A stretch of 64,000 bases of DNA from Acidobacteriaceae bacterium (GTDB lineage: Bacteria; Acidobacteriota; Terriglobia; Terriglobales; Acidobacteriaceae). Shown piece by piece: positions 1 to 64,000 of the stretch. The notes under the pieces were generated by a model. That model ran no database searches and was not told the origin of the DNA. It saw only the letters and a list, made by a program, of their open reading frames with translations. The stretch is from positions 1 through 64,000 of the forward strand of contig DAIDKP010000020.1 in the NCBI GenBank assembly GCA_027449965.1. Direction: 5' to 3'. The translations under genes were made by a program, and so were the position numbers. Each line of letters opens with the position of its first letter. The stretch's first letter is position 1.

Positions 1-1245
1 GCTGCGGAGGGTAAGGATGTGTTCACCGGAGGCGGAAGAGTACAGAATGGTCAGAACGCTGGAGGAGTTTCTGGTTTGCAGCAGGCGGTCGAGTTGCATG
101 GGAGAGATGCGAAGGGACTCCTGGCGAACAAGACTTTGGACGATTGGGGTGACATCGCGAAGCGTGGATTCAAAGTGAAGAAAGACAAGGCCGCCCAGCG
201 CGAGAGCCAGCGTGACACCGCTGGTTCCCACGATGAGGAGAAAACGCCGGCCTTTTCGGTCCACGAGCCAGACAGCGACCAGAGTCATCAGGCAGTTGAG
301 CACCTTCACCGCGACATCGCCTTGAACTGCGTGATTTGCGGATAATCCAGCCTGGCGCAGGATGACGACAAGATAGGCGAGAATTGAGTTGATGCCGGTG
401 GTCTGGTTGAGTGAGAGAACGGCACAGGCAAGCAGGAAAGGCACAACAAATTTGCGTTGCAGAAGTGATTCTGCGGGAGTTTCCGGAGTGCCGGATGCAT
501 GAGATGCGAGCATCTCATGCATCTCGATTTCCACCTCGTCAGGAGCAGTCGTTTTCAGCAAAGCAAGGCGGGCGGCATCAAGGAGGCCCTTGCGTGCGAG
601 CCAGCGAGGAGACTCACTCAGATAGAGTGAGCCGATTGTGAAGAAGATGCCGGGATAAAGAATGGAAAAAAACATGCCGCGCCATGCATGATTCTGGGCG
701 GCGCGGATGAGCGTTGCACTCCCGTGCGCGGCGGCGATGGCGGACTCAGCTCGGTGCGTGTAGAAGAGTCCGGTGAAAGCAGCGACGACGATGCCAAGCG
801 TGAGCATGAACTGAAAGATAGCCGTGCCGCGCCCGCGATTAGCCGCGCTGAGACACTCGGCAAGATACAGCGGAATGACGACACCCATGATGCCACCGCT
901 CATGCCTTGTAAAAGTCGCCCCAGCAGGAGCGGAAGAAAACTTTGTGACAGGACGATGATGGCGACGCTGCTGAGGAATGTGAGTCCGCTGAAGATCATC
1001 ATGCGCTTTCGCCCGTATCGATCAGCGAGTACGCCTCCAGCCAGCGAGGAGATGACCCCTCCACCCAGGACTGCGGCAACGATGGCCGAGGTTTGGGCAA
1101 CAGTGAGATCGATGGTCTTGCCAAGATAGAGCAAGGCCGCAGCGATGATACCGACGTCAATCCCGTAGAGCAGGCCGCCGAGGCCGGAGATGAGCAGCAG
1201 AAATCTGCCGTAGCGAATGCGGTTGTCAAGAAAAGCGACACTCAT
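1..1245 (-). CDS. Sugar-porter family MFS transporter (3' end cut by window edge)
   Basis: This is an inner-membrane sugar/proton symporter of the major facilitator superfamily; the substrate is not shown by sequence. About 415 residues are visible and the reading frame runs open through base 1, so the C-terminal helices lie outside the window. Visible family marks are the loop 2-3 motif DRYGRKR, the central-loop motif SESPRWL, the helix 7 motif NQTTGIN (usually QQxxGIN) and DRKGRR after helix 8. The ATG overlaps the TGA of the upstream SIS-domain gene (ATGA), so the two are translated together. A neighbouring glucosamine-6-phosphate deaminase-like enzyme and a GH18 gene suggest, by inference, that it imports GlcNAc or a related amino sugar. 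Confidence 0.88.
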   Translation of the reverse strand, partial: MSVAFLDNRIRYGRFLLLISGLGGLLYGIDVGIIAAALLYLGKTIDLTVAQTSAIVAAVLGGGVISSLAGGVLADRYGRKRMMIFSGLTFLSSVAIIVLSQSFLPLLLGRLLQGMSGGIMGVVIPLYLAECLSAANRGRGTAIFQFMLTLGIVVAAFTGLFYTHRAESAIAAAHGSATLIRAAQNHAWRGMFFSILYPGIFFTIGSLYLSESPRWLARKGLLDAARLALLKTTAPDEVEIEMHEMLASHASGTPETPAESLLQRKFVVPFLLACAVLSLNQTTGINSILAYLVVILRQAGLSANHAVQGDVAVKVLNCLMTLVAVWLVDRKGRRFLLIVGTSGVTLALALGGLVFLHFESTLRDVTPIVQSLVRQESLRISPMQLDRLLQTRNSSSVLTILYSSASGEHILTLRS

Positions 1246-2369
1246 TGCGAGTCACCTCGCTCGATCACCGCCTTTTGCAGGTGGCGAGGGTGATCCATGT
1301 CTATGCCGCGCTGCAAGGCCATGTGGTAGGCGAAGAATTGCAAAGGGATCAACTCGGCTGCGGGCAGAAGAAATTCGCTAAGGGGGCTGACAAAGATGCA
1401 ATCGGTGACAAGGCTGCGAACAGCGTTGTCACCGTGATTCGCGATAGCGATGACCCGGGCATTCTGCGCTCGCAGATTTTCCAGGGTCTGAATCGTCTTC
1501 CGATAGCGCAGTACCGAGTCTTCCATGGCGGGATCCACGGTTGCCAGGACAACCAGCGGCACTGCATCACTGACGAGCGCATTGGGGCCGTGACGAAGCT
1601 CGCCCGAAGGGTACGCTTCTGCGTGAAGATAAGCGGATTCCTTTAGCTTCAGTGCGCCTTCACGGGCAATGGCGTAGTGGATCCCGCGGCCAAGGTAAAG
1701 AAAGGTCTTTGCATCCTGATAACGCGCAGCGATGATGTCGATGCTTGTGTGCCAACCATTCAGTTGCGAGGCGAGCTGATCCGGCACTGCGTGAAGCTCA
1801 TTGATTCGTGCTGCAATTTGAACCGAAGTGAGCCTTTGTTTCCGCTGTGCCAGGTGAAGTGAAAGCAGATAGAGAACGATCAATTGACAAAGCACGCTCT
1901 TGGTTGCGGGGATGGCGACTTCAGGTCCGGCCACAAGCGGGAGAGCTATCGATGCCTCCGTGGCCAATGTGGAATGGGCTTGATTGGTGATAGCCAGAGT
2001 GCGCAGTCCGCGTGAACGGGCGAGTCGCATGGCGGCGAGCGTGTCGGAGGTTTCCCCGGACTGCGAGAGCGTGATGAGTGAGCAGGCCGAGGATGAGATT
2101 TGCGTTCGAGTGGCATATTCGCTGGCGTACTCGACATCGACCGTTGCAGCGACGATCTCTTCGAGCATGACTTCAGCGGCGAGGCCACTATGACGGCTGG
2201 ATCCGCTGGCGGCGAGAACGATGGGGGCGGAGACGGGAAAGTTTTCGCCGATGGGATACCATGTGTCTGCCCTGAGATTGTCAGCATCGCAATAGTGTGC
2301 GAGAACGCGTCGCACGGCATCGGGTTGCTCCAGAATCTCTTGCAGCATAGCGTGCGTGTGGTTGGGCAT
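1242..2369 (-). CDS. Double SIS-domain sugar-phosphate isomerase/deaminase (NagB-II-like)
   Basis: It probably deaminates and isomerises glucosamine-6-phosphate to fructose-6-phosphate in amino-sugar catabolism. The protein (about 375 residues) matches the isomerase half of GlmS but has no N-terminal glutaminase domain. Visible GlmS-like motifs are SQSGETSDTLAAMR, AGPEVAIPATKS, EGALKLKESAYLHAE and GELRHGPNAL, and it ends with a GlmS-like tail (DMDHPRHLQKAVIERG). Such glutaminase-less proteins are known as NagB-II deaminases or AgaS relatives. The ATG at 2369 sits directly after AAGGG, an unusually short spacing. The frame is open 102 bases further upstream, but those residues look unlike the family. 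It is co-transcribed with the MFS gene. Deaminase rather than another aldose-ketose isomerase is an inference supported by nagA at 20.6 kb. Confidence 0.85.
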   Translation of the reverse strand: MPNHTHAMLQEILEQPDAVRRVLAHYCDADNLRADTWYPIGENFPVSAPIVLAASGSSRHSGLAAEVMLEEIVAATVDVEYASEYATRTQISSSACSLITLSQSGETSDTLAAMRLARSRGLRTLAITNQAHSTLATEASIALPLVAGPEVAIPATKSVLCQLIVLYLLSLHLAQRKQRLTSVQIAARINELHAVPDQLASQLNGWHTSIDIIAARYQDAKTFLYLGRGIHYAIAREGALKLKESAYLHAEAYPSGELRHGPNALVSDAVPLVVLATVDPAMEDSVLRYRKTIQTLENLRAQNARVIAIANHGDNAVRSLVTDCIFVSPLSEFLLPAAELIPLQFFAYHMALQRGIDMDHPRHLQKAVIERGDSQ

Positions 2370-2598
2370 CCCTTCATTTTTCTCGCTCGAAGCGGCGCTG
2401 TCAAAGAAATCTTTGCATCCAAACGATTGCGATGAAGGTTTGTAGTCCTGGCCAATCTGCGCAGAAATCAAAGTGCAGTTGCGTGTTTCCTCTATCCACC
2501 TGCGCTTTCGACGGAATGGATCAGCCCCGCTTTCGAGGTTTCAAACGATATACCTGCGGTTTTCGGCTGAGGTTGAAGATACGCTCGTGGAGGTTTCT

Positions 2599-3666
2599 GT
2601 GAAAGTTCTCATCCGAAGCGCGCTGGTCTGGACGGTGTTCTTATTTGTGTTCCAGAGTGCATCTGCAGCGCCGCTGCGGTTGTTCTACATGGACGACAGC
2701 GTCGAAGCTGCACGGTCCTTTGCAGCGCATGCGGCCAAGATTGATTTGCTGGTGCCGACGTGGTATCAGGTGGATGCGGATGGATTGCTCTCAGGAGGTT
2801 CCGGCGCGGAGATCTTGCGAGTGGCGCAACAGAAAAATGTTGCGGTCATGCCGATCGTGTCGCTCTTTGACCAGGAGGTGTTCCATGAGCTGGCATCCAG
2901 CTCGAAGGCCCAGGCGCGAATGAACGATGCGATGATTCGCGAGTGCAAAGCGCATGGATACCGGGGCTTTCAGATCGATTTCGAGCATATTTACTGGACA
3001 GATCGAGCACTGCTGACAGAGTTGGTGGCCCGATCTGCGACCGCGCTCCACGCTGCGGGATTCCAACTCAGTGTTGCGGTGATACCGAACGCTCCCGGCT
3101 ATGTGACGACGAAATACGGTTTCGAGGCATGGATGTTTCGACAGTGGCGCGGGGCGTATGATCTTGCGGCGCTGGGGCGGTCGGCGGATTGGATATCACT
3201 GATGACCTATGACCAACATACGCGCTGGACGATGCCCGGGCCAGTCGCTGGATGGGAGTGGACGATTGAGAATGTGGAGTATGCGCTGAAGCTGGTGCCC
3301 GCAGATAAGCTGCTGCTGGGGATTCCGTTGTACGGCTATCGATGGTACGCCGAAAGTCCGGAACAGAGCAGCGATGGCCAGTCGCCCGAGTTCACCGCGG
3401 ATCAGGTGAGCGAATCAGAAGCTATGCGATTGGCTGCAAGCCATGGCGTCGGCAAGGTGGAATGGGATGCGGAGGATCATTCTCCGTATTTCTATTTCTA
3501 TCGACAGCAGATGCGAGAGTGGGTGTACTTCACGGATGCAAGGGCGTTTGAAGATCGCGTGGAGCTGGTGGACCGGTATCATCTGAAAGGATATTGCGCT
3601 TGGGTGCTGGGGACCGAAGACCCGAAGATATGGAAATCGATGCCGGATCATGCGCAAATCCGGTGA
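2599..3666 (+). CDS. Secreted glycoside hydrolase family 18 protein
   Basis: This is a predicted exported GH18 enzyme acting on GlcNAc polymers (chitin, peptidoglycan or similar). From the GTG at 2599 the protein has 355 residues. It begins with a signal peptide (hydrophobic run about residues 4-20, cleavage near ASA-AP). The GH18 active-site motif appears as FQIDFEH, with the likely catalytic acid Glu129. GGAGG lies 5 bases before this GTG, so it is preferred over the in-frame upstream ATG at 2473. The layout resembles the YaaH/chitinase-like branch without LysM or binding modules. It is divergent from the NagB-II/MFS pair, which fits release of GlcNAc outside and use inside. Confidence 0.85.
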   Translation: MKVLIRSALVWTVFLFVFQSASAAPLRLFYMDDSVEAARSFAAHAAKIDLLVPTWYQVDADGLLSGGSGAEILRVAQQKNVAVMPIVSLFDQEVFHELASSSKAQARMNDAMIRECKAHGYRGFQIDFEHIYWTDRALLTELVARSATALHAAGFQLSVAVIPNAPGYVTTKYGFEAWMFRQWRGAYDLAALGRSADWISLMTYDQHTRWTMPGPVAGWEWTIENVEYALKLVPADKLLLGIPLYGYRWYAESPEQSSDGQSPEFTADQVSESEAMRLAASHGVGKVEWDAEDHSPYFYFYRQQMREWVYFTDARAFEDRVELVDRYHLKGYCAWVLGTEDPKIWKSMPDHAQIR

Positions 3667-3686
3667 CAAAAGGGAGCGAAGCTGAG

Positions 3687-4067
3687 ATGGCATATTTTCT
3701 TTTCAAGACAGAACCGGACGTGTATTCGTTTGCAGATTTTGAACGAGATGGTGAGACGATTTGGGATGGGGTCGCAAATCCGCAGGCGGTGAAGTATCTG
3801 CGCGAGATGCAGGCCGGGACACGTTGGATTTTTTACCATACCGGCGATGAACGCTGTGCGGTAGGAACGGGTTCTGTGGTCAGCGTGGACCCGACAGACC
3901 CAAAGGTGCCCGTGGTGCGGGTGAAGGTGGGTAACCGACTTCATAAACCCAAGAATCTTTCATTGATCAAGGCGAATCCACTGTTTGTTCAGTCGCCGCT
4001 GGTCATGATTGGACGCTTGTCCGTTGTGCCACTGACGCCGGAGCAGTGGGATTGGTTCCTGGCCTGA
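3687..4067 (+). CDS. EVE domain-containing protein (PUA-like fold)
   Basis: A small cytoplasmic protein of 126 residues made of one EVE domain. The family start MAYFLFKTEPDVYSF is clear, followed by TIWDGVANPQA and the IFYHTGDER strand. EVE domains have a PUA-like fold and are thought to bind modified bases in DNA or RNA. The specific ligand here is unknown. Relatives are usually about 140-160 residues, so this one is slightly short. AGGGAG lies 10 bases before the ATG. It follows the GH18 gene by 20 bases and precedes aroC; neither neighbour hints at its function. Confidence 0.85.
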   Translation: MAYFLFKTEPDVYSFADFERDGETIWDGVANPQAVKYLREMQAGTRWIFYHTGDERCAVGTGSVVSVDPTDPKVPVVRVKVGNRLHKPKNLSLIKANPLFVQSPLVMIGRLSVVPLTPEQWDWFLA

Positions 4068-4100
4068 CGGCGAAGCGGGCCGAGTTTCGTTCTACTAGCA

Positions 4101-4154
4101 CGTTTCATCCCGATTCTGCGTTTCGTGACCATCCTGCGCTTCGTTACAATCAAA
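4101..4154 (+). repeat. Three imperfect 18-bp tandem units before aroC
   Basis: Three consecutive 18-base units start at 4101, 4119 and 4137, each beginning CG(T/C)TTC(A/G)T. The third contains TACAAT and runs to within 3 bases of the aroC ATG. This is seen directly; a role as operator or simple slippage product is not known. Confidence 0.6.
4145..4150 (+). promoter_or_regulatory. Possible -10 element (TACAAT) of aroC
   Basis: TACAAT lies 7 bases before the aroC ATG and no Shine-Dalgarno sequence is present. If it is a sigma70-type -10 box, the message would start at or next to the ATG (leaderless). No convincing -35 hexamer is seen at 17 bases. Confidence 0.4.
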
Positions 4155-4157
4155 GAT

Positions 4158-5336
4158 ATGTTGCGAATGGAAACGGCCGGTGAATCACACGGTGAGGCAC
4201 TGATTGCACTCGTCTCTGGAGTTCCTGCGGGAATTCCGGTTGATCTTGAATTTGTCAATCGCGAGCTTTGGCGTCGCCAGCAGGGATTTGGGCGAGGCGG
4301 GCGGATGAAGATTGAGACCGACAAGGCGCATGTACTCTCCGGTGTGCGTCATGGAAAGACAATCGGTTCACCGATTGCCATTGAGATTGAGAATCGAGAC
4401 TGGAAGAACTGGCAGGAGAAACTGCCGGTTGAGGCGGGCGATTCATCGAAGCATCAGGCGGTGGAGTCGCCTCGTCCTGGCCATGCGGATTTGCCCGGAG
4501 CTTTGAAATATAACTTTGCAGATGCCCGGTATGTGCTGGAGCGCGCATCTGCTCGTGAGTCCACATCGCGCGTGGCTGCCGGAGCCATTGCCAAGTTGCT
4601 GCTGAGGCATTTGGGGATTGAAATTGCCAGTCATGTGATTCGCGTGGGCCGCGTGGAGTTGACCCGGCCTGCGACCTGGGATGAGATTCTCGCAGTTACG
4701 CGCAAGGATGAAGTGCTGTTGAGTTGTGTCGATGCCGAGACGGAAGCGAAGATGCGCGAAGAGGTTGCCGAGTGCGCGCGGACGGGCGATACCGTGGGTG
4801 GCGTTTTTGAAGTCGTGGTGCATGGTTTACCGGCAGGTGTGGGCACATACGCTAACTGGGACGAAAGACTGGACGGCTTGCTTGCCTGGTCGGTAATGAG
4901 CTTGCAGGCTGTAAAAGCCGTGGAGATTGGACGAGGCGTGACAGCGGCGGAGAGCTTTGGATCAGCGGTACATGATGCGATTCACTACGCTGCGGAGCCC
5001 GACGAGCGCCCCACGCGTTTTGTTCGTTACCAGAACAATGCAGGTGGAGTTGAAGGCGGCATCAGCAATGGAGAAGATGTGATCGTGCGCGGATATCTGA
5101 AGCCGATTTCGACGCTGCGCAGGCCGCTGGCTTCGGTTCGGTTTGATACGCGTGAGGCGACGGCGGCCAGCTATGAGCGCTCCGATATCTGTGTGGTGCC
5201 AGCGGCGGGAGTGGCCGCAGAGGCTATGGTTGCTTTTGTCATCGCGCAACAGGTGCTGGCTAAGTTTGGTGGCGATTCAGCGCTCGAGCTGAAGCGAAAT
5301 TTTGACGGATATCTGGATCAGATTCGGAGATTCTGA
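4158..5336 (+). CDS. aroC: Chorismate synthase
   Basis: Converts 5-enolpyruvylshikimate-3-phosphate to chorismate, the last shared step of aromatic biosynthesis, using reduced FMN. The 392-residue protein shows TAGESHGEAL at the start, then GRGGRMKIE and the basic RPGHADLPGALKY signature around residue 110. Start: MLRMETAGESHGEA matches the family N-terminus. An in-frame ATG 33 bases upstream adds residues that are only translated upstream repeats. aroB lies 7 kb away on the other strand, so the pathway genes are scattered. def follows after 32 bases. Confidence 0.96.
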   Translation: MLRMETAGESHGEALIALVSGVPAGIPVDLEFVNRELWRRQQGFGRGGRMKIETDKAHVLSGVRHGKTIGSPIAIEIENRDWKNWQEKLPVEAGDSSKHQAVESPRPGHADLPGALKYNFADARYVLERASARESTSRVAAGAIAKLLLRHLGIEIASHVIRVGRVELTRPATWDEILAVTRKDEVLLSCVDAETEAKMREEVAECARTGDTVGGVFEVVVHGLPAGVGTYANWDERLDGLLAWSVMSLQAVKAVEIGRGVTAAESFGSAVHDAIHYAAEPDERPTRFVRYQNNAGGVEGGISNGEDVIVRGYLKPISTLRRPLASVRFDTREATAASYERSDICVVPAAGVAAEAMVAFVIAQQVLAKFGGDSALELKRNFDGYLDQIRRF

Positions 5337-5368
5337 AGATATTCCAGAAATGGATACGGACAGGCAGG

Positions 5369-5878
5369 ATGATTCTACCGATCAGAAAATTTCCCGACCC
5401 CGTGTTGCAGCGACCCGGGGAACCAGTGACGGACTTTGACGATGCGTTGCAGAGTTTTGTGAGTGACATGTTTGAGACGATGTATGCGGCGCAGGGCATC
5501 GGCCTGGCAGCACCACAGGTGGGCATTTCCAGGCGAGTGACGGTGATTGACTTGAGCGGGGGCAAAGACCCTGAGCAGAAGTTGGTGCTTGTAAATCCGG
5601 AGATCATCGAACGTGTCGGCAAGCTGTATGAAGAAGAAGGCTGCCTGAGTTTTCCGGAGATTCGCGAAAAGGTGGTGCGAGCCGCCAGGGTGACCGTTCG
5701 GGCGCAGGATGAACATGGAAAGTGGTTTGAGGCCGAGGGTGAAGAACTGCTCTCTCGCTGTATGCAGCACGAGATCGACCATCTCGATGGAGTCCTTTTT
5801 ATCTTTCGTATTAGTGGGCTGAAGCGCGACCTGGCGCTACGAAAAATCCGCAAGATGCAGCGCGCGGGGGAGTGGTGA
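5369..5878 (+). CDS. def: Peptide deformylase
   Basis: Removes the formyl group from the N-terminal methionine of new proteins, in the cytoplasm, with a bound metal ion. All three family motifs are present in the 169 residues: GIGLAAPQV (43-51), EGCLSFP with metal ligand Cys92, and HEIDH (134-138) giving two His ligands and the catalytic Glu. Length is normal. It is translationally joined to fmt, the gene for the formylating enzyme, a common pairing. Confidence 0.97.
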   Translation: MILPIRKFPDPVLQRPGEPVTDFDDALQSFVSDMFETMYAAQGIGLAAPQVGISRRVTVIDLSGGKDPEQKLVLVNPEIIERVGKLYEEEGCLSFPEIREKVVRAARVTVRAQDEHGKWFEAEGEELLSRCMQHEIDHLDGVLFIFRISGLKRDLALRKIRKMQRAGEW

Positions 5879-6843
5879 GACCGTTGCGACTGGTGTACTG
5901 CGGAACGCCAGCATTTGCAGTGCCTGCGCTGGACGCTCTGCACGCTGCCGGACATGAGATTGCACTGGTGTTGACGCAGCCGGATCGACCCGTCGGACGC
6001 AAGCAGACGATGACGGCGCCGGCGGTGAAGGTGCGCGCGCAGCAGCTTGGCCTGAGCATCGCACAGCCGGAAAAAATTCGTAACAATCAAGCGCTGCGGC
6101 AGACGCTGGAGCAGGTAGCTCCGGATGCGATGGTGGTTGTCGCATATGGACGGATATTGCCGGAATGGATGTTGAAGCTTCCACCGCTTGGCTGCATCAA
6201 TCTGCACGGCTCACTGCTGCCGCGACATCGCGGAGCCGCACCCATCCAGTGGGCCTTGGCAGCGGGAGATTTGGTCACCGGAAACACCACGATGCTGCTG
6301 GATGCGGGGCTGGATACTGGACCGATTTTGTTGCAACAGCGCATACCTATTCAGCCGGAACACACGGCGGTCGAGCTTTTTTCCTTGCTGGCAAGCGCAG
6401 GCGCTCCGCTGATGGTGGAGACGCTGTCCGGGCTTGCGGATGGAAGCATTCAGCCCCGGCCGCAGGATGAAAGCCAGGCGACGATTGCCCGGTTGCTCGA
6501 GCGTGAAGATGGTCGAATGGATTTTGCACGGCATACGGCCACGGAGTTGTGGAATCGCTGGCGAGGATTTCAGCCTTGGCCCGGGGCATTTACAACTTGG
6601 GAAGACAAAAAGCTGATCGTGCACCGGATGAGACGAGCGGAGATGGCCAAAGAGTCCTCGCCTGGACTTGTGTTAGTGGAAGGTGACCGATTGTTTGTGG
6701 CCTGTGCAGCGGCGACGTGGCTGGAGATGGAAGAGCTTCAGTTGGAGGGTCGTAATCGGGGAGCCGCGGCGGCGTTTGTGCGTGGATTTGCGCTCTCATC
6801 CGGGATGCGTTTCGGGGCTGTTGATTCCCGCTCGGAGGGTTAG
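5872..6843 (+). CDS. fmt: Methionyl-tRNA formyltransferase
   Basis: Formylates initiator Met-tRNA with 10-formyltetrahydrofolate. The 323-residue protein has the formyltransferase start LVYCGTPAFAVPAL, the catalytic INLHGSLLPRHRG segment (about residue 108 on) and a C-terminal OB-like domain. Two tandem GTG codons are possible starts. The second, at 5875, makes a GTGA overlap with the def stop, and the first adds one residue. rsmB follows after 36 bases. Confidence 0.96.
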   Translation: MVRPLRLVYCGTPAFAVPALDALHAAGHEIALVLTQPDRPVGRKQTMTAPAVKVRAQQLGLSIAQPEKIRNNQALRQTLEQVAPDAMVVVAYGRILPEWMLKLPPLGCINLHGSLLPRHRGAAPIQWALAAGDLVTGNTTMLLDAGLDTGPILLQQRIPIQPEHTAVELFSLLASAGAPLMVETLSGLADGSIQPRPQDESQATIARLLEREDGRMDFARHTATELWNRWRGFQPWPGAFTTWEDKKLIVHRMRRAEMAKESSPGLVLVEGDRLFVACAAATWLEMEELQLEGRNRGAAAAFVRGFALSSGMRFGAVDSRSEG

Positions 6844-6879
6844 TTGTCGAATCGTCAAAGCGAAGCACGAGGACGAACG

Positions 6880-8274
6880 ATGCAGAGCGCTCCGTCGCGC
6901 TCGACTGCATTTCACATCCTGGTGCAGATGGAACAGTCACGCAATTATGCGGATGATCTGTTGCGCAGCGAGCGAGTGGCTCGGCTGAGCGCGCAGGATC
7001 GCGACCTTGCTACGGCGCTGGTGATGGGTACTCTGCGTTGGCAGATACTTCTGGATCAACTTGTCGGCGGCTATCTTGCACGACCCTCTGCGAAGCTCGA
7101 TTTGCCGATCCGTATTGCGCTTCGATTAGGTGCGTATCAGTTGCTGTGGATGGATAGGATTCCTGCTCATGCGGCGATTGGCGAAAGTGTTGCGTTGTGC
7201 CGCGCAGCTGGCCATGAGCATGCGTCCAGAATGGTGAATGCTGTTCTGCGCAAGATTGCCACCAGTGGATGGGAACGAGTCGAGGCGGCAAGGGTGCATG
7301 ATTCGGCGGAACTGGCCAGGGTGACTGCGCATCCGGAATGGATAGTGAAGCGGTGGGTCAGTCATTTTGGGTTAGAGCCGGTGAAGTGGATTTGTGAGCA
7401 CGACCAGCAAGTGCCGGAGACTCATCTGCGCATGATGGATGCGAACGTGGTGGGTGAGATGGAAGCCGCCGGAATTGCGCTGGAAGCAGGAGGGCTGCTG
7501 ACGTGTGCGCGACATCTGCGCAGCACAACAGTCCGGATCGCGGATTGGCTACGTGACGGCAGAGTGCGTGTGCAGGATGAAGGATCGCAACTGGTGGCCG
7601 AGTTGGCCGGAACAGGAAGGCGGATTCTGGATTGCTGCGCAGCGCCAGGGGGCAAGACAATGATCCTTGCTGAGAACAATCCGGATGCTGAGATTGATGC
7701 ATGGGATGCGAGTGGACCACGGCTGGAGGCGATGCGACAGAGAATCGCGACAATGACGTCATTCACATGGGCAGAACGCATTCGGATGCAGCACACGGAT
7801 GCCGTCGAGTGGATTGCGCATCCGCCAGCCCGACAATGGGATCTGGTTCTGGTGGATGCGCCATGCAGTGGAACTGGAACGCTTGGACGGAATCCGGAGA
7901 TACGTCACAGACTTTCTGAAGAGGATGTATCCGTCTTTGCGGAGCGACAGAGCGCGCTGTTACAGGCTGCCATGGATGCGTCGTCCCGACGCATTGTGTA
8001 TTCTACCTGCTCGCTGGAGCAGGAAGAAAATGAACAGATGATGGCCGCCGCACTGGCGGCTCGTCCGGAGTGGCAACTGCGCTCCCTTCGCGATGAAGTC
8101 GCTCGATTGCAAGAGGATGGGCGATTGACGGAGACGGGCGTGCAGTGGCTGATAAGCGGATTACGGCCTGACGGTACACTCTGGCTGCTGCCAAAGCAAC
8201 TGGATACAGAGCGTGTGGTGCACACGGATGGGTTCTTCGTTGCTATGCTGGAGCGTCGGGACACGTCAGCTTAA
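6880..8274 (+). CDS. rsmB: 16S rRNA (cytosine-967-C5) methyltransferase RsmB/Sun
   Basis: Methylates 16S rRNA with S-adenosylmethionine. In about 464 residues there is an N-terminal NusB-like RNA-binding domain (about 1-140) and a C-terminal Rossmann methyltransferase. Motif IV DAPCSGTGTLG and motif VI YSTCSLEQEENE carry the two catalytic cysteines typical of RNA m5C enzymes, and CCAAPGGKT binds the cofactor. The ATG at 6880 has GAGGA 6 bases before it and is preferred over an in-frame TTG at 6844. It ends the aroC-def-fmt-rsmB run and faces the PASTA gene. Confidence 0.95.
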   Translation: MQSAPSRSTAFHILVQMEQSRNYADDLLRSERVARLSAQDRDLATALVMGTLRWQILLDQLVGGYLARPSAKLDLPIRIALRLGAYQLLWMDRIPAHAAIGESVALCRAAGHEHASRMVNAVLRKIATSGWERVEAARVHDSAELARVTAHPEWIVKRWVSHFGLEPVKWICEHDQQVPETHLRMMDANVVGEMEAAGIALEAGGLLTCARHLRSTTVRIADWLRDGRVRVQDEGSQLVAELAGTGRRILDCCAAPGGKTMILAENNPDAEIDAWDASGPRLEAMRQRIATMTSFTWAERIRMQHTDAVEWIAHPPARQWDLVLVDAPCSGTGTLGRNPEIRHRLSEEDVSVFAERQSALLQAAMDASSRRIVYSTCSLEQEENEQMMAAALAARPEWQLRSLRDEVARLQEDGRLTETGVQWLISGLRPDGTLWLLPKQLDTERVVHTDGFFVAMLERRDTSA

Positions 8275-8334
8275 GGCGAATTTCGTCCATAAGCAGTAGT
8301 CAGACACAAGAAGCCGACACGACCTGATTCAGCT

Positions 8335-8358
8335 CCGTCATCCCAACGGGGATGACGG
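8335..8358. terminator. Hairpin between convergent rsmB and PASTA genes
   Basis: A perfect 10-bp stem (CCGTCATCCC with GGGATGACGG) and 4-base loop sits between two converging genes. There is no clear T-run on either side, so it is a candidate bidirectional terminator only. Confidence 0.5.
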
Positions 8359-8405
8359 ATTCCGGGGAAATCGCAACCGCGAGTCCGTGACATGCTCCAT
8401 TTGCG

Positions 8406-9194
8406 CTAGCGTGCGACGGTGAGAAAAACCTTATCTCCAACTGCAATGCGAGTCCCGGCAGCGGGTTCCTGATGGACGATGGATCCGGGTTGGATGAGCG
8501 GATGGACCGGAGCAGGAATGGCTCCCTGCGGAGGCACAGCGGCAACACTTTGCACGGGATTGTCAACTGTGCGAAGTGGAGCAAGCTCGATGCCGGCTTT
8601 GGCAAGTGATGCGCGCACATTGTTGATAGACATCCCAAGCAGGTCGGGCATGACGAATCCATTGACCTCGCTGGTGTCCGGGGTGGCAACCAGAAGATGA
8701 ACAAAGGGCTGCTCAATCCCGAGGGCTTTGGCAGGTGGATCCTGAGCGATGACCGTTCCGGCAGCTTGCGAACCGTCAGGAAGATGAGCAGCGATGCCGG
8801 ATTGCAGGCCGTTTCCGCGCAGGGTCAGCATGGCGGCCCGCTCCTGTTCGCCGCTTACTGCGGGCACAATCACGCGTTGTGGACCCAGGCTTTGCGAGAC
8901 GCGCACCTGCCACTCCCGCCGCACCACAGTTCCAGCCGGGGGAGACTGGCTGACGATATGTCCGGAGGCCACATCGGTCGAGTAATAACTGTGATCGACA
9001 GCGAGATTCAGGTCGAGTCCGGCAGTTTGAGTTCGCGCTTCTTCCAGCGTCATACCGTGCAGAGAAGGCACACGCACCTCCGCTCCGTGAATGGCGAAGT
9101 GCATGGTGAGTACGGTGAAGAAAAGGCTCGTGGCCACGAGTGCCGCCAGCAGAAGCAGAGCCTGAAATACATTACGAAATGTGCCCATCGCCAT
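8406..9194 (-). CDS. Membrane-anchored PASTA-domain protein without a kinase domain
   Basis: A 262-residue protein with one N-terminal membrane helix (about 10-33) and then three PASTA repeats (about 38-105, 108-175 and 178-262) facing the outside. PASTA domains sense muropeptides or tune penicillin-binding proteins when fused to PknB kinases or PBPs. Here no catalytic partner is attached, so a cell-wall sensing or scaffolding role is an inference. GGAG lies 5 bases before the ATG. It ends the aroB-ubiE-CDF-osmC run on the minus strand, 40 bases after the OsmC gene. Confidence 0.85.
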   Translation of the reverse strand: MAMGTFRNVFQALLLLAALVATSLFFTVLTMHFAIHGAEVRVPSLHGMTLEEARTQTAGLDLNLAVDHSYYSTDVASGHIVSQSPPAGTVVRREWQVRVSQSLGPQRVIVPAVSGEQERAAMLTLRGNGLQSGIAAHLPDGSQAAGTVIAQDPPAKALGIEQPFVHLLVATPDTSEVNGFVMPDLLGMSINNVRASLAKAGIELAPLRTVDNPVQSVAAVPPQGAIPAPVHPLIQPGSIVHQEPAAGTRIAVGDKVFLTVAR

Positions 9195-9234
9195 GGCAGC
9201 TCCAATGTTGCTTCAATCGCGCTTGCTCTGCGTG

Positions 9235-9666
9235 TCAGTCACCATGCGAATCCGATGGATCCAATTCAATCTCCGCATGAATGGAAGCGGTTCCCGTCAA
9301 CATCGCGGAGACGGAACAATATTTATTTTTGGACAGTGCCACGGCGTCCTCCACGGCCTTATGGTTGACGACGCCGGTAACCTTGTAGACCAGTCGGATG
9401 GATTGGAACGAACGCGGATGCTCGTCGCGCCTTGAAGCGTGAGCTGTGACGGTCAATCCTGTGAGCGGTTCGCGTTTTTTTTGCAGGATGCTGACAACAT
9501 CGACCGAGGTGCAACTACAAAGCGCCATCAGCACAAGTTCGACCGGGCTTGGACCATCCGCGTGTTCGTCGCTGGTGTCCAGCGTGAGGCTGTGCCCTGA
9601 TTCGGATCGCGCTAGAAATGATTGTGGGTTCGATTGATTCGGCTTCCACTCGCTGGATGCGATCAT
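9235..9666 (-). CDS. OsmC/Ohr family protein
   Basis: A 143-residue cytoplasmic protein of the OsmC superfamily, thiol peroxidases that reduce organic hydroperoxides. The two family cysteines are visible in MALCSCTSVDVV (about residue 50) and KYCSVSAML (about residue 117). The first region has a CSC pair. It reads more like the YhfA branch of OsmC-like proteins than classical Ohr, so peroxidase activity is not certain. SD GGAG precedes the ATG. It lies 14 bases downstream of the CDF transporter gene. Confidence 0.85.
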   Translation of the reverse strand: MIASSEWKPNQSNPQSFLARSESGHSLTLDTSDEHADGPSPVELVLMALCSCTSVDVVSILQKKREPLTGLTVTAHASRRDEHPRSFQSIRLVYKVTGVVNHKAVEDAVALSKNKYCSVSAMLTGTASIHAEIELDPSDSHGD

Positions 9667-9680
9667 GATTTCTTCTCCGT

Positions 9681-11141
9681 TCAGCGCAGGTTATCGGTCA
9701 GTGGTTCAGGATGGATGAGAACTTTGTAAACTTCCGGGCAGGCGAGCTTGAATTGATCTTCAAGATCGGTGATGACCTGATGGACGCGAGACATGGGCAG
9801 AGCATCGGGCATGGTGCAGTGGAAGCTGACCTGAAGATGATCTCCGGTACGACCAATCAGGATGGCATGAATATCGAGAACCTCGTGGAATTGAGAGGCA
9901 GTCTGGCGCAATGATCTTTCCAGACGAAGTACTTCCAACTGTTCCTTTGTCTCGGCAGCTTCATCGAGGACAACGGGCTTTTCGATGGTGGAAGGTTCAC
10001 TTTCGATATGCGTAAGGACTTCGGAAAGTTCCGGAATGTCCCGCAGAATTTCTGCCTCTATGCTGGTGACAAAGCAATGTGCTTCGGAAAGTGACAGATT
10101 TTCATTCAATTCGAGATGTAGCTCGACGCGAAGCTTCTCGGAAACGGACTGGACACTCACTTCATGGACGGCGACATTGTTGCGTGCGGCGACTGCTCGC
10201 ACACGATCAAAGATACTTTCGGTAGCCGTTTCGCGGGGAATCGTGTGTATAACGACGTCGGCGTCAGGAACGACGCTATGCACAGCCTGTGTGGCGGCGC
10301 GAACCAGTTCCCCGGTGTGTTCGAAGGTGTAGGAGCGAGGCAGGGCAAGCGTGAGGTCGGCAAAGGTGATGGAGCCGGCGCTACGAACTCGTGCCTGCTC
10401 AACGGCAAGCACACCCGGAACGGACTCGACGGCACGCAGAACGCGAGTGCGCGTTTCCACCGGAGCTGCGTCAAGCAGAGCGCCGACAGTACCTCTCGTC
10501 AGCGTCCAGGTGAAATGCAGGATCATTACAGAGACTACGATCGCCGCGATGGGATCAGCAAAATGCAGCAAGGGGATATGATTTCTGGTGCCGAGCCAAC
10601 TGAGGCTCAGTCCACAGAGGACTGCGAGCGTGGACCAGATGTCCGATGCAAAGTGAAAGGCGTCTGTGGCAAGAGCAGTGCTTTGAAACTGCGTTGCAGC
10701 TTGGCGCAACGCGCGGGAACGCCACCAATCGACAGCAATGGAAAGAAACAGGACAGCAACTGGCCAGATGGAGTGCTGCACAGCTGCATCGCCGGAGAGA
10801 ATTCTGCGAACGGCTTCCACAAGGATCCAGACGCAGGAGATAACCATAAGTCCGGCTTCTACAAAAGCTGAGAGATTTTCAAACTTCGCATGACCGTATG
10901 GATGATCGTCATCAGCGGGCTTGTCAGAGACGCGCACCGAGAACAAAGTGATCGCAGAGCCAGCGAGATCGAGCGCAGAGTGGGCGGCGTCTGAGAGTAC
11001 GCCAAGCGAACCGCTGAGCAAGCCGGCGGTCAGCTTGAGCGCAGTCATTGCAGCCGCAGCCAGCAGGGATCGCAGGGCCACCGCTCGCTTGGCCCTGACT
11101 GCTTCGGATGAAACGACTACATGCTGCGCGGCGAAGGTCAT
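9681..11141 (-). CDS. Cation diffusion facilitator metal exporter with extended cytoplasmic tail
   Basis: An inner-membrane antiporter that exports divalent metal ions (Zn, Fe, Mn or Co type; the metal is not assigned). The membrane domain (about residues 25-215) has the CDF metal site marks SDAAHSALD and ATDAFHFASD, and HPYGHAKFE between helices 2 and 3. At 486 residues it is much longer than the usual 300. The extra 200 C-terminal residues hold further dimerisation-like domains, the last ending in CPEVYKVLIHPEP. It starts 6 bases after ubiE ends and so belongs to the aroB run. Confidence 0.9.
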   Translation of the reverse strand: MTFAAQHVVVSSEAVRAKRAVALRSLLAAAAMTALKLTAGLLSGSLGVLSDAAHSALDLAGSAITLFSVRVSDKPADDDHPYGHAKFENLSAFVEAGLMVISCVWILVEAVRRILSGDAAVQHSIWPVAVLFLSIAVDWWRSRALRQAATQFQSTALATDAFHFASDIWSTLAVLCGLSLSWLGTRNHIPLLHFADPIAAIVVSVMILHFTWTLTRGTVGALLDAAPVETRTRVLRAVESVPGVLAVEQARVRSAGSITFADLTLALPRSYTFEHTGELVRAATQAVHSVVPDADVVIHTIPRETATESIFDRVRAVAARNNVAVHEVSVQSVSEKLRVELHLELNENLSLSEAHCFVTSIEAEILRDIPELSEVLTHIESEPSTIEKPVVLDEAAETKEQLEVLRLERSLRQTASQFHEVLDIHAILIGRTGDHLQVSFHCTMPDALPMSRVHQVITDLEDQFKLACPEVYKVLIHPEPLTDNLR

Positions 11142-11147
11142 GGAGAT

Positions 11148-11966
11148 TCAGGCTAAACTGCCCGGCTGAAATTTGCCAGTGTCGGTCGATTGCGGACAAT
11201 CTGCAATGGGATCATCGCTTCGCGTGGCCGTGTACAGTCCGGCAATTCCCAGCGTGTACGGGGTCCACTGTACATTTACGAAACCCGCGGATTCGATTTG
11301 TGCGACAAGCTGATGAGGAGCAGGGAAGCGACGAACGGACTCAGGAAGATATTCATAGGGGCCGGATTGCCCATACACCAGCTTGCCAATGGTGGGAACA
11401 ACGCGACGGAAATACCACTGGTATGCTTTGCCCAGTAAGCCTTCAGGTTCGCTGAAGTCGAGGATGCCGAGTTGACCGCCCGGACGCAGAACGCGTGCGA
11501 ATTCGCGAAGACCCTGCGCGTAATTCGCGAGATTCCGAAAGCCGAATGCGGTTGTGATCAGGTCTGCTGATGCATCGCGCAAGGGCAGGTGAAGCGCATC
11601 CGCTTCGATGGCAAATGCTCCGTGCTGAGAGAACTTGGCTGAGCCGCGGCGTAACATTTCATGAGCAAAATCAGCTGCCAGAATGGGTTTGGATCCAGCG
11701 GGACGGCGGCGCAACAAAGCCATCGTCATATCGCCGGTGCCGCAACAGAGATCAACAATCAATGCATCCTGGCGCGCTAACACTGTACGAAACGTGCGGG
11801 CCGCCCGCCACCACCAGAGTCGATCAATATTGGCTGAAAGCAGATGGTTGAGCAGGTCGTATCGTGGCGCAATGGAGTTGAACATCTGACGCACGGAATG
11901 AGCTGCGCTTTGTTCGTCTCTGGCTCCTGCCGGCAGCGCACCAGCGGAGGGTTGCTGTGTGGTCAT
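11148..11966 (-). CDS. ubiE: Demethylmenaquinone/ubiquinone methyltransferase
   Basis: Carries out the C-methylation that makes menaquinone (MenG) or the C-methylation step of ubiquinone synthesis (UbiE). Acidobacteria generally use menaquinone, so the MenG role is likelier. The 272-residue class I methyltransferase shows the N-terminal [16 protein letters not shown] signature, the SAM loop DLCCGTGDM, then [12 protein letters not shown] and a conserved LGILDFSEP strand. Its ATG overlaps the aroB stop (ATGA). Product quinone would serve the complex I and SDH encoded in this window. Confidence 0.94.
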
Positions 11967-13117
11967 ACTGGCATCTCCCGCGCATGGTTGGCAGCCAGGG
12001 AAAGCATGGCACGCGCAGCCTGAAGCAGTTCATCCGGGGCAACGTCCTCTGCGACCACAGCATTACCGATGCCAACCGGAAGAACAAATCGACGCAGATT
12101 GCCAAGGTGCTTCTTGTCCCGGGCTGTGAGCGCAACCAGGCGATCCGCGCGCAGGGCAAGTGTCGGGAAGGGACCGTAGAGCATAACCGCAGATAGCAGT
12201 GTGTCGAATTGAGCCGCGGAGATGGTCTTGCGTTCGCGCGCCACAAAGAAAGCGGCAATCATGCCCCATGCCACAGCTTCGCCGTGCAACAACTGGCGAT
12301 AACGGGTCGCGGCTTCGATGGCATGTCCGAGAGTATGGCCAAGATTCAAAATCATGCGCAAGCCTCCCTCATGCTCGTCCGCACCGACAACATCAGCCTT
12401 CATTCGGATGGAAGCCACGATCACTTTCTGGATTGCTGCCGCATCGCGCTTAATCAGAGATTTGGAGTTGGCGATCATGTAGCGAAACAGTGCACGATCA
12501 CGGATAATGCCAGCTTTGAGGCTTTCCATGAATCCGGCGCGAAGTTCTCGGTCAGGCAGTGTGGACAGAACTTCAATATCTGCGATGACGGCAAGCGGGT
12601 GATGAAAGGCTCCCACCAGATTCTTGCCTTCAGGTAGATTCACTCCTGTTTTGCCGCCGATCGAGGAGTCAACCTGAGCTAGAAATGTAGTGGGAATCTG
12701 AACAAAGGGTATGCCACGCATAAAGATGGCAGCCAGGAATCCGCCTACATCGCCGATGATGCCACCGCCAAAGGCAATCAGCAGTGAGCTGCGATCACCG
12801 CCTGCGGTGACCATCTGGCGGCTGAGTTTCTCGATGCTTGCAAGCGTTTTGAAGCGCTCTCCGGCAGGCAGAAACAGCACGATGGGTGGTGAGTCAAAAC
12901 TATGAAGGAAGTGCGAAGACCAGAGCGCCCATATTTCAGGCGAGGTGAGCACGAAGATTCGTTGCGGGAGCGCAGAGGACTTGTTGGCCGTTGTCTTGCT
13001 GCTTTTGCGCAATGCGCTACGGATGAATCGTGTGATTTCTGTGAGCAATCCCATACCCACATGCACGGGATAATCCGCCGATTGGGTCCGCACCTGAATC
13101 GTCTGCATACTCTTCAT
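11963..13117 (-). CDS. aroB: 3-dehydroquinate synthase
   Basis: Makes 3-dehydroquinate from DAHP, step two of the shikimate pathway, with NAD and a metal ion. The 384-residue protein shows the NAD site [32 protein letters not shown], the Glu-containing metal-binding region [11 protein letters not shown], and the two His ligands in [12 protein letters not shown] and [11 protein letters not shown]. Family members usually have GHTFGHA; Leu replaces Phe here. It leads the minus-strand run and is divergent from nadB with a 74-base gap. Confidence 0.95.
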
Positions 13118-13191
13118 CGTATCGCATGGGATGAAAGCGTGAATTCAACGAGTCAACTCTGAATGTGGTTGGGGTGGTAGCCTGAAACGTT

Positions 13192-14913
13192 ATGAGAAAG
13201 AGTGAAAAAGAGTCCGCGCGAACGGTGGATTTTCTTGTGCTAGGCGCGGGAATTGCAGGACTTCGAGCGGCGATGACGCTGGCCGAGCATGGCCGCGTTC
13301 TGGTGGTGACCAAAGAAGCCAGATGGGAATCGAATACTCATTACGCACAGGGCGGGATTGCTGTGGCGATGGGTGGAGCAAGCGATGTGGCATCGCATCT
13401 GCAGGATACGTTGGATGCCGGTGACGGAATGGTGGATCGCACTGCAGCGGAGATTCTGGTGCGTGAAGGCCCGGAACGCGTAGGCGAACTGCTGAAGTGG
13501 GGAACCCATTTTGATCGTAATGGTGAGACTCTGTTGCGAACTCGGGAAGGTGCGCACAGTGTAGCGCGAATTCTGCATGCCAACGGAGATGCAACCGGAG
13601 CGGAGATTGGTCGTGCGTTGGCAGCCGTAGCCCAGTCGGAGAAAAACATTGAGTTTGCGGAGTGGATGACGGCGTGTTCATTGCTGATGGAGGATAAGCG
13701 CGTAGTGGGTGCGGAGTTGCGAGATGCCGAAGGAAGAAGTCAGCATGTGTTATCGCGGGCTACGCTTTTGGCGACGGGCGGCGCAGGCCAGGTCTACAGC
13801 GAAACAACCAATCCTGCTGTCGCAACAGGCGACGGTTTGCTGCTGGCACTCAAATCCGGGGCCATACTCGTCGATATGGAGATGTATCAATTTCATCCCA
13901 CTGCGTTGAACATTCCGGGTGTGCCGCGATTCCTGCTCTCTGAGGCATTGCGCGGAGAGGGTGCGTATCTCGTGAATGCTGCGGGAAAGCGCTTTATGGA
14001 GCGAGTGCATCCACTGATGGAACTGGCTCCGAGAGATGTTGTTGCACGTGCCATGGTGAGGGAGAGTTTTGCCGAAGGAGCGAAACGGCCCGGACAGATC
14101 TTTCTGGACATGCGCTCGGTGCGAGGGACGCAGTTGGCGGAGCGGTTTCCAGGCATTAGCCGGTTTCTGGCAGAGCATGGTCTACGACTGGATCGAGACC
14201 GAATTCCGGTCAGTCCGGCAGCACATTACATGATGGGTGGGGTGAAGACTGATCTCTGTGGGAGGACGAATGTAGCGGGATTGTATGCTGCTGGCGAAGT
14301 GGCGGCGACCGGTGTGCATGGAGCGAATCGTCTGGCCTCCAACTCTTTGCTGGAAGGGTTGGTCTTTGGCGCTCGCGCTGCCAAGGCCATGGCTATTGAT
14401 TGCGAACAACTCCCGATTCCCAAAACATGGGAAGATGCTTCTTCCACGCATCCGCGGTTGGAAATCTCGAATACGGAAGCATACGAGCGTCTGGAATCAG
14501 CTATCTATGCGCTGCGTGGGATGATGTGGAGATGTGCCGGTTTGCTGCGTGATGCAGAGCGAATGCAGGAAGGGCGCGAAGAGCTGGAAAGCATTGCAAT
14601 GGAAGTTTGTGCCATTCAAGGCTGCGCATCTGTGTCTCGTCTTGCTACTGAGGCGCGGGCGCGGATTGAAGTCTCCAGAGCATTGCTGGAGTGTGCACTT
14701 GCGCGATGCGAGAGTCGTGGGGCACATTATCGAAACGATTTCCCGCAGAAGAATAGCGCGCTGGCAAGGATGCACACCCACTATCGAGCAGATGGAGCGG
14801 TAACGCTGGAGCGTTTGGATGCGCTCGCGGAAGTTCATCGTGACGAAGAATACGACGGCAAATCATCGAGCCAGCGCATGAGCGCCGGGACTGCTTGCGG
14901 ATCAGTTTCGTAG
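13192..14913 (+). CDS. nadB: L-aspartate oxidase
   Basis: Oxidises L-aspartate to iminoaspartate with FAD, the first step of de novo NAD synthesis. The 573-residue flavoprotein has the dinucleotide motif LGAGIAGLRAA near the start, the flavin loop SNTHYAQGGIAVAMG, HPTALN in the active site and VHGANRLASNSLLEGLVFG near residue 380. nadA and nadC are not in the window. The last 79 bases overlap the 3' end of the converging hydrolase-fold gene. Confidence 0.95.
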   Translation: MRKSEKESARTVDFLVLGAGIAGLRAAMTLAEHGRVLVVTKEARWESNTHYAQGGIAVAMGGASDVASHLQDTLDAGDGMVDRTAAEILVREGPERVGELLKWGTHFDRNGETLLRTREGAHSVARILHANGDATGAEIGRALAAVAQSEKNIEFAEWMTACSLLMEDKRVVGAELRDAEGRSQHVLSRATLLATGGAGQVYSETTNPAVATGDGLLLALKSGAILVDMEMYQFHPTALNIPGVPRFLLSEALRGEGAYLVNAAGKRFMERVHPLMELAPRDVVARAMVRESFAEGAKRPGQIFLDMRSVRGTQLAERFPGISRFLAEHGLRLDRDRIPVSPAAHYMMGGVKTDLCGRTNVAGLYAAGEVAATGVHGANRLASNSLLEGLVFGARAAKAMAIDCEQLPIPKTWEDASSTHPRLEISNTEAYERLESAIYALRGMMWRCAGLLRDAERMQEGREELESIAMEVCAIQGCASVSRLATEARARIEVSRALLECALARCESRGAHYRNDFPQKNSALARMHTHYRADGAVTLERLDALAEVHRDEEYDGKSSSQRMSAGTACGSVS

Positions 14914-15833
14914 GGCATCTTGAGCGGGAGAGATGTTTTCTCGCTGGCAACCTGGTCATAAGCCAGCAGCGCTGGCTTTGTCGCATCGAACAGCCACAGC
15001 GAAGGAATCTTCAATGCGCGCGCCGTCTGAGACAGATTGTAGTGATCCTGAAGCAGCCAATGAGCAGGAACCAGATGGCTGCGTGGATCGGTCAGAATCG
15101 CATCCAGCGGATGCTGCAAGGGTTGGTCCAGAACGACTCCACCAGCTTCGGGGTGTTCGACTGCCAACTCGGCTGCAAGGTCTGCTCCTAGACCCGTCCC
15201 CCAGAGTACGATGTGAGCTGGAGCAATATGCCGCGTGTCGGTAATCCAGGCCAATGCACGGCCAGCATCGTGCAGGGCCTGTTTTTCTGAAGGTTTGCCC
15301 GAACCGCTCTTGCCATAACCGCGATAGTCGAAGACGAAAACGCTTTGATGCGCCTGATGCAGCCACGCATCAAGCGGCAGAGTATCGCTGATGTTTCCGC
15401 TGGCTCCATGCAGCACCAGAATGGCCGTTTGTGAGGGCGCAGGATCGGCAGGAATCCACCAGCCAGTCAGTTGCGTCACGCCGGTCTCTGAAGCGTCGAA
15501 GCTTACGGCCTGGTAGTGTAGAGAAAAATCTGTGGGGGTCCGGGAAACTGCGTGGGTTGGATGGTAGAGAAGCTGCCAGCTACCCTGCCAGAAAAGCAGA
15601 CACAAGAGAAGCCATGCACAGAATCCTGCGCTCAGAAGCGTGATGCCTATGGCCTGAAGTAGCCAGCGGAGAGAGATGTTTGGGAACTCCGGGTCTGCAT
15701 TGCGAAGATCGAATGAGATATCCTGCCATCGGCCCGGAGTCGGCGCGTTGTGCTTCGATGCGCTTCGTGCTCTGCCTGGTTCATGTGGAGATGGTGCGCG
15801 CTTTCTGCGATTGTTCTTCATGGCAAAACGCAA
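14835..15833 (-). CDS. Alpha/beta-hydrolase-fold membrane protein lacking catalytic Ser and His
   Basis: A 332-residue protein with a basic N-terminal tail, one membrane helix (about 54-82) and an ABHD13/17-like alpha/beta-hydrolase domain. LVLHGASGN (oxyanion loop) and FVFDYRGYGKSG are clear. At the nucleophile elbow, where GxSxG is expected, the sequence is WGTGLGAD, so Gly stands in place of Ser. The acid loop FDATKP keeps Asp, but no His is seen in the final segment where the triad His should lie. It is probably a pseudoenzyme. The start is a TTG at 15833 with GAAGG 5 bases upstream; the ATG at 15821 is the alternative. It lies downstream of tpiA after a hairpin. Confidence 0.8.
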   Translation of the reverse strand: MRFAMKNNRRKRAPSPHEPGRARSASKHNAPTPGRWQDISFDLRNADPEFPNISLRWLLQAIGITLLSAGFCAWLLLCLLFWQGSWQLLYHPTHAVSRTPTDFSLHYQAVSFDASETGVTQLTGWWIPADPAPSQTAILVLHGASGNISDTLPLDAWLHQAHQSVFVFDYRGYGKSGSGKPSEKQALHDAGRALAWITDTRHIAPAHIVLWGTGLGADLAAELAVEHPEAGGVVLDQPLQHPLDAILTDPRSHLVPAHWLLQDHYNLSQTARALKIPSLWLFDATKPALLAYDQVASEKTSLPLKMPYETDPQAVPALMRWLDDLPSYSSSR

Positions 15834-15864
15834 GCAGACCTTCGGGCTGAACTGTGATCCGGAA

Positions 15865-15890
15865 GGCGGGAGATTGTGGAAACTCCCGCC
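15865..15890 (-). terminator. Hairpin after tpiA
   Basis: An 8-bp GC-rich stem (GGCGGGAG with CTCCCGCC) and 10-base loop lies between the tpiA stop and the next gene on the same strand. There is no T-run, so it may be an attenuator or a processing site. Confidence 0.45.
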
Positions 15891-15898
15891 CGGTAATC

Positions 15899-16651
15899 TT
15901 AATATTGAACGATGGCTGCAAATGAATCAGGCTTGAGGCTTGCACCTCCCACGAGTGCGCCATCAATCTCTTCCTCGTTGAGCAGCGACGACGCATTCTC
16001 CGGCTTGACCGAACCGCCATAAAGAATGCGGATGGCTGATGCAATCTCGCTGCCCAGAAGACGAGCAACTTCCGCGCGAACGATGCAATGAGCATCCACG
16101 GCCATCTGCGGCGTGGCTGTTTTTCCAGTGCCAATGGCCCAGACTGGCTCATAGGCAATCACGATCGGCGCTGCCTGCTCGGCTGCGATGCCAGCCAGCC
16201 CTCCTGTCAATTGTGTCTTCAACACATCGGCCGTTTCTCCGGCTTCCCGTTCGGCCAGGGACTCGCCGATGCAGACAACAGGAACAATGCCATGAGCAAG
16301 CGCGGCATGAAGCTTCTTGTTCACAATCGCGTCGGTTTCAGCAAAGTATTGCCGTCGCTCGGAGTGTCCAATCAAGGTGTGGGTTGCGCCCACCGCCTTC
16401 AGCATGATCGGGGAAGTCTCGCCCGTGAAAGCGCCCTCATTCTCATAGTGCATATTTTGCAGGCCGACCTGGATGTGTGATCCGGTCGCTGCATGAACAA
16501 CCGATGCCAGTGAGGTGACGGAAGGAAACAGGGCAATTTCATCGCGTGAATGGTTGGCAACCAACGGCAAAAAAGCTTTTACGAAAGCGAGCGCTTCGTC
16601 CGGTGTTTTGTACATCTTCCAGTTGGCGGCAATCAAGGCTTTCCGTGCCAT
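15899..16651 (-). CDS. tpiA: Triosephosphate isomerase
   Basis: Interconverts dihydroxyacetone phosphate and glyceraldehyde-3-phosphate. The 250-residue TIM barrel has all catalytic parts: AANWKM (Lys), IGHSERR (His), AYEPVWAIGTG (Glu and flexible loop 6) and the phosphate loop ILYGGSVKPEN. GGAGGAG lies about 10 bases before the ATG. It follows the D-lactate dehydrogenase gene by 66 bases. Confidence 0.97.
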   Translation of the reverse strand: MARKALIAANWKMYKTPDEALAFVKAFLPLVANHSRDEIALFPSVTSLASVVHAATGSHIQVGLQNMHYENEGAFTGETSPIMLKAVGATHTLIGHSERRQYFAETDAIVNKKLHAALAHGIVPVVCIGESLAEREAGETADVLKTQLTGGLAGIAAEQAAPIVIAYEPVWAIGTGKTATPQMAVDAHCIVRAEVARLLGSEIASAIRILYGGSVKPENASSLLNEEEIDGALVGGASLKPDSFAAIVQY

Positions 16652-16675
16652 AGTGTGAGTACTCCTCCAGTCCTG

Positions 16676-16681
16676 ATTGTA
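16676..16681 (-). promoter_or_regulatory. Possible -10 element (TACAAT) of tpiA
   Basis: On the minus strand TACAAT followed by CAGGA lies about 25 bases before the tpiA start, upstream of its Shine-Dalgarno. No good -35 is visible. The same TACAATCA string precedes aroC and the PfkB gene. Confidence 0.35.
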
Positions 16682-16717
16682 GCGGAGTGCAGCATCGGAC
16701 GCATTTCGCGCGAGGCA

Positions 16718-19609
16718 TCACGGTTGGGTGGCGGAAGATTCATCCAGTAGATACAGGAAGGACCGGAACGTGAAACCTGTGGCGCTGGTCATGGCCATTT
16801 CGCAAGTGCGGCTGCTGGAGTAGCAACGATCCGGTTTCTGCGCAAGGATGGATTTCGCCATTTCGCATGTCGCGGACGCTGTGAGTTCCGGTACCAGCAG
16901 CCCCCGGTCGCCTGCAAACGCGCAACAGCCACCGTGCTCGGGTACTACGACATGCTGGCTACATGCATTCGCAATGGACACAAATTTTGATTGAGACTTC
17001 ATCTTCACAGCCGAGCAGACGGTATGCAGCGCAACCGAAGCGTCTGTTTGACGAAGCGTAAGACGCGGCATCATCGTGTCATGAACGAAATCAATGCTAT
17101 CAAGAATCGTCAAGCGATCCCAGCGTATCTGGTTGGTCTTTGTCAGGTGAGATCGCGCAGTTCGCAGGCCAAGTGTGCATGGACTTGTATCCACCACGAT
17201 CGGAATCTGCCCATGATTGGACCAGCGATCCATGCTTTCGATCATCTGATTCAGCGCGTGTTCATGCGCCACCGTGAATCCCTTGGAAGAAAAGGGAACG
17301 CCACAGCAGTTGCCTGCGATGTCAGGCGGGACTAGGAGACAAATGCCAGCGCGTTGCGCCAGGCGCAGGACCACCGTGGTGGGATCATCCGATTGAGGTT
17401 CATCGGGCAATTTTCCCATGACGCGGGTGATGCAGGCAGGAAACCACACGGCGTCGAAAGGCGCTGTCTGCTGCAGTGGAGGATGCACCTTTGCAGGGTG
17501 CGGCATATGGGCTGACCATTGCCAGAAAGGCTCATCGAGCCACCGTCTGGACAAGTGACTGATGGATTGTGTCCACTGCCCGATGCGTCGCACTCCCAGA
17601 AGCTTTTGCATCCCATGCCCAGCACGCAAAAGCAGTCTCGCCGCTACCTCCGCAGCGCTGAAGTGTTGCGCAATCTGAAGAGCGATGCTTTGGCTCAGAT
17701 CAGAATGCCGATTCGCGCGAAACCGCTTCGTCAGTTGTCCTGTATCGATGCCTACTGGACACTCGGATGCACAGAGTCCATCGACGGCACAGGTGTCTAA
17801 AGCCATATAGGGGAAGTCGGCTTCGAGTGATGCAAGAGTCGAGGGACTTGCGCCCTCATCGCGAAGCCTTTGCATCTCGCGTCGAACGACGATTCTTTGC
17901 CGCGGAGTCAGCGACAGATCGCGACTGGGGCAGTGCGGCTCGCAGTAGCCGCATTCGATGCACTTATCGACCTCCGCTTCGACTTCGGGAAAACCTTTAA
18001 GATCCTTCAGGTGAGCCTGCGGATCGGCATTGAGGATGACGCCTGGGTTGAGCAGATGATCCGGATCGACCAGATCTTTAAGGTGACGCATGATCTGCAT
18101 CGCTTCCGGTCCCCACTCCGTTTCCACAAACGGAGCCATGTTCCTGCCGGTTCCATGTTCCGCCTTCAATGCTCCGTCATATCGAGAAACGACAAGTGAA
18201 ACCAACTCCTCCATGAACCTTCGATATCGATCAATCTCCTGCGCATGAAGGAACCCCTGAGTGAGCACGAAGTGGAGATTACCATCCTTTGCATGGCCAA
18301 ACAGAATGGCATCGTGATAGCCATGTTGATCGAGCGCCCTTCGAAGGTCCAGAGCCGCATCTGCCAGCCGTTCAACCGGAAAAGCCACATCTTCAATGAT
18401 GGCCGTCGTACCCGCTGCGCGAACGGCTCCAACAGACGGGAACATACCTTTCCGCATCTTCCAGAGCTGTGCCTGAATGACAGGATCGCGCGTAAGCGTG
18501 GTCGGCTCACATCCCTTCAGACTGGCGACACAGGCATGGGCAACAGGCTGATGCGCAAGGAATTCAGCTTCCCGCGCATACTGGAATTCAACCAGCAGAG
18601 CGGCTGCTTCAGGTGGTAGTTCTTTCAACTCCTGGGGCATGCCGGGCTGGTTCTCCACGGAACGCAAAGCCGCTCTGTCCATCAGTTCCAGTGCTGCCGC
18701 ATCGGCTTCTTTTAGCGGTTGAATCGCAGAGCAGGCTGCGCGGAGCGAATCAAAAATCAGCAGCCCAGTCAATTTGATAGGCATATCGGGAACTGTATTT
18801 AAAACCGCCTCTGCAATCCAGCCCAGAGTGCCTTCAGCGCCAATCAAAAGATGACTGAAAATGTCTATGGGACGCTCAAAGTCGAGGAAAGCATTCAGGG
18901 CGTATCCGGTGGTGTTTTTCGTCTTGTATTTCTGGCGAATCCTTGTCGCCAGATTGCTTTGCATCAGGACGCTTCTGCGCAATTCCCGGAGACCGTTGCA
19001 GAGTTCAGATTCCTGCTCTTCCAGTTGATTTTCCGCTTGTGCAGAAGCGCTATCGATCAGAGTTCCAGAAGGAAGCATGAAGGTGATCGAGCGTAGCGTA
19101 TGATACGCGTTCTGCACAACTCCACAGCACATTCCGCTCGCGTTGTTGGAGAGAATTCCCCCCATGCGACAACTGTTGATGGAGGCCGGATCAGGGCCGA
19201 TTCTGGCACGATACAGTTGCAGCGCATCGTTGGCATGTTTGCCAATGACGCCGGGTTGCAGGCGAATGGCTTTGCCGTTGTCTTCGACACGCAGTGATCG
19301 CATGTAGCGGCCTACATCGACCAGAATTCCGTCCGAGATGCTTTGACCGGAAAGGCTTGTTCCACCTGCGCGAAAGACCAAAGGAATTGAGTGTTGGCGG
19401 CTGAAGCGAAACAGTGCGGCAATTTCTTCGTGATTTCGTGGTTGAACAACTGCAAGCGGAGTCAATCTATAGAAACTTGCATCGGAAGCAAAGGCTATGC
19501 GTTCGATTTCGCGAATAAGTATGCGGGCTGGATCGATGAACAACTCCAGGCCAGTGCGAATCTGCTCCGGTGAAAGCGACGACGAAGAGGCTGCATTGGA
19601 CTGGATCAT
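16718..19609 (-). CDS. FAD/Fe-S D-lactate dehydrogenase, three-part fusion
   Basis: A 963-residue flavo-iron-sulfur enzyme that probably oxidises D-lactate (or a similar D-2-hydroxy acid) and passes electrons to the quinone pool. In order: FAD-binding domain (about 40-270, with RAGGTSLSGQS), FAD-oxidase C-terminal domain, two [4Fe-4S] motifs (CIECGYCEPHC and CAVDGLCASECP, around 570-630) and a CCG domain (NCCGVPF and GGCCAFAG). This fusion of GlcD- and GlpC-like parts is typical of the Dld-II type. D-2-hydroxyglutarate is an alternative substrate. It starts 3 bases after nfo ends and is followed by tpiA. Confidence 0.88.
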   Translation of the reverse strand: MIQSNAASSSSLSPEQIRTGLELFIDPARILIREIERIAFASDASFYRLTPLAVVQPRNHEEIAALFRFSRQHSIPLVFRAGGTSLSGQSISDGILVDVGRYMRSLRVEDNGKAIRLQPGVIGKHANDALQLYRARIGPDPASINSCRMGGILSNNASGMCCGVVQNAYHTLRSITFMLPSGTLIDSASAQAENQLEEQESELCNGLRELRRSVLMQSNLATRIRQKYKTKNTTGYALNAFLDFERPIDIFSHLLIGAEGTLGWIAEAVLNTVPDMPIKLTGLLIFDSLRAACSAIQPLKEADAAALELMDRAALRSVENQPGMPQELKELPPEAAALLVEFQYAREAEFLAHQPVAHACVASLKGCEPTTLTRDPVIQAQLWKMRKGMFPSVGAVRAAGTTAIIEDVAFPVERLADAALDLRRALDQHGYHDAILFGHAKDGNLHFVLTQGFLHAQEIDRYRRFMEELVSLVVSRYDGALKAEHGTGRNMAPFVETEWGPEAMQIMRHLKDLVDPDHLLNPGVILNADPQAHLKDLKGFPEVEAEVDKCIECGYCEPHCPSRDLSLTPRQRIVVRREMQRLRDEGASPSTLASLEADFPYMALDTCAVDGLCASECPVGIDTGQLTKRFRANRHSDLSQSIALQIAQHFSAAEVAARLLLRAGHGMQKLLGVRRIGQWTQSISHLSRRWLDEPFWQWSAHMPHPAKVHPPLQQTAPFDAVWFPACITRVMGKLPDEPQSDDPTTVVLRLAQRAGICLLVPPDIAGNCCGVPFSSKGFTVAHEHALNQMIESMDRWSNHGQIPIVVDTSPCTLGLRTARSHLTKTNQIRWDRLTILDSIDFVHDTMMPRLTLRQTDASVALHTVCSAVKMKSQSKFVSIANACSQHVVVPEHGGCCAFAGDRGLLVPELTASATCEMAKSILAQKPDRCYSSSRTCEMAMTSATGFTFRSFLYLLDESSATQP

Positions 19610-19612
19610 GGG

Positions 19613-20473
19613 TCACGCTTCCGAGGCAAGGCTGCGCAACATTTGCACGTTGCGCAGATCATCGTCGGGTTCATCCATCGGCGTTTCTGCGATGAAGGCA
19701 CAATGTGCAAATCTTGGATCGCGCAGTAGTCGACGGAAGGGTTCGCTGCCAAGCGAACCCGCCCCGATGTGTTCATGGCGATCCAACTTTGATCCGAGCG
19801 CTGCCTTTGCGTCATTGCAGTGCCACACTTTTACGATTGCGGTGCCGATCGTCGATTCTACCTGTTGGATGGTTTTTTCGTAGTCGGACTCGCTGCGCAG
19901 ATCGTAGCCCGCAACGAAGGTGTGGCAGGTATCGAGGCAGACGCCAACAGGAGCTTTAGCGCTCAGGCGGTTCACCAGTTCGGCGACCTGCTCAAACGAG
20001 CCTCCAAGAGAAAACTCGGCTCCAGCCGTGTTCTCAATCAGAATCTGAAAAGAGGTTTCCTGCCATGGCAAACCGTCGACAGCCGCTGCAATTGTTTCTG
20101 TTGCCAGGCGCAGACCTTCTTCACGCGTCAACCCCTTCCACGAGCCAGGATGAAGAACCAGATATTCCGCACCCCACGCAAGCGCTCGCTCCACTTCTCC
20201 TCGAAACGCCAAAGTGCTTTTCTGTCGCACATCCTGGTTCTGGCTGCACACGTTGACCAGATAGCTGGCGTGAATCACGAGCGGTGCCACGTCGAACTGG
20301 CTGCGCATTGCACGCATCTTCTCTGCCTGATCGGGCGCTACGCTTGGCGCGTGCCACATTCGAGGGCTGGAAGAGAATATCTGAAAGGTATTTGCGCCGA
20401 TCTCCGTCGCTCGCTGAACGGCTTTCCAGGCTCCGCCTGCGGTGCCTAGATGAATTCCAATGCGCTGCTGCAT
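19613..20473 (-). CDS. nfo: Endonuclease IV (AP endonuclease family 2)
   Basis: Cleaves DNA at abasic sites during base excision repair. The 286-residue TIM barrel with three-zinc site shows IGIHLGTAGG at the start, VIHASYLVN, YLVLHPGS, ILIENTAG, CLDTCHTFVAGYD, VWHCNDAKAALGSKLDRHEHIG and a terminal FIAETP Glu. All expected zinc ligands appear. It is the first gene of the nfo-lactate dehydrogenase-tpiA run; the pairing with metabolic genes has no obvious reason. Confidence 0.95.
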   Translation of the reverse strand: MQQRIGIHLGTAGGAWKAVQRATEIGANTFQIFSSSPRMWHAPSVAPDQAEKMRAMRSQFDVAPLVIHASYLVNVCSQNQDVRQKSTLAFRGEVERALAWGAEYLVLHPGSWKGLTREEGLRLATETIAAAVDGLPWQETSFQILIENTAGAEFSLGGSFEQVAELVNRLSAKAPVGVCLDTCHTFVAGYDLRSESDYEKTIQQVESTIGTAIVKVWHCNDAKAALGSKLDRHEHIGAGSLGSEPFRRLLRDPRFAHCAFIAETPMDEPDDDLRNVQMLRSLASEA

Positions 20474-20591
20474 ATCATGAGTCTACAACTGTCGACAAAG
20501 GCATAGTCCGGTAAACCAGGAGGAGCCAGAAAGCGAAAATCGCATTCTCGGCACCTTGCTGGTGCTGGCTCCATCCTGCGATGATGCCTGC

Positions 20592-21752
20592 ATGCAGAAG
20601 ATCGTCGTTGCTTCGTGGCTGTGGACGGAGACGGGCATGTTGCCTGAGCCGATGATTCTCGTGGAAGAGGGTCGTATTCTGTCGATCGCCAGTCGTCAGG
20701 ATGTTGAGATGCCGCCTGCTGTGGAGATTCTGGATTACACCGGTTCCGTGATTGCTCCGGCATTTCTGGATGTCCACATCCATGGTTGTGCCGGACACGA
20801 TGTTATGGAAGGCAGCTCGGATGCCCTGCTGGCTATCAGCCGCTTTCTGGGGCAACGTGGTACGGGAAGTTTTCTTGCAACTACGGTAACGGCTCCTCTT
20901 AACGTCACCTTGAAGTCGCTTTCCAACCTTGCGCGGCAACTTCGCCAAATCCAGGAGTGGCCCGGCGCAATGCCCTTCGGAATTCATCTGGAGGGACCGT
21001 TTTTATCGCATGCCAAGCGCGGTGTACATCCGGTAGAGCATTTGCGAGAGCCTTCGATTGAGATATTCGATCAGCTTTTTGATGCAGCCGAGGGAATGGT
21101 TCGATTGATGACTCTCGCTCCGGAATTACCCGGTGCCGAGGCTTTGACTCGCCATGCGAAGCAACGTGGAGTCCGGGTTTCCATGGGGCACTCGAATGCA
21201 ACGGCTGCTGAGGCGGAACGACTGATCCGTGCCGGGGCGACCTCAGCGACCCACACATTCAATGCGATGCGTGCCCTCGATCATCGTGAGCCGGGCATTG
21301 CCGGTGTTGTGCTGAGCGAGCCAGGTTTGTTTGCGGAACTGATCTGCGACGGCATTCACGTGGACCCAAGAATGGTGCGGCTATGGTGGCGGCTGAAAGG
21401 CTCGCAACATGGCATTCTGGTGACGGATGCCATGGCTGCCACAGGGATGCCGGATGGAGAGTATCGGCTCGGCGGAATGCCTGTGCAGGTGGCCAACGGA
21501 AAGGCGACAGCAGGCGGAGTTCTGGCCGGGAGCGTACTCACGCTTGATCAGGCGCTGAAGAACATGATCGCGTTTACGGGAGCAGGCCTGGCAGAGTCGC
21601 TGCCATTGTTGACGCGGAATCCGGCGCAGATGATTGGCCTCGAAGAGCGTGGGCGTCTCAGTCCAGGCAAGCGAGCGGATATCGTTGTGCTCGCTGACGA
21701 TGGCAGGCTCATTGCGTCGCTGGTTGGGGGAGTTTCTGTAGCTCCTGGTTAG
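20592..21752 (+). CDS. nagA: N-acetylglucosamine-6-phosphate deacetylase
   Basis: Deacetylates GlcNAc-6-phosphate to glucosamine-6-phosphate, the step before NagB. The amidohydrolase barrel has DVHIHGCAGHD (metal HxH region), HLEGPFLSHAKRGVH (Glu ligand), VSMGHSNAT, HTFNAMRALDHREPG, LICDGIHVDP and the catalytic Asp in LVTDAMAATG. The protein has 386 residues from the ATG at 20592; an in-frame start 36 bases upstream is less like the family. No Shine-Dalgarno precedes the ATG. The 3' end overlaps the converging kinase gene by 44 bases, and together they make a GlcNAc catabolic pair. Confidence 0.94.
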   Translation: MQKIVVASWLWTETGMLPEPMILVEEGRILSIASRQDVEMPPAVEILDYTGSVIAPAFLDVHIHGCAGHDVMEGSSDALLAISRFLGQRGTGSFLATTVTAPLNVTLKSLSNLARQLRQIQEWPGAMPFGIHLEGPFLSHAKRGVHPVEHLREPSIEIFDQLFDAAEGMVRLMTLAPELPGAEALTRHAKQRGVRVSMGHSNATAAEAERLIRAGATSATHTFNAMRALDHREPGIAGVVLSEPGLFAELICDGIHVDPRMVRLWWRLKGSQHGILVTDAMAATGMPDGEYRLGGMPVQVANGKATAGGVLAGSVLTLDQALKNMIAFTGAGLAESLPLLTRNPAQMIGLEERGRLSPGKRADIVVLADDGRLIASLVGGVSVAPG

Positions 21753-22665
21753 CCAGTTGCCGGGCGCGCCATAGCGCTCCTTCGATCGACACAGTTGCTT
21801 TGGTATCGATTTCAATTTCAGGTACAGCAGTGCGCAGGATCGAGGTAAACTTCTCCCGCACCATGTCGATTTTTTCCAGCACACTTCCGGTCCAGGCAAT
21901 GGGAAGTGCAACAGGAAGCGCGGTTGCGGATGGCTCTTTCAGCCGCAGTTTTTTGTGCACGGTAAGCACAAAATCAGCAAGGTCCGCCGCCGCCTGTTCC
22001 AGCACGGAAAGAGCAACCGGATCACCCTCCAGCGCCAGCTGCGAGACCAGGGGAGCGAGTGCGGCAAAGTCCGGGCCTGGAGTCGCATTGCCAAAGAGTA
22101 CGAGATCGGTCAGTGTGGGTGTCTTCCACAAAGCACTGACTTCATGCAGAACGCGTGTCGCCTCGTCGCGATCATACGCACGCAGTCCCCGACGAACTGC
22201 GTGAAGGCCAATCCAGTAGCCGGAGCCTTCATCGCCAAGTGTGGAACTATATCCACCTGCGGAGGCTAGTGTGCCGGAAGCCGAGCGCCCAATGCAGTTG
22301 GAACCTGTTCCTGCGATCTGTAAAATGCCTGCTCCTCCGCGAAAGGCGGCATCCAAAGCGATGACCTCATCGCCGACGACCTCAGAGCGCGCGATATCAA
22401 ATTCGCGAAAGATTTGGGTGATCCACTCCGCGACGCCAGGAAGGGAAGCGCTGGCAATTCCTGCTGAAGCAGCATCGACACAGGTGACTTCGGCCTGCTG
22501 GTACAGCTCATGTATGAGCGAACGCAGATTGGTTGCAGCCTGCTCCACGCCCACGCGCAGGCGCTTGATCGATCCACCGCGCACTTGTGCCAGGGTTTCT
22601 CCGCCGCGCTGAATGATGCCGCGCGTGTTGGTGCCTCCACCGTCGATTCCGAGAATCGTCTTCAA
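21709..22665 (-). CDS. BadF/BadG/BcrA/BcrD-type ATPase, GlcNAc kinase-like
   Basis: A 318-residue sugar kinase of the ASKHA superfamily, probably N-acetylglucosamine kinase. It has the phosphate-1 loop GIDGGGTNTR, the LQIAGTGSNCIG adenosine-side loop and GGYSSTLGDEGSGYWIG, the arrangement seen in human NAGK-like and bacterial BadF-type kinases. It would produce GlcNAc-6-phosphate for NagA on the opposite strand. It is translated with the upstream phosphodiesterase gene (ATGA overlap at 22662-22665). Confidence 0.87.
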   Translation of the reverse strand: MKTILGIDGGGTNTRGIIQRGGETLAQVRGGSIKRLRVGVEQAATNLRSLIHELYQQAEVTCVDAASAGIASASLPGVAEWITQIFREFDIARSEVVGDEVIALDAAFRGGAGILQIAGTGSNCIGRSASGTLASAGGYSSTLGDEGSGYWIGLHAVRRGLRAYDRDEATRVLHEVSALWKTPTLTDLVLFGNATPGPDFAALAPLVSQLALEGDPVALSVLEQAAADLADFVLTVHKKLRLKEPSATALPVALPIAWTGSVLEKIDMVREKFTSILRTAVPEIEIDTKATVSIEGALWRARQLANQELQKLPQPATQ

Positions 22666-24062
22666 TGTTTTTGCTCCATTGTCATCGCGTCGCCCATGCT
22701 TCCATGATCACGCAATGTTCCAGAGAGAATATTGAGTTTGCCATCCAAAGGTGGCGCTCTGCGCGGCAGTTTCAGATCGAGAATATGAGCAATCCACGGA
22801 TATAGATTTACATTCTCAAACGGTGCAACCGTCATGCCTTGAAAAATATCAGGTCCGGCAGCGAAAAAGCTTGCTTTCATCTCCGGCATACGGCGTGGAT
22901 CGTACCCATGTGATCCTGCAACGGGTGGCAGATTTGCCCTATTGATGCCCGGCTTGTCTTTCGCTGGGCGACGAGCGCGGATGGCATACGGACCAGTCGG
23001 AATAACCACTGGGTCGCCGGCGCGCGCGTTGGTGTTGAAGTGCAGCGCAGCAGGAACATCGCGCAGCCGAAAGACAACAAATTTGTCTGACGCATGCTTG
23101 AGCTGATCATAGACACGTTGGCGGTCGGCTTCACTCTTCGCATAGAGCAGTGGCCCGTCAGTCTCAAACCCGGTCAGGTCCGCAAAATCGCTGAGCGTGA
23201 TCCACGGTCCCTGAGTCTTTGCCATGCCATGATCACTGACAACGATCAGGTCAATGGGAAGCCTGGTCGCCTGAAGGGTGTCGTGCAAAAGACCGATCAT
23301 GGTGTCGAGATGACGAATGGCCGCGTGGGTTTCCGGCGCGTCAGGACCATAAGCGTGTCCTGCATGGTCGGCATCAGAAAAATAGAGAGTGATGAAGTGT
23401 GGACGTTGTGAAGCAGGTTCACGAAGCCACGCCGCCACCTGGGCAATGCGGCGAGATTCATCGACATGATCGTCAAATTTCAGATATTCAGAAGGACGTT
23501 CCCCTGCGATCTCTGCTTCAGAGCCTGGCCAGAAGAGGCAGGCAGTGCGCATTCCCTGCGCCTCTGCCAAAGACCACAGCGGAACGCCGCTGTACCAGCT
23601 TCCGTCGGTCACAGCACTCGTATCGCGGATGGAATAGATGGCCGATTTCCCCTGAGCCTGTCGCTGCTCATCTCGAAAACTGTTGCCCACAATGCCGTGA
23701 TCCTCCGGGTACAGTCCCGTGATGATGGAGAGATGATTGGGAAAGGTGAGCGAAGGATAGCTGGGCAACATGCCTTGCGGTGCCCACACGCCATTGCGAC
23801 CAAGTTCCAGCAGGTGCTGCGCATGATCTCGTTGGGCATAGTCCCAGCGAAATCCGTCGAGAGAGACAAGCACGACGTAGTGTGCGCGTTGTGCTGCGGC
23901 TGAATTTGGCCCATGATCCGTGTGGATGACGGGAAGGCTGGTCGATGCAGAGGACTGTGCAAAACACGAAGAACAGGCGAGGAAGAACCAGCAAAATGCC
24001 GAAAGAAGGAAGTGACGCAACAGGGCGGCGCGGCTGTGTGTCATGCGTAAACGCTTCTTCAT
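22662..24062 (-). CDS. Secreted nucleotide pyrophosphatase/phosphodiesterase (NPP) family protein
   Basis: An alkaline-phosphatase-superfamily hydrolase with two zinc ions, exported by an N-terminal signal peptide (hydrophobic run ending ACSSCFAQ). Visible parts in the 466 residues are the first metal site VSLDGFRWD, the nucleophile segment YPSLTFPNHLSIITGLYPEDHG (nucleophile Thr in LTFPNH), then FSDADHAGHAYGP, VVSDHGM and GSHGYDP with the remaining ligands. The substrate may be nucleotides, nucleotide sugars or phospholipid head groups. Being coupled to the GlcNAc kinase-like gene, UDP-GlcNAc or a GlcNAc phosphodiester is a reasonable guess. Confidence 0.88.
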   Translation of the reverse strand: MKKRLRMTHSRAALLRHFLLSAFCWFFLACSSCFAQSSASTSLPVIHTDHGPNSAAAQRAHYVVLVSLDGFRWDYAQRDHAQHLLELGRNGVWAPQGMLPSYPSLTFPNHLSIITGLYPEDHGIVGNSFRDEQRQAQGKSAIYSIRDTSAVTDGSWYSGVPLWSLAEAQGMRTACLFWPGSEAEIAGERPSEYLKFDDHVDESRRIAQVAAWLREPASQRPHFITLYFSDADHAGHAYGPDAPETHAAIRHLDTMIGLLHDTLQATRLPIDLIVVSDHGMAKTQGPWITLSDFADLTGFETDGPLLYAKSEADRQRVYDQLKHASDKFVVFRLRDVPAALHFNTNARAGDPVVIPTGPYAIRARRPAKDKPGINRANLPPVAGSHGYDPRRMPEMKASFFAAGPDIFQGMTVAPFENVNLYPWIAHILDLKLPRRAPPLDGKLNILSGTLRDHGSMGDAMTMEQKH

Positions 24063-24160
24063 CCTTCGAGAGCCTCATGCAGAAGATTAGCAGACGGCAA
24101 TTGCCTTTAAATGGTAGGATTCTCATTCGCAAGCAAAGCGATTTGGTGTAGGATGCCTGC

Positions 24161-25576
24161 ATGCTTGCATACCGGCTTCGTATCGCACTCTGCCTGACTC
24201 TGCTTGCGCTCATCACGAGGGCAGCATCGGCGCAGTCGTCCCATCCTTCCATGCTTGCCGCCGCGCCTCCCATGGGCTGGAATAGTTGGGATGCTTATGG
24301 TTTCACCATTACGGAGTCACAGTTTCGCGACAATGTGGCTGTGCTGGCTTCCATGCGGTCTTTTGGCTGGCAATATGCTGTGATTGACGAAGGCTGGTAC
24401 ATGCAAAACCCGCTTGCTTCCAAAGCTGCGGAACAGCATTTTCAACTGGATGCGCATGGCCGCCTGATTCCTGCCGTGGAGCGATTTCCTTCCGCAGCAG
24501 GCGGAGCCGGATTGAAGACTATCGCCGATTGGGTTCACGCACAGGGATTACTCTTTGGGATCCACTTGATCCGAGGAATTCCACGAGAAAGCGTGCGGCG
24601 TAATTTACCGATCGCAGGTTCACGTTTCACGACTGCCGATGCTGGTGATCCGAGCGACGTTTGCCCCTGGGATGATGGCAACTATGGTGTGCGAGACAAT
24701 GCCGCCGGACAGGCATGGTACGACTCTATGATCGGGTTGTATGCCTCGTGGGGCGTGGATTTCCTCAAGGTAGATTGCATCTCGGATCATCCTTACAAGC
24801 CGACTGAAATACGCCAGATCGCCACCGCTATTCACAAAACCGGGCGTCGCATTGTGCTGAGTCTGTCTCCGGGGCCAACCTCGCTTGTCCATGCCTCCGA
24901 AGTGGCGAAATATGCGCAGATGTGGCGTATCTCGGACGATCACTGGGATGTATGGTCGCACGTAGCTGAGCCGGGCAAATCGGAGTTTCCGCTGGGTACC
25001 CGACAGGCATTTGATCGCCTGGCGCAGTGGAATCGTTGGGCAGCGCCGGGTCACTGGCCGGATGAAGATATGCTGCCTTTCGGTGCTCTCGAGCCACATC
25101 CGGGATGGGGAGCAGCGCGAGTTTCGCGTCTGACTCAAACCGAAGAGCAGACGGAGTTCACGCTTTGGTCGGTGGCGCGCTCGCCGCTGATTCTGGGAGC
25201 CAATCTTACGCTGCTCGATCGTCCCACGCGTACCCTGATGCAAGACAAGCTGCTGATCGCGTTGAACCAGCAGGGAGACGGACATCCCCGCGCGGATCTT
25301 CAGGGTGGCAGCAGCCAGTTGCGCGTCTGGGAATCGACCATCCCCAATGGCGGGTTTGCTGGTCGTTATCTGGCTGTCTTTAACCTTGGCGATCAGCCGC
25401 AGATGGCCTCGCTGAACTGGAAGATGCTCAACACACCGGATGGTCATGCTACAACCCGGATCCAGGATCTGACCGATAAAAAGACATGGTCGGCTTCGGA
25501 ACCAGTGAGTGTGCCATTGGCTGCACACGGAAGCGTCATCTTGCGTGTGACAAGTGAAGCGTCGTCCTCGCGGTGA
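24161..25576 (+). CDS. Secreted GH27 alpha-galactosidase-like hydrolase
   Basis: Cleaves alpha-linked galactose or N-acetylgalactosamine from glycans, outside the cytoplasm. The 471 residues start with a signal peptide (cleavage near ASAQ), then the GH27 barrel: PPMGWNSWDAYG, YAVIDEGWY, the nucleophile strand FLKVDC and the acid/base segment WRISDDHWD. A C-terminal beta-sandwich of about 90 residues follows. No Shine-Dalgarno is seen. TAGGAT lies 6 bases before the ATG, so a leaderless message is possible. It ends in a strong hairpin shared with ilvE. Confidence 0.9.
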   Translation: MLAYRLRIALCLTLLALITRAASAQSSHPSMLAAAPPMGWNSWDAYGFTITESQFRDNVAVLASMRSFGWQYAVIDEGWYMQNPLASKAAEQHFQLDAHGRLIPAVERFPSAAGGAGLKTIADWVHAQGLLFGIHLIRGIPRESVRRNLPIAGSRFTTADAGDPSDVCPWDDGNYGVRDNAAGQAWYDSMIGLYASWGVDFLKVDCISDHPYKPTEIRQIATAIHKTGRRIVLSLSPGPTSLVHASEVAKYAQMWRISDDHWDVWSHVAEPGKSEFPLGTRQAFDRLAQWNRWAAPGHWPDEDMLPFGALEPHPGWGAARVSRLTQTEEQTEFTLWSVARSPLILGANLTLLDRPTRTLMQDKLLIALNQQGDGHPRADLQGGSSQLRVWESTIPNGGFAGRYLAVFNLGDQPQMASLNWKMLNTPDGHATTRIQDLTDKKTWSASEPVSVPLAAHGSVILRVTSEASSSR

Positions 25577-25600
25577 CATAATCCGCACATCAGAATCCGC

Positions 25601-25642
25601 AAAACCAGGGGGCATCTCCGAACAGGCGGCCCTCCTGGTTTT
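25601..25642. terminator. Bidirectional terminator between GH27 gene and ilvE
   Basis: AAAACCAGG pairs with CCTGGTTTT, and GGG/CCC pairs extend the stem across one bulged T. The A-run on one side and T-run on the other make it a good rho-independent terminator in both directions, and it lies between converging genes. Confidence 0.8.
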
Positions 25643-25665
25643 CAGTTTTGCGGTGTGCGAGCGGG

Positions 25666-26610
25666 TCAGGCAGTTACGGCTTCCGATGCCGTAACTTTGA
25701 CCGGTGTCAACCATCCGAACCGATCCGGCTTCAGTCCGTTGGCGATGCCGAAGAATTCGTCGGCGATCTGCTGGCTCACAGGCCCGATGTTTCCATCTCC
25801 GATCACAATGCGATCTATGGACCGGATGGGAGAAACTTCCGCGGCTGTGCCGGTGAAGAAGACCTCATCGGCGATATAGAGCATCTCACGCGGGATCGAC
25901 TGCTCCACAACAGGCAGGCCAAAGTGTCGAGCAATGGTTAGCACGGAGTCACGCGTGATACCGGAGAGCGCGGAGTTGGCCAGTGGAGGCGTGTAGAGCA
26001 CACCGCTGCGTACCGCAAAGACATTTTCTCCCGATCCCTCAGAGACCAGCCCATTCACGTCGAGAGCAATACCCTCGGCATATCCGTTGACATCGGCTTC
26101 CATGCGAATCAACTGCGAGTTCATGTAGTTTGCGCCTGCTTTGGCCAGAGCTGGCATCGTGTTCGGTGCCAGCCTGTTCCAACTGCTGATGCAGACATCC
26201 GCGCCACCGTGCTCGGCAGCAACATATTTTCCCCAGGGGAAGTTTGCGATAAATATATCCACCGGGCATTTGGAAGGATTGATGCCAATTTCGCCGTAGC
26301 CACGCATGGCAATCGGTCGAATGTAGCAAGGAGCTACGCCATTGGCCTCCACCGTCTCGACGACGGCTGCGCATAGTTCGTCCAGCGAATAGGGCAGAGT
26401 CATGCGATAGATTTTGGCCGAATCAATAAGCCGCTGCATGTGCTCGGGAAGGCGGAAGATGGCAGCTCCGGACGGCTGTCCGTAGCACCGTATCCCCTCG
26501 AAAACGCTCGACCCGTAGTGAATCACGTGGCTCATCACGTGGATATTTGCCTGTTCCCAGGGAATCAGGCTGCCGTTGCGCCAGATATTCTCAGTTGGCT
26601 GTATGGGCAT
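25666..26610 (-). CDS. ilvE: Branched-chain amino acid aminotransferase
   Basis: PLP enzyme of fold type IV that transaminates Leu, Ile and Val with 2-oxoglutarate. The 314 residues include HYGSSVFEGIRCY near the start, RGYGEIG, the PLP lysine in LAKAGANYMNSQL, the EGIALDVNG and SEGSGENVF signature and the FFTGTAAEVSPI phosphate-binding end, resembling enteric IlvE. AGGAG precedes the ATG. It is divergent from the PfkB gene. Confidence 0.95.
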   Translation of the reverse strand: MPIQPTENIWRNGSLIPWEQANIHVMSHVIHYGSSVFEGIRCYGQPSGAAIFRLPEHMQRLIDSAKIYRMTLPYSLDELCAAVVETVEANGVAPCYIRPIAMRGYGEIGINPSKCPVDIFIANFPWGKYVAAEHGGADVCISSWNRLAPNTMPALAKAGANYMNSQLIRMEADVNGYAEGIALDVNGLVSEGSGENVFAVRSGVLYTPPLANSALSGITRDSVLTIARHFGLPVVEQSIPREMLYIADEVFFTGTAAEVSPIRSIDRIVIGDGNIGPVSQQIADEFFGIANGLKPDRFGWLTPVKVTASEAVTA

Positions 26611-26754
26611 AATGTGTGCTCCTGGTACATCCTCGTTTCCGAATCAGTACGGCTTAGGGTATCGCGAACCGGGAGCCCTTGTCACGGATGCACGACCGGC
26701 CAAGGTGCGAATGGATTGCGCAGAACTTCCGTGCGAGAAGCTGCTGCCGCGTCT

Positions 26755-26760
26755 TACAAT
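26755..26760 (+). promoter_or_regulatory. Possible -10 element (TACAAT) of the PfkB gene
   Basis: TACAATCAG lies 68 bases before the preferred TTG start, leaving a leader of about 60 bases. No matching -35 is evident. Confidence 0.35.
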
Positions 26761-26828
26761 CAGATCTTGACGATTCCAGCACGGGTGCAGCCATTCTTAT
26801 GGTCAGGTCTCGTCACAAGGAGTTCAGT

Positions 26829-27740
26829 TTGCGTCGGATATTAGGCATCGGAGAATTACTTTGGGACGTGCTTCCATCCGGGCAGCAGTTGGGAGGTGCG
26901 CCCGCCAATTACAGTGTGATGTCCGGTCGATTGGGCAATCATGCGACCATCCTGAGCCGCATCGGACGGGATGATCTGGCGCAACAAACGCTCGGCATTC
27001 TGCGCGGTTATCCCGTGGACGTGAGCCTGCTGCAAAGAGACGCACAGCATGAGACCGGGCGCGTCACCGTGGAGCTGACAGACGGGCAACCAAGTTACGT
27101 GATTCATGCTCCCGCAGCCTGGGATTTTATGGAGGAGACAGCAGCCTGGATGGAAGCTGTTCAACAGGCAGACGCACTCTGTTTCGGAAGTCTGGGGCAA
27201 CGCCATGCCGTATCGCGTCAGACAATTAATTCACTCGTGCAATCCGCGCCAGCCCGGTGTGAACGAATCTTCGATGTCAACCTGCGCGACCCTTATTTTT
27301 CTGCAGAGATTTTGCGCACTTCCATCGAGCTTGCCAGCGTGGTCAAGATGAATGATCTGGAAGTTCCGCGCGTTCTTGGTCTGATCGGGCTGGTCGTGCA
27401 AAACTCAGCCGATGCCCTGCGTGCGGGGTCTGAGGCGATGCTGGAGCACTTCCCCGGCTTGCGTTTGGTGGCTGTAACGTGCGGTGGTGAAGGCAGCCTG
27501 CTGGTCAGCCGCAATGACTGGCATCGCCACCCGGGAGTGCCGACGCAGGTGGCAGACACCATTGGCGCAGGCGACGCCTTTACCGCAGCCATGACGCACT
27601 ATTTGCTCCAGGCGGCGCCGTTGAAGACATTGAATGAGGCGGGCAACCGATGGGGTAGCTACATCGCCTCGCAGGCTGGTGCCATGCCCGCGATCAGCCA
27701 GGAGACAATTGCTCGATTGAGCAGCGAGATTGAAGGTTGA
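26829..27740 (+). CDS. PfkB family carbohydrate kinase (fructokinase-like)
   Basis: A cytoplasmic sugar kinase, most like bacterial fructokinases; the sugar is not proven. From the TTG at 26829 it has 303 residues and begins with the family-typical MRRILGIGELLWDVLP. GGAPANYSV and ILSRIGRDD bind sugar, and DTIGAGDAFTAA gives the anion hole and catalytic Asp. AAGGAG lies 6 bases before this TTG, whereas in-frame ATGs at 26799 and 26679 lack such a site. It is divergent from ilvE and converges with the aldo/keto reductase gene. Confidence 0.88.
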   Translation: MRRILGIGELLWDVLPSGQQLGGAPANYSVMSGRLGNHATILSRIGRDDLAQQTLGILRGYPVDVSLLQRDAQHETGRVTVELTDGQPSYVIHAPAAWDFMEETAAWMEAVQQADALCFGSLGQRHAVSRQTINSLVQSAPARCERIFDVNLRDPYFSAEILRTSIELASVVKMNDLEVPRVLGLIGLVVQNSADALRAGSEAMLEHFPGLRLVAVTCGGEGSLLVSRNDWHRHPGVPTQVADTIGAGDAFTAAMTHYLLQAAPLKTLNEAGNRWGSYIASQAGAMPAISQETIARLSSEIEG

Positions 27741-27799
27741 GGCTCTGGATCTGACTCCAGGTCATTGTGGCCGACGTCTGGTCGCCATCGCGGCAGATT

Positions 27800-28786
27800 T
27801 CAGCGGTTCACCATTCGCATGGTTGCCTCGGGATAGCGTTGTCCCTGTGCCGCATCACGACCCAGTACGCGATCCACCTCTGCCAATTCCTCCGCGCTGC
27901 ATGGAATCTCCAAAGCGCCCAGATTTTGCTCCAGATAGGGAATTCTCTTGGTGCCTGGAATGGGAAAGATATCGTTCCCCTGAGCCAGCAGCCATGCCAA
28001 AGCGAACTGGGATGCGGTACAGCCTTTCTTTGCGGCCAGAGCCTCGATGAAGGCAACCAGCCTGAGATTGGCAGCAAAGTTTTCACCCTGAAATCGCGGG
28101 TGATTCCGTCGCGTGTCCGTGGAGTCCAGGTCTTCCGGCTTGCGGAAACGTCCGGTCAAAAATCCTCGTCCCAGCGGGCTGTAAGCAACAAAAGCGATTC
28201 CAAGCTCCCGGACGAGTGGAAGAATCTCCGGCTCTGGATCGCGTGTCCACAAAGAATATTCCGTTTGCAGCGCTGCAATGGGATGGGTGGCATGAGCGCG
28301 ACGTAGCGTCTGTGGGGCAGCTTCTGACAGACCCAGATACCGAACCTTCCCGGCCTCAACCAACTCCGCCATCGCACCAACGGTTTCTTCAATCGGAGTT
28401 TCCGGGTCTACTCGATGCTGATAGTACAGATCAATCGTCTCCACGCCCAGACGCCGGAGACTGGCCTCGCATGCTTGCCGGACATAATCCGGCCTTCCGC
28501 TCACGCCCATCGGCGCTCCGGTCTCCGAGCGTCGAATGCCAAATTTCGTTGCCAGAAACACCTGTTCGCGACGCCCTCGAATCGCTCGTCCAACCAGCTC
28601 TTCATTGCGTCCCAGACCATACATATCCGCAGTGTCCAGAAAGGTTCCGCCCAGATCGAGAGAGCGATGAATGACGGAAATCGCCTCCTTTTCATCGCCG
28701 GGCACATAGAAGTCAGACATGCCCATACACCCCAGTCCGATACGAGCAACAGCTTCTCCGGTTTGAGCGAAATCAGCAAATTTCAT
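27800..28786 (-). CDS. Aldo/keto reductase
   Basis: NADPH-dependent reductase of a carbonyl substrate, TIM barrel of about 328 residues. It shows [11 protein letters not shown] at the start, [18 protein letters not shown] with the catalytic Asp and Tyr, the Lys in FLATKFGI, the His in DLYYQHRVD and a C-terminal NADP site ([14 protein letters not shown]). It resembles the AKR13 (YakC-like) group; the substrate is unknown. AGGAG lies 8 bases before the ATG at 28786; a second ATG two codons upstream is possible. It is divergent from the GntR-type regulator, which may control it. Confidence 0.92.
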
Positions 28787-28893
28787 GGGCATTTCTCCTT
28801 CACCAGTCAGTCTAACCTGCGATGCGACCTGTACGAAACCGCTCGACAACGGATACGCGGCCCAGAAATGCATTGACAAAATAGAAGACATTC

Positions 28894-30159
28894 ATGGAGC
28901 ATTTGAAAAGGGAAGTAACTCCATCGGATCCGTCGGAAAGAAGAGCGTGTATGGGAAGCCGTCAGAAGGATGTTCTGGAAATATATAGTCAGCATGCAGT
29001 TGGAAAGGCTGCTCCCAAGCATCAATTGATCTTTGATTCCTTGCACAGTCGCATCCTCAATGGCACCTTCAAACCCGGAGACAGGCTCCCGAGTGAAGCC
29101 GAACTCGGCAAGACATTTGACGCATCCAGAATCACGGTGGCCAAAGCGGTTCTTGAGCTGCAGCGAATGAATCTGGTGACGCGCCGGCCCGGTGCGGGAA
29201 CCCACGTTACGCGCAAACCGCAGGCGGCGGGCTATACGCTCGGTCTTCTGATTCCAGAGTTGGGCAGGACAGAGATATTCGATCCGATTTGTCACGGCAT
29301 GATGCGTTCGCCGTTTGCGCGTCCGGACTCACTTCTCTGGCCCAGTGTTTCGCGCGCGGGTGGTGTCTCCAGCTCGTCGGCAGTGTCCAGCGACAAAGAA
29401 GCCATTGAACAAGCCGAGCACATGGCGCAGCACTTTATCTCTCAGCAGGTTGCGGGCGTATTTTTTGCTCCATTGGAACTGGTCGCGGGCATGGATGCAG
29501 CCAATCGTCGCATCATGCGGATGCTCGAGCGTTCCCGAATGCCTGTCGTGCTTCTCGATCGGTGTTACCTGCCGTATCCGGAGCGCTCCGAGAATGATCT
29601 GGTTGGCATTGATAATCGTCGTACCGGATTTCAAATTACCCAGCGGCTGATTCGCAGTGGAGTCAGGCGGATACTATTCTTTGCCGAGCCTAACTCCGCT
29701 CCGACGGTCGCGGCACGCATCTCAGGATGCATGGAAGCCTCTCGGGAAGTTTCGGATGCTGTGACGGAGGTTCGCACGGCGCATGCGCTGGATATGTCAG
29801 CAGTGCGAAAGATTCTGGAACAGGTGCGTCCCGATGGCATTGTCTGCGCCAACGATGTGACGGCAGCGCGGTTGATGCAGACGGTGCTTGCCTTGGGTCG
29901 GCGGATTCCTGAGGAGATTCAGATGGTGGGCATCGACGATGTACGCTATGCAAGTCTGTTGCCCGTTCCGCTCACCACCATGCACCAGGACTGCAACGCC
30001 ATTGGAGTGATCGCCATGGCGACGATGCTGGAGCGTCTGGAGCATCCAGACCTGCCGGTGCGAGAGATTCTCTTGTCGACGCGGTTGGTCGAGCGCAACT
30101 CCTGCCAGCCAATGATCTCCCGCGAATCAGCTTCGGCAACGGGAAGCACGGAACAGTAA
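28894..30159 (+). CDS. GntR-type HTH regulator with LacI-like ligand domain
   Basis: A transcription factor of up to 421 residues. The winged-helix GntR domain (about 42-108) reads KHQLIFDSLHSRIL, PGDRLPSEAELGKTF and SRITVAKAVLEL. It is followed by a periplasmic-binding-protein-like sensor domain (about 113-400) as in LacI and AraR. Such hybrids normally sense sugars. The ATG at 28951, with GAAGAG nearby, would remove 19 poorly conserved residues and may be the true start. TTGACA at 28873 could be a -35, but I see no -10. Likely targets are the divergent reductase or nearby sugar genes (inference). Confidence 0.88.
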   Translation: MEHLKREVTPSDPSERRACMGSRQKDVLEIYSQHAVGKAAPKHQLIFDSLHSRILNGTFKPGDRLPSEAELGKTFDASRITVAKAVLELQRMNLVTRRPGAGTHVTRKPQAAGYTLGLLIPELGRTEIFDPICHGMMRSPFARPDSLLWPSVSRAGGVSSSSAVSSDKEAIEQAEHMAQHFISQQVAGVFFAPLELVAGMDAANRRIMRMLERSRMPVVLLDRCYLPYPERSENDLVGIDNRRTGFQITQRLIRSGVRRILFFAEPNSAPTVAARISGCMEASREVSDAVTEVRTAHALDMSAVRKILEQVRPDGIVCANDVTAARLMQTVLALGRRIPEEIQMVGIDDVRYASLLPVPLTTMHQDCNAIGVIAMATMLERLEHPDLPVREILLSTRLVERNSCQPMISRESASATGSTEQ

Positions 30160-30218
30160 GCAACCAGGAGCAAAGAGACCAGGCACGCAGACCAACCCCA
30201 AGGCTACGCGCTTCAGAG

Positions 30219-30587
30219 TCAGTTGTGAGACTTTGACCCAGGATGGCTCCGCAGCCACGTCACCAGCTCGCTCACCTCATCGCGGGTGAGGGAATCGCCA
30301 AAGGCAGGCATCTTCTGGCCGCCGTTGTTGATCTGTTTTGCCAGTCGGGAACCGCGCCAATGCCACCATCCCAAATGCGTCAACGACGGACCTTTCGCCG
30401 TGCCGGTAGCTGTCTTCCCGTGGCAATAGCCACACCCTTTTGTCTGGTAGAGCGCTGCTCCGACTTCGATTTTCTGCGCTCTGGTCATGGCACGGGCGGT
30501 CATGGCGTGGACTGGCAATGAAGCCAATGCAACAAACATTCCGCAGAGGAGCATGAACTGAGTAGTCGAAGACTTCAAAGTCATCAT
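30219..30587 (-). CDS. Small exported monohaem cytochrome c
   Basis: A 122-residue protein with a signal peptide (hydrophobic run about 10-27, cleavage near VHA-MT) and one class I cytochrome c domain. Haem attaches at CGYCH (52-56), and Met93 in GQKMPAF is the likely sixth ligand. It lies 24 bases downstream of the pentahaem cytochrome gene and is probably co-transcribed, so it may carry electrons to or from it. Confidence 0.88.
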   Translation of the reverse strand: MMTLKSSTTQFMLLCGMFVALASLPVHAMTARAMTRAQKIEVGAALYQTKGCGYCHGKTATGTAKGPSLTHLGWWHWRGSRLAKQINNGGQKMPAFGDSLTRDEVSELVTWLRSHPGSKSHN

Positions 30588-30611
30588 CTGATTCAGTGTA
30601 GCGAACGTGGC

Positions 30612-33065
30612 CTACAACCCGCCGCCGGTGATGTTGGCAGAAGCAGTGCGACCCGCTCTTGGTGGTGTTGCCACGGTCAGATCGTGCACATGCCAGGCGA
30701 CACTTTCACTGGCGATCTCCGGATGTTTGCGTAGGAACTCCAGTGCATAAACCGATGCCGTGGGGTCTGTTTTTTCTGCGGTGAATCGGGAGGCTTCGTA
30801 GCTGGCTTTGCTGTGCTGGTGGAGTCGGCGATAGAGAATGGCCAGGTTGTAGTGGGCCGACAAATCATCCGGATCTACGGTTTGCAGCTTCTGGTAGTAC
30901 TCTTCCGCTTTCTGATACTCGTGTTTCTGATAGTAGCTGAAACCCAGATCGCGAAGTGCATTGCGGGATCGCGGAAACCGTGTCAGGACCAGGTTGAGAT
31001 CGTCGATCGCCTGACTCACCTGCCCTGCGTTTCGCTCTACCAGTGCACGATAGTAAAGCGCGCGGGAATCCCCCGGCATCAGCGCCAGCGCTTTCGCCAG
31101 ATTGGGACGTGCATCATCGTACTTCTCCCAAAGAATCTCCACCACCGCCATATTCGTATACGCATCACCGTAATTTGGCCGCAGCGCCGCTACCCGTTCA
31201 AAGGCATGGACAGAAGCTGCATACTGCTGCGCATCCAGCAGCGCGATTCCATAGTTGTTCCAGCGCATCCACTCCGGATTTTCATCAGCCTGCGGCGGGA
31301 CAGGAGCGTTCTTTCCAACGGCAAGCGTGCGAGTCTCTGAAGCCATATCGATCACCGGTTCCGGATAGTGCTTCTTGTTCATCGCAAAATCAATGAAGTG
31401 CTGATTGAAACGGCGATACCGGACAGTGGCAGTGATCTGGATCGGACCCTGCACATCGCCGGGCAGATGGAAGCGGTATCGCACAAGCTGGCTGCGGCCC
31501 GACTGGATCGTGTTGTTGTAAGCCAGCACGCGATTGTGCCAGATCTGATGGAGGTCGTTGAACTGCCCCTGCTTATTGATAATCCGATTGGTGAACGAGT
31601 GCGCCGATGTGTCCAGGTTGCCGTCGGGTTGCAGATATCCGCTCTCAGCAAGCGTTTTTCCGGAGCCATCCTTGACGGTAAAGTTCACCCATCCCTCGTA
31701 AAAATCCCTTTGCTCCGGCACAAAGGAATGTCCGATGCCCTTGTTCTGAATGACCACGTCGGCCACCAGAGTTTGCCCGCCCGTAATGGAAAAGCTGGTC
31801 AATCCAAGTGGCGCAACCACCACCGAATCGTCTTTTGTCGCCTCAACATTCTCAATCTCAAGCGCAAAAATATCGACATTGAAGACGCCCGTGCGCAGGA
31901 ATGCAGCCACCTTTTCTGCTTGCTCAGAGTACTTGTAGTACTGCGGGATCAGCGTATTACCGCCAACCCAGCGATGGCTCGCCAACATGCCCTGAGTGCC
32001 GCCGTAATCAGAAGCGCCGGCAGGCAGTGGTTCACTTTTCATGTGGCAGGTTTGACATGTCGAGACAGTATCTTTGCGATAAAACGGTAGCGGGGATTCT
32101 TTGGCAAAGCTTGTATTTTGCCATTCGTCATACACAGTGAAAGCACGCAGCCATTTGTAGTCGTCCAGCGCCTTGGGGATTGCAGCTTTATGGCAGGCAG
32201 CACAGAACTCCGAGGTATGTAGCATCGGCCGCATCACCGCCTGACTATGCCGGTCCAGGTGTGCCAGAATCTCGCTGTCCGGAACTGGCGTGGTGATGGG
32301 CTGTCCGTGCTCGTCCACCAGCACGGCGGGAATGCCCATGACCCAGCTTCCAGTGCCCATGGTTGTGGTGGATGTCATCGCGTGACAGGTCATGCAGGTA
32401 ATGCCTTCGTTGGCAAACGGACGCTTGCGCGGCATTCCCTGTGAGAGATCGCCGGAGAGCAGCGCGACGGGATTATGGCAGCCCTCGCAATGCCGTGAAT
32501 ACTGTACTCCCTTTTCGTCAATCAGCATATTCACGTTGCGCAGATACCAGGGAGCGCGAAAACTGTTTGCATGCGCCGATTGACGCCACTGGTGATAGCT
32601 CTCCTTATGGCAATGGCCGCAGTATTCCGCCGTGAGAAAACTCTTCGGGCTATAGAACTGCCCATTGATGCTGGTCGCGTTCGAGGGCAGGAACGGATGA
32701 TCTTTTCCGAATGCATAGTTATAGCGACTGGTGATCTGCTGGTCATATTGCGTCGGCGGAACAACGGTCCAGGGAGCCACTGCAGGCTGGCCCGGCGCGT
32801 AGGAAGAACTGCCAAAGACGCCCTGCTCTTCGGTGTCCGGTGCGTTCGCGTCCGTTGCATTCTGCTGTGCTGGATTCTGCGTGGGACTCTGGGTCGTAGC
32901 GGCGGCTCTTTGTGACTTCTGGCTCGGCTTGGATGCCGCGCGAGTCGTGCTCGCACCTGGGACCGCCATCATCGCCGCCAGGATCAACAACGCCAGCGGT
33001 GAAGCCGCCGAGCAACGTATCCATGGGCAAGGGAACTGACTTGCAAATCGATGCGCAGAAAACAT
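30612..33065 (-). CDS. Exported pentahaem cytochrome c fused to TPR repeats
   Basis: An 817-residue predicted periplasmic protein. After a hydrophobic export segment (about 22-36) and a low-complexity Ala/Gln/Pro/Thr linker come five CxxCH haem sites: CGHCH (149), CEGCH (193), CMTCH (224), CAACH (288) and CQTCH (337), in the manner of cytochrome c554-like proteins. A middle beta-rich region (about 420-590) follows, then TPRs (about 600-770; ALRPNYGDAYTNMAVV and DPDDLSAHYNLAILYR). It may be an electron carrier or a reductase of unknown substrate. GGAGG lies 11 bases before the ATG. It is divergent from nuoA. Confidence 0.88.
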   Translation of the reverse strand: MFSAHRFASQFPCPWIRCSAASPLALLILAAMMAVPGASTTRAASKPSQKSQRAAATTQSPTQNPAQQNATDANAPDTEEQGVFGSSSYAPGQPAVAPWTVVPPTQYDQQITSRYNYAFGKDHPFLPSNATSINGQFYSPKSFLTAEYCGHCHKESYHQWRQSAHANSFRAPWYLRNVNMLIDEKGVQYSRHCEGCHNPVALLSGDLSQGMPRKRPFANEGITCMTCHAMTSTTTMGTGSWVMGIPAVLVDEHGQPITTPVPDSEILAHLDRHSQAVMRPMLHTSEFCAACHKAAIPKALDDYKWLRAFTVYDEWQNTSFAKESPLPFYRKDTVSTCQTCHMKSEPLPAGASDYGGTQGMLASHRWVGGNTLIPQYYKYSEQAEKVAAFLRTGVFNVDIFALEIENVEATKDDSVVVAPLGLTSFSITGGQTLVADVVIQNKGIGHSFVPEQRDFYEGWVNFTVKDGSGKTLAESGYLQPDGNLDTSAHSFTNRIINKQGQFNDLHQIWHNRVLAYNNTIQSGRSQLVRYRFHLPGDVQGPIQITATVRYRRFNQHFIDFAMNKKHYPEPVIDMASETRTLAVGKNAPVPPQADENPEWMRWNNYGIALLDAQQYAASVHAFERVAALRPNYGDAYTNMAVVEILWEKYDDARPNLAKALALMPGDSRALYYRALVERNAGQVSQAIDDLNLVLTRFPRSRNALRDLGFSYYQKHEYQKAEEYYQKLQTVDPDDLSAHYNLAILYRRLHQHSKASYEASRFTAEKTDPTASVYALEFLRKHPEIASESVAWHVHDLTVATPPRAGRTASANITGGGL

Positions 33066-33413
33066 GGCCGACTGAACCTCCGGGGAAGAATCCGCGCGCG
33101 GGACGAGCGAGATCTGGAGATGATTACCAGCAAAGAGTAGCAGGAGTGCACCTGGCGCTGTCTTCCACCAAAGGTTGTAGACCGACAGGCATGATCGTCG
33201 CGCAGCAGAAGGGAAGACTTTTCGAGATGTGGGATGTTTAGAAGGATGACCCGATTTTGAGAGTAGCGCATCAATCGGTAGACCTTTTACGATGAGATGC
33301 GAAACGATGTGGTTGAAATGCGATTCCGCTCCCTTCGTGCCAGGACGGGCGAGTTGAAACTGGTAGGGTAAATGAGGCGGTCTTCCTTGACGCAGACTGC
33401 GACGGAATGAACG
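33066..33413. other. Gene-free divergent control region, cytochromes / nuo operon
   Basis: These 348 bases separate the pentahaem cytochrome gene (leftward) from nuoA (rightward) and must hold promoters for both. TTGAAA occurs at 33313 and 33354 and TTGACG at 33388, but none has a -10 box at proper spacing. I see no hairpin or repeat of note. Confidence 0.6.
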
Positions 33414-33779
33414 ATGGCTGTGTATGCTCCACTCCTGATCCTGTTCCTGGCCGCGCTTGGCTTTGCCATTGCACCGCTCGCGCTGGCGCGTCTGTGGGCA
33501 GCATGGGTTTCTCCGCCAAAGCCGAACGCGATCAAGAACGCAATCTACGAGTGCGGGCTTGAATCCAAAGGGGATGCCTGGGTCCAGTTTCGATCCGGTT
33601 ACTATCTCTACGCGATTATCTTTCTGGTTTTCGATGTCGAAGCGGTTTTCCTGTTGCCATTCGCTGTAGCTTTCACGGGGCTGGGCGTGGGAGCGTGCGT
33701 TGCAATGTTTGTCTTTGTGCTGTTGCTGGCCGAGGGGCTTGCCTGGGCATGGGCCAAGGGTATCCTGACCTGGGCCTAG
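33414..33779 (+). CDS. nuoA: Complex I subunit NuoA
   Basis: Membrane subunit of NADH:quinone oxidoreductase-type complex I, 121 residues with three helices. The conserved loop NAIYECGLESKGDAW, with the ubiquinone-channel Cys, and the helix 2 acidic run VFDVEAVFLLP are intact. It opens the twelve-gene nuo operon; nuoB follows after 36 bases. Confidence 0.95.
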   Translation: MAVYAPLLILFLAALGFAIAPLALARLWAAWVSPPKPNAIKNAIYECGLESKGDAWVQFRSGYYLYAIIFLVFDVEAVFLLPFAVAFTGLGVGACVAMFVFVLLLAEGLAWAWAKGILTWA

Positions 33780-33815
33780 CGGCTCCGCGTTGTTTCAGGC
33801 TTCAAGGAGTGTTGG

Positions 33816-34442
33816 ATGGCAGTTGAGCCAGATCTGAAAATCGAGCTTGGCAAGCAGGGCGTGTTCGTTACCACGCTCAACGAACTGTACAACTGGGGCC
33901 GTCGCAACTCCGTCTGGCCCATGCAGTTCGGTCTGGCCTGCTGTGCCATTGAAATGATCGCTACTACGATGGCGCGCTATGATCTGGCGCGATTCGGGGC
34001 AGAAGTCTTTCGCCCCTCGCCTCGTCAGGCGGATTTAATGATTATCTCGGGAACTGTGACCAAGAAGATGGCGCCTCAGGTAGTGCGTCTTTACAATCAG
34101 ATGGCTGAGCCGCGGTACGTCATTGCCATGGGGGCTTGTGCCATCTCCGGCGGCCCATTCAAGCAGGGCTATAACGTGCTCAAGGGCATTGATCGCTATA
34201 TTCCCGTCGATGTCCATATTCCGGGATGTCCGCCTCGACCGGAGGCTTTGATCCACGCCTTCATGACCTTGCAGAAAAAGATTGAAGCACAGCCGCTGAC
34301 CGGAGAGGCGCGTCCGCGCCATCTGAATGCGGAAGCGCAGGGCGAGTTTCCCGTCCCTGTGCCATCCGCGCATGACCTCAATCCGCCGGTGAATCGGCTG
34401 GTATGGCCGCTGCCTGCACCCAATCCGGGAGAATCAGCATGA
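33816..34442 (+). CDS. nuoB: Complex I subunit NuoB (N2 cluster)
   Basis: Peripheral-arm subunit that holds the terminal [4Fe-4S] cluster N2, the direct electron donor to quinone. The four Cys are in [16 protein letters not shown] and [11 protein letters not shown]. Length 208, with a C-terminal tail of about 40 residues beyond the core. AAGGAG lies 6 bases before the ATG. It overlaps nuoC by ATGA. Confidence 0.96.
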
Positions 34443-35113
34443 AGACCTCCGAACAGGTGCTTTCGGAGTTGCTGGCTGCAATGCCTGAGGTCAAGGTGTC
34501 GCTCCTTGTCAACCCCTCTGCGTCTGCGCAGCATTCCCTGCTGGTGGCATCCGAGGATGCTTTGCGCGTGGCGGCATATCTGCGCGACCAACTCGGTTAT
34601 GACTACTGCTCCAATGTGACAGGCGTCGACTGGCTGGACAAAGAGACAACGGAAAAGCGAAAGACCTCTCGAATCGTGTTGAAGCAGGTCGATGGCGTTG
34701 AGCAGAGTGTGGAAGAGACAGTCGAAGAGACGGTCAAGCGTGTTGACCCCGGCTACCTCGAAGCTGTCTATCACCTGTTTTCGATGAAGCACGGCCCAAC
34801 CGATCCTCATCCGCCGCTGGTGATCCGGATGCGAACCGGAAATCGCAGTGACGCCGTCGAGCTGCCCTCGCTCACGCCCGTCTGGCGCTCAGCGGAGTTT
34901 CAGGAGCGGGAGATATTCGATCTCTACGGGATCGTATTCCGCGGGCATCGCGATTTGCGCCGACTGCTCATGTGGGACGAGTTTGAAGATCATCCCATGC
35001 GCAGAGATTATGTGGACCCGGACGACTACGAATACGAGCCGACTCCCCACGACGACGTGCTCAAGCGAGCAGAGCAGCAGCGCTTGCAGGCTGCACAGGG
35101 CGGTGCACTATGA
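34439..35113 (+). CDS. nuoC: Complex I subunit NuoC
   Basis: The 30-kDa peripheral subunit that packs against NuoD near the quinone site, 224 residues. The family signature [20 protein letters not shown] is complete, followed by [11 protein letters not shown]. An acidic insertion around residues 70-105 (many Glu, including [12 protein letters not shown]) lies between the two halves of the fold. Start and stop overlap nuoB and nuoD by ATGA, so NuoC is separate from NuoD, unlike the fused form of E. coli. Confidence 0.95.
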
Positions 35114-36264
35114 GCGATCTCGCAATCCAATCCTATCTGCCGCCGGTCATCGAGGTCGAGTCGCAGGATGAGCTTCTCGAAGTGGCGATGGGTCCGCATC
35201 ATCCATCCACGCACGGCGTCTTTCGCATGGATGTGGCGCTCGATGGCGAGCGCGTTGTGCGTCTCAAACCAGTCTTTGGCTACCTCCATCGCAATCACGA
35301 AAAGATCGCAGAGAAAACAACGTATCTGGCTTCGATGCCTTATACGGATCGGCTGGACTATTTCTGCTCCATGACGAATAACTGGGCCTACGCGCTGGCT
35401 GTCGAAAAGCTTGCCGGCATCGAGGTTCCAGAGCGCGCCGAGTACCTGCGAGTGATTACCGCCGAGCTGACGCGCATACAGAATCACGCAAGCGCCATCG
35501 GCTTTCTCCTGCAGGAGATGGGCGCCAGCGGAACGCCGCTCATGTATGCGTTTCGCGAGCGCGAAATAATCCTTGACCTCTTTGAATCGCTGAGCGGTTC
35601 GCGCATGATGTGCAACTACATGCGCTTCGGAGGATGCCGCGTGGATCTTCCTGCGGGCTGGCTCGATGCGGCCAGGCAGGTAGTTGCCGGGCTTCCGCGA
35701 TTTATCGATGAAATCGAAGCGCTGCTGACTTCAAATGAGATTTTGATGGCTCGTTCGCAGGGCGTGGGTATTTTGAAGCCTGATCTTGCGATCAACGCCG
35801 GAGTTACCGGTGTCATGTTGCGGGCAACCGGTGTCAACTACGATGTGCGCAAGGTGGATCATTACGGCATCTATGACCGTTTCAGCTTTCGCGTTCCCTT
35901 GGGTGAGCACGGCGATATCTATGATCGATACATGCTTCGTGTACTGGAGATGAGGGAATCGGTGAAGATTCTTGAGCAGGCGATTCCCCAGCTTCCTGCC
36001 GGTCCGATCCTCGATCCAAAGTCCAAACCCCGTGGCTTTCGTCCCAAGCCGGGCGAAGCATACGGACGCATCGAAGCGCCCAAAGGCGAACTCGGTTTCT
36101 ATCTGATCAGCGACGGAACCGGCAACCCCTATCGCTATCGTGTAAGGCCGCCTTCGCTCATCAATCTGACCATTCTTGAGGATATGTGTCTGGGGCAGAA
36201 TGTGGCGGACGTCGTCCTGATCTTTGGCAGCGTCGACATTGTCCTTGGCGAGGTGGATCGATGA
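35110..36264 (+). CDS. nuoD: Complex I subunit NuoD
   Basis: The 49-kDa subunit forming the quinone-binding pocket with NuoB; 384 residues, related to NiFe-hydrogenase large subunits. [13 protein letters not shown] (quinone-site His), [12 protein letters not shown], the LTRIQNHAS segment and the terminal [11 protein letters not shown] Asp are present. nuoI follows after 25 bases, with no gene for NuoE, NuoF or NuoG between. Confidence 0.96.
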
Positions 36265-36289
36265 ACAGACGCTCGCAGCAGGAGGCGCA

Positions 36290-36958
36290 ATGTTAGGCGA
36301 AGGAATTCTGAAAGGGCTTGGAGAAACGGCCAGGAATTTTGTCGGCAGTTTTGTCTCAGAAGATCGTTTGACGACCGTGGAATATCCTGAGCAGCGCCTG
36401 CTGCCCATTGAGAATACGCGCGACTTTCCGTTCCTGGTGTACGACGGCGCGGACCCGGATGCAGGACTGCGCTGCGTCTCCTGTCAGATATGCGAGAAGG
36501 AATGTCCGCCGAAGTGCATCTATATCGTCAAAAGCACCGACAAGAAACCTGACTACGTGGGCAAGCCGCAGTTCTATCCGGCGCGTTTCGACATTGATAT
36601 CTCGGTGTGCATGAGCTGCCAGATTTGCGTCGAAGTCTGTCCCTTTGAAGCCATCAAGATGGATACGGAGTTCGAGTTGAGCACCGACGATCGTTTTGGC
36701 GGTCTCATTCTCGACAAGCACAAACTGGCCAAGTCCAATGAGCATTTCCAGCGGATTCATCCCACAGAAGCCGCGGAAGTGGACGCGCGACTGGCTGAGG
36801 AAAAGGAAAAAGTCGAGGCCAAAGCAAAAGCCGCCGCGGAAGCTGCCGCTGCAAAAACTGCTGCGGAATCTGCCGCTGCAAAAACTGCTGCGGAATCTGC
36901 CGCGCGAAAGGCCGAAGACGGCTCTTCCGGATCGGACGCAGAGGGGGTGAAGCCGTGA
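36290..36958 (+). CDS. nuoI: Complex I subunit NuoI with Ala-rich repeated tail
   Basis: Ferredoxin-like subunit carrying clusters N6a and N6b. Both [4Fe-4S] motifs are complete: CVSCQICEKECP and CMSCQICVEVCP. From the ATG at 36290 (GGAGG 4 bases upstream) the protein has 222 residues. The core ends near residue 150 and is followed by about 60 residues rich in Ala, Glu and Lys with a nine-residue repeat (SAAAKTAAE), a likely charged helix. The tail is not part of the usual family. nuoH starts inside the stop (GTGA). Confidence 0.94.
   Translation: MLGEGILKGLGETARNFVGSFVSEDRLTTVEYPEQRLLPIENTRDFPFLVYDGADPDAGLRCVSCQICEKECPPKCIYIVKSTDKKPDYVGKPQFYPARFDIDISVCMSCQICVEVCPFEAIKMDTEFELSTDDRFGGLILDKHKLAKSNEHFQRIHPTEAAEVDARLAEEKEKVEAKAKAAAEAAAAKTAAESAAAKTAAESAARKAEDGSSGSDAEGVKP
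36843..36905 (+). repeat. 27-bp tandem repeat inside nuoI
   Basis: A 27-base unit, begun at 36843 and repeated at 36870, runs for about 2.3 near-identical copies. It codes for nine residues per unit (AAAKTAAES) in the NuoI tail and stays in frame. Confidence 0.85.
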
Positions 36959-38157
36959 ACTCAGCTACCCTCGATCAGTTCTTCGTTCTCTTGCAGCATC
37001 ATCTCTCAGCGCTATTCCCGACAGTTCTCCAGCCATGGGTTTCGATGATCCTGGGTGTCGTAGGAATCGTGGCCGTCTTCCCTGCAATTTTTGCATTGAC
37101 AACTGTGCTGGAGCGCAAGGGATTGGGGCGGATGCAGAATCGGCTAGGCCCCAATCGTGTGGGGCCGTTTGGCATTCTGCAGCCGATTGCAGACGCGATC
37201 AAGTCGCTGACCAAAGAAGACATCGTTCCTCGAAGCGCCGACGATGTTGTGCATTTTCTGGCTCCGGTTGTACTCGTCGTCGCCATTTTCCTCGGATATG
37301 CCGTGCTGCCCGTCGGTCGCAATATGGTTCTGCTGAACATCGACGCGGGAATTCTGCTCTTCTTTGCAGTCGGCGCTTCGACCGAGCTTTCGATCTTCAT
37401 GGCGGGCTGGTCCAGTCGCAACAAATACTCGCTGCTCGGTGCAATGCGCGCTGTTGCGCAGATGATCAGCTATGAAGTTCCGCTGCTGCTCGCGGCTGTG
37501 GTCGCCGTCATGATGGCAGGGTCGCTCGCTCCCACGGCCATTGTTCAGGCGCAAGGCGGGTTCACAGGCATCTTCCCTCACTGGTATGTCTTCACTCCCT
37601 GGGGCTTCGCCGGTTTTGCGCTCTTTGTCGTGGCCGCACTTGCGGAAACGAATCGTTCGCCGTTTGACCTGCCCGAGGGCGAGTCGGAGCTGGTGGCGGG
37701 CTACTTCACCGAATACTCCGGATTCAAGTTCGCTCTGTTTTTCCTGGGTGAATATCTTGGCATGATGTCGATTGCCGGCTACGGAATCACGCTGTTTCTC
37801 GGCGGCTGGGGTGCTCCGTTCTCATTCCTGACGTTTATTCCCTCCTGGGCATGGTTTTTTGCCAAGCTTTTTCTGGCTATCTTCTTTTTCATCTGGCTCC
37901 GGGGCACTCTGCCGCGGCTCCGTCAGGATCAGTTAATGAACTTCGCTTGGAAATTCATGCTGCCTCTGTCTCTGCTCAATCTCTGTGTCGCGGCAGCATG
38001 GAGATTTTTAGGAGAATGCTTGGGGAGTGGCACAGTTGCCGAGGTCATGCGCTGGCTGGTTTGCGCTGCTGTCCTGGTGCTGGCTTATATTCTTCTGGCG
38101 CGAACACTCCTGCGCCGTCAAAACATTCGTCCGAGGAGTTATCGCTATGCCGACTGA
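36955..38157 (+). CDS. nuoH: Complex I subunit NuoH
   Basis: Membrane subunit joining the peripheral and membrane arms and forming much of the quinone tunnel, 400 residues with eight helices expected. RMQNRLGPNRVGPFG and ETNRSPFDLPEGESELVAGYF, the acidic quinone-site loop, are intact. It starts with GTG overlapping the nuoI TGA. Confidence 0.96.
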   Translation: MNSATLDQFFVLLQHHLSALFPTVLQPWVSMILGVVGIVAVFPAIFALTTVLERKGLGRMQNRLGPNRVGPFGILQPIADAIKSLTKEDIVPRSADDVVHFLAPVVLVVAIFLGYAVLPVGRNMVLLNIDAGILLFFAVGASTELSIFMAGWSSRNKYSLLGAMRAVAQMISYEVPLLLAAVVAVMMAGSLAPTAIVQAQGGFTGIFPHWYVFTPWGFAGFALFVVAALAETNRSPFDLPEGESELVAGYFTEYSGFKFALFFLGEYLGMMSIAGYGITLFLGGWGAPFSFLTFIPSWAWFFAKLFLAIFFFIWLRGTLPRLRQDQLMNFAWKFMLPLSLLNLCVAAAWRFLGECLGSGTVAEVMRWLVCAAVLVLAYILLARTLLRRQNIRPRSYRYAD

Positions 38158-38190
38158 ACGGATAGGCCGACGGAAAGGATATCGACCGCA

Positions 38191-38703
38191 ATGATGGAGG
38201 GTTTTATCTTCGGGTTGCTGGCCATCCTGACGCTGGTCGGAGCTTTGGCAGCCGCTGTGCTGCGCAATCTCGTGCACTGCGCTTTGAGTCTCTCCGTCAC
38301 ATTTGTCGGACTGGCTCTGATGTATCTCAGTCTCGGTGCCCAGTTCGTTGGGCTTTCCCAGATTCTTGTCTATATCGGCGCCGTAGCCATCCTCGTTGTC
38401 TTTGCCATCCTGTTGACCCGCGGGGCTGGAGCGTTGACCCCACATCGACTGATTGCTGCTGCTGGCTGGCGTCTGGGGTGGATCGCTTCGGTTGCCGTCG
38501 GCTTTGTACTGATCTTTGCGCTGGTTCGCTCACCTTTGCCCGCTTCGGGCGATCAAGCTGCCAAAGTGACCGTGCTGCAGATCGGTCAGGCTTTGATGGG
38601 GCCGTACGTTCTTCCCTTGGAGGTTGTCGCGATCCTGCTGACAGTTGCCCTCATCGGTGCGGTCATCGTCGCGATGCCGGAAGATCAGAAGGAGATGCGA
38701 TGA
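38191..38703 (+). CDS. nuoJ: Complex I subunit NuoJ
   Basis: Membrane subunit of 170 residues with five helices. The start (FGLLAILTLVGALAAAV, then RNLVHCALSL) and the helix 3 pi-bulge region (LVYIGAVAILVVFAI) match the family. It lies 33 bases after nuoH and overlaps nuoK by ATGA. Two adjacent ATG codons are possible starts. Confidence 0.93.
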   Translation: MMEGFIFGLLAILTLVGALAAAVLRNLVHCALSLSVTFVGLALMYLSLGAQFVGLSQILVYIGAVAILVVFAILLTRGAGALTPHRLIAAAGWRLGWIASVAVGFVLIFALVRSPLPASGDQAAKVTVLQIGQALMGPYVLPLEVVAILLTVALIGAVIVAMPEDQKEMR

Positions 38704-39008
38704 CTCTGACGCCGTATCTCATCGTTGCCGCGCTTTTGTTTGCTATTGGACTGGGGATTGCGCTCACCCGGCGTAATGCCATTCTCGTGCTCATCGGGAT
38801 TGAACTCATGCTGAACGCTGCCAATCTGAATCTCATCGCATTCTGGCGGTTCGGGCCACACCCGGAGCTGATGACCGGCATGCTTTTTGCTCTGTTTTCG
38901 ATTGCTGTTGCAGCTGCGGAAGCTTCCGTTGGTCTTGGTCTCGTGATCGCCTGGTATCGGCACTCAAAGACAACCGATCTCGATGAGATGGCAAGGATGA
39001 AGGGATAA
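38700..39008 (+). CDS. nuoK: Complex I subunit NuoK
   Basis: Small three-helix proton-channel subunit, 102 residues. The buried acidic residues are present in LIGIELMLNAANLNL (helix 2) and AAAEASVGLGLV (helix 3). It shares one base with nuoL (TAATG). Confidence 0.95.
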   Translation: MTLTPYLIVAALLFAIGLGIALTRRNAILVLIGIELMLNAANLNLIAFWRFGPHPELMTGMLFALFSIAVAAAEASVGLGLVIAWYRHSKTTDLDEMARMKG

Positions 39009-41110
39009 TGACGTCGCCGATGATTCCTGTCTCTTCTTCGGATGCCGCTTCGATGGCGTGGATTGTTCGCAATCTCTGGCTCATCCCGATTCTCCCCATG
39101 GTCGCTTCCGGGTTGATTGCCCTCCTGCCGCAGCCTCGCCGCAAACCTGCTGCGACTCTGGCGATCGGCGCTCTTCTCATTTCATTCCTCCTTGCAGTCA
39201 CAGCCTTTGCTCATGTGCTCATGAACTGGAGCAGCGGTGGCCCGACGCGTGAGATGGTCAGCTTTGACTGGCTCACCTTTGGCTCGGCCACGTTGCAGAT
39301 GGGCTGGGTGCTCGATCCGCTGGCAGCCATCATGCTGGTCATGGTCACGTTTGTGGGTTCGCTCATCTTCATCTACTCCACCGGCTACATGAGCCACGAC
39401 GAAAACTTCACCCGCTTCTTTTGCTTCCTTGCGCTCTTTGCCGGCGGAATGCTGGGGGTCCTGATCGCCAACAGCCTGTTGCTGCTCTTCATGTGCTGGG
39501 AGATTGTCGGTCTGACATCCTATCTGCTCATCGGTTTCTGGTATCACAAGCCAAGCGCCGCCGCAGCGGCAAAGAAGGCATTCCTCACCACTCGTGTCGG
39601 AGACATTTTCTTCCTGCTGGGCATGGTGTGGCTCTTTGCACAAACAGGCACGCTGCTTTTCTACAACCACGGTGCCGGAGCCATTGAGCCGACTGCGCTT
39701 GCCACATTGCTGGGCCACCATGCCGCCTGGGGACTGAGTGCTGCGGGCGCCATCGGTCTGCTCATCTTTGCCGGTGCAGCCGGCAAAAGCGGACAGCTTC
39801 CGCTGCACGTCTGGCTACCCGATGCCATGGAAGGACCGACGCCTGTCTCGGCGCTCATTCACGCGGCCACCATGGTGGCTGCCGGAGTCTATCTGGTGGC
39901 GAGGGTCTATCCGCTGATGAGCGCTGGCGCAGGGCCTGGGACCACCACAGCGTCGCTTACGGTTGTAGCCTGGGTGGGCGCGGCTACCGCGCTCTTCGGC
40001 GCTCTCGTCGCCGTGGCCCAGTTCGATATCAAGCGCATTCTTGCCTATTCCACCGTTTCGCAGCTTGGCTACATGATGGTTGGCCTGGCGACAGGCGGAG
40101 TTGCCGTTGGCATCTTTCATCTGATCACCCACGCATTCTTCAAGGCGCTGCTTTTCCTGGGTGCCGGTTCGGTGATCCACGGCTGCCACGAAGAGCAGGA
40201 TATTCGCAGGATGGGCGGCTTGCGTGCGCAGATGCCGATCACCTTTGCGGCCTACACCGTCGGCATGCTTGCTCTCAGCGGCTTTCCAATCTTCTTTTCC
40301 GGTTTCTGGAGCAAAGATGCGATCGTCGGCGCGGCCCATCACTGGCCCGTCTCGCAAGGACCATTCTGGATGCTGCTCCTCGGCGCGTTGCTCACTGCGT
40401 TTTACATGATGCGTCAGGTGGGTTACGTCTTCCTCGGCTCCTGGAGAGGTCATGGTCACGCGCATGAATCACCGGCCGTGATGACCATTCCGCTCCTCGT
40501 TCTGGCGTTTTTTGCCATCGCGCTGGGAGTTCTGGGAACGCCAGCCTGGCCATGGTTCACGGCATTCCTTGACGGCCATTCTCTGGTCTTCGATCTCGCC
40601 GGATTCCGTGAGCCAGGTCTTGTCCCCATGATGTTGCTTGCCTCCACGCTCGTCTTTGTGGCTCTTGGCGTGGGCTGGCGTCTCTACGTCGCTCAAGCCA
40701 ATCGCGCGGACACCGATCCAGATGTTCTGCAACGCGTATCGCCCCGAGTGTTCGGCTGGTTGGAATCCCGTCTTTACTTCGACGAGTTGTATCAGGCGAC
40801 GATCCTGCGCGCATATGCACTGCTGGCTGCATTCGCAGCATGGCTTGATCGACAATTCTGGGGTGGCATCGTCGCTTCGATCTCCTCAGGCTTCCGCGCC
40901 TTGGGCCGGTGCAATCGTTCGATGGACAGCCAGTGGATCGACGGCGGATTCGATAAAGGCTGCGAAGAATTGACGACGGCTGGAGGGGTACTGGCGTGGT
41001 TGCAGGCCGGGCGTGCTCCCAGCTATCTGCGTACTCTGACCATCGGCCTGCTCATCCTTCTTGCAGTGATTTTGATGGCTGCATCCATTACCGGGCAGGT
41101 GAAGTTATGA
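39008..41110 (+). CDS. nuoL: Complex I subunit NuoL (distal antiporter-like subunit)
   Basis: Proton-pumping subunit at the tip of the membrane arm, 700 residues; the E. coli protein has 613. Key charged residues are kept: Glu in MCWEIVGLTSYLL (helix 5), Lys in GKSGQLPLHVWLPDAM (helix 7), Lys in FDIKRILAYSTVSQLGY and Lys in FWSKDAIVG (helix 12). The C-terminal 100 residues form the long lateral helix and its anchor. nuoM starts in its stop codon (ATGA). Confidence 0.95.
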   Translation: MTSPMIPVSSSDAASMAWIVRNLWLIPILPMVASGLIALLPQPRRKPAATLAIGALLISFLLAVTAFAHVLMNWSSGGPTREMVSFDWLTFGSATLQMGWVLDPLAAIMLVMVTFVGSLIFIYSTGYMSHDENFTRFFCFLALFAGGMLGVLIANSLLLLFMCWEIVGLTSYLLIGFWYHKPSAAAAAKKAFLTTRVGDIFFLLGMVWLFAQTGTLLFYNHGAGAIEPTALATLLGHHAAWGLSAAGAIGLLIFAGAAGKSGQLPLHVWLPDAMEGPTPVSALIHAATMVAAGVYLVARVYPLMSAGAGPGTTTASLTVVAWVGAATALFGALVAVAQFDIKRILAYSTVSQLGYMMVGLATGGVAVGIFHLITHAFFKALLFLGAGSVIHGCHEEQDIRRMGGLRAQMPITFAAYTVGMLALSGFPIFFSGFWSKDAIVGAAHHWPVSQGPFWMLLLGALLTAFYMMRQVGYVFLGSWRGHGHAHESPAVMTIPLLVLAFFAIALGVLGTPAWPWFTAFLDGHSLVFDLAGFREPGLVPMMLLASTLVFVALGVGWRLYVAQANRADTDPDVLQRVSPRVFGWLESRLYFDELYQATILRAYALLAAFAAWLDRQFWGGIVASISSGFRALGRCNRSMDSQWIDGGFDKGCEELTTAGGVLAWLQAGRAPSYLRTLTIGLLILLAVILMAASITGQVKL

Positions 41111-42621
41111 CCGGCACTCTTACCATGCTCACGGCCTTGCCCGCAGTTGGCGCCATCGTCGCCGGATTTTCCGGCAAGCGCGCTCGTTGGGTCGCTATGG
41201 CTGTTTCGCTCATCGCTCTGGTTGCCACGCTCTGGGTATGGTTTTCGGTCGGCGCCAGCGGCCAGATGGCTTTCGTTGAGCGCGCCATCTGGGTACCCGA
41301 TCTTGGCATCGAATATCACCTCGGAGTCGATGGGCTTGGCGCTTTGATGCTGGTTCTTTCGGCACTCGTCACGCTTATCTCGGTGTCGGCTTCGCGTTCG
41401 GTCAAGCAACAGCCGGGTCTGTATTTTGGTCTGGTTTTGCTTCTGGAGTCCGGACTGTTCGGCACCTTCACAGCGCTCAATTTCTTTCACTGGTTCATCT
41501 ATTGGGAACTCAGTCTCATTCCCGCATTCTTTCTCATCCGACTCTGGGGTGGACCCCGTCGCGGCCCGGCAGCAACCCAGTTTTTTGTTTACACCATGGT
41601 GGGTTCCGTAGCCATGCTGCTCGCATTCCTGGCGATCTTTGTCGCAACCGGTGGCATGGACTTCATCGCTCTGGCGCACTTCGCCGCGACCGGGGAACTG
41701 CACCGGCTGATCGAAGCACATCTTGGCCACGTGGAACTCCTGCTGGCCTGTGGAGTGCTGCTTGGATTTGCCGTAAAGGTTCCGCTGATGCCGTTTCACA
41801 CCTGGCTGCCAGATGCCTACTCCGAGGCGCCCACTGCGATCACGATTCTGCTCACAGGGGCTATGTCGAAGATGGGCGTCTACGGACTGCTCCGGATCGC
41901 TCTGCCCATCTTTGGCAAAGAACTTTTTGCCATGAGGAGCGAACTGCTGGCGCTGGCAGTTTTGACCGTCGTAGCCGGTGCATGGGCTGCGGTTGTGCAA
42001 AAGGATCTCAAGCGAATCTTTGCCTACTCGTCGATCAACCATCTTGGTTACTGCCTGCTGGCTCTCTTCGCTGTACTCTTGCCGGCTGCGGGTGATCCTG
42101 CCCGAATGCTGAGCGTTTCCGCAGCTCTGGATGGAGCGATCCTGCAGATCTTCAACCACGGTCTGACCGCAGCGACCATCTTCTGGTTCCTCTGCATGTT
42201 GGAAGAGCGCAGCGGAGGCACACTTTCGCTCGATACCTTCGGAGGCTTGCGGAAGCGAGTCCCGATCCTCTGCGGTCTGATGGGAATTGCGCTGTTTTCG
42301 TCCCTCGGTCTTCCGGGTCTGAATGGATTCGTCGGCGAATTCCTGATCTTCCGCGGAGTCTTCCCACTCTCATGGCAGTCCGCAACAGTCTCTGTGCTCG
42401 GGTTGCTGATCACGGCAGCGGTCATTCTTACGGTGATCCAGCGCGTCTTCAGCGGCCCACTGTCCACTCACTGGAGCGCGATGCCTGACCTGACCCTGAC
42501 CGAGCGGATTGCCGTCGCTCCGGCCCTTATACTCATGCTGCTCCTTGGCCTTGTGCCGCAGATTATTCTCGGCGTAATCAATCCGACCGTTTTGCATCTG
42601 ATCGACGGGTGGAGATTCTGA
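41107..42621 (+). CDS. nuoM: Complex I subunit NuoM, first copy
   Basis: Antiporter-like proton-pumping subunit, 504 residues. All usual charged residues are seen: Glu in IYWELSLIPAFFLI (helix 5), Lys in FAVKVPLMPFHTWLPDAY (helix 7), Lys in MSKMGVYG, Lys in KDLKRIFAYSS and Glu in GFVGEFLIF (helix 12). A second, diverged nuoM follows directly, sharing one base (TGATG). Confidence 0.93.
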   Translation: MTGTLTMLTALPAVGAIVAGFSGKRARWVAMAVSLIALVATLWVWFSVGASGQMAFVERAIWVPDLGIEYHLGVDGLGALMLVLSALVTLISVSASRSVKQQPGLYFGLVLLLESGLFGTFTALNFFHWFIYWELSLIPAFFLIRLWGGPRRGPAATQFFVYTMVGSVAMLLAFLAIFVATGGMDFIALAHFAATGELHRLIEAHLGHVELLLACGVLLGFAVKVPLMPFHTWLPDAYSEAPTAITILLTGAMSKMGVYGLLRIALPIFGKELFAMRSELLALAVLTVVAGAWAAVVQKDLKRIFAYSSINHLGYCLLALFAVLLPAAGDPARMLSVSAALDGAILQIFNHGLTAATIFWFLCMLEERSGGTLSLDTFGGLRKRVPILCGLMGIALFSSLGLPGLNGFVGEFLIFRGVFPLSWQSATVSVLGLLITAAVILTVIQRVFSGPLSTHWSAMPDLTLTERIAVAPALILMLLLGLVPQIILGVINPTVLHLIDGWRF

Positions 42622-44141
42622 TGCTCGCGTGGACCATTTATCTCTCGTTTGGCGGTGCATTGCTGATCGCCTTTTTTGCCCAGGGCAGGCCTCAACTGGC
42701 GCGTTGGCTTGCACTGCTGACGGCCGTGGGTGGGCTTGGCCTTGCCGGCTGCGCTTTCTTTACTCAAACCGGTGTCACCCCTGTTGTGGATGCAGCGTGG
42801 ATTCCGGCAATGGGCATTCGGTATACGCTTTCCGCCGATGGCATCAGTCGAGTGCTGGTTCTTCTTACGGGCTTTGCCTCGGTTGCAGGTGTCCTGTTCT
42901 CCTGGAACATCGATCGTCGTGTCAACGAATTCTTCGGATTCTATCTTGCGCTCATCGGTGGCGTTTACGGCGTATTCCTTTCCGCCGATCTCTTTCTCTT
43001 CTTTGTTTTTTATGAGATTGCCATCGTCCCCAAATACTTTCTCATCGCCATCTGGGGGTCCACGCGTCGCGAATATGGAGCGATGAAGTTAGCCCTGTAC
43101 TCCTTCATCGGGTCGGCAATGGTGCTCGTGGGACTGCTCGCGGCCTACGCCGTTTCCGGCGGACATACTCTCAATCTCGCAACGCTCCAGCAGTATCCGT
43201 TTCCGGTTTCGTTTCAGATGTGGGCGTTTCCGCTTGTCTTTCTCGGCTTTGCCGTTCTGGCCGGCATGTGGCCTCTGCATACCTGGGCGCCCACGGGCCA
43301 CGTTGCCGCACCCACAGCCGCATCCATGCTGCTCGCTGGCGTCGTCATGAAGCTCGGTGCGTATGGCTGTCTGCGTGTGGCCATGACCCTGTTCCCGCAT
43401 GGTCTTGATCCCTGGGGCTGGAGCTTCCTGGGCATCGGTTCCTGGCGAACTCTTTTCGCGTTGCTCGCCGTCATTGGCATCCTCTACGGTGCCGCGGTTG
43501 CGCTCATTCAAAACGATTTCAAATTCGTCATCGGTTACTCCAGCGTCAGCCACATGGGACTGGTCCTGCTGGGCCTGATGACACTGAGCCAGATCGGTCT
43601 GGACGGAGCGGTTCTGCAAATGTTCTCGCACGGAATTCTCGCCGGTCTGCTCTTCGCCACTGTCGGTCGCATCGTCTATGAACGTACACACACGCGTGAC
43701 CTGACCGCTCTCAGTCATTTGCATCTCAGCCGGACTCTTCCATTTGCTGCCTGGCTCTTCGTTCTCGCCGGCATGGCCTCCATGGGCCTGCCCGGCTTCA
43801 GCGGCTTCATCGCGGAGCTTCAGGTCTTGATCGGTGCCTGGACGGCGTTTCCTGTCTTCACCATCGTTGCGGGTGTGGGCATCGTAGTCGGTGTTGCCTA
43901 CACCTGGCGCGCCATGCAAAAGGCATTTTTCAATGAAGCCCCAGCGCATCCATCTGCGGCAGCCGCTTCAATTCCCGCCCAACACGCCTTTGAGCCGATC
44001 ACCTGGGCAGAGAAAACAGGGGTCATTCTTCTGCTTGCGGCCAGCCTGGCTGTTGGCCTCGCGCCTCGGCTCTTGCTTGATCAGATCACCCCGGCGGTCC
44101 TTGCGCTGCCTCATACCCTGCTCACGGGAGGCCGACCATGA
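42621..44141 (+). CDS. Second, diverged NuoM-like subunit
   Basis: A second antiporter-like subunit of 506 residues. Helix 5 Glu is present (FYEIAIVPKYFLIAIWG), as are Lys in VMKLGAYG, Lys in NDFKFVIGYSSVSH and Glu in FIAELQVL. In the helix 7 motif, the first copy has FAVKVPLMPFHTW and this one FAVLAGMWPLHTW, so the pumping-channel Lys is replaced by Leu. GGAG lies 6 bases before the ATG at 42621; a GTG 12 bases upstream is also open. Extra NuoM subunits are known from so-called two-NuoM complexes. Confidence 0.9.
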   Translation: MLAWTIYLSFGGALLIAFFAQGRPQLARWLALLTAVGGLGLAGCAFFTQTGVTPVVDAAWIPAMGIRYTLSADGISRVLVLLTGFASVAGVLFSWNIDRRVNEFFGFYLALIGGVYGVFLSADLFLFFVFYEIAIVPKYFLIAIWGSTRREYGAMKLALYSFIGSAMVLVGLLAAYAVSGGHTLNLATLQQYPFPVSFQMWAFPLVFLGFAVLAGMWPLHTWAPTGHVAAPTAASMLLAGVVMKLGAYGCLRVAMTLFPHGLDPWGWSFLGIGSWRTLFALLAVIGILYGAAVALIQNDFKFVIGYSSVSHMGLVLLGLMTLSQIGLDGAVLQMFSHGILAGLLFATVGRIVYERTHTRDLTALSHLHLSRTLPFAAWLFVLAGMASMGLPGFSGFIAELQVLIGAWTAFPVFTIVAGVGIVVGVAYTWRAMQKAFFNEAPAHPSAAAASIPAQHAFEPITWAEKTGVILLLAASLAVGLAPRLLLDQITPAVLALPHTLLTGGRP

Positions 44142-45577
44142 GCACCTACGGCAACCTTCTCGCAATCCTGTGGCCTGAGTCGATTCTTGAAATCGCATCG
44201 CTGGCCATCCTGGTCGTCGATCTCGGCTTCATGCGTCGCGCCTCCAGTGCAGCCCGGATGAGCGTGGCAAGCACCCTGGGATCTTTCGGCGCATTGACCG
44301 CTCTTCTCTGGCTACTGATGCACGCGGGCAGCATGACCGTCATGGGCGGCGCGCTCGTCACGAATGCTTCGGTCGTCGCTGCTCAGGTCGGAATCCTGAT
44401 TCTGACAGCCCTCGTGTTGCTCCTGGGTGTTTCCGCGCGATTTACTCGCAATCCCGGGGAGTACGTGGCCCTGGTTCTGCTCGCAACCACGGGCATGTTG
44501 CTTGTGGCGGCCTCACGCGATCTGCTCATCATCTTTGTGGCCCTCGAGCTTCTCAGCCTTTCTCTGTACGTACTCTCAGCTTTCTCCAAACACTCGGCGG
44601 CCTCATCCGAAGCTGCGCTCAAGTACTACCTCTTTGGCGGAATGTCTGCGGCGTTTATGCTCTTCGGCTTCAGCTATCTGTACGGCATCACCGGTACCAC
44701 CCGTCTGACGGCGATTGCCGCCTCGCTTGCTTCCGCTTCTCTCACGCCCATCACCCTGGTGGCGCTCGTGCTGGTTGCGGTGGGCCTTGGATTCAAAGTC
44801 GCCGCTGTTCCGTTTCATATCTGGGCGCCTGATACCTATCTCGGAGCCCCCACTCCCGTCGCAGCGCTCATCGCCTCCGGTTCCAAGGTCGCAAGCTTTG
44901 CCGTGCTCATCGCCGTCACTGCCGCTCTGGCCCCCGCATGGGGTTGGACAGAAACGCTGCTCTGGATGGCAGGAACTTCCATCGTTCTCGGCAATCTGGC
45001 CGCGCTGGTTCAGTCCAGTGTGCGCCGCATCCTGGCCTACTCGGCCATCGCTCATGCTGGCTACATGCTGCTTGGCATCGCGGCCCACACCCTCGCGAGT
45101 GACCAGGCAGTGCTCCTTTATGCCTTGACCTACGCGCTCACCACTGTTGGAGCTTTCGCCGTGGTCGCCATCGTGGAGCGCGACGCGGGCAGTGACCGTC
45201 TGGACGCATTCGCTGGCCTCAGCGCACGCAGCCCCTTGCTCGCCGCCACGCTGATGGTCTTTCTGCTTTCGCTGGCTGGCATCCCGCCGCTTGTCGGCTT
45301 CTGGGTCAAGTTTCAGATGTTTGCTTCCGTCTTGCGCTCGCCGCTCGCCGCCTCCTGGGGAATTGGCATGGTGATCCTTGCCATCGCCGGCAGCGCTGTC
45401 TCGCTCTACTACTACCTTCAGGTTCTCAAGCGCGCCTGGGTCGCTCCGGCAGCGGTTTCCTCCAGGCTGGCGATTCAGCCCAGAGAGCTTCTTCTGCTGC
45501 TCCTGATCGCCATCACTGTCATTCTGCTGGGCATCTTTCCGGGCTGGCTGTTGCAATGGATTCCAATGGTTGGATGA
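44138..45577 (+). CDS. nuoN: Complex I subunit NuoN
   Basis: Antiporter-like subunit nearest to NuoK, 479 residues. Glu in FVALELLSLSLYVLS (helix 5), Lys in GLGFKVAAVPFHIWAPD (helix 7), Lys in GSKVASF and Lys in FWVKFQMF (helix 12) are present. In the loop where other subunits have Lys-Arg (LKRIFAYSS) it has VRRILAYSA. It is the last gene of the operon, overlapping the second nuoM by ATGA. I see no terminator before the converging glycosidase gene. Confidence 0.95.
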   Translation: MSTYGNLLAILWPESILEIASLAILVVDLGFMRRASSAARMSVASTLGSFGALTALLWLLMHAGSMTVMGGALVTNASVVAAQVGILILTALVLLLGVSARFTRNPGEYVALVLLATTGMLLVAASRDLLIIFVALELLSLSLYVLSAFSKHSAASSEAALKYYLFGGMSAAFMLFGFSYLYGITGTTRLTAIAASLASASLTPITLVALVLVAVGLGFKVAAVPFHIWAPDTYLGAPTPVAALIASGSKVASFAVLIAVTAALAPAWGWTETLLWMAGTSIVLGNLAALVQSSVRRILAYSAIAHAGYMLLGIAAHTLASDQAVLLYALTYALTTVGAFAVVAIVERDAGSDRLDAFAGLSARSPLLAATLMVFLLSLAGIPPLVGFWVKFQMFASVLRSPLAASWGIGMVILAIAGSAVSLYYYLQVLKRAWVAPAAVSSRLAIQPRELLLLLLIAITVILLGIFPGWLLQWIPMVG

Positions 45578-45616
45578 GGCTGCGCGTCCTTGATTCTGAT
45601 CGCTTCCACGGCCCCA

Positions 45617-46966
45617 TCAAGCCGACGCCAGCGGTATCAGGCGCGTAATCCTTCGCTTGCGAAGATAGTCCTCATCGCGACTCCGGCTCTCCAGCACCAT
45701 GGCTGCGTCCGTTCCCGCTGCCAGAAGCTTCATCCAGGCTGCGGCATACGTCCAATCTGCGGGCCAGGGTTTTCGGCTCAGTCCGCGATCCGGAATCACC
45801 AGCGCCGTTCTGGATCCCTCCGGCTGCGGTCGGTTCGCCCGGAACTCCCGAGCCAGTGAGGCAAATTGCTTTCCCAGAGGCTTGGGGTGATTGTTCAGGT
45901 CAAGCAGCCCAAGTGAATATTCATACGAACCGAAGCCGCCCATCGCCGGATTGAGATCGTGCGAGCACCACCATGTAATGCCCCACAGATTCCCGCGCCG
46001 AACCAGATTGCGAACTGTGTGCTGCATAAAGTCCGGTTTCGCAGCGGTGGGCATCTCGACATTGCCCACGCCAATCTCTTCCATCCACACGGGTCGCTCC
46101 GCATCGCGCTGATAAGCGGTTGCCAACTCCACTTCATAAGCGCCCAGGTGCCTGGCTTCCGCAGAATCATACGCAAAACGACTCAGTACACCGTCGAAAT
46201 AGATATACGAGTGAATCGCGGTAGCAGCCCCTGTATTCGCCAACGTCGATCGCGAAAAACCAAAATCTGCAAACCAGTGGGAGTGGTCGGCTCCGTTCAC
46301 ATGAAAGCGTCCGGGTGCAATCCGGCTACAGGTCTGCAGCATCTCGGTGGCCCACCGATCGGCTAGGGATGGCTCGACCGCATTCGGACCCGTCATCAGC
46401 ACGCCTAGCTCGTTTCCAATGTCAAAGCCCAGGAATCGCCGGTGGGTGCCCATGCCATCTGCGATCTTACGGAAAAGCAGTCTTTGTGCTTCAAGAACAG
46501 TAGCTGACGTGAAGATGTTCCGGTCGTCGTTCTTCTCCGGGCGAGCCAGCGGCGCGGTCCACGCAGGCAAAAACGACAATCCGCTCATCCATCCGTTGAG
46601 CACGGTGACTTCCACATCCAGTCCGCAACCATCCGCAGCTTCCAGCAGGCGATGGAGGTTTTCGATAGCCCGCTCGTTCACCGTATTGATTCCCGGCTGG
46701 AAGACCGGCCACAGGCACTGTGCCCGAATATGATCCATGCCCAGCGCCGCGATCCCTTCCAGATCGTCCACAATCGCCTGCTGATTCCAATCCTGCCAGC
46801 AGTACCACCAAAGACGGCGCGGCGTGTAGTTCACGCCAAATCGCAGTGCTCTGGCAGCAGCACCTCTGCCATCCGGGCCTGTTTCCTGCTGCTTCCGCGG
46901 AATGACCGCAGCCCCGGCTGAGGCGACCGCAACGGAGTGCAGAAAATCGCGGCGTGTTTCAATCAT
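45617..46966 (-). CDS. Tat-exported clan GH-A glycoside hydrolase (GH5-like)
   Basis: A predicted secreted beta-glycanase or beta-mannanase-like enzyme of 449 residues. It begins with a twin-arginine signal (MIETRRDFLHS followed by a short hydrophobic run). The TIM barrel shows the clan GH-A acid/base as Asn-Glu in FDIGNELG and a nucleophile Glu in VWMEEIGVG. HSYIYFDG lies between them. The family within clan A and the substrate are not certain. The end lies 39 bases from the nuoN stop. It is 28 bases downstream of the thiolase gene, on the same strand. Confidence 0.78.
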   Translation of the reverse strand: MIETRRDFLHSVAVASAGAAVIPRKQQETGPDGRGAAARALRFGVNYTPRRLWWYCWQDWNQQAIVDDLEGIAALGMDHIRAQCLWPVFQPGINTVNERAIENLHRLLEAADGCGLDVEVTVLNGWMSGLSFLPAWTAPLARPEKNDDRNIFTSATVLEAQRLLFRKIADGMGTHRRFLGFDIGNELGVLMTGPNAVEPSLADRWATEMLQTCSRIAPGRFHVNGADHSHWFADFGFSRSTLANTGAATAIHSYIYFDGVLSRFAYDSAEARHLGAYEVELATAYQRDAERPVWMEEIGVGNVEMPTAAKPDFMQHTVRNLVRRGNLWGITWWCSHDLNPAMGGFGSYEYSLGLLDLNNHPKPLGKQFASLAREFRANRPQPEGSRTALVIPDRGLSRKPWPADWTYAAAWMKLLAAGTDAAMVLESRSRDEDYLRKRRITRLIPLASA

Positions 46967-46994
46967 GGTTGACTCCGCGCATGAAGTCTTGAAG

Positions 46995-48200
46995 CTATGC
47001 GGGCCTGCGCAACACCGTCGCTACCGAGGCGCAGACAGGTCCGCCGATGTTGAATGTAGCCGCCGTGCGTGCATCGCGCACCTGCAATGCAGCAGGCACT
47101 TTGCCGAGTAACTGCCAGCTTGCCCAGCCCACCATGGCAATCCCCGTAGCTCCAACCGGATGTCCCTTGGCGATCAAACCGCCCGAGGTATTCAGCGCGC
47201 AACGTCCATGGACTTCGGCTTCACCTTCAGCCCAATAGGCGGCGCCGGAACCCGGCTTCACCAGACCCAGAATCTCCGCCGAAAGTGCGGCCATCACAGT
47301 GAAGCAGTCATGCACCTCTGCCGTCTGAATCTCCTCGGCTCCAACACCCGCCATCGCATACGCGGTTTGTACGGCGTAGTAGGCCGCCGCCGGCTTCAGC
47401 ACGTTGCGGCGTCCCTTTTGCAGCGGATCAACCGCACTGCCCCAGCCGGCAATCTGAACACAATCCCCGGCTCGCAATCCAAGCCGCTCCAGGCCAGCTT
47501 CCGTCGCCAGCAACAGCGCGGCATAGCCATCTGTAATCTGTGAAGAGTCGTACGTTTTCAGCGGCAGTCCTTCCACCAGATAGCGATTCGCGCCGGCGAT
47601 TGTCAGCGCCTGTTCGAGCGACAAATCCGTCTCACGCATCTGTGCAAAGGGATTCTGCCGCGCGTTCCTGTATTCCGTCACCGCCACCGATGCCAGCTCA
47701 CGCTCGCTCACGTCCCATCTCTGCATATAGGTCTGCATGATTTCGGCGAATATATGCGGAAAGACAAAAGTTTTTCCGGGCCTCTCCGCAGGATCGGAGA
47801 AATACCCCAGCGCTTCGCCCACGCGCTTGCCATCGGCTTTGCCCACATCGTCGCGCATCTTCTCCAGTCCCACGGCCAGTGCCGTTTCACCCATTCCGGC
47901 CTGCAATCGCACGATGCAGTTCACAATGGCCTGACCGCCCGAAGCACAGGCATTTTCCACGCTTTCAATAGGTTTTGCTTCCATGCCCGGAACGCCCGCC
48001 AGCAAGCCGGAGAGCAGCCCCTGCTGGTGCAGGGAAAAGCTGCACGCAGAGGCGATCGATGCCGAATCAATTGCTTTTGGATCGGTGTGCGCTTCTGCGC
48101 AGACTCCAGCTATCGCCGCGGCCAGCATCTGCTCCTGCGTCATGGACATCAGCTTCCCAAAGGGTGACTGAAAATAGCCTGCAATATAGATCTCTTTCAC
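46995..48200 (-). CDS. Thiolase family protein (SCP-x/acetyl-CoA acetyltransferase type)
   Basis: A 401-residue thiolase-fold protein. The nucleophile Cys is in VENACASGGQA, the HxxGATG segment appears as GHPVGATG, and VHDCFTVMA precedes it. The last common Cys motif is replaced by GGPVCASVATVL. This pattern fits lipid-transfer-protein-type thiolases rather than FadA. The GTG start overlaps the stop of the upstream GH5 gene (GTGA), so it is translated in a row of two sugar hydrolases, an unusual place. Its substrate is unknown. Confidence 0.85.
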   Translation of the reverse strand: MKEIYIAGYFQSPFGKLMSMTQEQMLAAAIAGVCAEAHTDPKAIDSASIASACSFSLHQQGLLSGLLAGVPGMEAKPIESVENACASGGQAIVNCIVRLQAGMGETALAVGLEKMRDDVGKADGKRVGEALGYFSDPAERPGKTFVFPHIFAEIMQTYMQRWDVSERELASVAVTEYRNARQNPFAQMRETDLSLEQALTIAGANRYLVEGLPLKTYDSSQITDGYAALLLATEAGLERLGLRAGDCVQIAGWGSAVDPLQKGRRNVLKPAAAYYAVQTAYAMAGVGAEEIQTAEVHDCFTVMAALSAEILGLVKPGSGAAYWAEGEAEVHGRCALNTSGGLIAKGHPVGATGIAMVGWASWQLLGKVPAALQVRDARTAATFNIGGPVCASVATVLRRPA

Positions 48201-49357
48201 TGTTCACTCCCGCTGCGCTGTCGGCTGTTATAGTCGCGAAGGATGCCCGCCTCACGTGCGCGATACGGCTTGCCATCCGGATAGAAAACATCGTGAAACC
48301 ACACCGGAGGCTGCTCGATCACATAGGGGCGCTGCCAGGAGTCCCACGGAAGATTCGTCTGGCTTTTGCCCACCACAAGGCCCCAGTTGATTGCGCCCAC
48401 CAGGTGCCTGCTCCACACAATGGGCAGAATCGTGTCAAACGTGCTGCCCACACTCCGCGCCATATATTCCGTGCACAGAATCGGCCGATGAAACTGTTGT
48501 AATTCATCGATGCGCTTTTCAAACTCCTCCGGCCATCCATAGTTATGAAAGCTGAGAATATCCGATTCCGACACTTGAATCTTCGCCACAGCGCTCATCG
48601 TTTGCTGGCTTGACCAGTCTCCCTGCCACACCCCGCTCGTCAGCGGCTGCGACGGATTCATTGAACGCGCCCAGGCAAAGACCTGTGGAAGCAGTTCGGC
48701 CACTCGCGCCACTTTGTTGGCCGGTTCCATCCAGTGATACTCGGGCCCGTTTGTATTGTCCGGCTCATTCCACAAGTCCCATGCCAGAATTCGATCATCC
48801 TGCGCAAAGGCTCCAATCACGCCTTTCACATAGGTTTCCAGCCGCGGCTGTTGCGCCGGGTCCATCAGCGCAATTTTTCCAGGGCTTTGCACCCAGCCCG
48901 AGTTGTGTACGCCAGGAATCGGTGGCCGTTGCGGACCCAATCTTGGGTACGGATCCCAGCACGAGTCGAAAAGCACAAACACCGGACGAATATGGTGCCT
49001 GGCTGCAATCGTCAAAAACGTGTTCATTCTCTGCGTCATTCCCGCCGCATCCTGCTCCCACAGCAGGTCATGCAGGAAGACCCGCATGGTCTTCATCCCC
49101 ACTCCCTGGGCATACCCCAGTTCCCGATCGATCGTGACAGGATCAAACGTAGCCGCCTGCCACATCTCAAGCTGGTTGATGGCATTCGAAGGAAGAAAAT
49201 TTCCGCCCGTCAGGATCGGCGATTGTCTGGTTTGCCATGCATTCGCTTCGGCTTCCGTCCATCGTGCTCGCGCATGGGTGACGGAGGAAGCACACACAAG
49301 CAGTATGGCCAGCAGGGAAGTGATTGTCTTCTGAAAAGACGCGGATCGTTGCACCAT
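48197..49357 (-). CDS. Secreted GH5-like cellulase/mannanase-family hydrolase
   Basis: A 386-residue secreted hydrolase with a signal peptide (cleavage near THARA). The GH5-like (or GH-A) barrel shows the acid/base DLWNEPDN and the nucleophile ILCTEYMAR, with WDPYPRLGPQR and FHNYGWPEEF lining the cleft. It is likely to act on a plant or microbial beta-glycan or beta-mannan; the precise family is unresolved. First gene of the GH-thiolase-GH run, divergent from the lactonase gene. Confidence 0.85.
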   Translation of the reverse strand: MVQRSASFQKTITSLLAILLVCASSVTHARARWTEAEANAWQTRQSPILTGGNFLPSNAINQLEMWQAATFDPVTIDRELGYAQGVGMKTMRVFLHDLLWEQDAAGMTQRMNTFLTIAARHHIRPVFVLFDSCWDPYPRLGPQRPPIPGVHNSGWVQSPGKIALMDPAQQPRLETYVKGVIGAFAQDDRILAWDLWNEPDNTNGPEYHWMEPANKVARVAELLPQVFAWARSMNPSQPLTSGVWQGDWSSQQTMSAVAKIQVSESDILSFHNYGWPEEFEKRIDELQQFHRPILCTEYMARSVGSTFDTILPIVWSRHLVGAINWGLVVGKSQTNLPWDSWQRPYVIEQPPVWFHDVFYPDGKPYRAREAGILRDYNSRQRSGSEQ

Positions 49358-49449
49358 GATTTCCTCACAAAGAGTTGTCTCGCAGCAATCGCGCGACTGC
49401 CGAGAATATCATACGACCAGATGCTTCCACCCCATGAGGTTCGTTTTCC

Positions 49450-50304
49450 ATGACCACCAGACCAGCCATCCGAATCGATGCTCACCAGCACTTCTGGCAA
49501 TATCATGCGCCAGAATTTGATTGGATCGATGATGCCATGTCGATGATCCGTCGCGATTTTCTGCCCACGGATCTGGAGCCTCTGCTCCAGGCCAATGCCA
49601 TCGACGCAAGCATCGTTGTGCAGGCCCGTCAGTCCATCGAAGAGACAGAGTGGCTGCTCGCTCAAGCCGTAATCCATCCCTGGATTGCGGGCGTCGTCGG
49701 ATGGCTGCCGCTGACTTCACCCAGCCTTCCCGCACTCCTTGATCGTTATTCCCATCAGCCCAAACTGCGTGGACTGCGACACGTGCTTCAGGCAGAGGCG
49801 GATGCATACTTTGAAGACGCAGACTTCCATCGCGGCCTCAAGCTGCTGCACACGTACGGCCTTGTCTACGATCTGCTCATTGTCGAGCGGCAGATGCCGG
49901 CAGCGCTGCGCCTGGTTGATCGCCATCCCGAGCAGATCATCGTTCTCGATCACCTTGCCAAGCCTCGCATCGCTGCTCAGGAACTGCAACCCTGGGCAGC
50001 GCATCTGCATCAGCTTGCACGACGAGAGCACGTTGTCTGCAAGCTCTCTGGTCTGGTTACAGAAGCGGACTATCAGCAATGGACCGTGGCCCAGCTGAAG
50101 CCATTTGTAGAGGTTGCGCTCGATGCTTTTGGACCTTCAAGGTTGCTTTTCGGATCCGACTGGCCGGTTTGCACCGTTGCCTGCGGCTATTCGCACTGGT
50201 GCAAGATCGCCGAGGAGATGCTCTCTACATGCACCGCCACGGAGCGCGATGCAATCTTCGGACTTAATGCGCAAAGAGTCTACGGTGCATCGACAGCGAA
50301 CTAG
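49450..50304 (+). CDS. Amidohydrolase-2 family sugar lactonase (L-fuconolactonase-like)
   Basis: A 284-residue metal-dependent TIM barrel similar to L-fucono-1,5-lactonase and L-rhamnono-lactonase. It shows IDAHQHFWQY at the start (metal HxH), GLRHVLQAE, LDHLAKP, CKLSGLVTEA and the terminal LFGSDWPVC Asp. It would open the lactone made by a sugar dehydrogenase. The FAH-family hydrolase and SDR genes beside it supply further steps of the same non-phosphorylating route (inference). It converges with the FAH gene, leaving 5 bases. Confidence 0.87.
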   Translation: MTTRPAIRIDAHQHFWQYHAPEFDWIDDAMSMIRRDFLPTDLEPLLQANAIDASIVVQARQSIEETEWLLAQAVIHPWIAGVVGWLPLTSPSLPALLDRYSHQPKLRGLRHVLQAEADAYFEDADFHRGLKLLHTYGLVYDLLIVERQMPAALRLVDRHPEQIIVLDHLAKPRIAAQELQPWAAHLHQLARREHVVCKLSGLVTEADYQQWTVAQLKPFVEVALDAFGPSRLLFGSDWPVCTVACGYSHWCKIAEEMLSTCTATERDAIFGLNAQRVYGASTAN

Positions 50305-50309
50305 AATTT

Positions 50310-51155
50310 TCAAATCGAACCAGGATTTTCTTCCGTAATCACAGGATTGTTCAGCGTTCCCAGACCCTCGACCGTGACGCTCACTTGATCTCCGTCTCGC
50401 AGCCAGCGCTTCGGAACTCGTGCAAAGCCCACACCGCTCGGCGTACCCGTCGAAATCACGTCTCCAGGTAGAAGAGGCGTCAGCGACGAGATGTATTCGA
50501 TCAGCTCCGGTACGCGAAAAATCAACTCACTGGTGTTCGAGTCCTGCAAGCTCTCCTGATTGATCTCCAGCCGGATGCGCAGCAAATGCGGATCAGCAAT
50601 TTCATCCCTGGTCACAATCGAAGGCCCCATCGGACAAAAGGTGGGAAGGCTTTTCGACAGGGACCACTGCGACGTCGAGAACTGCACATCGCGCGCGCTC
50701 ACATCATTGAGGATCGTATAGCCGTACACATGCTCCATCGCAGCTTCCGCCGATATCCGATATCCACCTTTGCCTATCACCACCGCCATCTCTGCCTCAT
50801 AATCCGGCTCTGCCGTTTCTCGCGGCAGCACAATGGCTTCATCGGGTCCGATGATCGAGGGAGTCATCTTGAAAAAGACAACCGGAAACTTCGGAATCTC
50901 CAGCCGCGACTCAATCGCATGATCGCGATAGTTCAACCCGATACAAAATATCCGGGGCGGATTCCTGATCGGTGCATGCAACCGGACTTCATGCAGTGGA
51001 AATCGTGCTGCATCGGAAGGGGTCGCATCCGAACTTTGTATGACCTGCAATGTGCTTTTGTAGCAACCGGACAGGTCAAGCACTTCACCCGATTCTTCCA
51101 GCAGATAGCCTGGCTTTTCGATCCTCTCGCGTGTGGAAAATGTCACTAGTTTCAT
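50310..51155 (-). CDS. Fumarylacetoacetate hydrolase family protein
   Basis: A 281-residue FAH-fold enzyme. The metal-binding residues appear in EPDYEAEMAVVIG with GLNYRDHA before it, and DVSARDVQF and the STGTPSGVGF loop follow. Close family members hydrolyse 2,4-diketo-3-deoxy-L-fuconate or -L-rhamnonate; others are hydratases or decarboxylases of catechol breakdown. The neighbouring lactonase and SDR favour the deoxysugar role. The ATG at 51155 is preceded by GGGGGG and gives the normal family N-terminus MKLVTF. Longer in-frame starts are not supported. Confidence 0.87.
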   Translation of the reverse strand: MKLVTFSTRERIEKPGYLLEESGEVLDLSGCYKSTLQVIQSSDATPSDAARFPLHEVRLHAPIRNPPRIFCIGLNYRDHAIESRLEIPKFPVVFFKMTPSIIGPDEAIVLPRETAEPDYEAEMAVVIGKGGYRISAEAAMEHVYGYTILNDVSARDVQFSTSQWSLSKSLPTFCPMGPSIVTRDEIADPHLLRIRLEINQESLQDSNTSELIFRVPELIEYISSLTPLLPGDVISTGTPSGVGFARVPKRWLRDGDQVSVTVEGLGTLNNPVITEENPGSI

Positions 51156-51214
51156 CGCATCCCCCCGAATGGCGTCCTCGCACCGTTGACTCAGTTTGTT
51201 CCGTAAAAACCTGT

Positions 51215-51991
51215 CTAAGCCGCCGTCCATCCACCATCGATGGTCATCAGAGATCCAGTCACAAAACTCGCCTCCGCAGAGGCAAGATAGCGGACCATCG
51301 ATGCGACGTCGTTCGGAGTGCCCAGCCGTCCAATGGGTTGACGGGCACGCAACTCCTCCCGCACTTTTTCCTTTTCGTGTGCGTGATACTTGTCCAGATA
51401 TCCTTCGACAAACGGCGTCTCCACGGTTCCAGGACAAATGGCATTCACGCGCAACTCACGCGGATACTCGACCGCCAACTGTCGTGTCATCGCGAGCACA
51501 GCACCCTTGCTGGTGCAATACGCAAAGCGCTGGCGAATGCCGATCATCCCGGCAACCGATCCAATATTCACAACACAGCCTTTGCGCTCGCTTGCCAGCA
51601 GCAACTTCAGCATCGCGCGCGTCACCAGATACACCGAGCGAACATTCACATCCATCAGGCGATCAAAATCTTCCTCGTCCGTCGTCGCAACCGAACCCAC
51701 ATGTCCAACCCCTGCGTTATTGACGAGCAGGTCCAACTGCGTCAGATCGTTCGCAACCGCAGCAATCGAACTCGCGTCTGTCACATCCATACAGACGGCC
51801 ATCGCGCGCAATCCAGCGGCCACCAGATCTGCCGCCAATCGTTGCGCTGCCTCCAGTTGAATGTCGGCGATGTAGACATGCGCTCCCGCGCGCGCCAGTT
51901 CGATCGCAGTCGCCTTGCCAATGCCGCTTGCTCCGCCCGTGATCAGTGCAACACAGCCATCCAGTCGAAATGCACCGCTTCGCTCAATGTC
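51215..51991 (-). CDS. Short-chain dehydrogenase/reductase
   Basis: A classical SDR of about 258 residues using NAD(P): TGGASGIG (cofactor loop), NNAGVG, the active-site YCTSK with an upstream Ser (NIGSVAG) and ICPGTVETPF. Asp in IADIQ after strand 2 suggests NAD preference. Context points to an L-fucose dehydrogenase or 2-keto-3-deoxy-L-fuconate dehydrogenase. I prefer the TTG at 51991, which has GGGAGG 8 bases before it; a TTG at 52036 adds 15 residues. The FAH gene follows after 59 bases. Confidence 0.87.
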   Translation of the reverse strand, partial: DIERSGAFRLDGCVALITGGASGIGKATAIELARAGAHVYIADIQLEAAQRLAADLVAAGLRAMAVCMDVTDASSIAAVANDLTQLDLLVNNAGVGHVGSVATTDEEDFDRLMDVNVRSVYLVTRAMLKLLLASERKGCVVNIGSVAGMIGIRQRFAYCTSKGAVLAMTRQLAVEYPRELRVNAICPGTVETPFVEGYLDKYHAHEKEKVREELRARQPIGRLGTPNDVASMVRYLASAEASFVTGSLMTIDGGWTAA

Positions 51992-52136
51992 CAATGGAAT
52001 GTCCTCCCGGATCCGTGATCGCCTTGCAACAGTCAACCGAGAACGTTTTCATCACGAGCCTGAACAAAATGTCGGATGCCATTTCCCGCTGACGGAGTTG
52101 GCTCTCTCGCTCACTTCAGCGTCGCCTTTCTCCAGC

Positions 52137-52358
52137 TCAGTCTTCCGACTCAAACGCCTCCAGGCTCAGCTCTCCATCTCGCTGTGCAATCAGCTTCTGC
52201 ACGCGTCCTTCGGCGGAGTCAAGTTCCTGTCGGCAGGCTGTGGAGAGCTGCACTCCTTGCTCAAACAATCGCACGGAATCTTCCAGCGTCAGTTCGCCCT
52301 TTTCCAGTTGCTGGACAATTGCTTCCAGCTTGCTCAGAGCCTCTTCAAACTTTGCCAT
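52137..52358 (-). CDS. xseB: Exodeoxyribonuclease VII small subunit
   Basis: A 73-residue helical protein that binds the XseA catalytic subunit of exonuclease VII. FEEALSKLEAIVQQLEKGELTLEDSV and the following LFEQG match the family closely. The ATG at 52358 gives the normal length; the open frame upstream only reads into the neighbouring gene. xseA is not in the window. It lies 31 bases after the methyltransferase/reductase gene. Confidence 0.93.
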   Translation of the reverse strand: MAKFEEALSKLEAIVQQLEKGELTLEDSVRLFEQGVQLSTACRQELDSAEGRVQKLIAQRDGELSLEAFESED

Positions 52359-52389
52359 CGTCGTTCTTCTTTCTCTGCTTTCTCGATCG

Positions 52390-54288
52390 CTACAGGGATG
52401 AAGCGTCCTTCGGCTTGGGCAGGACCATATCCAGTATCTCCGCCGCCAATGTATAGCGGCCAAAGGGCGCGCTCACCTGCACACCCTGCACCATGGGTCG
52501 TGCTTCGGCCAGCATCTCCTGCGCAATACGAATTCCCTCGGCTCGAGCCGCTTCCGGCGTCTCTGCCTGAGCCATGCGCAGCATCACCGCTTCCGGCATG
52601 GAAACGCGCAGATCATTTCGCATAAACTCCGCATTGCGCAGGCTGGTTAACGGCCAGATTCCGGCAATCACGGGAATCCGAAACGATTCGATCCGTTTCA
52701 GGAAGCGCTCCAGCAGACGCATGTCAAAGACCGGCTGCGTAATGGCATACTCCGCTCCTGCATCCACCTTCCAGGCAAAGCGCCGCAGTTCCTGGTCAAG
52801 ATCGGGAACACCGGGATTGGCTGCCACGCCAATCGTGAAGTTGGTCGAATCGCCAATTGCGTTGGACCCAATGTCCAGGCCATGATTCAAGCGTCGAACA
52901 ATATTCACCAGCCCGATCGCATCCACATCGAAGACCGCCGTTGCATCCGGATAGTTACCCAGCTTCGGCGGATCGCCGGTCAGGCAAAGAATATTCTTCA
53001 GTCCCAGCGATGAGGCACCCAACAGGTCCGATTGAATGCTCAGAATATTTCGATCGCGACACGTATAGTGCAGAACCGTTTCAATACCCGTCTGCTGTTG
53101 AATCTGGATGCACAGGCTCTGCGCGCTCATTCTTGCCGATGCGCGCGGCGAGTCCGGCACGTTGATTGCGTGTACGCCAAGCGAAGTGAGCAGCTTTGCT
53201 CCTTCCAGTTCCTTGGACGAGTTGATCCCGCGCGGAGGCACAATCTCCACCATCGTCACAAATTTTTCTTCTGCAATCAGCCTGCCGATCGTTGACCGTT
53301 GAGCCAACGGCAAAGGCGGTGTCTCCGCGCTGATCTCAGCCTGCGTCGGCTCCGTCAGCGTGATGTGTGTCTGCGCATCCAACGCGCGCAGCGCAGACTT
53401 CATCGCGCGTATATGGTTCGGCGTCGTGCCACAGCATCCGCCCACAAACTGTGTTCCCGCCTTCACCGCCTTGCGCGCAAAGCTCGCCATGTACTCCGGT
53501 GAGCACAAGTAGATATTGCGACCCTCCACGGCGCGCGGCATCCCCGCATTCGGCATGGCCATCAGTGGCAGATGTGTCGCACGGCGCATCGCCTCCACCG
53601 CGGTTAACACGGTCGCCGGACCGGTCGAGCAGTTGCATCCCACCGCATCGGCTCCAGCTTCCGTCAGGATCGCTGCGGCATGTTCGGGCGTCGTTCCGTC
53701 CAGGCAGCGTCCATCCTCATCCACCGTCATCATCACGGCAACAGGCAGTTCCGGCGCAATCGTCTTCGCGGCCTGCAAAGCCTCTCGCGCTTCATTCACC
53801 GCTGGCATCGTCTCCACAATCAGCAGATCAACGCCTGCGTTCACCAGCGCCAGAATCTGTTCTTCAAAGGCCGCTCTCGCTTCCGAGAGTGAAATCTTCC
53901 CCAGCGGTTCCAGGCGCACTCCGAGCGGTCCAATCGCTCCAGCCACCCACGCCTCCCCGGCCTGCTTGTCCTTGAAATGCCCGACCGCTTCGCGCGCAAT
54001 GCGAACACCTGCGGCATTGATCTCCGCAACCTTGTCATTCAGTCCGTGACGCTCCAGCCGAAAGCGATTGGCGCCAAACGTATTCGTCTCCAGAATCTCA
54101 GCGCCGCTTTGCAGATACTCTTCGTGAATCGCAAGAATCAGCGATGGATCGGATAGATTCAGCTCGTCGTAGCAGCGATGGATAAACACACCACGGCCAT
54201 ACAGCACGGTTCCCATCGCGCCGTCACACAGCACGGGGCGATCCTGAAACAACGTTGTCAAAAGAGAGTTCGGCTTCTTGTCGGGCAC
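52390..54288 (-). CDS. Fused homocysteine S-methyltransferase / methylenetetrahydrofolate reductase
   Basis: A bifunctional enzyme of one-carbon and methionine metabolism, about 632 residues. The N-terminal half is a zinc homocysteine methyltransferase (LCDGAMGT; Cys in VGCNCSTGP and the GGCCGT pair). The C-terminal half is a MetF-like FAD barrel (FVTMVEIVPPRG, NVPDSPRASARM, TGDPPKLGNYPD and YAITQPVFD). It makes 5-methyltetrahydrofolate and may methylate homocysteine with another donor. The start is unsure: the GTG at 54288 gives the usual short N-terminus, and a GTG at 54342 is open too. An upstream mini-ORF ends 5 bases before 54288. xseB follows. Confidence 0.88.
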   Translation of the reverse strand: MPDKKPNSLLTTLFQDRPVLCDGAMGTVLYGRGVFIHRCYDELNLSDPSLILAIHEEYLQSGAEILETNTFGANRFRLERHGLNDKVAEINAAGVRIAREAVGHFKDKQAGEAWVAGAIGPLGVRLEPLGKISLSEARAAFEEQILALVNAGVDLLIVETMPAVNEAREALQAAKTIAPELPVAVMMTVDEDGRCLDGTTPEHAAAILTEAGADAVGCNCSTGPATVLTAVEAMRRATHLPLMAMPNAGMPRAVEGRNIYLCSPEYMASFARKAVKAGTQFVGGCCGTTPNHIRAMKSALRALDAQTHITLTEPTQAEISAETPPLPLAQRSTIGRLIAEEKFVTMVEIVPPRGINSSKELEGAKLLTSLGVHAINVPDSPRASARMSAQSLCIQIQQQTGIETVLHYTCRDRNILSIQSDLLGASSLGLKNILCLTGDPPKLGNYPDATAVFDVDAIGLVNIVRRLNHGLDIGSNAIGDSTNFTIGVAANPGVPDLDQELRRFAWKVDAGAEYAITQPVFDMRLLERFLKRIESFRIPVIAGIWPLTSLRNAEFMRNDLRVSMPEAVMLRMAQAETPEAARAEGIRIAQEMLAEARPMVQGVQVSAPFGRYTLAAEILDMVLPKPKDASSL

Positions 54289-54460
54289 AATACTTACGAT
54301 GCTATCGCGTTTTGCCGCTCCGTGTGCGTGTGCTTCATACACGCATCGCCCGCGAAGAGGAGGCCCCTACCCATCACCTCACATCCCGCCTTCGCGCTTC
54401 CGTCCGGAGCCGCGGTCATCGGGCCTGCCCATACATTTCCGTGCTTCCCATATCCCCGTG

Positions 54461-54499
54461 GTTGCGTCGAAACAGGGTATGCATACCCGGGGCGCAAAC
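54461..54499. repeat. Nested palindrome centred on GGGTATGCATACCC
   Basis: A perfect 14-bp palindrome (54475-54488) is flanked by GTTGCG and CGCAAAC, which can pair with one bulged A. It could be a protein-binding operator or an RNA stem on either strand. Confidence 0.6.
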
Positions 54500-54654
54500 T
54501 CACTTTGTCTTGCTTCGAGTCTTGGATCAAGTTCCGGCTTGGGTCTTGGCTGGGGGCCCGGCTCGAATCCACCTGCATTTGGGTTGGCCCGCTCCAGCTT
54601 CCGTCCACAGAGTCAAGCTACCCGTTCACAAGGTCCGGATTCGGTCCCCCGGTT

Positions 54655-54663
54655 TGCTATACT
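54655..54663 (+). promoter_or_regulatory. Extended -10 promoter element for lipoprotein gene
   Basis: TGCTATACT matches an extended -10 (TGnTATAMT). It would start a message near 54670, giving a 30-base leader with AGAGGA before the TTG start. No clear -35 is present, as is usual with extended -10 promoters. Confidence 0.5.
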
Positions 54664-54699
54664 TGCCCAGACAGCTCGTTTTGAATGAGGTAGAGGATT

Positions 54700-56112
54700 T
54701 TGAAGAAAAGGGGACTCGCTCTCTGCGCCCTAGCGGCATTGGTGACCGCCGGTGTGCTTTCGGGCTGTGGTAACAACTTCTATTTTGCTGGCCGTGTTCT
54801 CCCACCCAGCGGAATTGCAAATCGTGTTCTCATTGCTATCCAGAACCCGAGCGCCTTCAGCAAGGGCGCGCTGGAGATTGTCGATGCCTACTATGACATC
54901 CGACAAAGCTATAACGACCGTGTGCCCGGCTTCAGCATTGCCGGCTACTCCGGTTCAGAACCCAGCACAATTCAGAACATGCCGGAAGAGCAACTCGGCG
55001 CGGTCTACGGCTCCGGGGACGGCTCTTTCACGCTGGTGAACTATCAGAAGGAAAGCAATGGCGGAGCCATCGCCAGTCTTGGAACGCTTTCGTCCAGCAT
55101 CTTCGTCACGCGCAGTCAGACATTTGTCTTTGCAGCGGATCAGCAGGCGCACTTCCTCAATGTCGTAGACAAAGTCGGCGGCAAGGCCTACAGTCTGGGT
55201 CTGCCCGGGGTATATCGAGTTTCCACCAACCCCGGCGGTTCGGTGGCTCTCGCCTTTGTGCAGAACTCCAACTACGCCTACTACCCCCGCAAGCTTCAGG
55301 GCTTTGAAACGACAGCGTACAGCGGAGGCCCATCCACCTGGCCACCCAATGCGGTCGATTGCGAACCCTTGAATGCTCCGGGAATGTGTCTCTTTCAGGT
55401 TGCCGACAGCAGTCATCATCCCATCCAGTTTGATCGCCCCATCAAAGCGCTTTGGAGCGCAGATGGCAGCACGGCCTATGTTTTGAACTGCGGTCCGGAG
55501 TGTGGCGGCAAGCAGTCTTCGGTTGTGCTGCTTCCCACGGCTCCGCTGATTCTTCAAAGCGGCCAGCAGTCGGGTTCGATTCCCACTTCGCCGACAACCA
55601 TCCTGACGCCGGGCGGCGCCAGCAATGGCTTGGTCGACAGCAACACGCTCTACGTCTATGGCGAACAGCCGCAGCCAGATGGACTGTTTGCCGGCTTTCT
55701 GACTCCTGTCAATCTGACGAACAACACTGCGGGCAACGCGGTCTCTGTCAGTGACGCTGCACCGGGTCAACCCACAAAGATGGTGCTCGCCGACGACAAC
55801 ACGCTGTGGCTCGGAGGCGTTCGTTGCGAACAGGGTGAGCGTTACGCCAAGGGCGAACCCTATGGTTGCCTGACCATGTACAACACGTCCACCAACTCCG
55901 CCACTCTGCTCGAACCGTTTCAGGGCGACCTGACCGGAATCGCTGCCGTTTTGACGCTGCACAAGGTCTATGTCGCCGAGGGTGGCCAGGTCTACATCTT
56001 TTCGACCGTCGATGGTACAGCGATCAATAATTTCTATGTGACGGTTACCGGTACGGCCTACGACGTTGCCTACATGGATGCAACGACGGACGCTGACAAC
56101 ACGGATTACTGA
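54700..56112 (+). CDS. Putative lipoprotein with beta-propeller-like body
   Basis: A 470-residue exported protein of unknown role. The signal peptide ends in a lipobox LSGC (lipidated Cys about residue 23). The rest lacks known catalytic motifs. Several repeating stretches about 50-70 residues apart, rich in Gly, Ser and Thr with short beta-strand patterns, suggest a beta-propeller (YVTN- or Lactonase-like). A PQPDG loop and four Cys in the middle are notable. The start is TTG with GAGGA close by. Acidobacteria carry many such lipoproteins; no function can be assigned. Confidence 0.75.
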   Translation: MKKRGLALCALAALVTAGVLSGCGNNFYFAGRVLPPSGIANRVLIAIQNPSAFSKGALEIVDAYYDIRQSYNDRVPGFSIAGYSGSEPSTIQNMPEEQLGAVYGSGDGSFTLVNYQKESNGGAIASLGTLSSSIFVTRSQTFVFAADQQAHFLNVVDKVGGKAYSLGLPGVYRVSTNPGGSVALAFVQNSNYAYYPRKLQGFETTAYSGGPSTWPPNAVDCEPLNAPGMCLFQVADSSHHPIQFDRPIKALWSADGSTAYVLNCGPECGGKQSSVVLLPTAPLILQSGQQSGSIPTSPTTILTPGGASNGLVDSNTLYVYGEQPQPDGLFAGFLTPVNLTNNTAGNAVSVSDAAPGQPTKMVLADDNTLWLGGVRCEQGERYAKGEPYGCLTMYNTSTNSATLLEPFQGDLTGIAAVLTLHKVYVAEGGQVYIFSTVDGTAINNFYVTVTGTAYDVAYMDATTDADNTDY

Positions 56113-56171
56113 CCCGTTTTTCCCATTTGCTTCGAAGTTCCGTTCACGCGACTTGCTGACACGACTGGTTT

Positions 56172-56915
56172 ATGGATCAACCCGGCACAGCGACGCCTTT
56201 CGATGTACTTGCCATCGCCGCACATCGGGATGACGTCGAGCAAACCTGTGGCGGAACCCTTCTGCGCATGGCTGACCGCGGTCTGCGCACCGGAATCCTC
56301 GATCTGACCCGTGGCGAATCCGGCACGCGCGGCACAGCCGCCGAGCGCGCCGCAGAAGCTCAGGAAGCTGCCTTAATCCTGCGTGTATCGCATCGTGAAT
56401 CGCTCGATTTCCCCGATGGCGCCATCGTCAACTCTCTCGACAATCGCATCGCCATCGCTCGCATCCTCCGTCGTCTTCGGCCGCGCGTCGTCATCCTGCC
56501 GTACGGTCAGGCGCGTCATCCGGATCATGCAATCTGTGCATCCCTCGGCTATGACGCCTGCTTCCTTGCCGGTCTGGGCAACTTCTCCGGCGGCGATCTT
56601 GGGCCGGACGCTCCGCATCGACCGTTCAAGATTGTGTACGCCAGCCTTTACGCCGACGTGCGCCCCACTTTCATCGTCGATATCACCCCCTACATGGAGA
56701 CACGAATTCAGTCGCTGCTGGCCTATCGTTCGCAGTACTCCAACCAGCAGCAGGGAAGTGGACTCTTCGTACCGGAGCAGGAGATTCGCGAGCGTATCCT
56801 TGCTGAAGCGCGTCACTATGGTTTGCTTGCCGGTGTCCGCTATGGCGAACCATTCGTGCAGCGGGAAGTGGGTCTGGTGGATGATCTGACGCTGATTCCG
56901 GTTCAGTCGATCTGA
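56172..56915 (+). CDS. bshB1: PIG-L family deacetylase, BshB1-like
   Basis: A zinc deacetylase of 247 residues similar to BshB1, which removes acetate from GlcNAc-malate during bacillithiol synthesis. The metal loop reads AHRDDVEQTCGGTL. The usual AHPDD motif has Pro replaced by Arg, with the His and Asp ligands kept. RHPDH supplies the third ligand, and the YRSQY segment and C-terminal GEPF fit the BshB1 group. Neither bshA nor bshC is in the window, so the exact substrate is unproven. No Shine-Dalgarno is clear. The unknown gene after it starts 50 bases on. Confidence 0.85.
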   Translation: MDQPGTATPFDVLAIAAHRDDVEQTCGGTLLRMADRGLRTGILDLTRGESGTRGTAAERAAEAQEAALILRVSHRESLDFPDGAIVNSLDNRIAIARILRRLRPRVVILPYGQARHPDHAICASLGYDACFLAGLGNFSGGDLGPDAPHRPFKIVYASLYADVRPTFIVDITPYMETRIQSLLAYRSQYSNQQQGSGLFVPEQEIRERILAEARHYGLLAGVRYGEPFVQREVGLVDDLTLIPVQSI

Positions 56916-56965
56916 TCTTCCCTCGATCGGATCTTCCCAGTCTGTCTGCGGCAGGAGCGCTTCCG

Positions 56966-57760
56966 ATGCTCACCGATTCCATCTCGCAACCGCATCGCCA
57001 TCCGGCAGTCACCTGGCTGCTGGTCATGACCGCGACCATACAGCCAGCCTCGAACGCCAATGTCCAGCGTCTCGATCCTGCCTTGCGTCTGGCCGACTAC
57101 GAGCGCGCACTCCGCTTCTGGCTTGCGCAAACCCATCCTTCCACAAGCCGAATTCTCTTTCTCGAAAACTCCGGTTCCGATCTTTCTTCCCTGCGGGCCA
57201 TTGCCACCCAGGAAAACTCCGCCGGCAAGCCTGTCGAATTCCTTTCGATTCCCGCCGGTCCCATTCCAGCAGGCTTGAACTACGGCTACTCCGAGATGGA
57301 GCTGCTCGACGCCGGCCTCGATCGTTCCGAGCTTCGCCGCCAGACTTCACACATGATTAAGACCACGGGAAGGCTCATCTTTCCTTCACTTCCCAACGCC
57401 ATCGACCGCTTGCCGGCTCCGCCCGAACTCCTCATCGACTGTCGCCGATTTCCCTGGCCCCGTCATGGGGCCGATGCGCGGGTTCAGCTTTTTGCCTGCT
57501 CCCATGCCTATTACGACCAGCACCTGCGCGGTTCGCAGCACAGCATGAACCCCACCACCCTTCGTCTGCTGGAGCAGCTTCTTTATGCACGCGTCATCCG
57601 GACGCAGGGTCAGCCCGGTGTCTATCTGCGCTTCCCCTGCAATATTGATCCCGTCGGCTACTCCGGATTCAAAGGGCGAAGCTACCAGACCATCGGGCAA
57701 AGATTCGATCAGATCACTCGGGCATTCCTGCGCCGCGTCGCTCCCGCCTACTGGTATTGA
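56966..57760 (+). CDS. Unknown protein with a KTTGR motif, possibly glycosyltransferase-related
   Basis: A 264-residue soluble protein I cannot place in a family. AGGAG lies 8 bases before the ATG. It has Rossmann-like alternation in the first half (TWLLVMTATIQP, then RILFLENSG) and NYGYSEMELLDAG followed by MIKTTGRLIFP. K-x-TGR segments occur in some LPS/capsule glycosyltransferases after a nucleotide-sugar fold, so a transferase is possible. The C-terminal half ends in a basic stretch. It follows the BshB1-like gene by 50 bases and may be co-transcribed. Confidence 0.6.
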   Translation: MLTDSISQPHRHPAVTWLLVMTATIQPASNANVQRLDPALRLADYERALRFWLAQTHPSTSRILFLENSGSDLSSLRAIATQENSAGKPVEFLSIPAGPIPAGLNYGYSEMELLDAGLDRSELRRQTSHMIKTTGRLIFPSLPNAIDRLPAPPELLIDCRRFPWPRHGADARVQLFACSHAYYDQHLRGSQHSMNPTTLRLLEQLLYARVIRTQGQPGVYLRFPCNIDPVGYSGFKGRSYQTIGQRFDQITRAFLRRVAPAYWY

Positions 57761-57862
57761 CCTTCGACACCTTTCGGCTTTTTCCCGCTTTTTTCGCAAT
57801 GCGGCAAAGGAGTTTCGGGTTTCCTTGACGGCCCTGTTTGCGGGAACCAATAATGCAGTTGT

Positions 57863-57898
57863 AGCTTGAATGGAACTTTTGGGGTGTTTCTTCAAGCT
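57863..57898. repeat. Inverted repeat in sdhC leader
   Basis: AGCTTGAA (57863-57870) and TTCAAGCT (57891-57898) are exact inverted copies 20 bases apart, ending 32 bases before the sdhC ATG. This may be an operator or an RNA stem just upstream of the sdhC Shine-Dalgarno. Confidence 0.55.
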
Positions 57899-57930
57899 TT
57901 CCATCCGATTTTTTTGCAGGAGCAACTCTC

Positions 57931-58707
57931 ATGGCCACCGCAGCACGCCCTGATGCAAGTCAGACTTCCAGTCCCGTGGGTCGCGGTGTCGAACCGCTGC
58001 GCGCCGGAAAAGGCAACTCGTTTCTTTTTCGCAAGCTGCACTCGCTCTCCGGCATCGTGCCCATCGGCGCATTCCTGATCGAGCATCTGCTCTCCAACTT
58101 TGAAGCGCTCAAAGGTCCTCTGGCCTACGCCGAACAGGTCAAATTCCTCAACAGCCTGCCGCTTGTCCGCTTTCTTGAAGTCGGTCTCATCTTCATCCCG
58201 CTTGCCTATCACGCACTCTATGGCGTCTACATCGCCATGCGCGGCAAGGCCAACGTCATCTACTATCCCTGGTCCGGCAACTGGATGTACATGATGCAGC
58301 GCTGGACCGGCTACATCGCCTTCGTCTACATCATCCAGCATGTCATTCGCCAGCGCTTCATGGGTGTCAGCCTCCCAGAGCATCCCGGCGCGGCCTTCCA
58401 CAAGGTGCAGATGGAGCTGTCCAACCCGTGGATGCTGGCCGTCTACGTCATCGCCATGATCGCCGTCTGCTGGCACTTCTCCTACGGCATCTGGCTCTTC
58501 GCGGCCAAGTGGGGCATCACTCCAGGAGCCAATGCTCGCCGCCGCTTCGGTTATCTCTGCGCCGTGCTCGGCGTCGTGCTAGCCGTCATGGGATTGGCCA
58601 GCATCTACGCTTTCGTTGGGCCAAATTACAAAAATGCTCCCGCCGATGTGATGCCGGCACAAACCCTGCTGTACGTAACGCCTTCACCGGGTGCATCCTT
58701 GTCGTAG
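57931..58707 (+). CDS. sdhC: Succinate dehydrogenase cytochrome b558 subunit
   Basis: Single membrane anchor of a type-B succinate dehydrogenase, 258 residues with about five helices and dihaem b. Helix His residues are visible in KLHSLSG, LIEHLLSNF, AYHALYG, IIQHVIRQRF and WHFSYGIW. It reduces menaquinone in related enzymes. AGGAG lies 8 bases before the ATG. First of sdhCAB; sdhA follows after 96 bases. No sdhD is needed in this type. Confidence 0.93.
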   Translation: MATAARPDASQTSSPVGRGVEPLRAGKGNSFLFRKLHSLSGIVPIGAFLIEHLLSNFEALKGPLAYAEQVKFLNSLPLVRFLEVGLIFIPLAYHALYGVYIAMRGKANVIYYPWSGNWMYMMQRWTGYIAFVYIIQHVIRQRFMGVSLPEHPGAAFHKVQMELSNPWMLAVYVIAMIAVCWHFSYGIWLFAAKWGITPGANARRRFGYLCAVLGVVLAVMGLASIYAFVGPNYKNAPADVMPAQTLLYVTPSPGASLS

Positions 58708-58803
58708 GCATCGGTTGAGTGGAGTCAGAAGAACTCAGTCATCGTGGAAAACGCTCTCCCAAGGCATCCAGAGAGCAGGCAGGAAAGGACAGGAATCAAT
58801 CTC

Positions 58804-60582
58804 ATGGCGGCACCCAAAATCATCGTAGTAGGCGGTGGGCTGGCCGGTCTGGCCGCGGTCATCAAGATCGCTGAATCAGGCGGCAACGTCGATCTTTTCT
58901 CCATCGTTCCAGTCAAGCGCTCTCACTCGGTCTGCGCTCAGGGCGGTATCAACGCGGCCAAGAACCTCAAAGGCGAGGGCGACACCACCTGGAAGCACTT
59001 TGATGACACCATCTATGGCGGCGATTTCCTCGCCAACCAGACGCCGGTCAAGGCGATGTGCGAGGCCGCGCCGGGCATCATCGACCTGCTGGACCGCATG
59101 GGGGTTCCCTTCAATCGCACGCCCGAGGGACTGCTTGATTTCCGGCGCTTCGGCGGCACGCTCTATCACCGCACGGCCTTCGCCGGTGCGACGACCGGTC
59201 AGCAGTTGCTCTACGCGCTCGACGAACAGGTGCGCCGCTATGAATCCGAGGGCCGCGTGCGCAAGTTCGAAGGCTGGGAGTTCCTCTCCGCCGTCCTCGA
59301 CTCCGAAGGCGTCGCGCGCGGCATCTGCGCCATGAATCTGCGCTCGATGGAACTGGTCACCTTTCCGGCGGACGCGATCATCATCGCTACCGGCGGCAAC
59401 GGCGCTATCTTCGGCAAGAGCACGAACTCGGTTGTCTGCACGGGATCGGCGCAGGCGGCGCTCTATCAGCAGGGTGCGTATTACGCGAACGGCGAATTCA
59501 TCCAGGTTCACCCCACGTCCATCCCCGGCGAAGACAAGCTGCGGCTGATGTCCGAGTCGGCGCGCGGCGAAGGTGGCCGCGTCTGGGTGCCGCGCACGCC
59601 CGGCGACAAGCGTGAAGCCAAATCCATCCCGGAGAATGAGCGCTGGTACTTCCTCGAAGAGTGGTATCCGAAGTATGGCAACCTCGTCCCGCGCGATGTG
59701 GCCACGCGCGCCATTCACAAGGTTGTCTACGAGCACGGACTCGGCATCGACGGTCAGCCGATGGTCTATCTCGATCTCACGCACATTGACCGCGCGACAC
59801 TGGACCGCAAGCTCGAGGGCATCCTCGAAATCTACGAGAAGTTTGTCGGCGACGACCCGCGCGAAGTGCCGATGAAGATATTCCCCGGCATGCACTACAC
59901 CATGGGCGGACTCTGGGTCGACTTCAATCAGATGACCAACATCCCCGGTGTCTTCGCCGCCGGCGAGGCCGAGTACCAGTATCACGGGGCCAATCGGCTC
60001 GGAGCCAACTCGCTCGTCAGTTGCATCTTCGGCGGTTTTCAGGCTGGTCCCAACGCCGTCGCCTACGCCAAGTCGCTCAAGCCAGCATCCGGCGACGGCG
60101 GCCACGCGCAGGAGTTGGCTCGCCAGCAGGCGCTTAACCAGCAGTTGCTCAGCTCCAGCGGCACGGAGAATCCCTTCCGCATCTGGCGTGAACTCGGCGA
60201 GACAATGACCCAAAACGTCACCGTCATCCGCTACAACAAGAACATTCTGGAGACGGAAAACAAGATCGCCGAGCTGATGGAGCGATACCGCAACATCAAC
60301 CTGAGCGACCGCAGCCAGTGGGCCAACACCAGCTTCGCCTTCACGCGGCAGCTTTGGAACATGCTTCAGATCGGTCGTGTCGTGGCTCAGGGTGCGCGGC
60401 TGCGCGATGAGTCACGCGGCGCTCACTACAAGCCGGACTTTCCGGAGCGCAACGACGAGAAGTTCCTCAAGACCACCAAAGCCAGCTTCGATGCGACGGC
60501 CAACGAACCGCGCATTGAGTATGAGGAGGTGGACACACAGTTCATTCCGCCTCGTCCGCGCCGCTACGATGCCGCAAGCTGA
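58804..60582 (+). CDS. sdhA: Succinate dehydrogenase flavoprotein subunit
   Basis: Oxidises succinate to fumarate with covalent FAD. The 592-residue protein shows VVGGGLAGLAA, the FAD-linking His in RSHSVCAQGGINAA, HPTSIPGEDKL, the active-site Arg in SARGEGGRVW, MGGLWVD and HGANRLGANSL. It is of the Bacillus/epsilon-type fumarate reductase-SDH branch. The ATG at 58804 gives the family start; the upstream in-frame ATG at 58744 does not. Codon use is rich in C/G third bases compared with genes in the left half of the window. Confidence 0.96.
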   Translation: MAAPKIIVVGGGLAGLAAVIKIAESGGNVDLFSIVPVKRSHSVCAQGGINAAKNLKGEGDTTWKHFDDTIYGGDFLANQTPVKAMCEAAPGIIDLLDRMGVPFNRTPEGLLDFRRFGGTLYHRTAFAGATTGQQLLYALDEQVRRYESEGRVRKFEGWEFLSAVLDSEGVARGICAMNLRSMELVTFPADAIIIATGGNGAIFGKSTNSVVCTGSAQAALYQQGAYYANGEFIQVHPTSIPGEDKLRLMSESARGEGGRVWVPRTPGDKREAKSIPENERWYFLEEWYPKYGNLVPRDVATRAIHKVVYEHGLGIDGQPMVYLDLTHIDRATLDRKLEGILEIYEKFVGDDPREVPMKIFPGMHYTMGGLWVDFNQMTNIPGVFAAGEAEYQYHGANRLGANSLVSCIFGGFQAGPNAVAYAKSLKPASGDGGHAQELARQQALNQQLLSSSGTENPFRIWRELGETMTQNVTVIRYNKNILETENKIAELMERYRNINLSDRSQWANTSFAFTRQLWNMLQIGRVVAQGARLRDESRGAHYKPDFPERNDEKFLKTTKASFDATANEPRIEYEEVDTQFIPPRPRRYDAAS

Positions 60583-60634
60583 TCCGCAACGACCACTGGG
60601 AATGGCCGGAACCAGCCGGCATGGGAGAGAAATC

Positions 60635-61384
60635 ATGGCAGAGAAAACCATTCAGATCGAAATCAAGCGCCAGAGTGGGCCGGAAGCGCCATCCACATGG
60701 GAAAAATTCGAGATTCCCTGGAAGCCGGGCATGAACGTGATCTCTGTCATGCGTGAGATTGCCGCCAATCCCGTCAACTCCAACGGTCAGGAGACAACGC
60801 CCATCGCCTACGACTCCAACTGTCTGGAGGAGATCTGCGGCTCCTGCGCGATGGTCATCAACGGCAAGGCTCGCATGGCCTGCTCGGCACTGGTCGACAA
60901 GCTGGAGCAGCCGATTCGCGTGCAGCCGCTCACCAAGTTCCCCGTCGTCCGCGATCTGGCCGTGGACCGCAGCGTACTGTTTGAGAACCTCAAGGCCGTC
61001 AAGGCCTGGGTGCCCGTCGACGGAACCTATGATCTCGGCTCCGGGCCGCGCATCTTCCCGCAGCAGCAGGAAGCTGCGTATCCACTGTCGAACTGCATCA
61101 GTTGCTGCTGCTGCATGGAGGTCTGTCCGCAGTTCAATGACGCTACGGGATTCGTCGGCGCGGCCACCATTGCTCAGGTCAAGCTCTTCAACTCCCACCC
61201 CTCCGGCAAGGTGCTCAAGGAGGAGCGTCTGCGCGCGCTGGCCGGTGACGGCGGTGTGCAGGAGTGCGGCTTCGCACAGAACTGCGTCCAGGCCTGCCCC
61301 AAACAGTTGCCGCTCACTGAGGCCATCTCCGATGTCACGCGCGATGTCACCCTTCAGGTGGCCAAGGATTTTCTGCGCGCCTGA
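60635..61384 (+). CDS. sdhB: Succinate dehydrogenase iron-sulfur subunit
   Basis: Carries the three iron-sulfur clusters linking SdhA to SdhC, 249 residues. The [2Fe-2S] site is NCLEEICGSCAMVINGKARMAC; the [4Fe-4S] and [3Fe-4S] sites are CISCCCCMEVCPQF and CGFAQNCVQACPKQ. GGGAGAG lies about 5 bases before the ATG at 60635. A hairpin follows the stop by 25 bases. Confidence 0.95.
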   Translation: MAEKTIQIEIKRQSGPEAPSTWEKFEIPWKPGMNVISVMREIAANPVNSNGQETTPIAYDSNCLEEICGSCAMVINGKARMACSALVDKLEQPIRVQPLTKFPVVRDLAVDRSVLFENLKAVKAWVPVDGTYDLGSGPRIFPQQQEAAYPLSNCISCCCCMEVCPQFNDATGFVGAATIAQVKLFNSHPSGKVLKEERLRALAGDGGVQECGFAQNCVQACPKQLPLTEAISDVTRDVTLQVAKDFLRA

Positions 61385-61408
61385 TTGCATCCCTGATCTC
61401 GTCATCCG

Positions 61409-61434
61409 AAGGGCCGCGCCACATGCGTGGCCTT
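61409..61434 (+). terminator. Terminator-like hairpin after sdhB
   Basis: AAGG-CCGCGC pairs with GCGTGG-CCTT around a CACAT loop, with one bulged G and one G-T pair, followed by TTCGCGTTT. Likely ends the sdhCAB message. Confidence 0.6.
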
Positions 61435-61476
61435 TCGCGTTTCGAGGCTCGGCCTTGCACTTGCCAGCCTGCGAAA

Positions 61477-61584
61477 GCATATTCCGAATGGGTATAGATC
61501 GGAGCAACGATTGCCGGGTGCATTTTCCTCAAGAAAATCCACGTTCAGCATTGTCTGAAAGTTCGCAGTATTCCGGAAAATGCC
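61477..61584 (+). repeat. 108-bp palindromic repeat element, copy A
   Basis: Copy A of a 108-base element with near-matching inverted ends (GCATATTCCGAAT at the left; the right end reads GCATTTTCCGGAAT in reverse complement). Its centre is an A/T-rich inner stem (ATTTTC and GAAAAT around CTCAA). It is about three-quarters identical by eye to the reverse complement of copy B. The TTAA after its right end is also found beside copy B. It lies between sdhB and the M19 dipeptidase gene. Confidence 0.8.
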
Positions 61585-61644
61585 TTAAAATCCAAGGCAA
61601 CTCATGTTCGCTGCCACTTTTATCTCTCACAGGTTGGTGAATCC

Positions 61645-63024
61645 ATGCTTCGCATCCCGTCCGCAGCGGCTCTTGCCCTTGCCCTCGTGTCTCCTGCCAT
61701 GACGAGCGCGCAATCCACACCCTCGAAGCTCGCGCAGGCCAAGCCATCCCAGGCAAAAGCTGCGGCATCCGGCACGCATCGCGCTGTGAAGCTCACGCCG
61801 GAGCAGGTGCATCGCGCGGCCATCATCATCGACACGCACGAGGACACGCCGCAGCGGCTCGTCGACGACCACTACGATCTTGCCGATCCGCTCGGCTCCG
61901 GCCAGGTCAATCTCGACGCGATTCACAAGGGCAATCTCGGCGCGGCGTTTTTCTCCATCTGGGTCGAGCCGAAGCTCTATCAGGGCCAGTACGCGCACCG
62001 CACGCTGGAGCTGATCGACGCCACGCGCAACCAGGCCGCGCGCCACCCGGATCAGATTCGCTTCACCACCACCGCCGACGGCATCCTCGCCGCGCATCGT
62101 GAACACAAATTCGCGCTGCTCATGGGCATCGAAGGCGGCCACTCCATCGAACACTCCCTCGCGCTGCTCCGCATGTACTACGACCTCGGCGTCCGTTACA
62201 TGACGCTAACCTGGTCCAACTCCAACGGCTGGGCAGATTCCTCCGGCGACGCCGACGATACAAGTGTGCCTCACACCGCCGATGGCCTCAGCGACTTCGG
62301 CAAGGATGTCGTCTACGAGATGAATCGCCTCGGGATGATCGTCGATGTCTCCCATGTTTCGGACAAGACGTTTTATCGCACGCTCATCGTCAGCCGCGCT
62401 CCGGTCATCGCTTCGCACTCCGGTGCGCGCGCGCTGTGCAATGCGCCACGCAACATGACCGACGACATGCTGCGCGCCATCGCTCGCTCCGGCGGGCCAG
62501 ACTCAAAGGGCGGCGTGGTCATGGTCAACTTCTACTCAGGCTTCATTTCGCAGGCTTATCGCAACGCCCAGATCGCGCAGCGCCCCGAGGTGCTCAGGGC
62601 CGAGCAGGCGCTGCGCGAGCAGTTCAAGACCGAGGGCCGCACGCTCACCTACGGCGACCTGGACAAGGTGGATCGCCAGTACGCCAATCGCATTCCCCGC
62701 CCGCCGCTGTCGGACCTGATTGACCAGATCGACCACATCGCCCAAGTCGCCGGCATCGACCACGTCGGCATCGGCACCGACTTCGACGGTATCTCCGGCC
62801 AACTGCCCGAGGGCATTGACTCTGCCGCCGACCTGCCCAAGGTCACCGCGGCGCTGATGGCCCGCGGCTACTCCGCAGCCGACTGCGACAAGATTCTCGG
62901 CGGCAACTTCCTGCGTGTCTTCCACGAGATCGAACAGGTCAGCCACCAGCTTCAGGCGCAGGCGGGGCAATCGCGCCCACGCATCACCGTCATGCAGCCC
63001 CACACCGGCCAACCCGCTCGTTAA
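61645..63024 (+). CDS. Exported membrane-dipeptidase family (M19) peptidase
   Basis: A dizinc peptidase related to renal dipeptidase, 459 residues, exported by a signal peptide (cleavage near TSAQ) and with an Ala/Lys/Gln-rich linker after it. Metal and active-site segments: DTHEDTP (family DxHxDxP), MGIEGGHSIE (bridging Glu), VSHVSD, ASHSGAR and GIGTDFDG. It probably cleaves dipeptides, perhaps D-amino-acid or cell-wall peptides. GC-rich with strong G/C third bases. It is flanked by inverted copies of a 108-bp element, and its TAA directly abuts copy B. Confidence 0.92.
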   Translation: MLRIPSAAALALALVSPAMTSAQSTPSKLAQAKPSQAKAAASGTHRAVKLTPEQVHRAAIIIDTHEDTPQRLVDDHYDLADPLGSGQVNLDAIHKGNLGAAFFSIWVEPKLYQGQYAHRTLELIDATRNQAARHPDQIRFTTTADGILAAHREHKFALLMGIEGGHSIEHSLALLRMYYDLGVRYMTLTWSNSNGWADSSGDADDTSVPHTADGLSDFGKDVVYEMNRLGMIVDVSHVSDKTFYRTLIVSRAPVIASHSGARALCNAPRNMTDDMLRAIARSGGPDSKGGVVMVNFYSGFISQAYRNAQIAQRPEVLRAEQALREQFKTEGRTLTYGDLDKVDRQYANRIPRPPLSDLIDQIDHIAQVAGIDHVGIGTDFDGISGQLPEGIDSAADLPKVTAALMARGYSAADCDKILGGNFLRVFHEIEQVSHQLQAQAGQSRPRITVMQPHTGQPAR

Positions 63025-63132
63025 GGCATTGTTCCGGAACACTGGAACTTGTTGGCCGGGGTGAAAGTGGATTTTCCTGAGGAAAATCCACTCGGCTATC
63101 ACGGCTTCGGTCTACACCCATCCGGAAAATGC
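63025..63132 (-). repeat. 108-bp palindromic repeat element, copy B (inverted)
   Basis: Copy B, in inverse orientation to copy A and of the same length. Its left end reads GGCATTGTTCCGGA and its right end TCCGGAAAATGC, which pair with one bulge. The centre is a perfect 12-bp stem (AGTGGATTTTCC with GGAAAATCCACT) and 3-base loop. It starts one base after the dipeptidase stop codon. Confidence 0.8.
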
Positions 63133-63651
63133 GATGGCGCCAACGCAAAGCGGCCACACCCTGCAGAAACGATGCCAGCCACATCGCGGCTCCAGAAAAT
63201 ACAGCCTCGTCGTCTCTTCATCGAGACGGTCGATGGAACGGAGAATCGCCGGAATCGAAGTACACCGGAATCTGCCGCCTCGATACTGCGCAAACTCCGG
63301 GGAGGCAAAATCCGGGCACGCAATCGCCGCGCAGACTCCGCGCGCAGGCAATTATGCATGGATATGGCATCATCTCTCAACGGGTTCTGTCTGCGCCTCA
63401 TTCACTCCGGAAGGCCCCTGGCTTTTCGCCTCCGAGGGAAAGACTCGCGGCAGATCGCGGCGAGAATTCAAGATGTTTTTGAAATTCCCGTAAAGCTATT
63501 TTTTTCAATAGTATACAAAAATCGAAATTTCGCGAAATTCGTGCATGTCATGATTTTTCATGAACTTACGGAAAAATACCCCACCCCCCCGGGGGGGGCA
63601 GACGACCGCATTTGTATCACCGCAGTTACATTGATCAGGAGAAGAAGCAAG
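63133..63651. other. Gene-poor stretch between M19 gene and hppA
   Basis: About 520 bases without a recognisable gene. Short open frames exist on both strands (for example 63134-63493 plus and 63112-63351 minus), but none resembles a known protein or has a good ribosome site. From 63480 to 63580 the sequence turns A/T rich with TCATGA repeats around a T-run. A C7G8 block follows at 63584. It may be decayed coding sequence or an insertion zone. Confidence 0.5.
63584..63598. repeat. C7-G8 palindromic block
   Basis: Seven C followed directly by eight G, within CCCCACCCCCCCGGGGGGGG, right after an A/T-rich run. Such runs are slippage prone and can form structures. Confidence 0.75.
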
Positions 63652-63701
63652 GGGCCTGTTCAAACTGTCGGCACCACCGTCCGGGTAGTAGGAACAGGCC
63701 C
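63652..63701 (-). terminator. Hairpin after hppA
   Basis: GGGCCTGTTC (63652-63661) and GAACAGGCCC (63692-63701) form a perfect 10-bp stem with a 30-base loop, ending 4 bases beyond the hppA stop. No strong T-run follows on the minus strand. Confidence 0.6.
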
Positions 63702-63705
63702 AAAG

Positions 63706-64000
63706 CTAGACGAACAGGGGGGCAAGCACCAGAGTGACCGTTGCCAGAAGCTTGATGAGCACATGCAGACTGGGGCCGGCCGTGTCTTTGAATGGGTCAC
63801 CTACGGTGTCACCGACGACCGCGGCTTTGTGTGCCTCCGATCCTTTGCCGCCATACAACCCGGTTTCAATCAGCTTCTTCGCATTATCCCAGGCTCCGCC
63901 GCCGTTGTTCATCAGCATGGCGAGCAGAATGCCGCTGATGGTGCCCACCATGAGAAACGCCGCCACCGACTCAGCGCCAGAGAGATTGACAACGTGAGCC
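63706..64000 (-). CDS. hppA: Membrane-bound proton-pumping pyrophosphatase, C-terminal part
   Basis: The last 97 or so residues of an ion-translocating pyrophosphatase, which pumps protons (or sodium) using pyrophosphate. The conserved end is clear: [54 protein letters not shown] and a last hydrophobic helix. The 5' part lies beyond the window, so the K+-dependence residue cannot be read. A stem-loop follows the stop. Confidence 0.95.

Follow-up and report, generated by a model that had tools for sequence, protein, structure and literature searches.

The closest described protein is cytochrome c552 of Thermochromatium tepidum (PDB 5ze8), in which the same five-haem domain is followed by an Ig-like beta domain and which is the best match, by fold as well as by sequence, to the protein reported here; it differs in having no tetratricopeptide repeat (TPR) array, and the two are 15-16% identical. 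To our knowledge, c552 has no partner of the CRTAC1 family. According to PMC11976967, a PHC family has been proposed for ExtKL, Gsu2801 and proteins of cable bacteria, with an Ig-like domain and structural homology to c552 as shared features; the Geobacter and cable-bacteria PHCs (ExtKL, Gsu2801, sPHC and lPHC) thus have the pentahaem plus Ig-like arrangement of our protein, but these proteins have truncated haemoglobin or split Ig-like parts and not TPRs. Cytochromes encoded in operons of Shinella and Nitratiruptor share the core over 96-97% of its length together with its invariant histidines, and a separate DUF4405 gene adjoins them, in the place of the membrane anchor that is fused to distant acidobacterial members; they differ in having iron-uptake neighbours, no TPRs and no CRTAC1. 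A similar pairing is described in PMC12758564, where HZS-like clusters outside the anammox bacteria include a CRTAC1 FG-GAP gene that is flanked by, or adjacent to, haem-protein genes, and some of these haem proteins have c554 domains; the clusters encode HZS-type subunits and not PHC-TPR proteins, and we regard them as an independent case. The term "CRTAC1 family protein" was met only in that source in the literature searched, and neither a PHC-CRTAC1 pairing, nor ASPIC/UnbV together with a multiheme cytochrome, nor multiheme c554-type cytochromes of Acidobacteria with tetratricopeptide repeats were found there (most subscription journals and bioRxiv lie outside its coverage).

We report on a gene pair in a 64,000-nucleotide stretch of an Acidobacteriaceae genome (assembly GCA_027449965.1, contig DAIDKP010000020.1, positions 1 to 64,000; referred to as the window), the host of which is described as a soil or sediment acidobacterium. 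The larger gene (30612 to 33065, minus strand) encodes an exported pentahaem PHC-family cytochrome c of 817 amino acids with an Ig-like domain and C-terminal TPRs. Exactly 24 bases downstream, on the same strand, lies the gene for an exported monohaem class I cytochrome c of 122 amino acids (30219 to 30587), which matches Pfam Cytochrome_CBB3 with 51.8 bits (cut-off 27) and carries the haem motif CGYCH (30420 to 30434, minus strand) and, downstream of it, a KMP motif that would supply the Met ligand. Compared with relative L038, differences at the first, second and third codon positions number 29/16/182 in the large and 13/8/28 in the small gene, and since most fall on the third position both frames appear to be under selection at the protein level. 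On the plus strand the pair is flanked by a gene for a regulator with a GntR-type HTH and a LacI-type sensor (28894 to 30159; Pfam) and, on its other side, by a divergent nuo operon (33414 to 45577) with eleven subunits (A, B, C, D, I, H, J, K, L, M and N) and no E, F or G. The ORF coordinates, the Pfam match and the subunits identified thus bear out the original prediction of a small cytochrome c gene 24 bases on and of a pair divergent from an EFG-less nuo operon.

The 817-residue protein has a signal-like N-terminus and, within residues 149-341, five CxxCH motifs (32607-32621, 32475-32489, 32382-32396, 32190-32204 and 32043-32057, minus strand), and 10 of its 12 cysteines belong to these motifs, the other two being located in the signal-like region; in 20,000 shuffles of its residues the mean number of CxxCH was 0.006 and the maximum one. 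On the minus strand, the pentahaem domain (approximately residues 105-395; 31881 to 32753), delimited by the CxxCH positions and by structure and profile matches to 5ze8, is followed by the Ig-like beta domain (approximately residues 396-590; 31296 to 31880), assigned from predicted secondary structure and containing the invariant His446, and by the TPR array (approximately residues 598-770; 30756 to 31274), which is recognised by Pfam TPR families and TPR structure matches and has pLDDT values mostly above 85. The predicted models, which contain no haems and have a mean pLDDT of 71 (whole protein) and 67 (core) with middling confidence for the haem domain, place a beta-rich block between haems and TPRs, so that motif count, Pfam and models agree on the order first proposed, i.e. 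five CxxCH, a beta-rich middle and TPRs in one exported protein. Several TPR families match in Pfam, as does Cytochrome_C554 (PF13435; 36.1 bits, cut-off 20.8), a broad motif-level family.

With the whole model as Foldseek query, 5ze8 was the top non-TPR match (E 6.8e-8). VIA on the whole model gave mostly TPR proteins, and the core was therefore folded and searched on its own: 5ze8 then ranked first in Foldseek (E 4.6e-9) and reached a VIA Z of 12.0 (rmsd 6.0, 332 of 385 residues aligned), the next row having Z 8.3; the VIA alignment runs on through the Ig-like domain (model 37 to 477). A profile of the core (residues 105-590) likewise returned 5ze8 as the best PDB sequence (E 6.9e-6), and the extra histidine of the Ig-like domain is aligned in a weak third segment. 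Five CxxCH are present in 76 of 78 family ORFs, the remaining two being partial. The protein is accordingly a PHC-family core and Ig-like domain to which a TPR tail has been added, a real and conserved variant of a known cytochrome group of which the TPR-tailed form is new. The haem-beta part, which matches c552, is hence no unfamiliar cytochrome, but we met no library family joining a PHC core to a TPR tail. No NCBIfam cut-off was reached; ExtKL (NF040886, an equivalog), with 31.3 and 28.4 bits against a curated cut-off of 250, was rejected as an identity. Of the c554/NrfA-like families suggested at the outset for a domain search, Cytochrome_C554 is above its cut-off; the CxxCK of NrfA is absent. 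In NrfA, the ammonia-forming nitrite reductase, the catalytic haem is bound to CxxCK (some NrfA differ), whereas all five motifs of the window protein are CxxCH, and an NrfA-like identity was rejected. An invariant lysine, K293, follows the fourth haem motif.

Outside the haem motifs, four histidines (H165, H273, H364 and H446) are kept in 98-100% of 156 partly redundant family proteins and also in the Shinella and Nitratiruptor homologues; they probably act as second ligands for four of the haems. With five haems and four invariant extra histidines, one haem would be left with no invariant second ligand, making the fifth a candidate open or substrate-facing haem; H192, which is conserved in close relatives, could close it there. 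This putative ligation is read from conservation only, because the models have no haems and middling confidence in the haem domain.

A core-profile search at 1e-10 matched 126 of 297 Acidobacteriota genomes, and the source genome has three copies of the pentahaem-TPR gene, of which the two outside the window sit elsewhere and have no nuo beside them. Among 80 loci from genome contigs, nuoA diverges upstream of the cytochrome gene in 36; the other 44, including those of Granulicella, Terriglobus, Edaphobacter and Bryocella relatives, have no nuo linkage. In a quick tree of 87 rows all 37 nuo rows (window included) fall in one starred clade of 39 rows, where the upstream sequence of the other two (L059 and L065) ends too early to tell, and the simplest view of the linkage is thus that it arose once, as a derived arrangement. 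The proximity to nuo noted originally is therefore real and at the same time confined to one clade; it is local history, and hints at no more than shared regulation. Contig C15 carries a separate NuoF-domain locus (L205:3422-7156, approximately 158-162 kb), adjoined by an ORF that by eye is NuoG-like, which indicates that the window nuo encodes an additional, EFG-less complex I. On contig C14 (L206:971-8805, approximately 78-86 kb) another 51K-domain ORF adjoins ORFs containing several haem-like motifs; together they may form a dehydrogenase cluster of their own. Homologues of the regulator (at least 40% identity) accompany the pair in the nuo clade and at some other loci; we do not accept the regulator as proof of sugar control, since its homologues are near only some loci and LacI-type regulators are common. 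In several nuo-clade loci the cytochrome gene is directly followed by one for a REase-ARP (PF22558; e.g. L045:10170-11192), which in some separates cytochrome and monohaem c; the cluster of homologues to which it belongs covers 18 loci. Two contigs are probably mis-binned judging from their placement, as the cytochrome of L083 (filed under Rhodanobacteraceae) and the CRTAC1 of L111 (filed under Verrucomicrobia) group inside Acidobacteriaceae.

The neighbour shared across the phylum is instead a propeller protein. In relatives lacking nuo the usual neighbour encodes a secreted protein with FG-GAP and UnbV_ASPIC domains (CRTAC1 family), e.g. on plasmid pACIX901 of Granulicella tundricola, the public record of which lists a protein so named, a TPR protein and a cytochrome c consecutively. 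In 40 hand-picked regions from the whole phylum, a same-strand CRTAC1 gene lies within 400 nucleotides in 25 (absent in 13, with two cut by contig ends), and it overlaps the cytochrome gene by 4 nucleotides in 8 of these 25. Within 1.5 kb it is found at 29 of the 44 non-nuo loci (nine lack it and six are cut short by the contig) and at none of the 36 nuo-linked loci (28 with room, eight short). Both paralogues in the source genome abut a same-strand CRTAC1 gene; none was detected among the ORFs flanking the window copy (window, L128), which explains its absence from the earlier interpretation. The present partner of the window copy and its nuo-linked relatives may hence be a different one. In three members of the nuo clade (L049, L058 and L062) a CRTAC1 of another subgroup is located 4.6-5.8 kb away, on the opposite strand and beyond the regulator. 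The phylum-wide partnership with CRTAC1, in our opinion the most interesting aspect, accordingly rests on relatives and paralogues and not on the window copy.

Pairwise distances within 51 adjacent cytochrome-CRTAC1 pairs are correlated (r 0.83; 0 of 2000 permutations), a correlation that shared ancestry alone could give. The placement of the TPRs is also of interest: each of the six distant cytochrome rows that lack TPRs has CRTAC1 as its immediate neighbour; three of these CRTAC1 proteins bear the TPRs themselves, and two of the three remaining partner ORFs (L173 and L174) run to the contig end; among 62 rows having a TPR-bearing cytochrome and a partner, the partner has TPRs in one. A genome of the same genus (L124:4504-9242) encodes a pentahaem cytochrome that is membrane-anchored, has one CX4CH motif and lacks TPRs; these are carried by the abutting CRTAC1 protein. 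We read the distant rows as a TPR array that has shifted between two cooperating proteins. The idea, already expressed in the original prediction, that the TPRs serve in docking is supported, the contact with a partner being putative.

The source genome (3.24 Mb) has 11 ASPIC domains. One of its unlinked CRTAC1 genes, at C23:101 kb, is the nearest kin of the adjacent CRTAC1 group and groups (100% local support) with those of L094, L100 and L106, which precede the cytochrome by approximately 1 kb, as well as with that of L091, which is farther upstream; kin of the old partner may thus persist in this genome. Nine CRTAC1 ORFs of the genome are not beside a PHC-TPR gene, and they do not support a general association of CRTAC1 genes with cytochromes; haem-motif ORFs that deserve a look surround just one of the nine, at C23:43 kb, and single motifs elsewhere look like chance. 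A 327-residue ORF with ten C(x2-4)CH motifs (L198:12099-13082) is present in the same genome a few kb from a CRTAC1 gene. At another locus (L122:3575-5203) a protein of 542 residues with seven CxxCH and TPRs is encoded directly downstream of one CRTAC1 gene and is followed by a CRTAC1-PHC pair.

Of the 36 nuo-linked loci, 9 have a monohaem c gene within 400 nucleotides downstream of the cytochrome and 15 more have one at a distance of 0.4-6.5 kb; for the 44 other loci the numbers are 31 and one. At 12 nuo-linked loci (four on short contigs) and 12 others (four short) there is none nearby. In the N-terminal membrane segments of the distant members H48 and H107 are kept in 23 of 24, and each position of a second pair is a histidine in 13 of 24; one such member matches DUF4405. 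One DUF4405 protein binds haem b according to PMC11334425. The fused transmembrane segments of these deeper relatives would, from their conserved residues, carry the histidines of a b-type cytochrome. Relatives beyond Acidobacteriota were sought on plasmid records only. The homologues on plasmids of Shinella sp. HZN7 and Nitratiruptor sp. YY08-14, covering 97% and 96% of the core with 24-27% identity, are flanked by a DUF4405 and an FTR1 gene, with that for imelysin farther upstream; the imelysin-DUF4405-cytochrome-FTR1 order recurs in Shinella PSBB067, and in Aeromonas (L210) only FTR1 is beside the homologue. Pentahaem cytochromes in iron-uptake-like operons are accordingly seen on plasmids of Pseudomonadota and Campylobacterota (L208, L209, L210 and L211), where they are possibly an Fe(II)-oxidising link to the quinone pool.

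We favour, with a probability of roughly 0.55, a periplasmic electron-exit module in which a soluble low-potential pentahaem protein, docked by its TPRs to a partner that ancestrally was CRTAC1, passes electrons to the monohaem cytochrome c. The window protein would be a secreted, soluble PHC member with a TPR tail holding the partner protein, the ancestral one being an FG-GAP/ASPIC-UnbV propeller; electrons would enter the low-potential pentahaem chain at this partner or at the open haem, and leave via the neighbouring monohaem c for the high-potential side of the respiratory chain (two COX1 genes are above cut-off in the source genome). In the deeper relatives the link to the membrane would instead be provided by a b-type (DUF4405-like) anchor that is fused to the protein and faces the quinone pool. 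As to direction, c552 is reportedly called low-potential in the title of a 2019 paper by Chen et al., which concerns c552 and not the window protein, and class I cytochromes c usually have high potentials, which makes flow from the pentahaem protein to the monohaem c the likelier course. We also raise, tentatively and as a plausible extension, a phylum-wide extracytoplasmic redox pair of Acidobacteriota, in which a PHC cytochrome would be joined through TPRs to a secreted CRTAC1 protein that brings or activates a substrate. The cytochrome would either be held in the membrane by a b-haem domain or, when soluble, be accompanied by a monohaem c; the copy in the window would then represent a derived branch that has left CRTAC1 and moved beside a second complex I.

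In an alternative reading the protein would be a periplasmic reductase, in which electrons from the quinone pool or the monohaem c reduce a soluble acceptor (an oxyanion, Fe(III) or peroxide) at the open haem; a role of this kind has been proposed for ExtKL-like PHCs. A class I c of high potential would, however, be ill suited to feeding electrons into a low-potential pentahaem chain, the loci examined showed no recognisable neighbouring gene for a reductase partner or porin, and the weak similarity to the ExtKL model (28-31 bits) is far below its cut-off; we consider this alternative unlikely, even if the b-type anchor of the distant relatives would suit quinol oxidation and PMC11976967 counts PHCs, for which it gives a five-coordinate haem, among the potential catalysts.

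The plasmid operons bring to mind a role in iron handling, i.e. extracytoplasmic Fe(II) oxidation or iron cycling with the CRTAC1 propeller as the metal-binding partner in place of imelysin. This draws on the imelysin-DUF4405-PHC-FTR1 order in Shinella and Nitratiruptor and on the adjoining FTR1 in Aeromonas, but these homologues are distant from the core at the identities given above, homologues of their imelysin or FTR1 were not found in the acidobacterial loci examined, and several loci have carbohydrate-related neighbours instead, which renders it doubtful. Least of all do we expect the pair to be a respiratory accessory, an electron link made for the divergent complex I: the 36 loci with a divergent nuoA and the coherence of the nuo rows in one starred clade speak for it, yet all other loci with the same pair, as well as the two paralogues in the source genome, manage without nuo, the operon is on the opposite strand, and complex I reduces quinone and not periplasmic cytochromes, so that we judge it very improbable.

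The electron-exit module favoured here would be a candidate periplasmic electron-transfer route in a phylum common in soil, and it adds TPR-tailed and membrane-fused forms to the cytochrome group that is discussed in connection with nanowires and cable bacteria in PMC11976967. CRTAC1 proteins with FG-GAP and ASPIC/UnbV domains are abundant in these bacteria, and the steady partnership with a pentahaem cytochrome provides a testable redox hypothesis which, if true, would give the bacterial CRTAC1 proteins a redox role.
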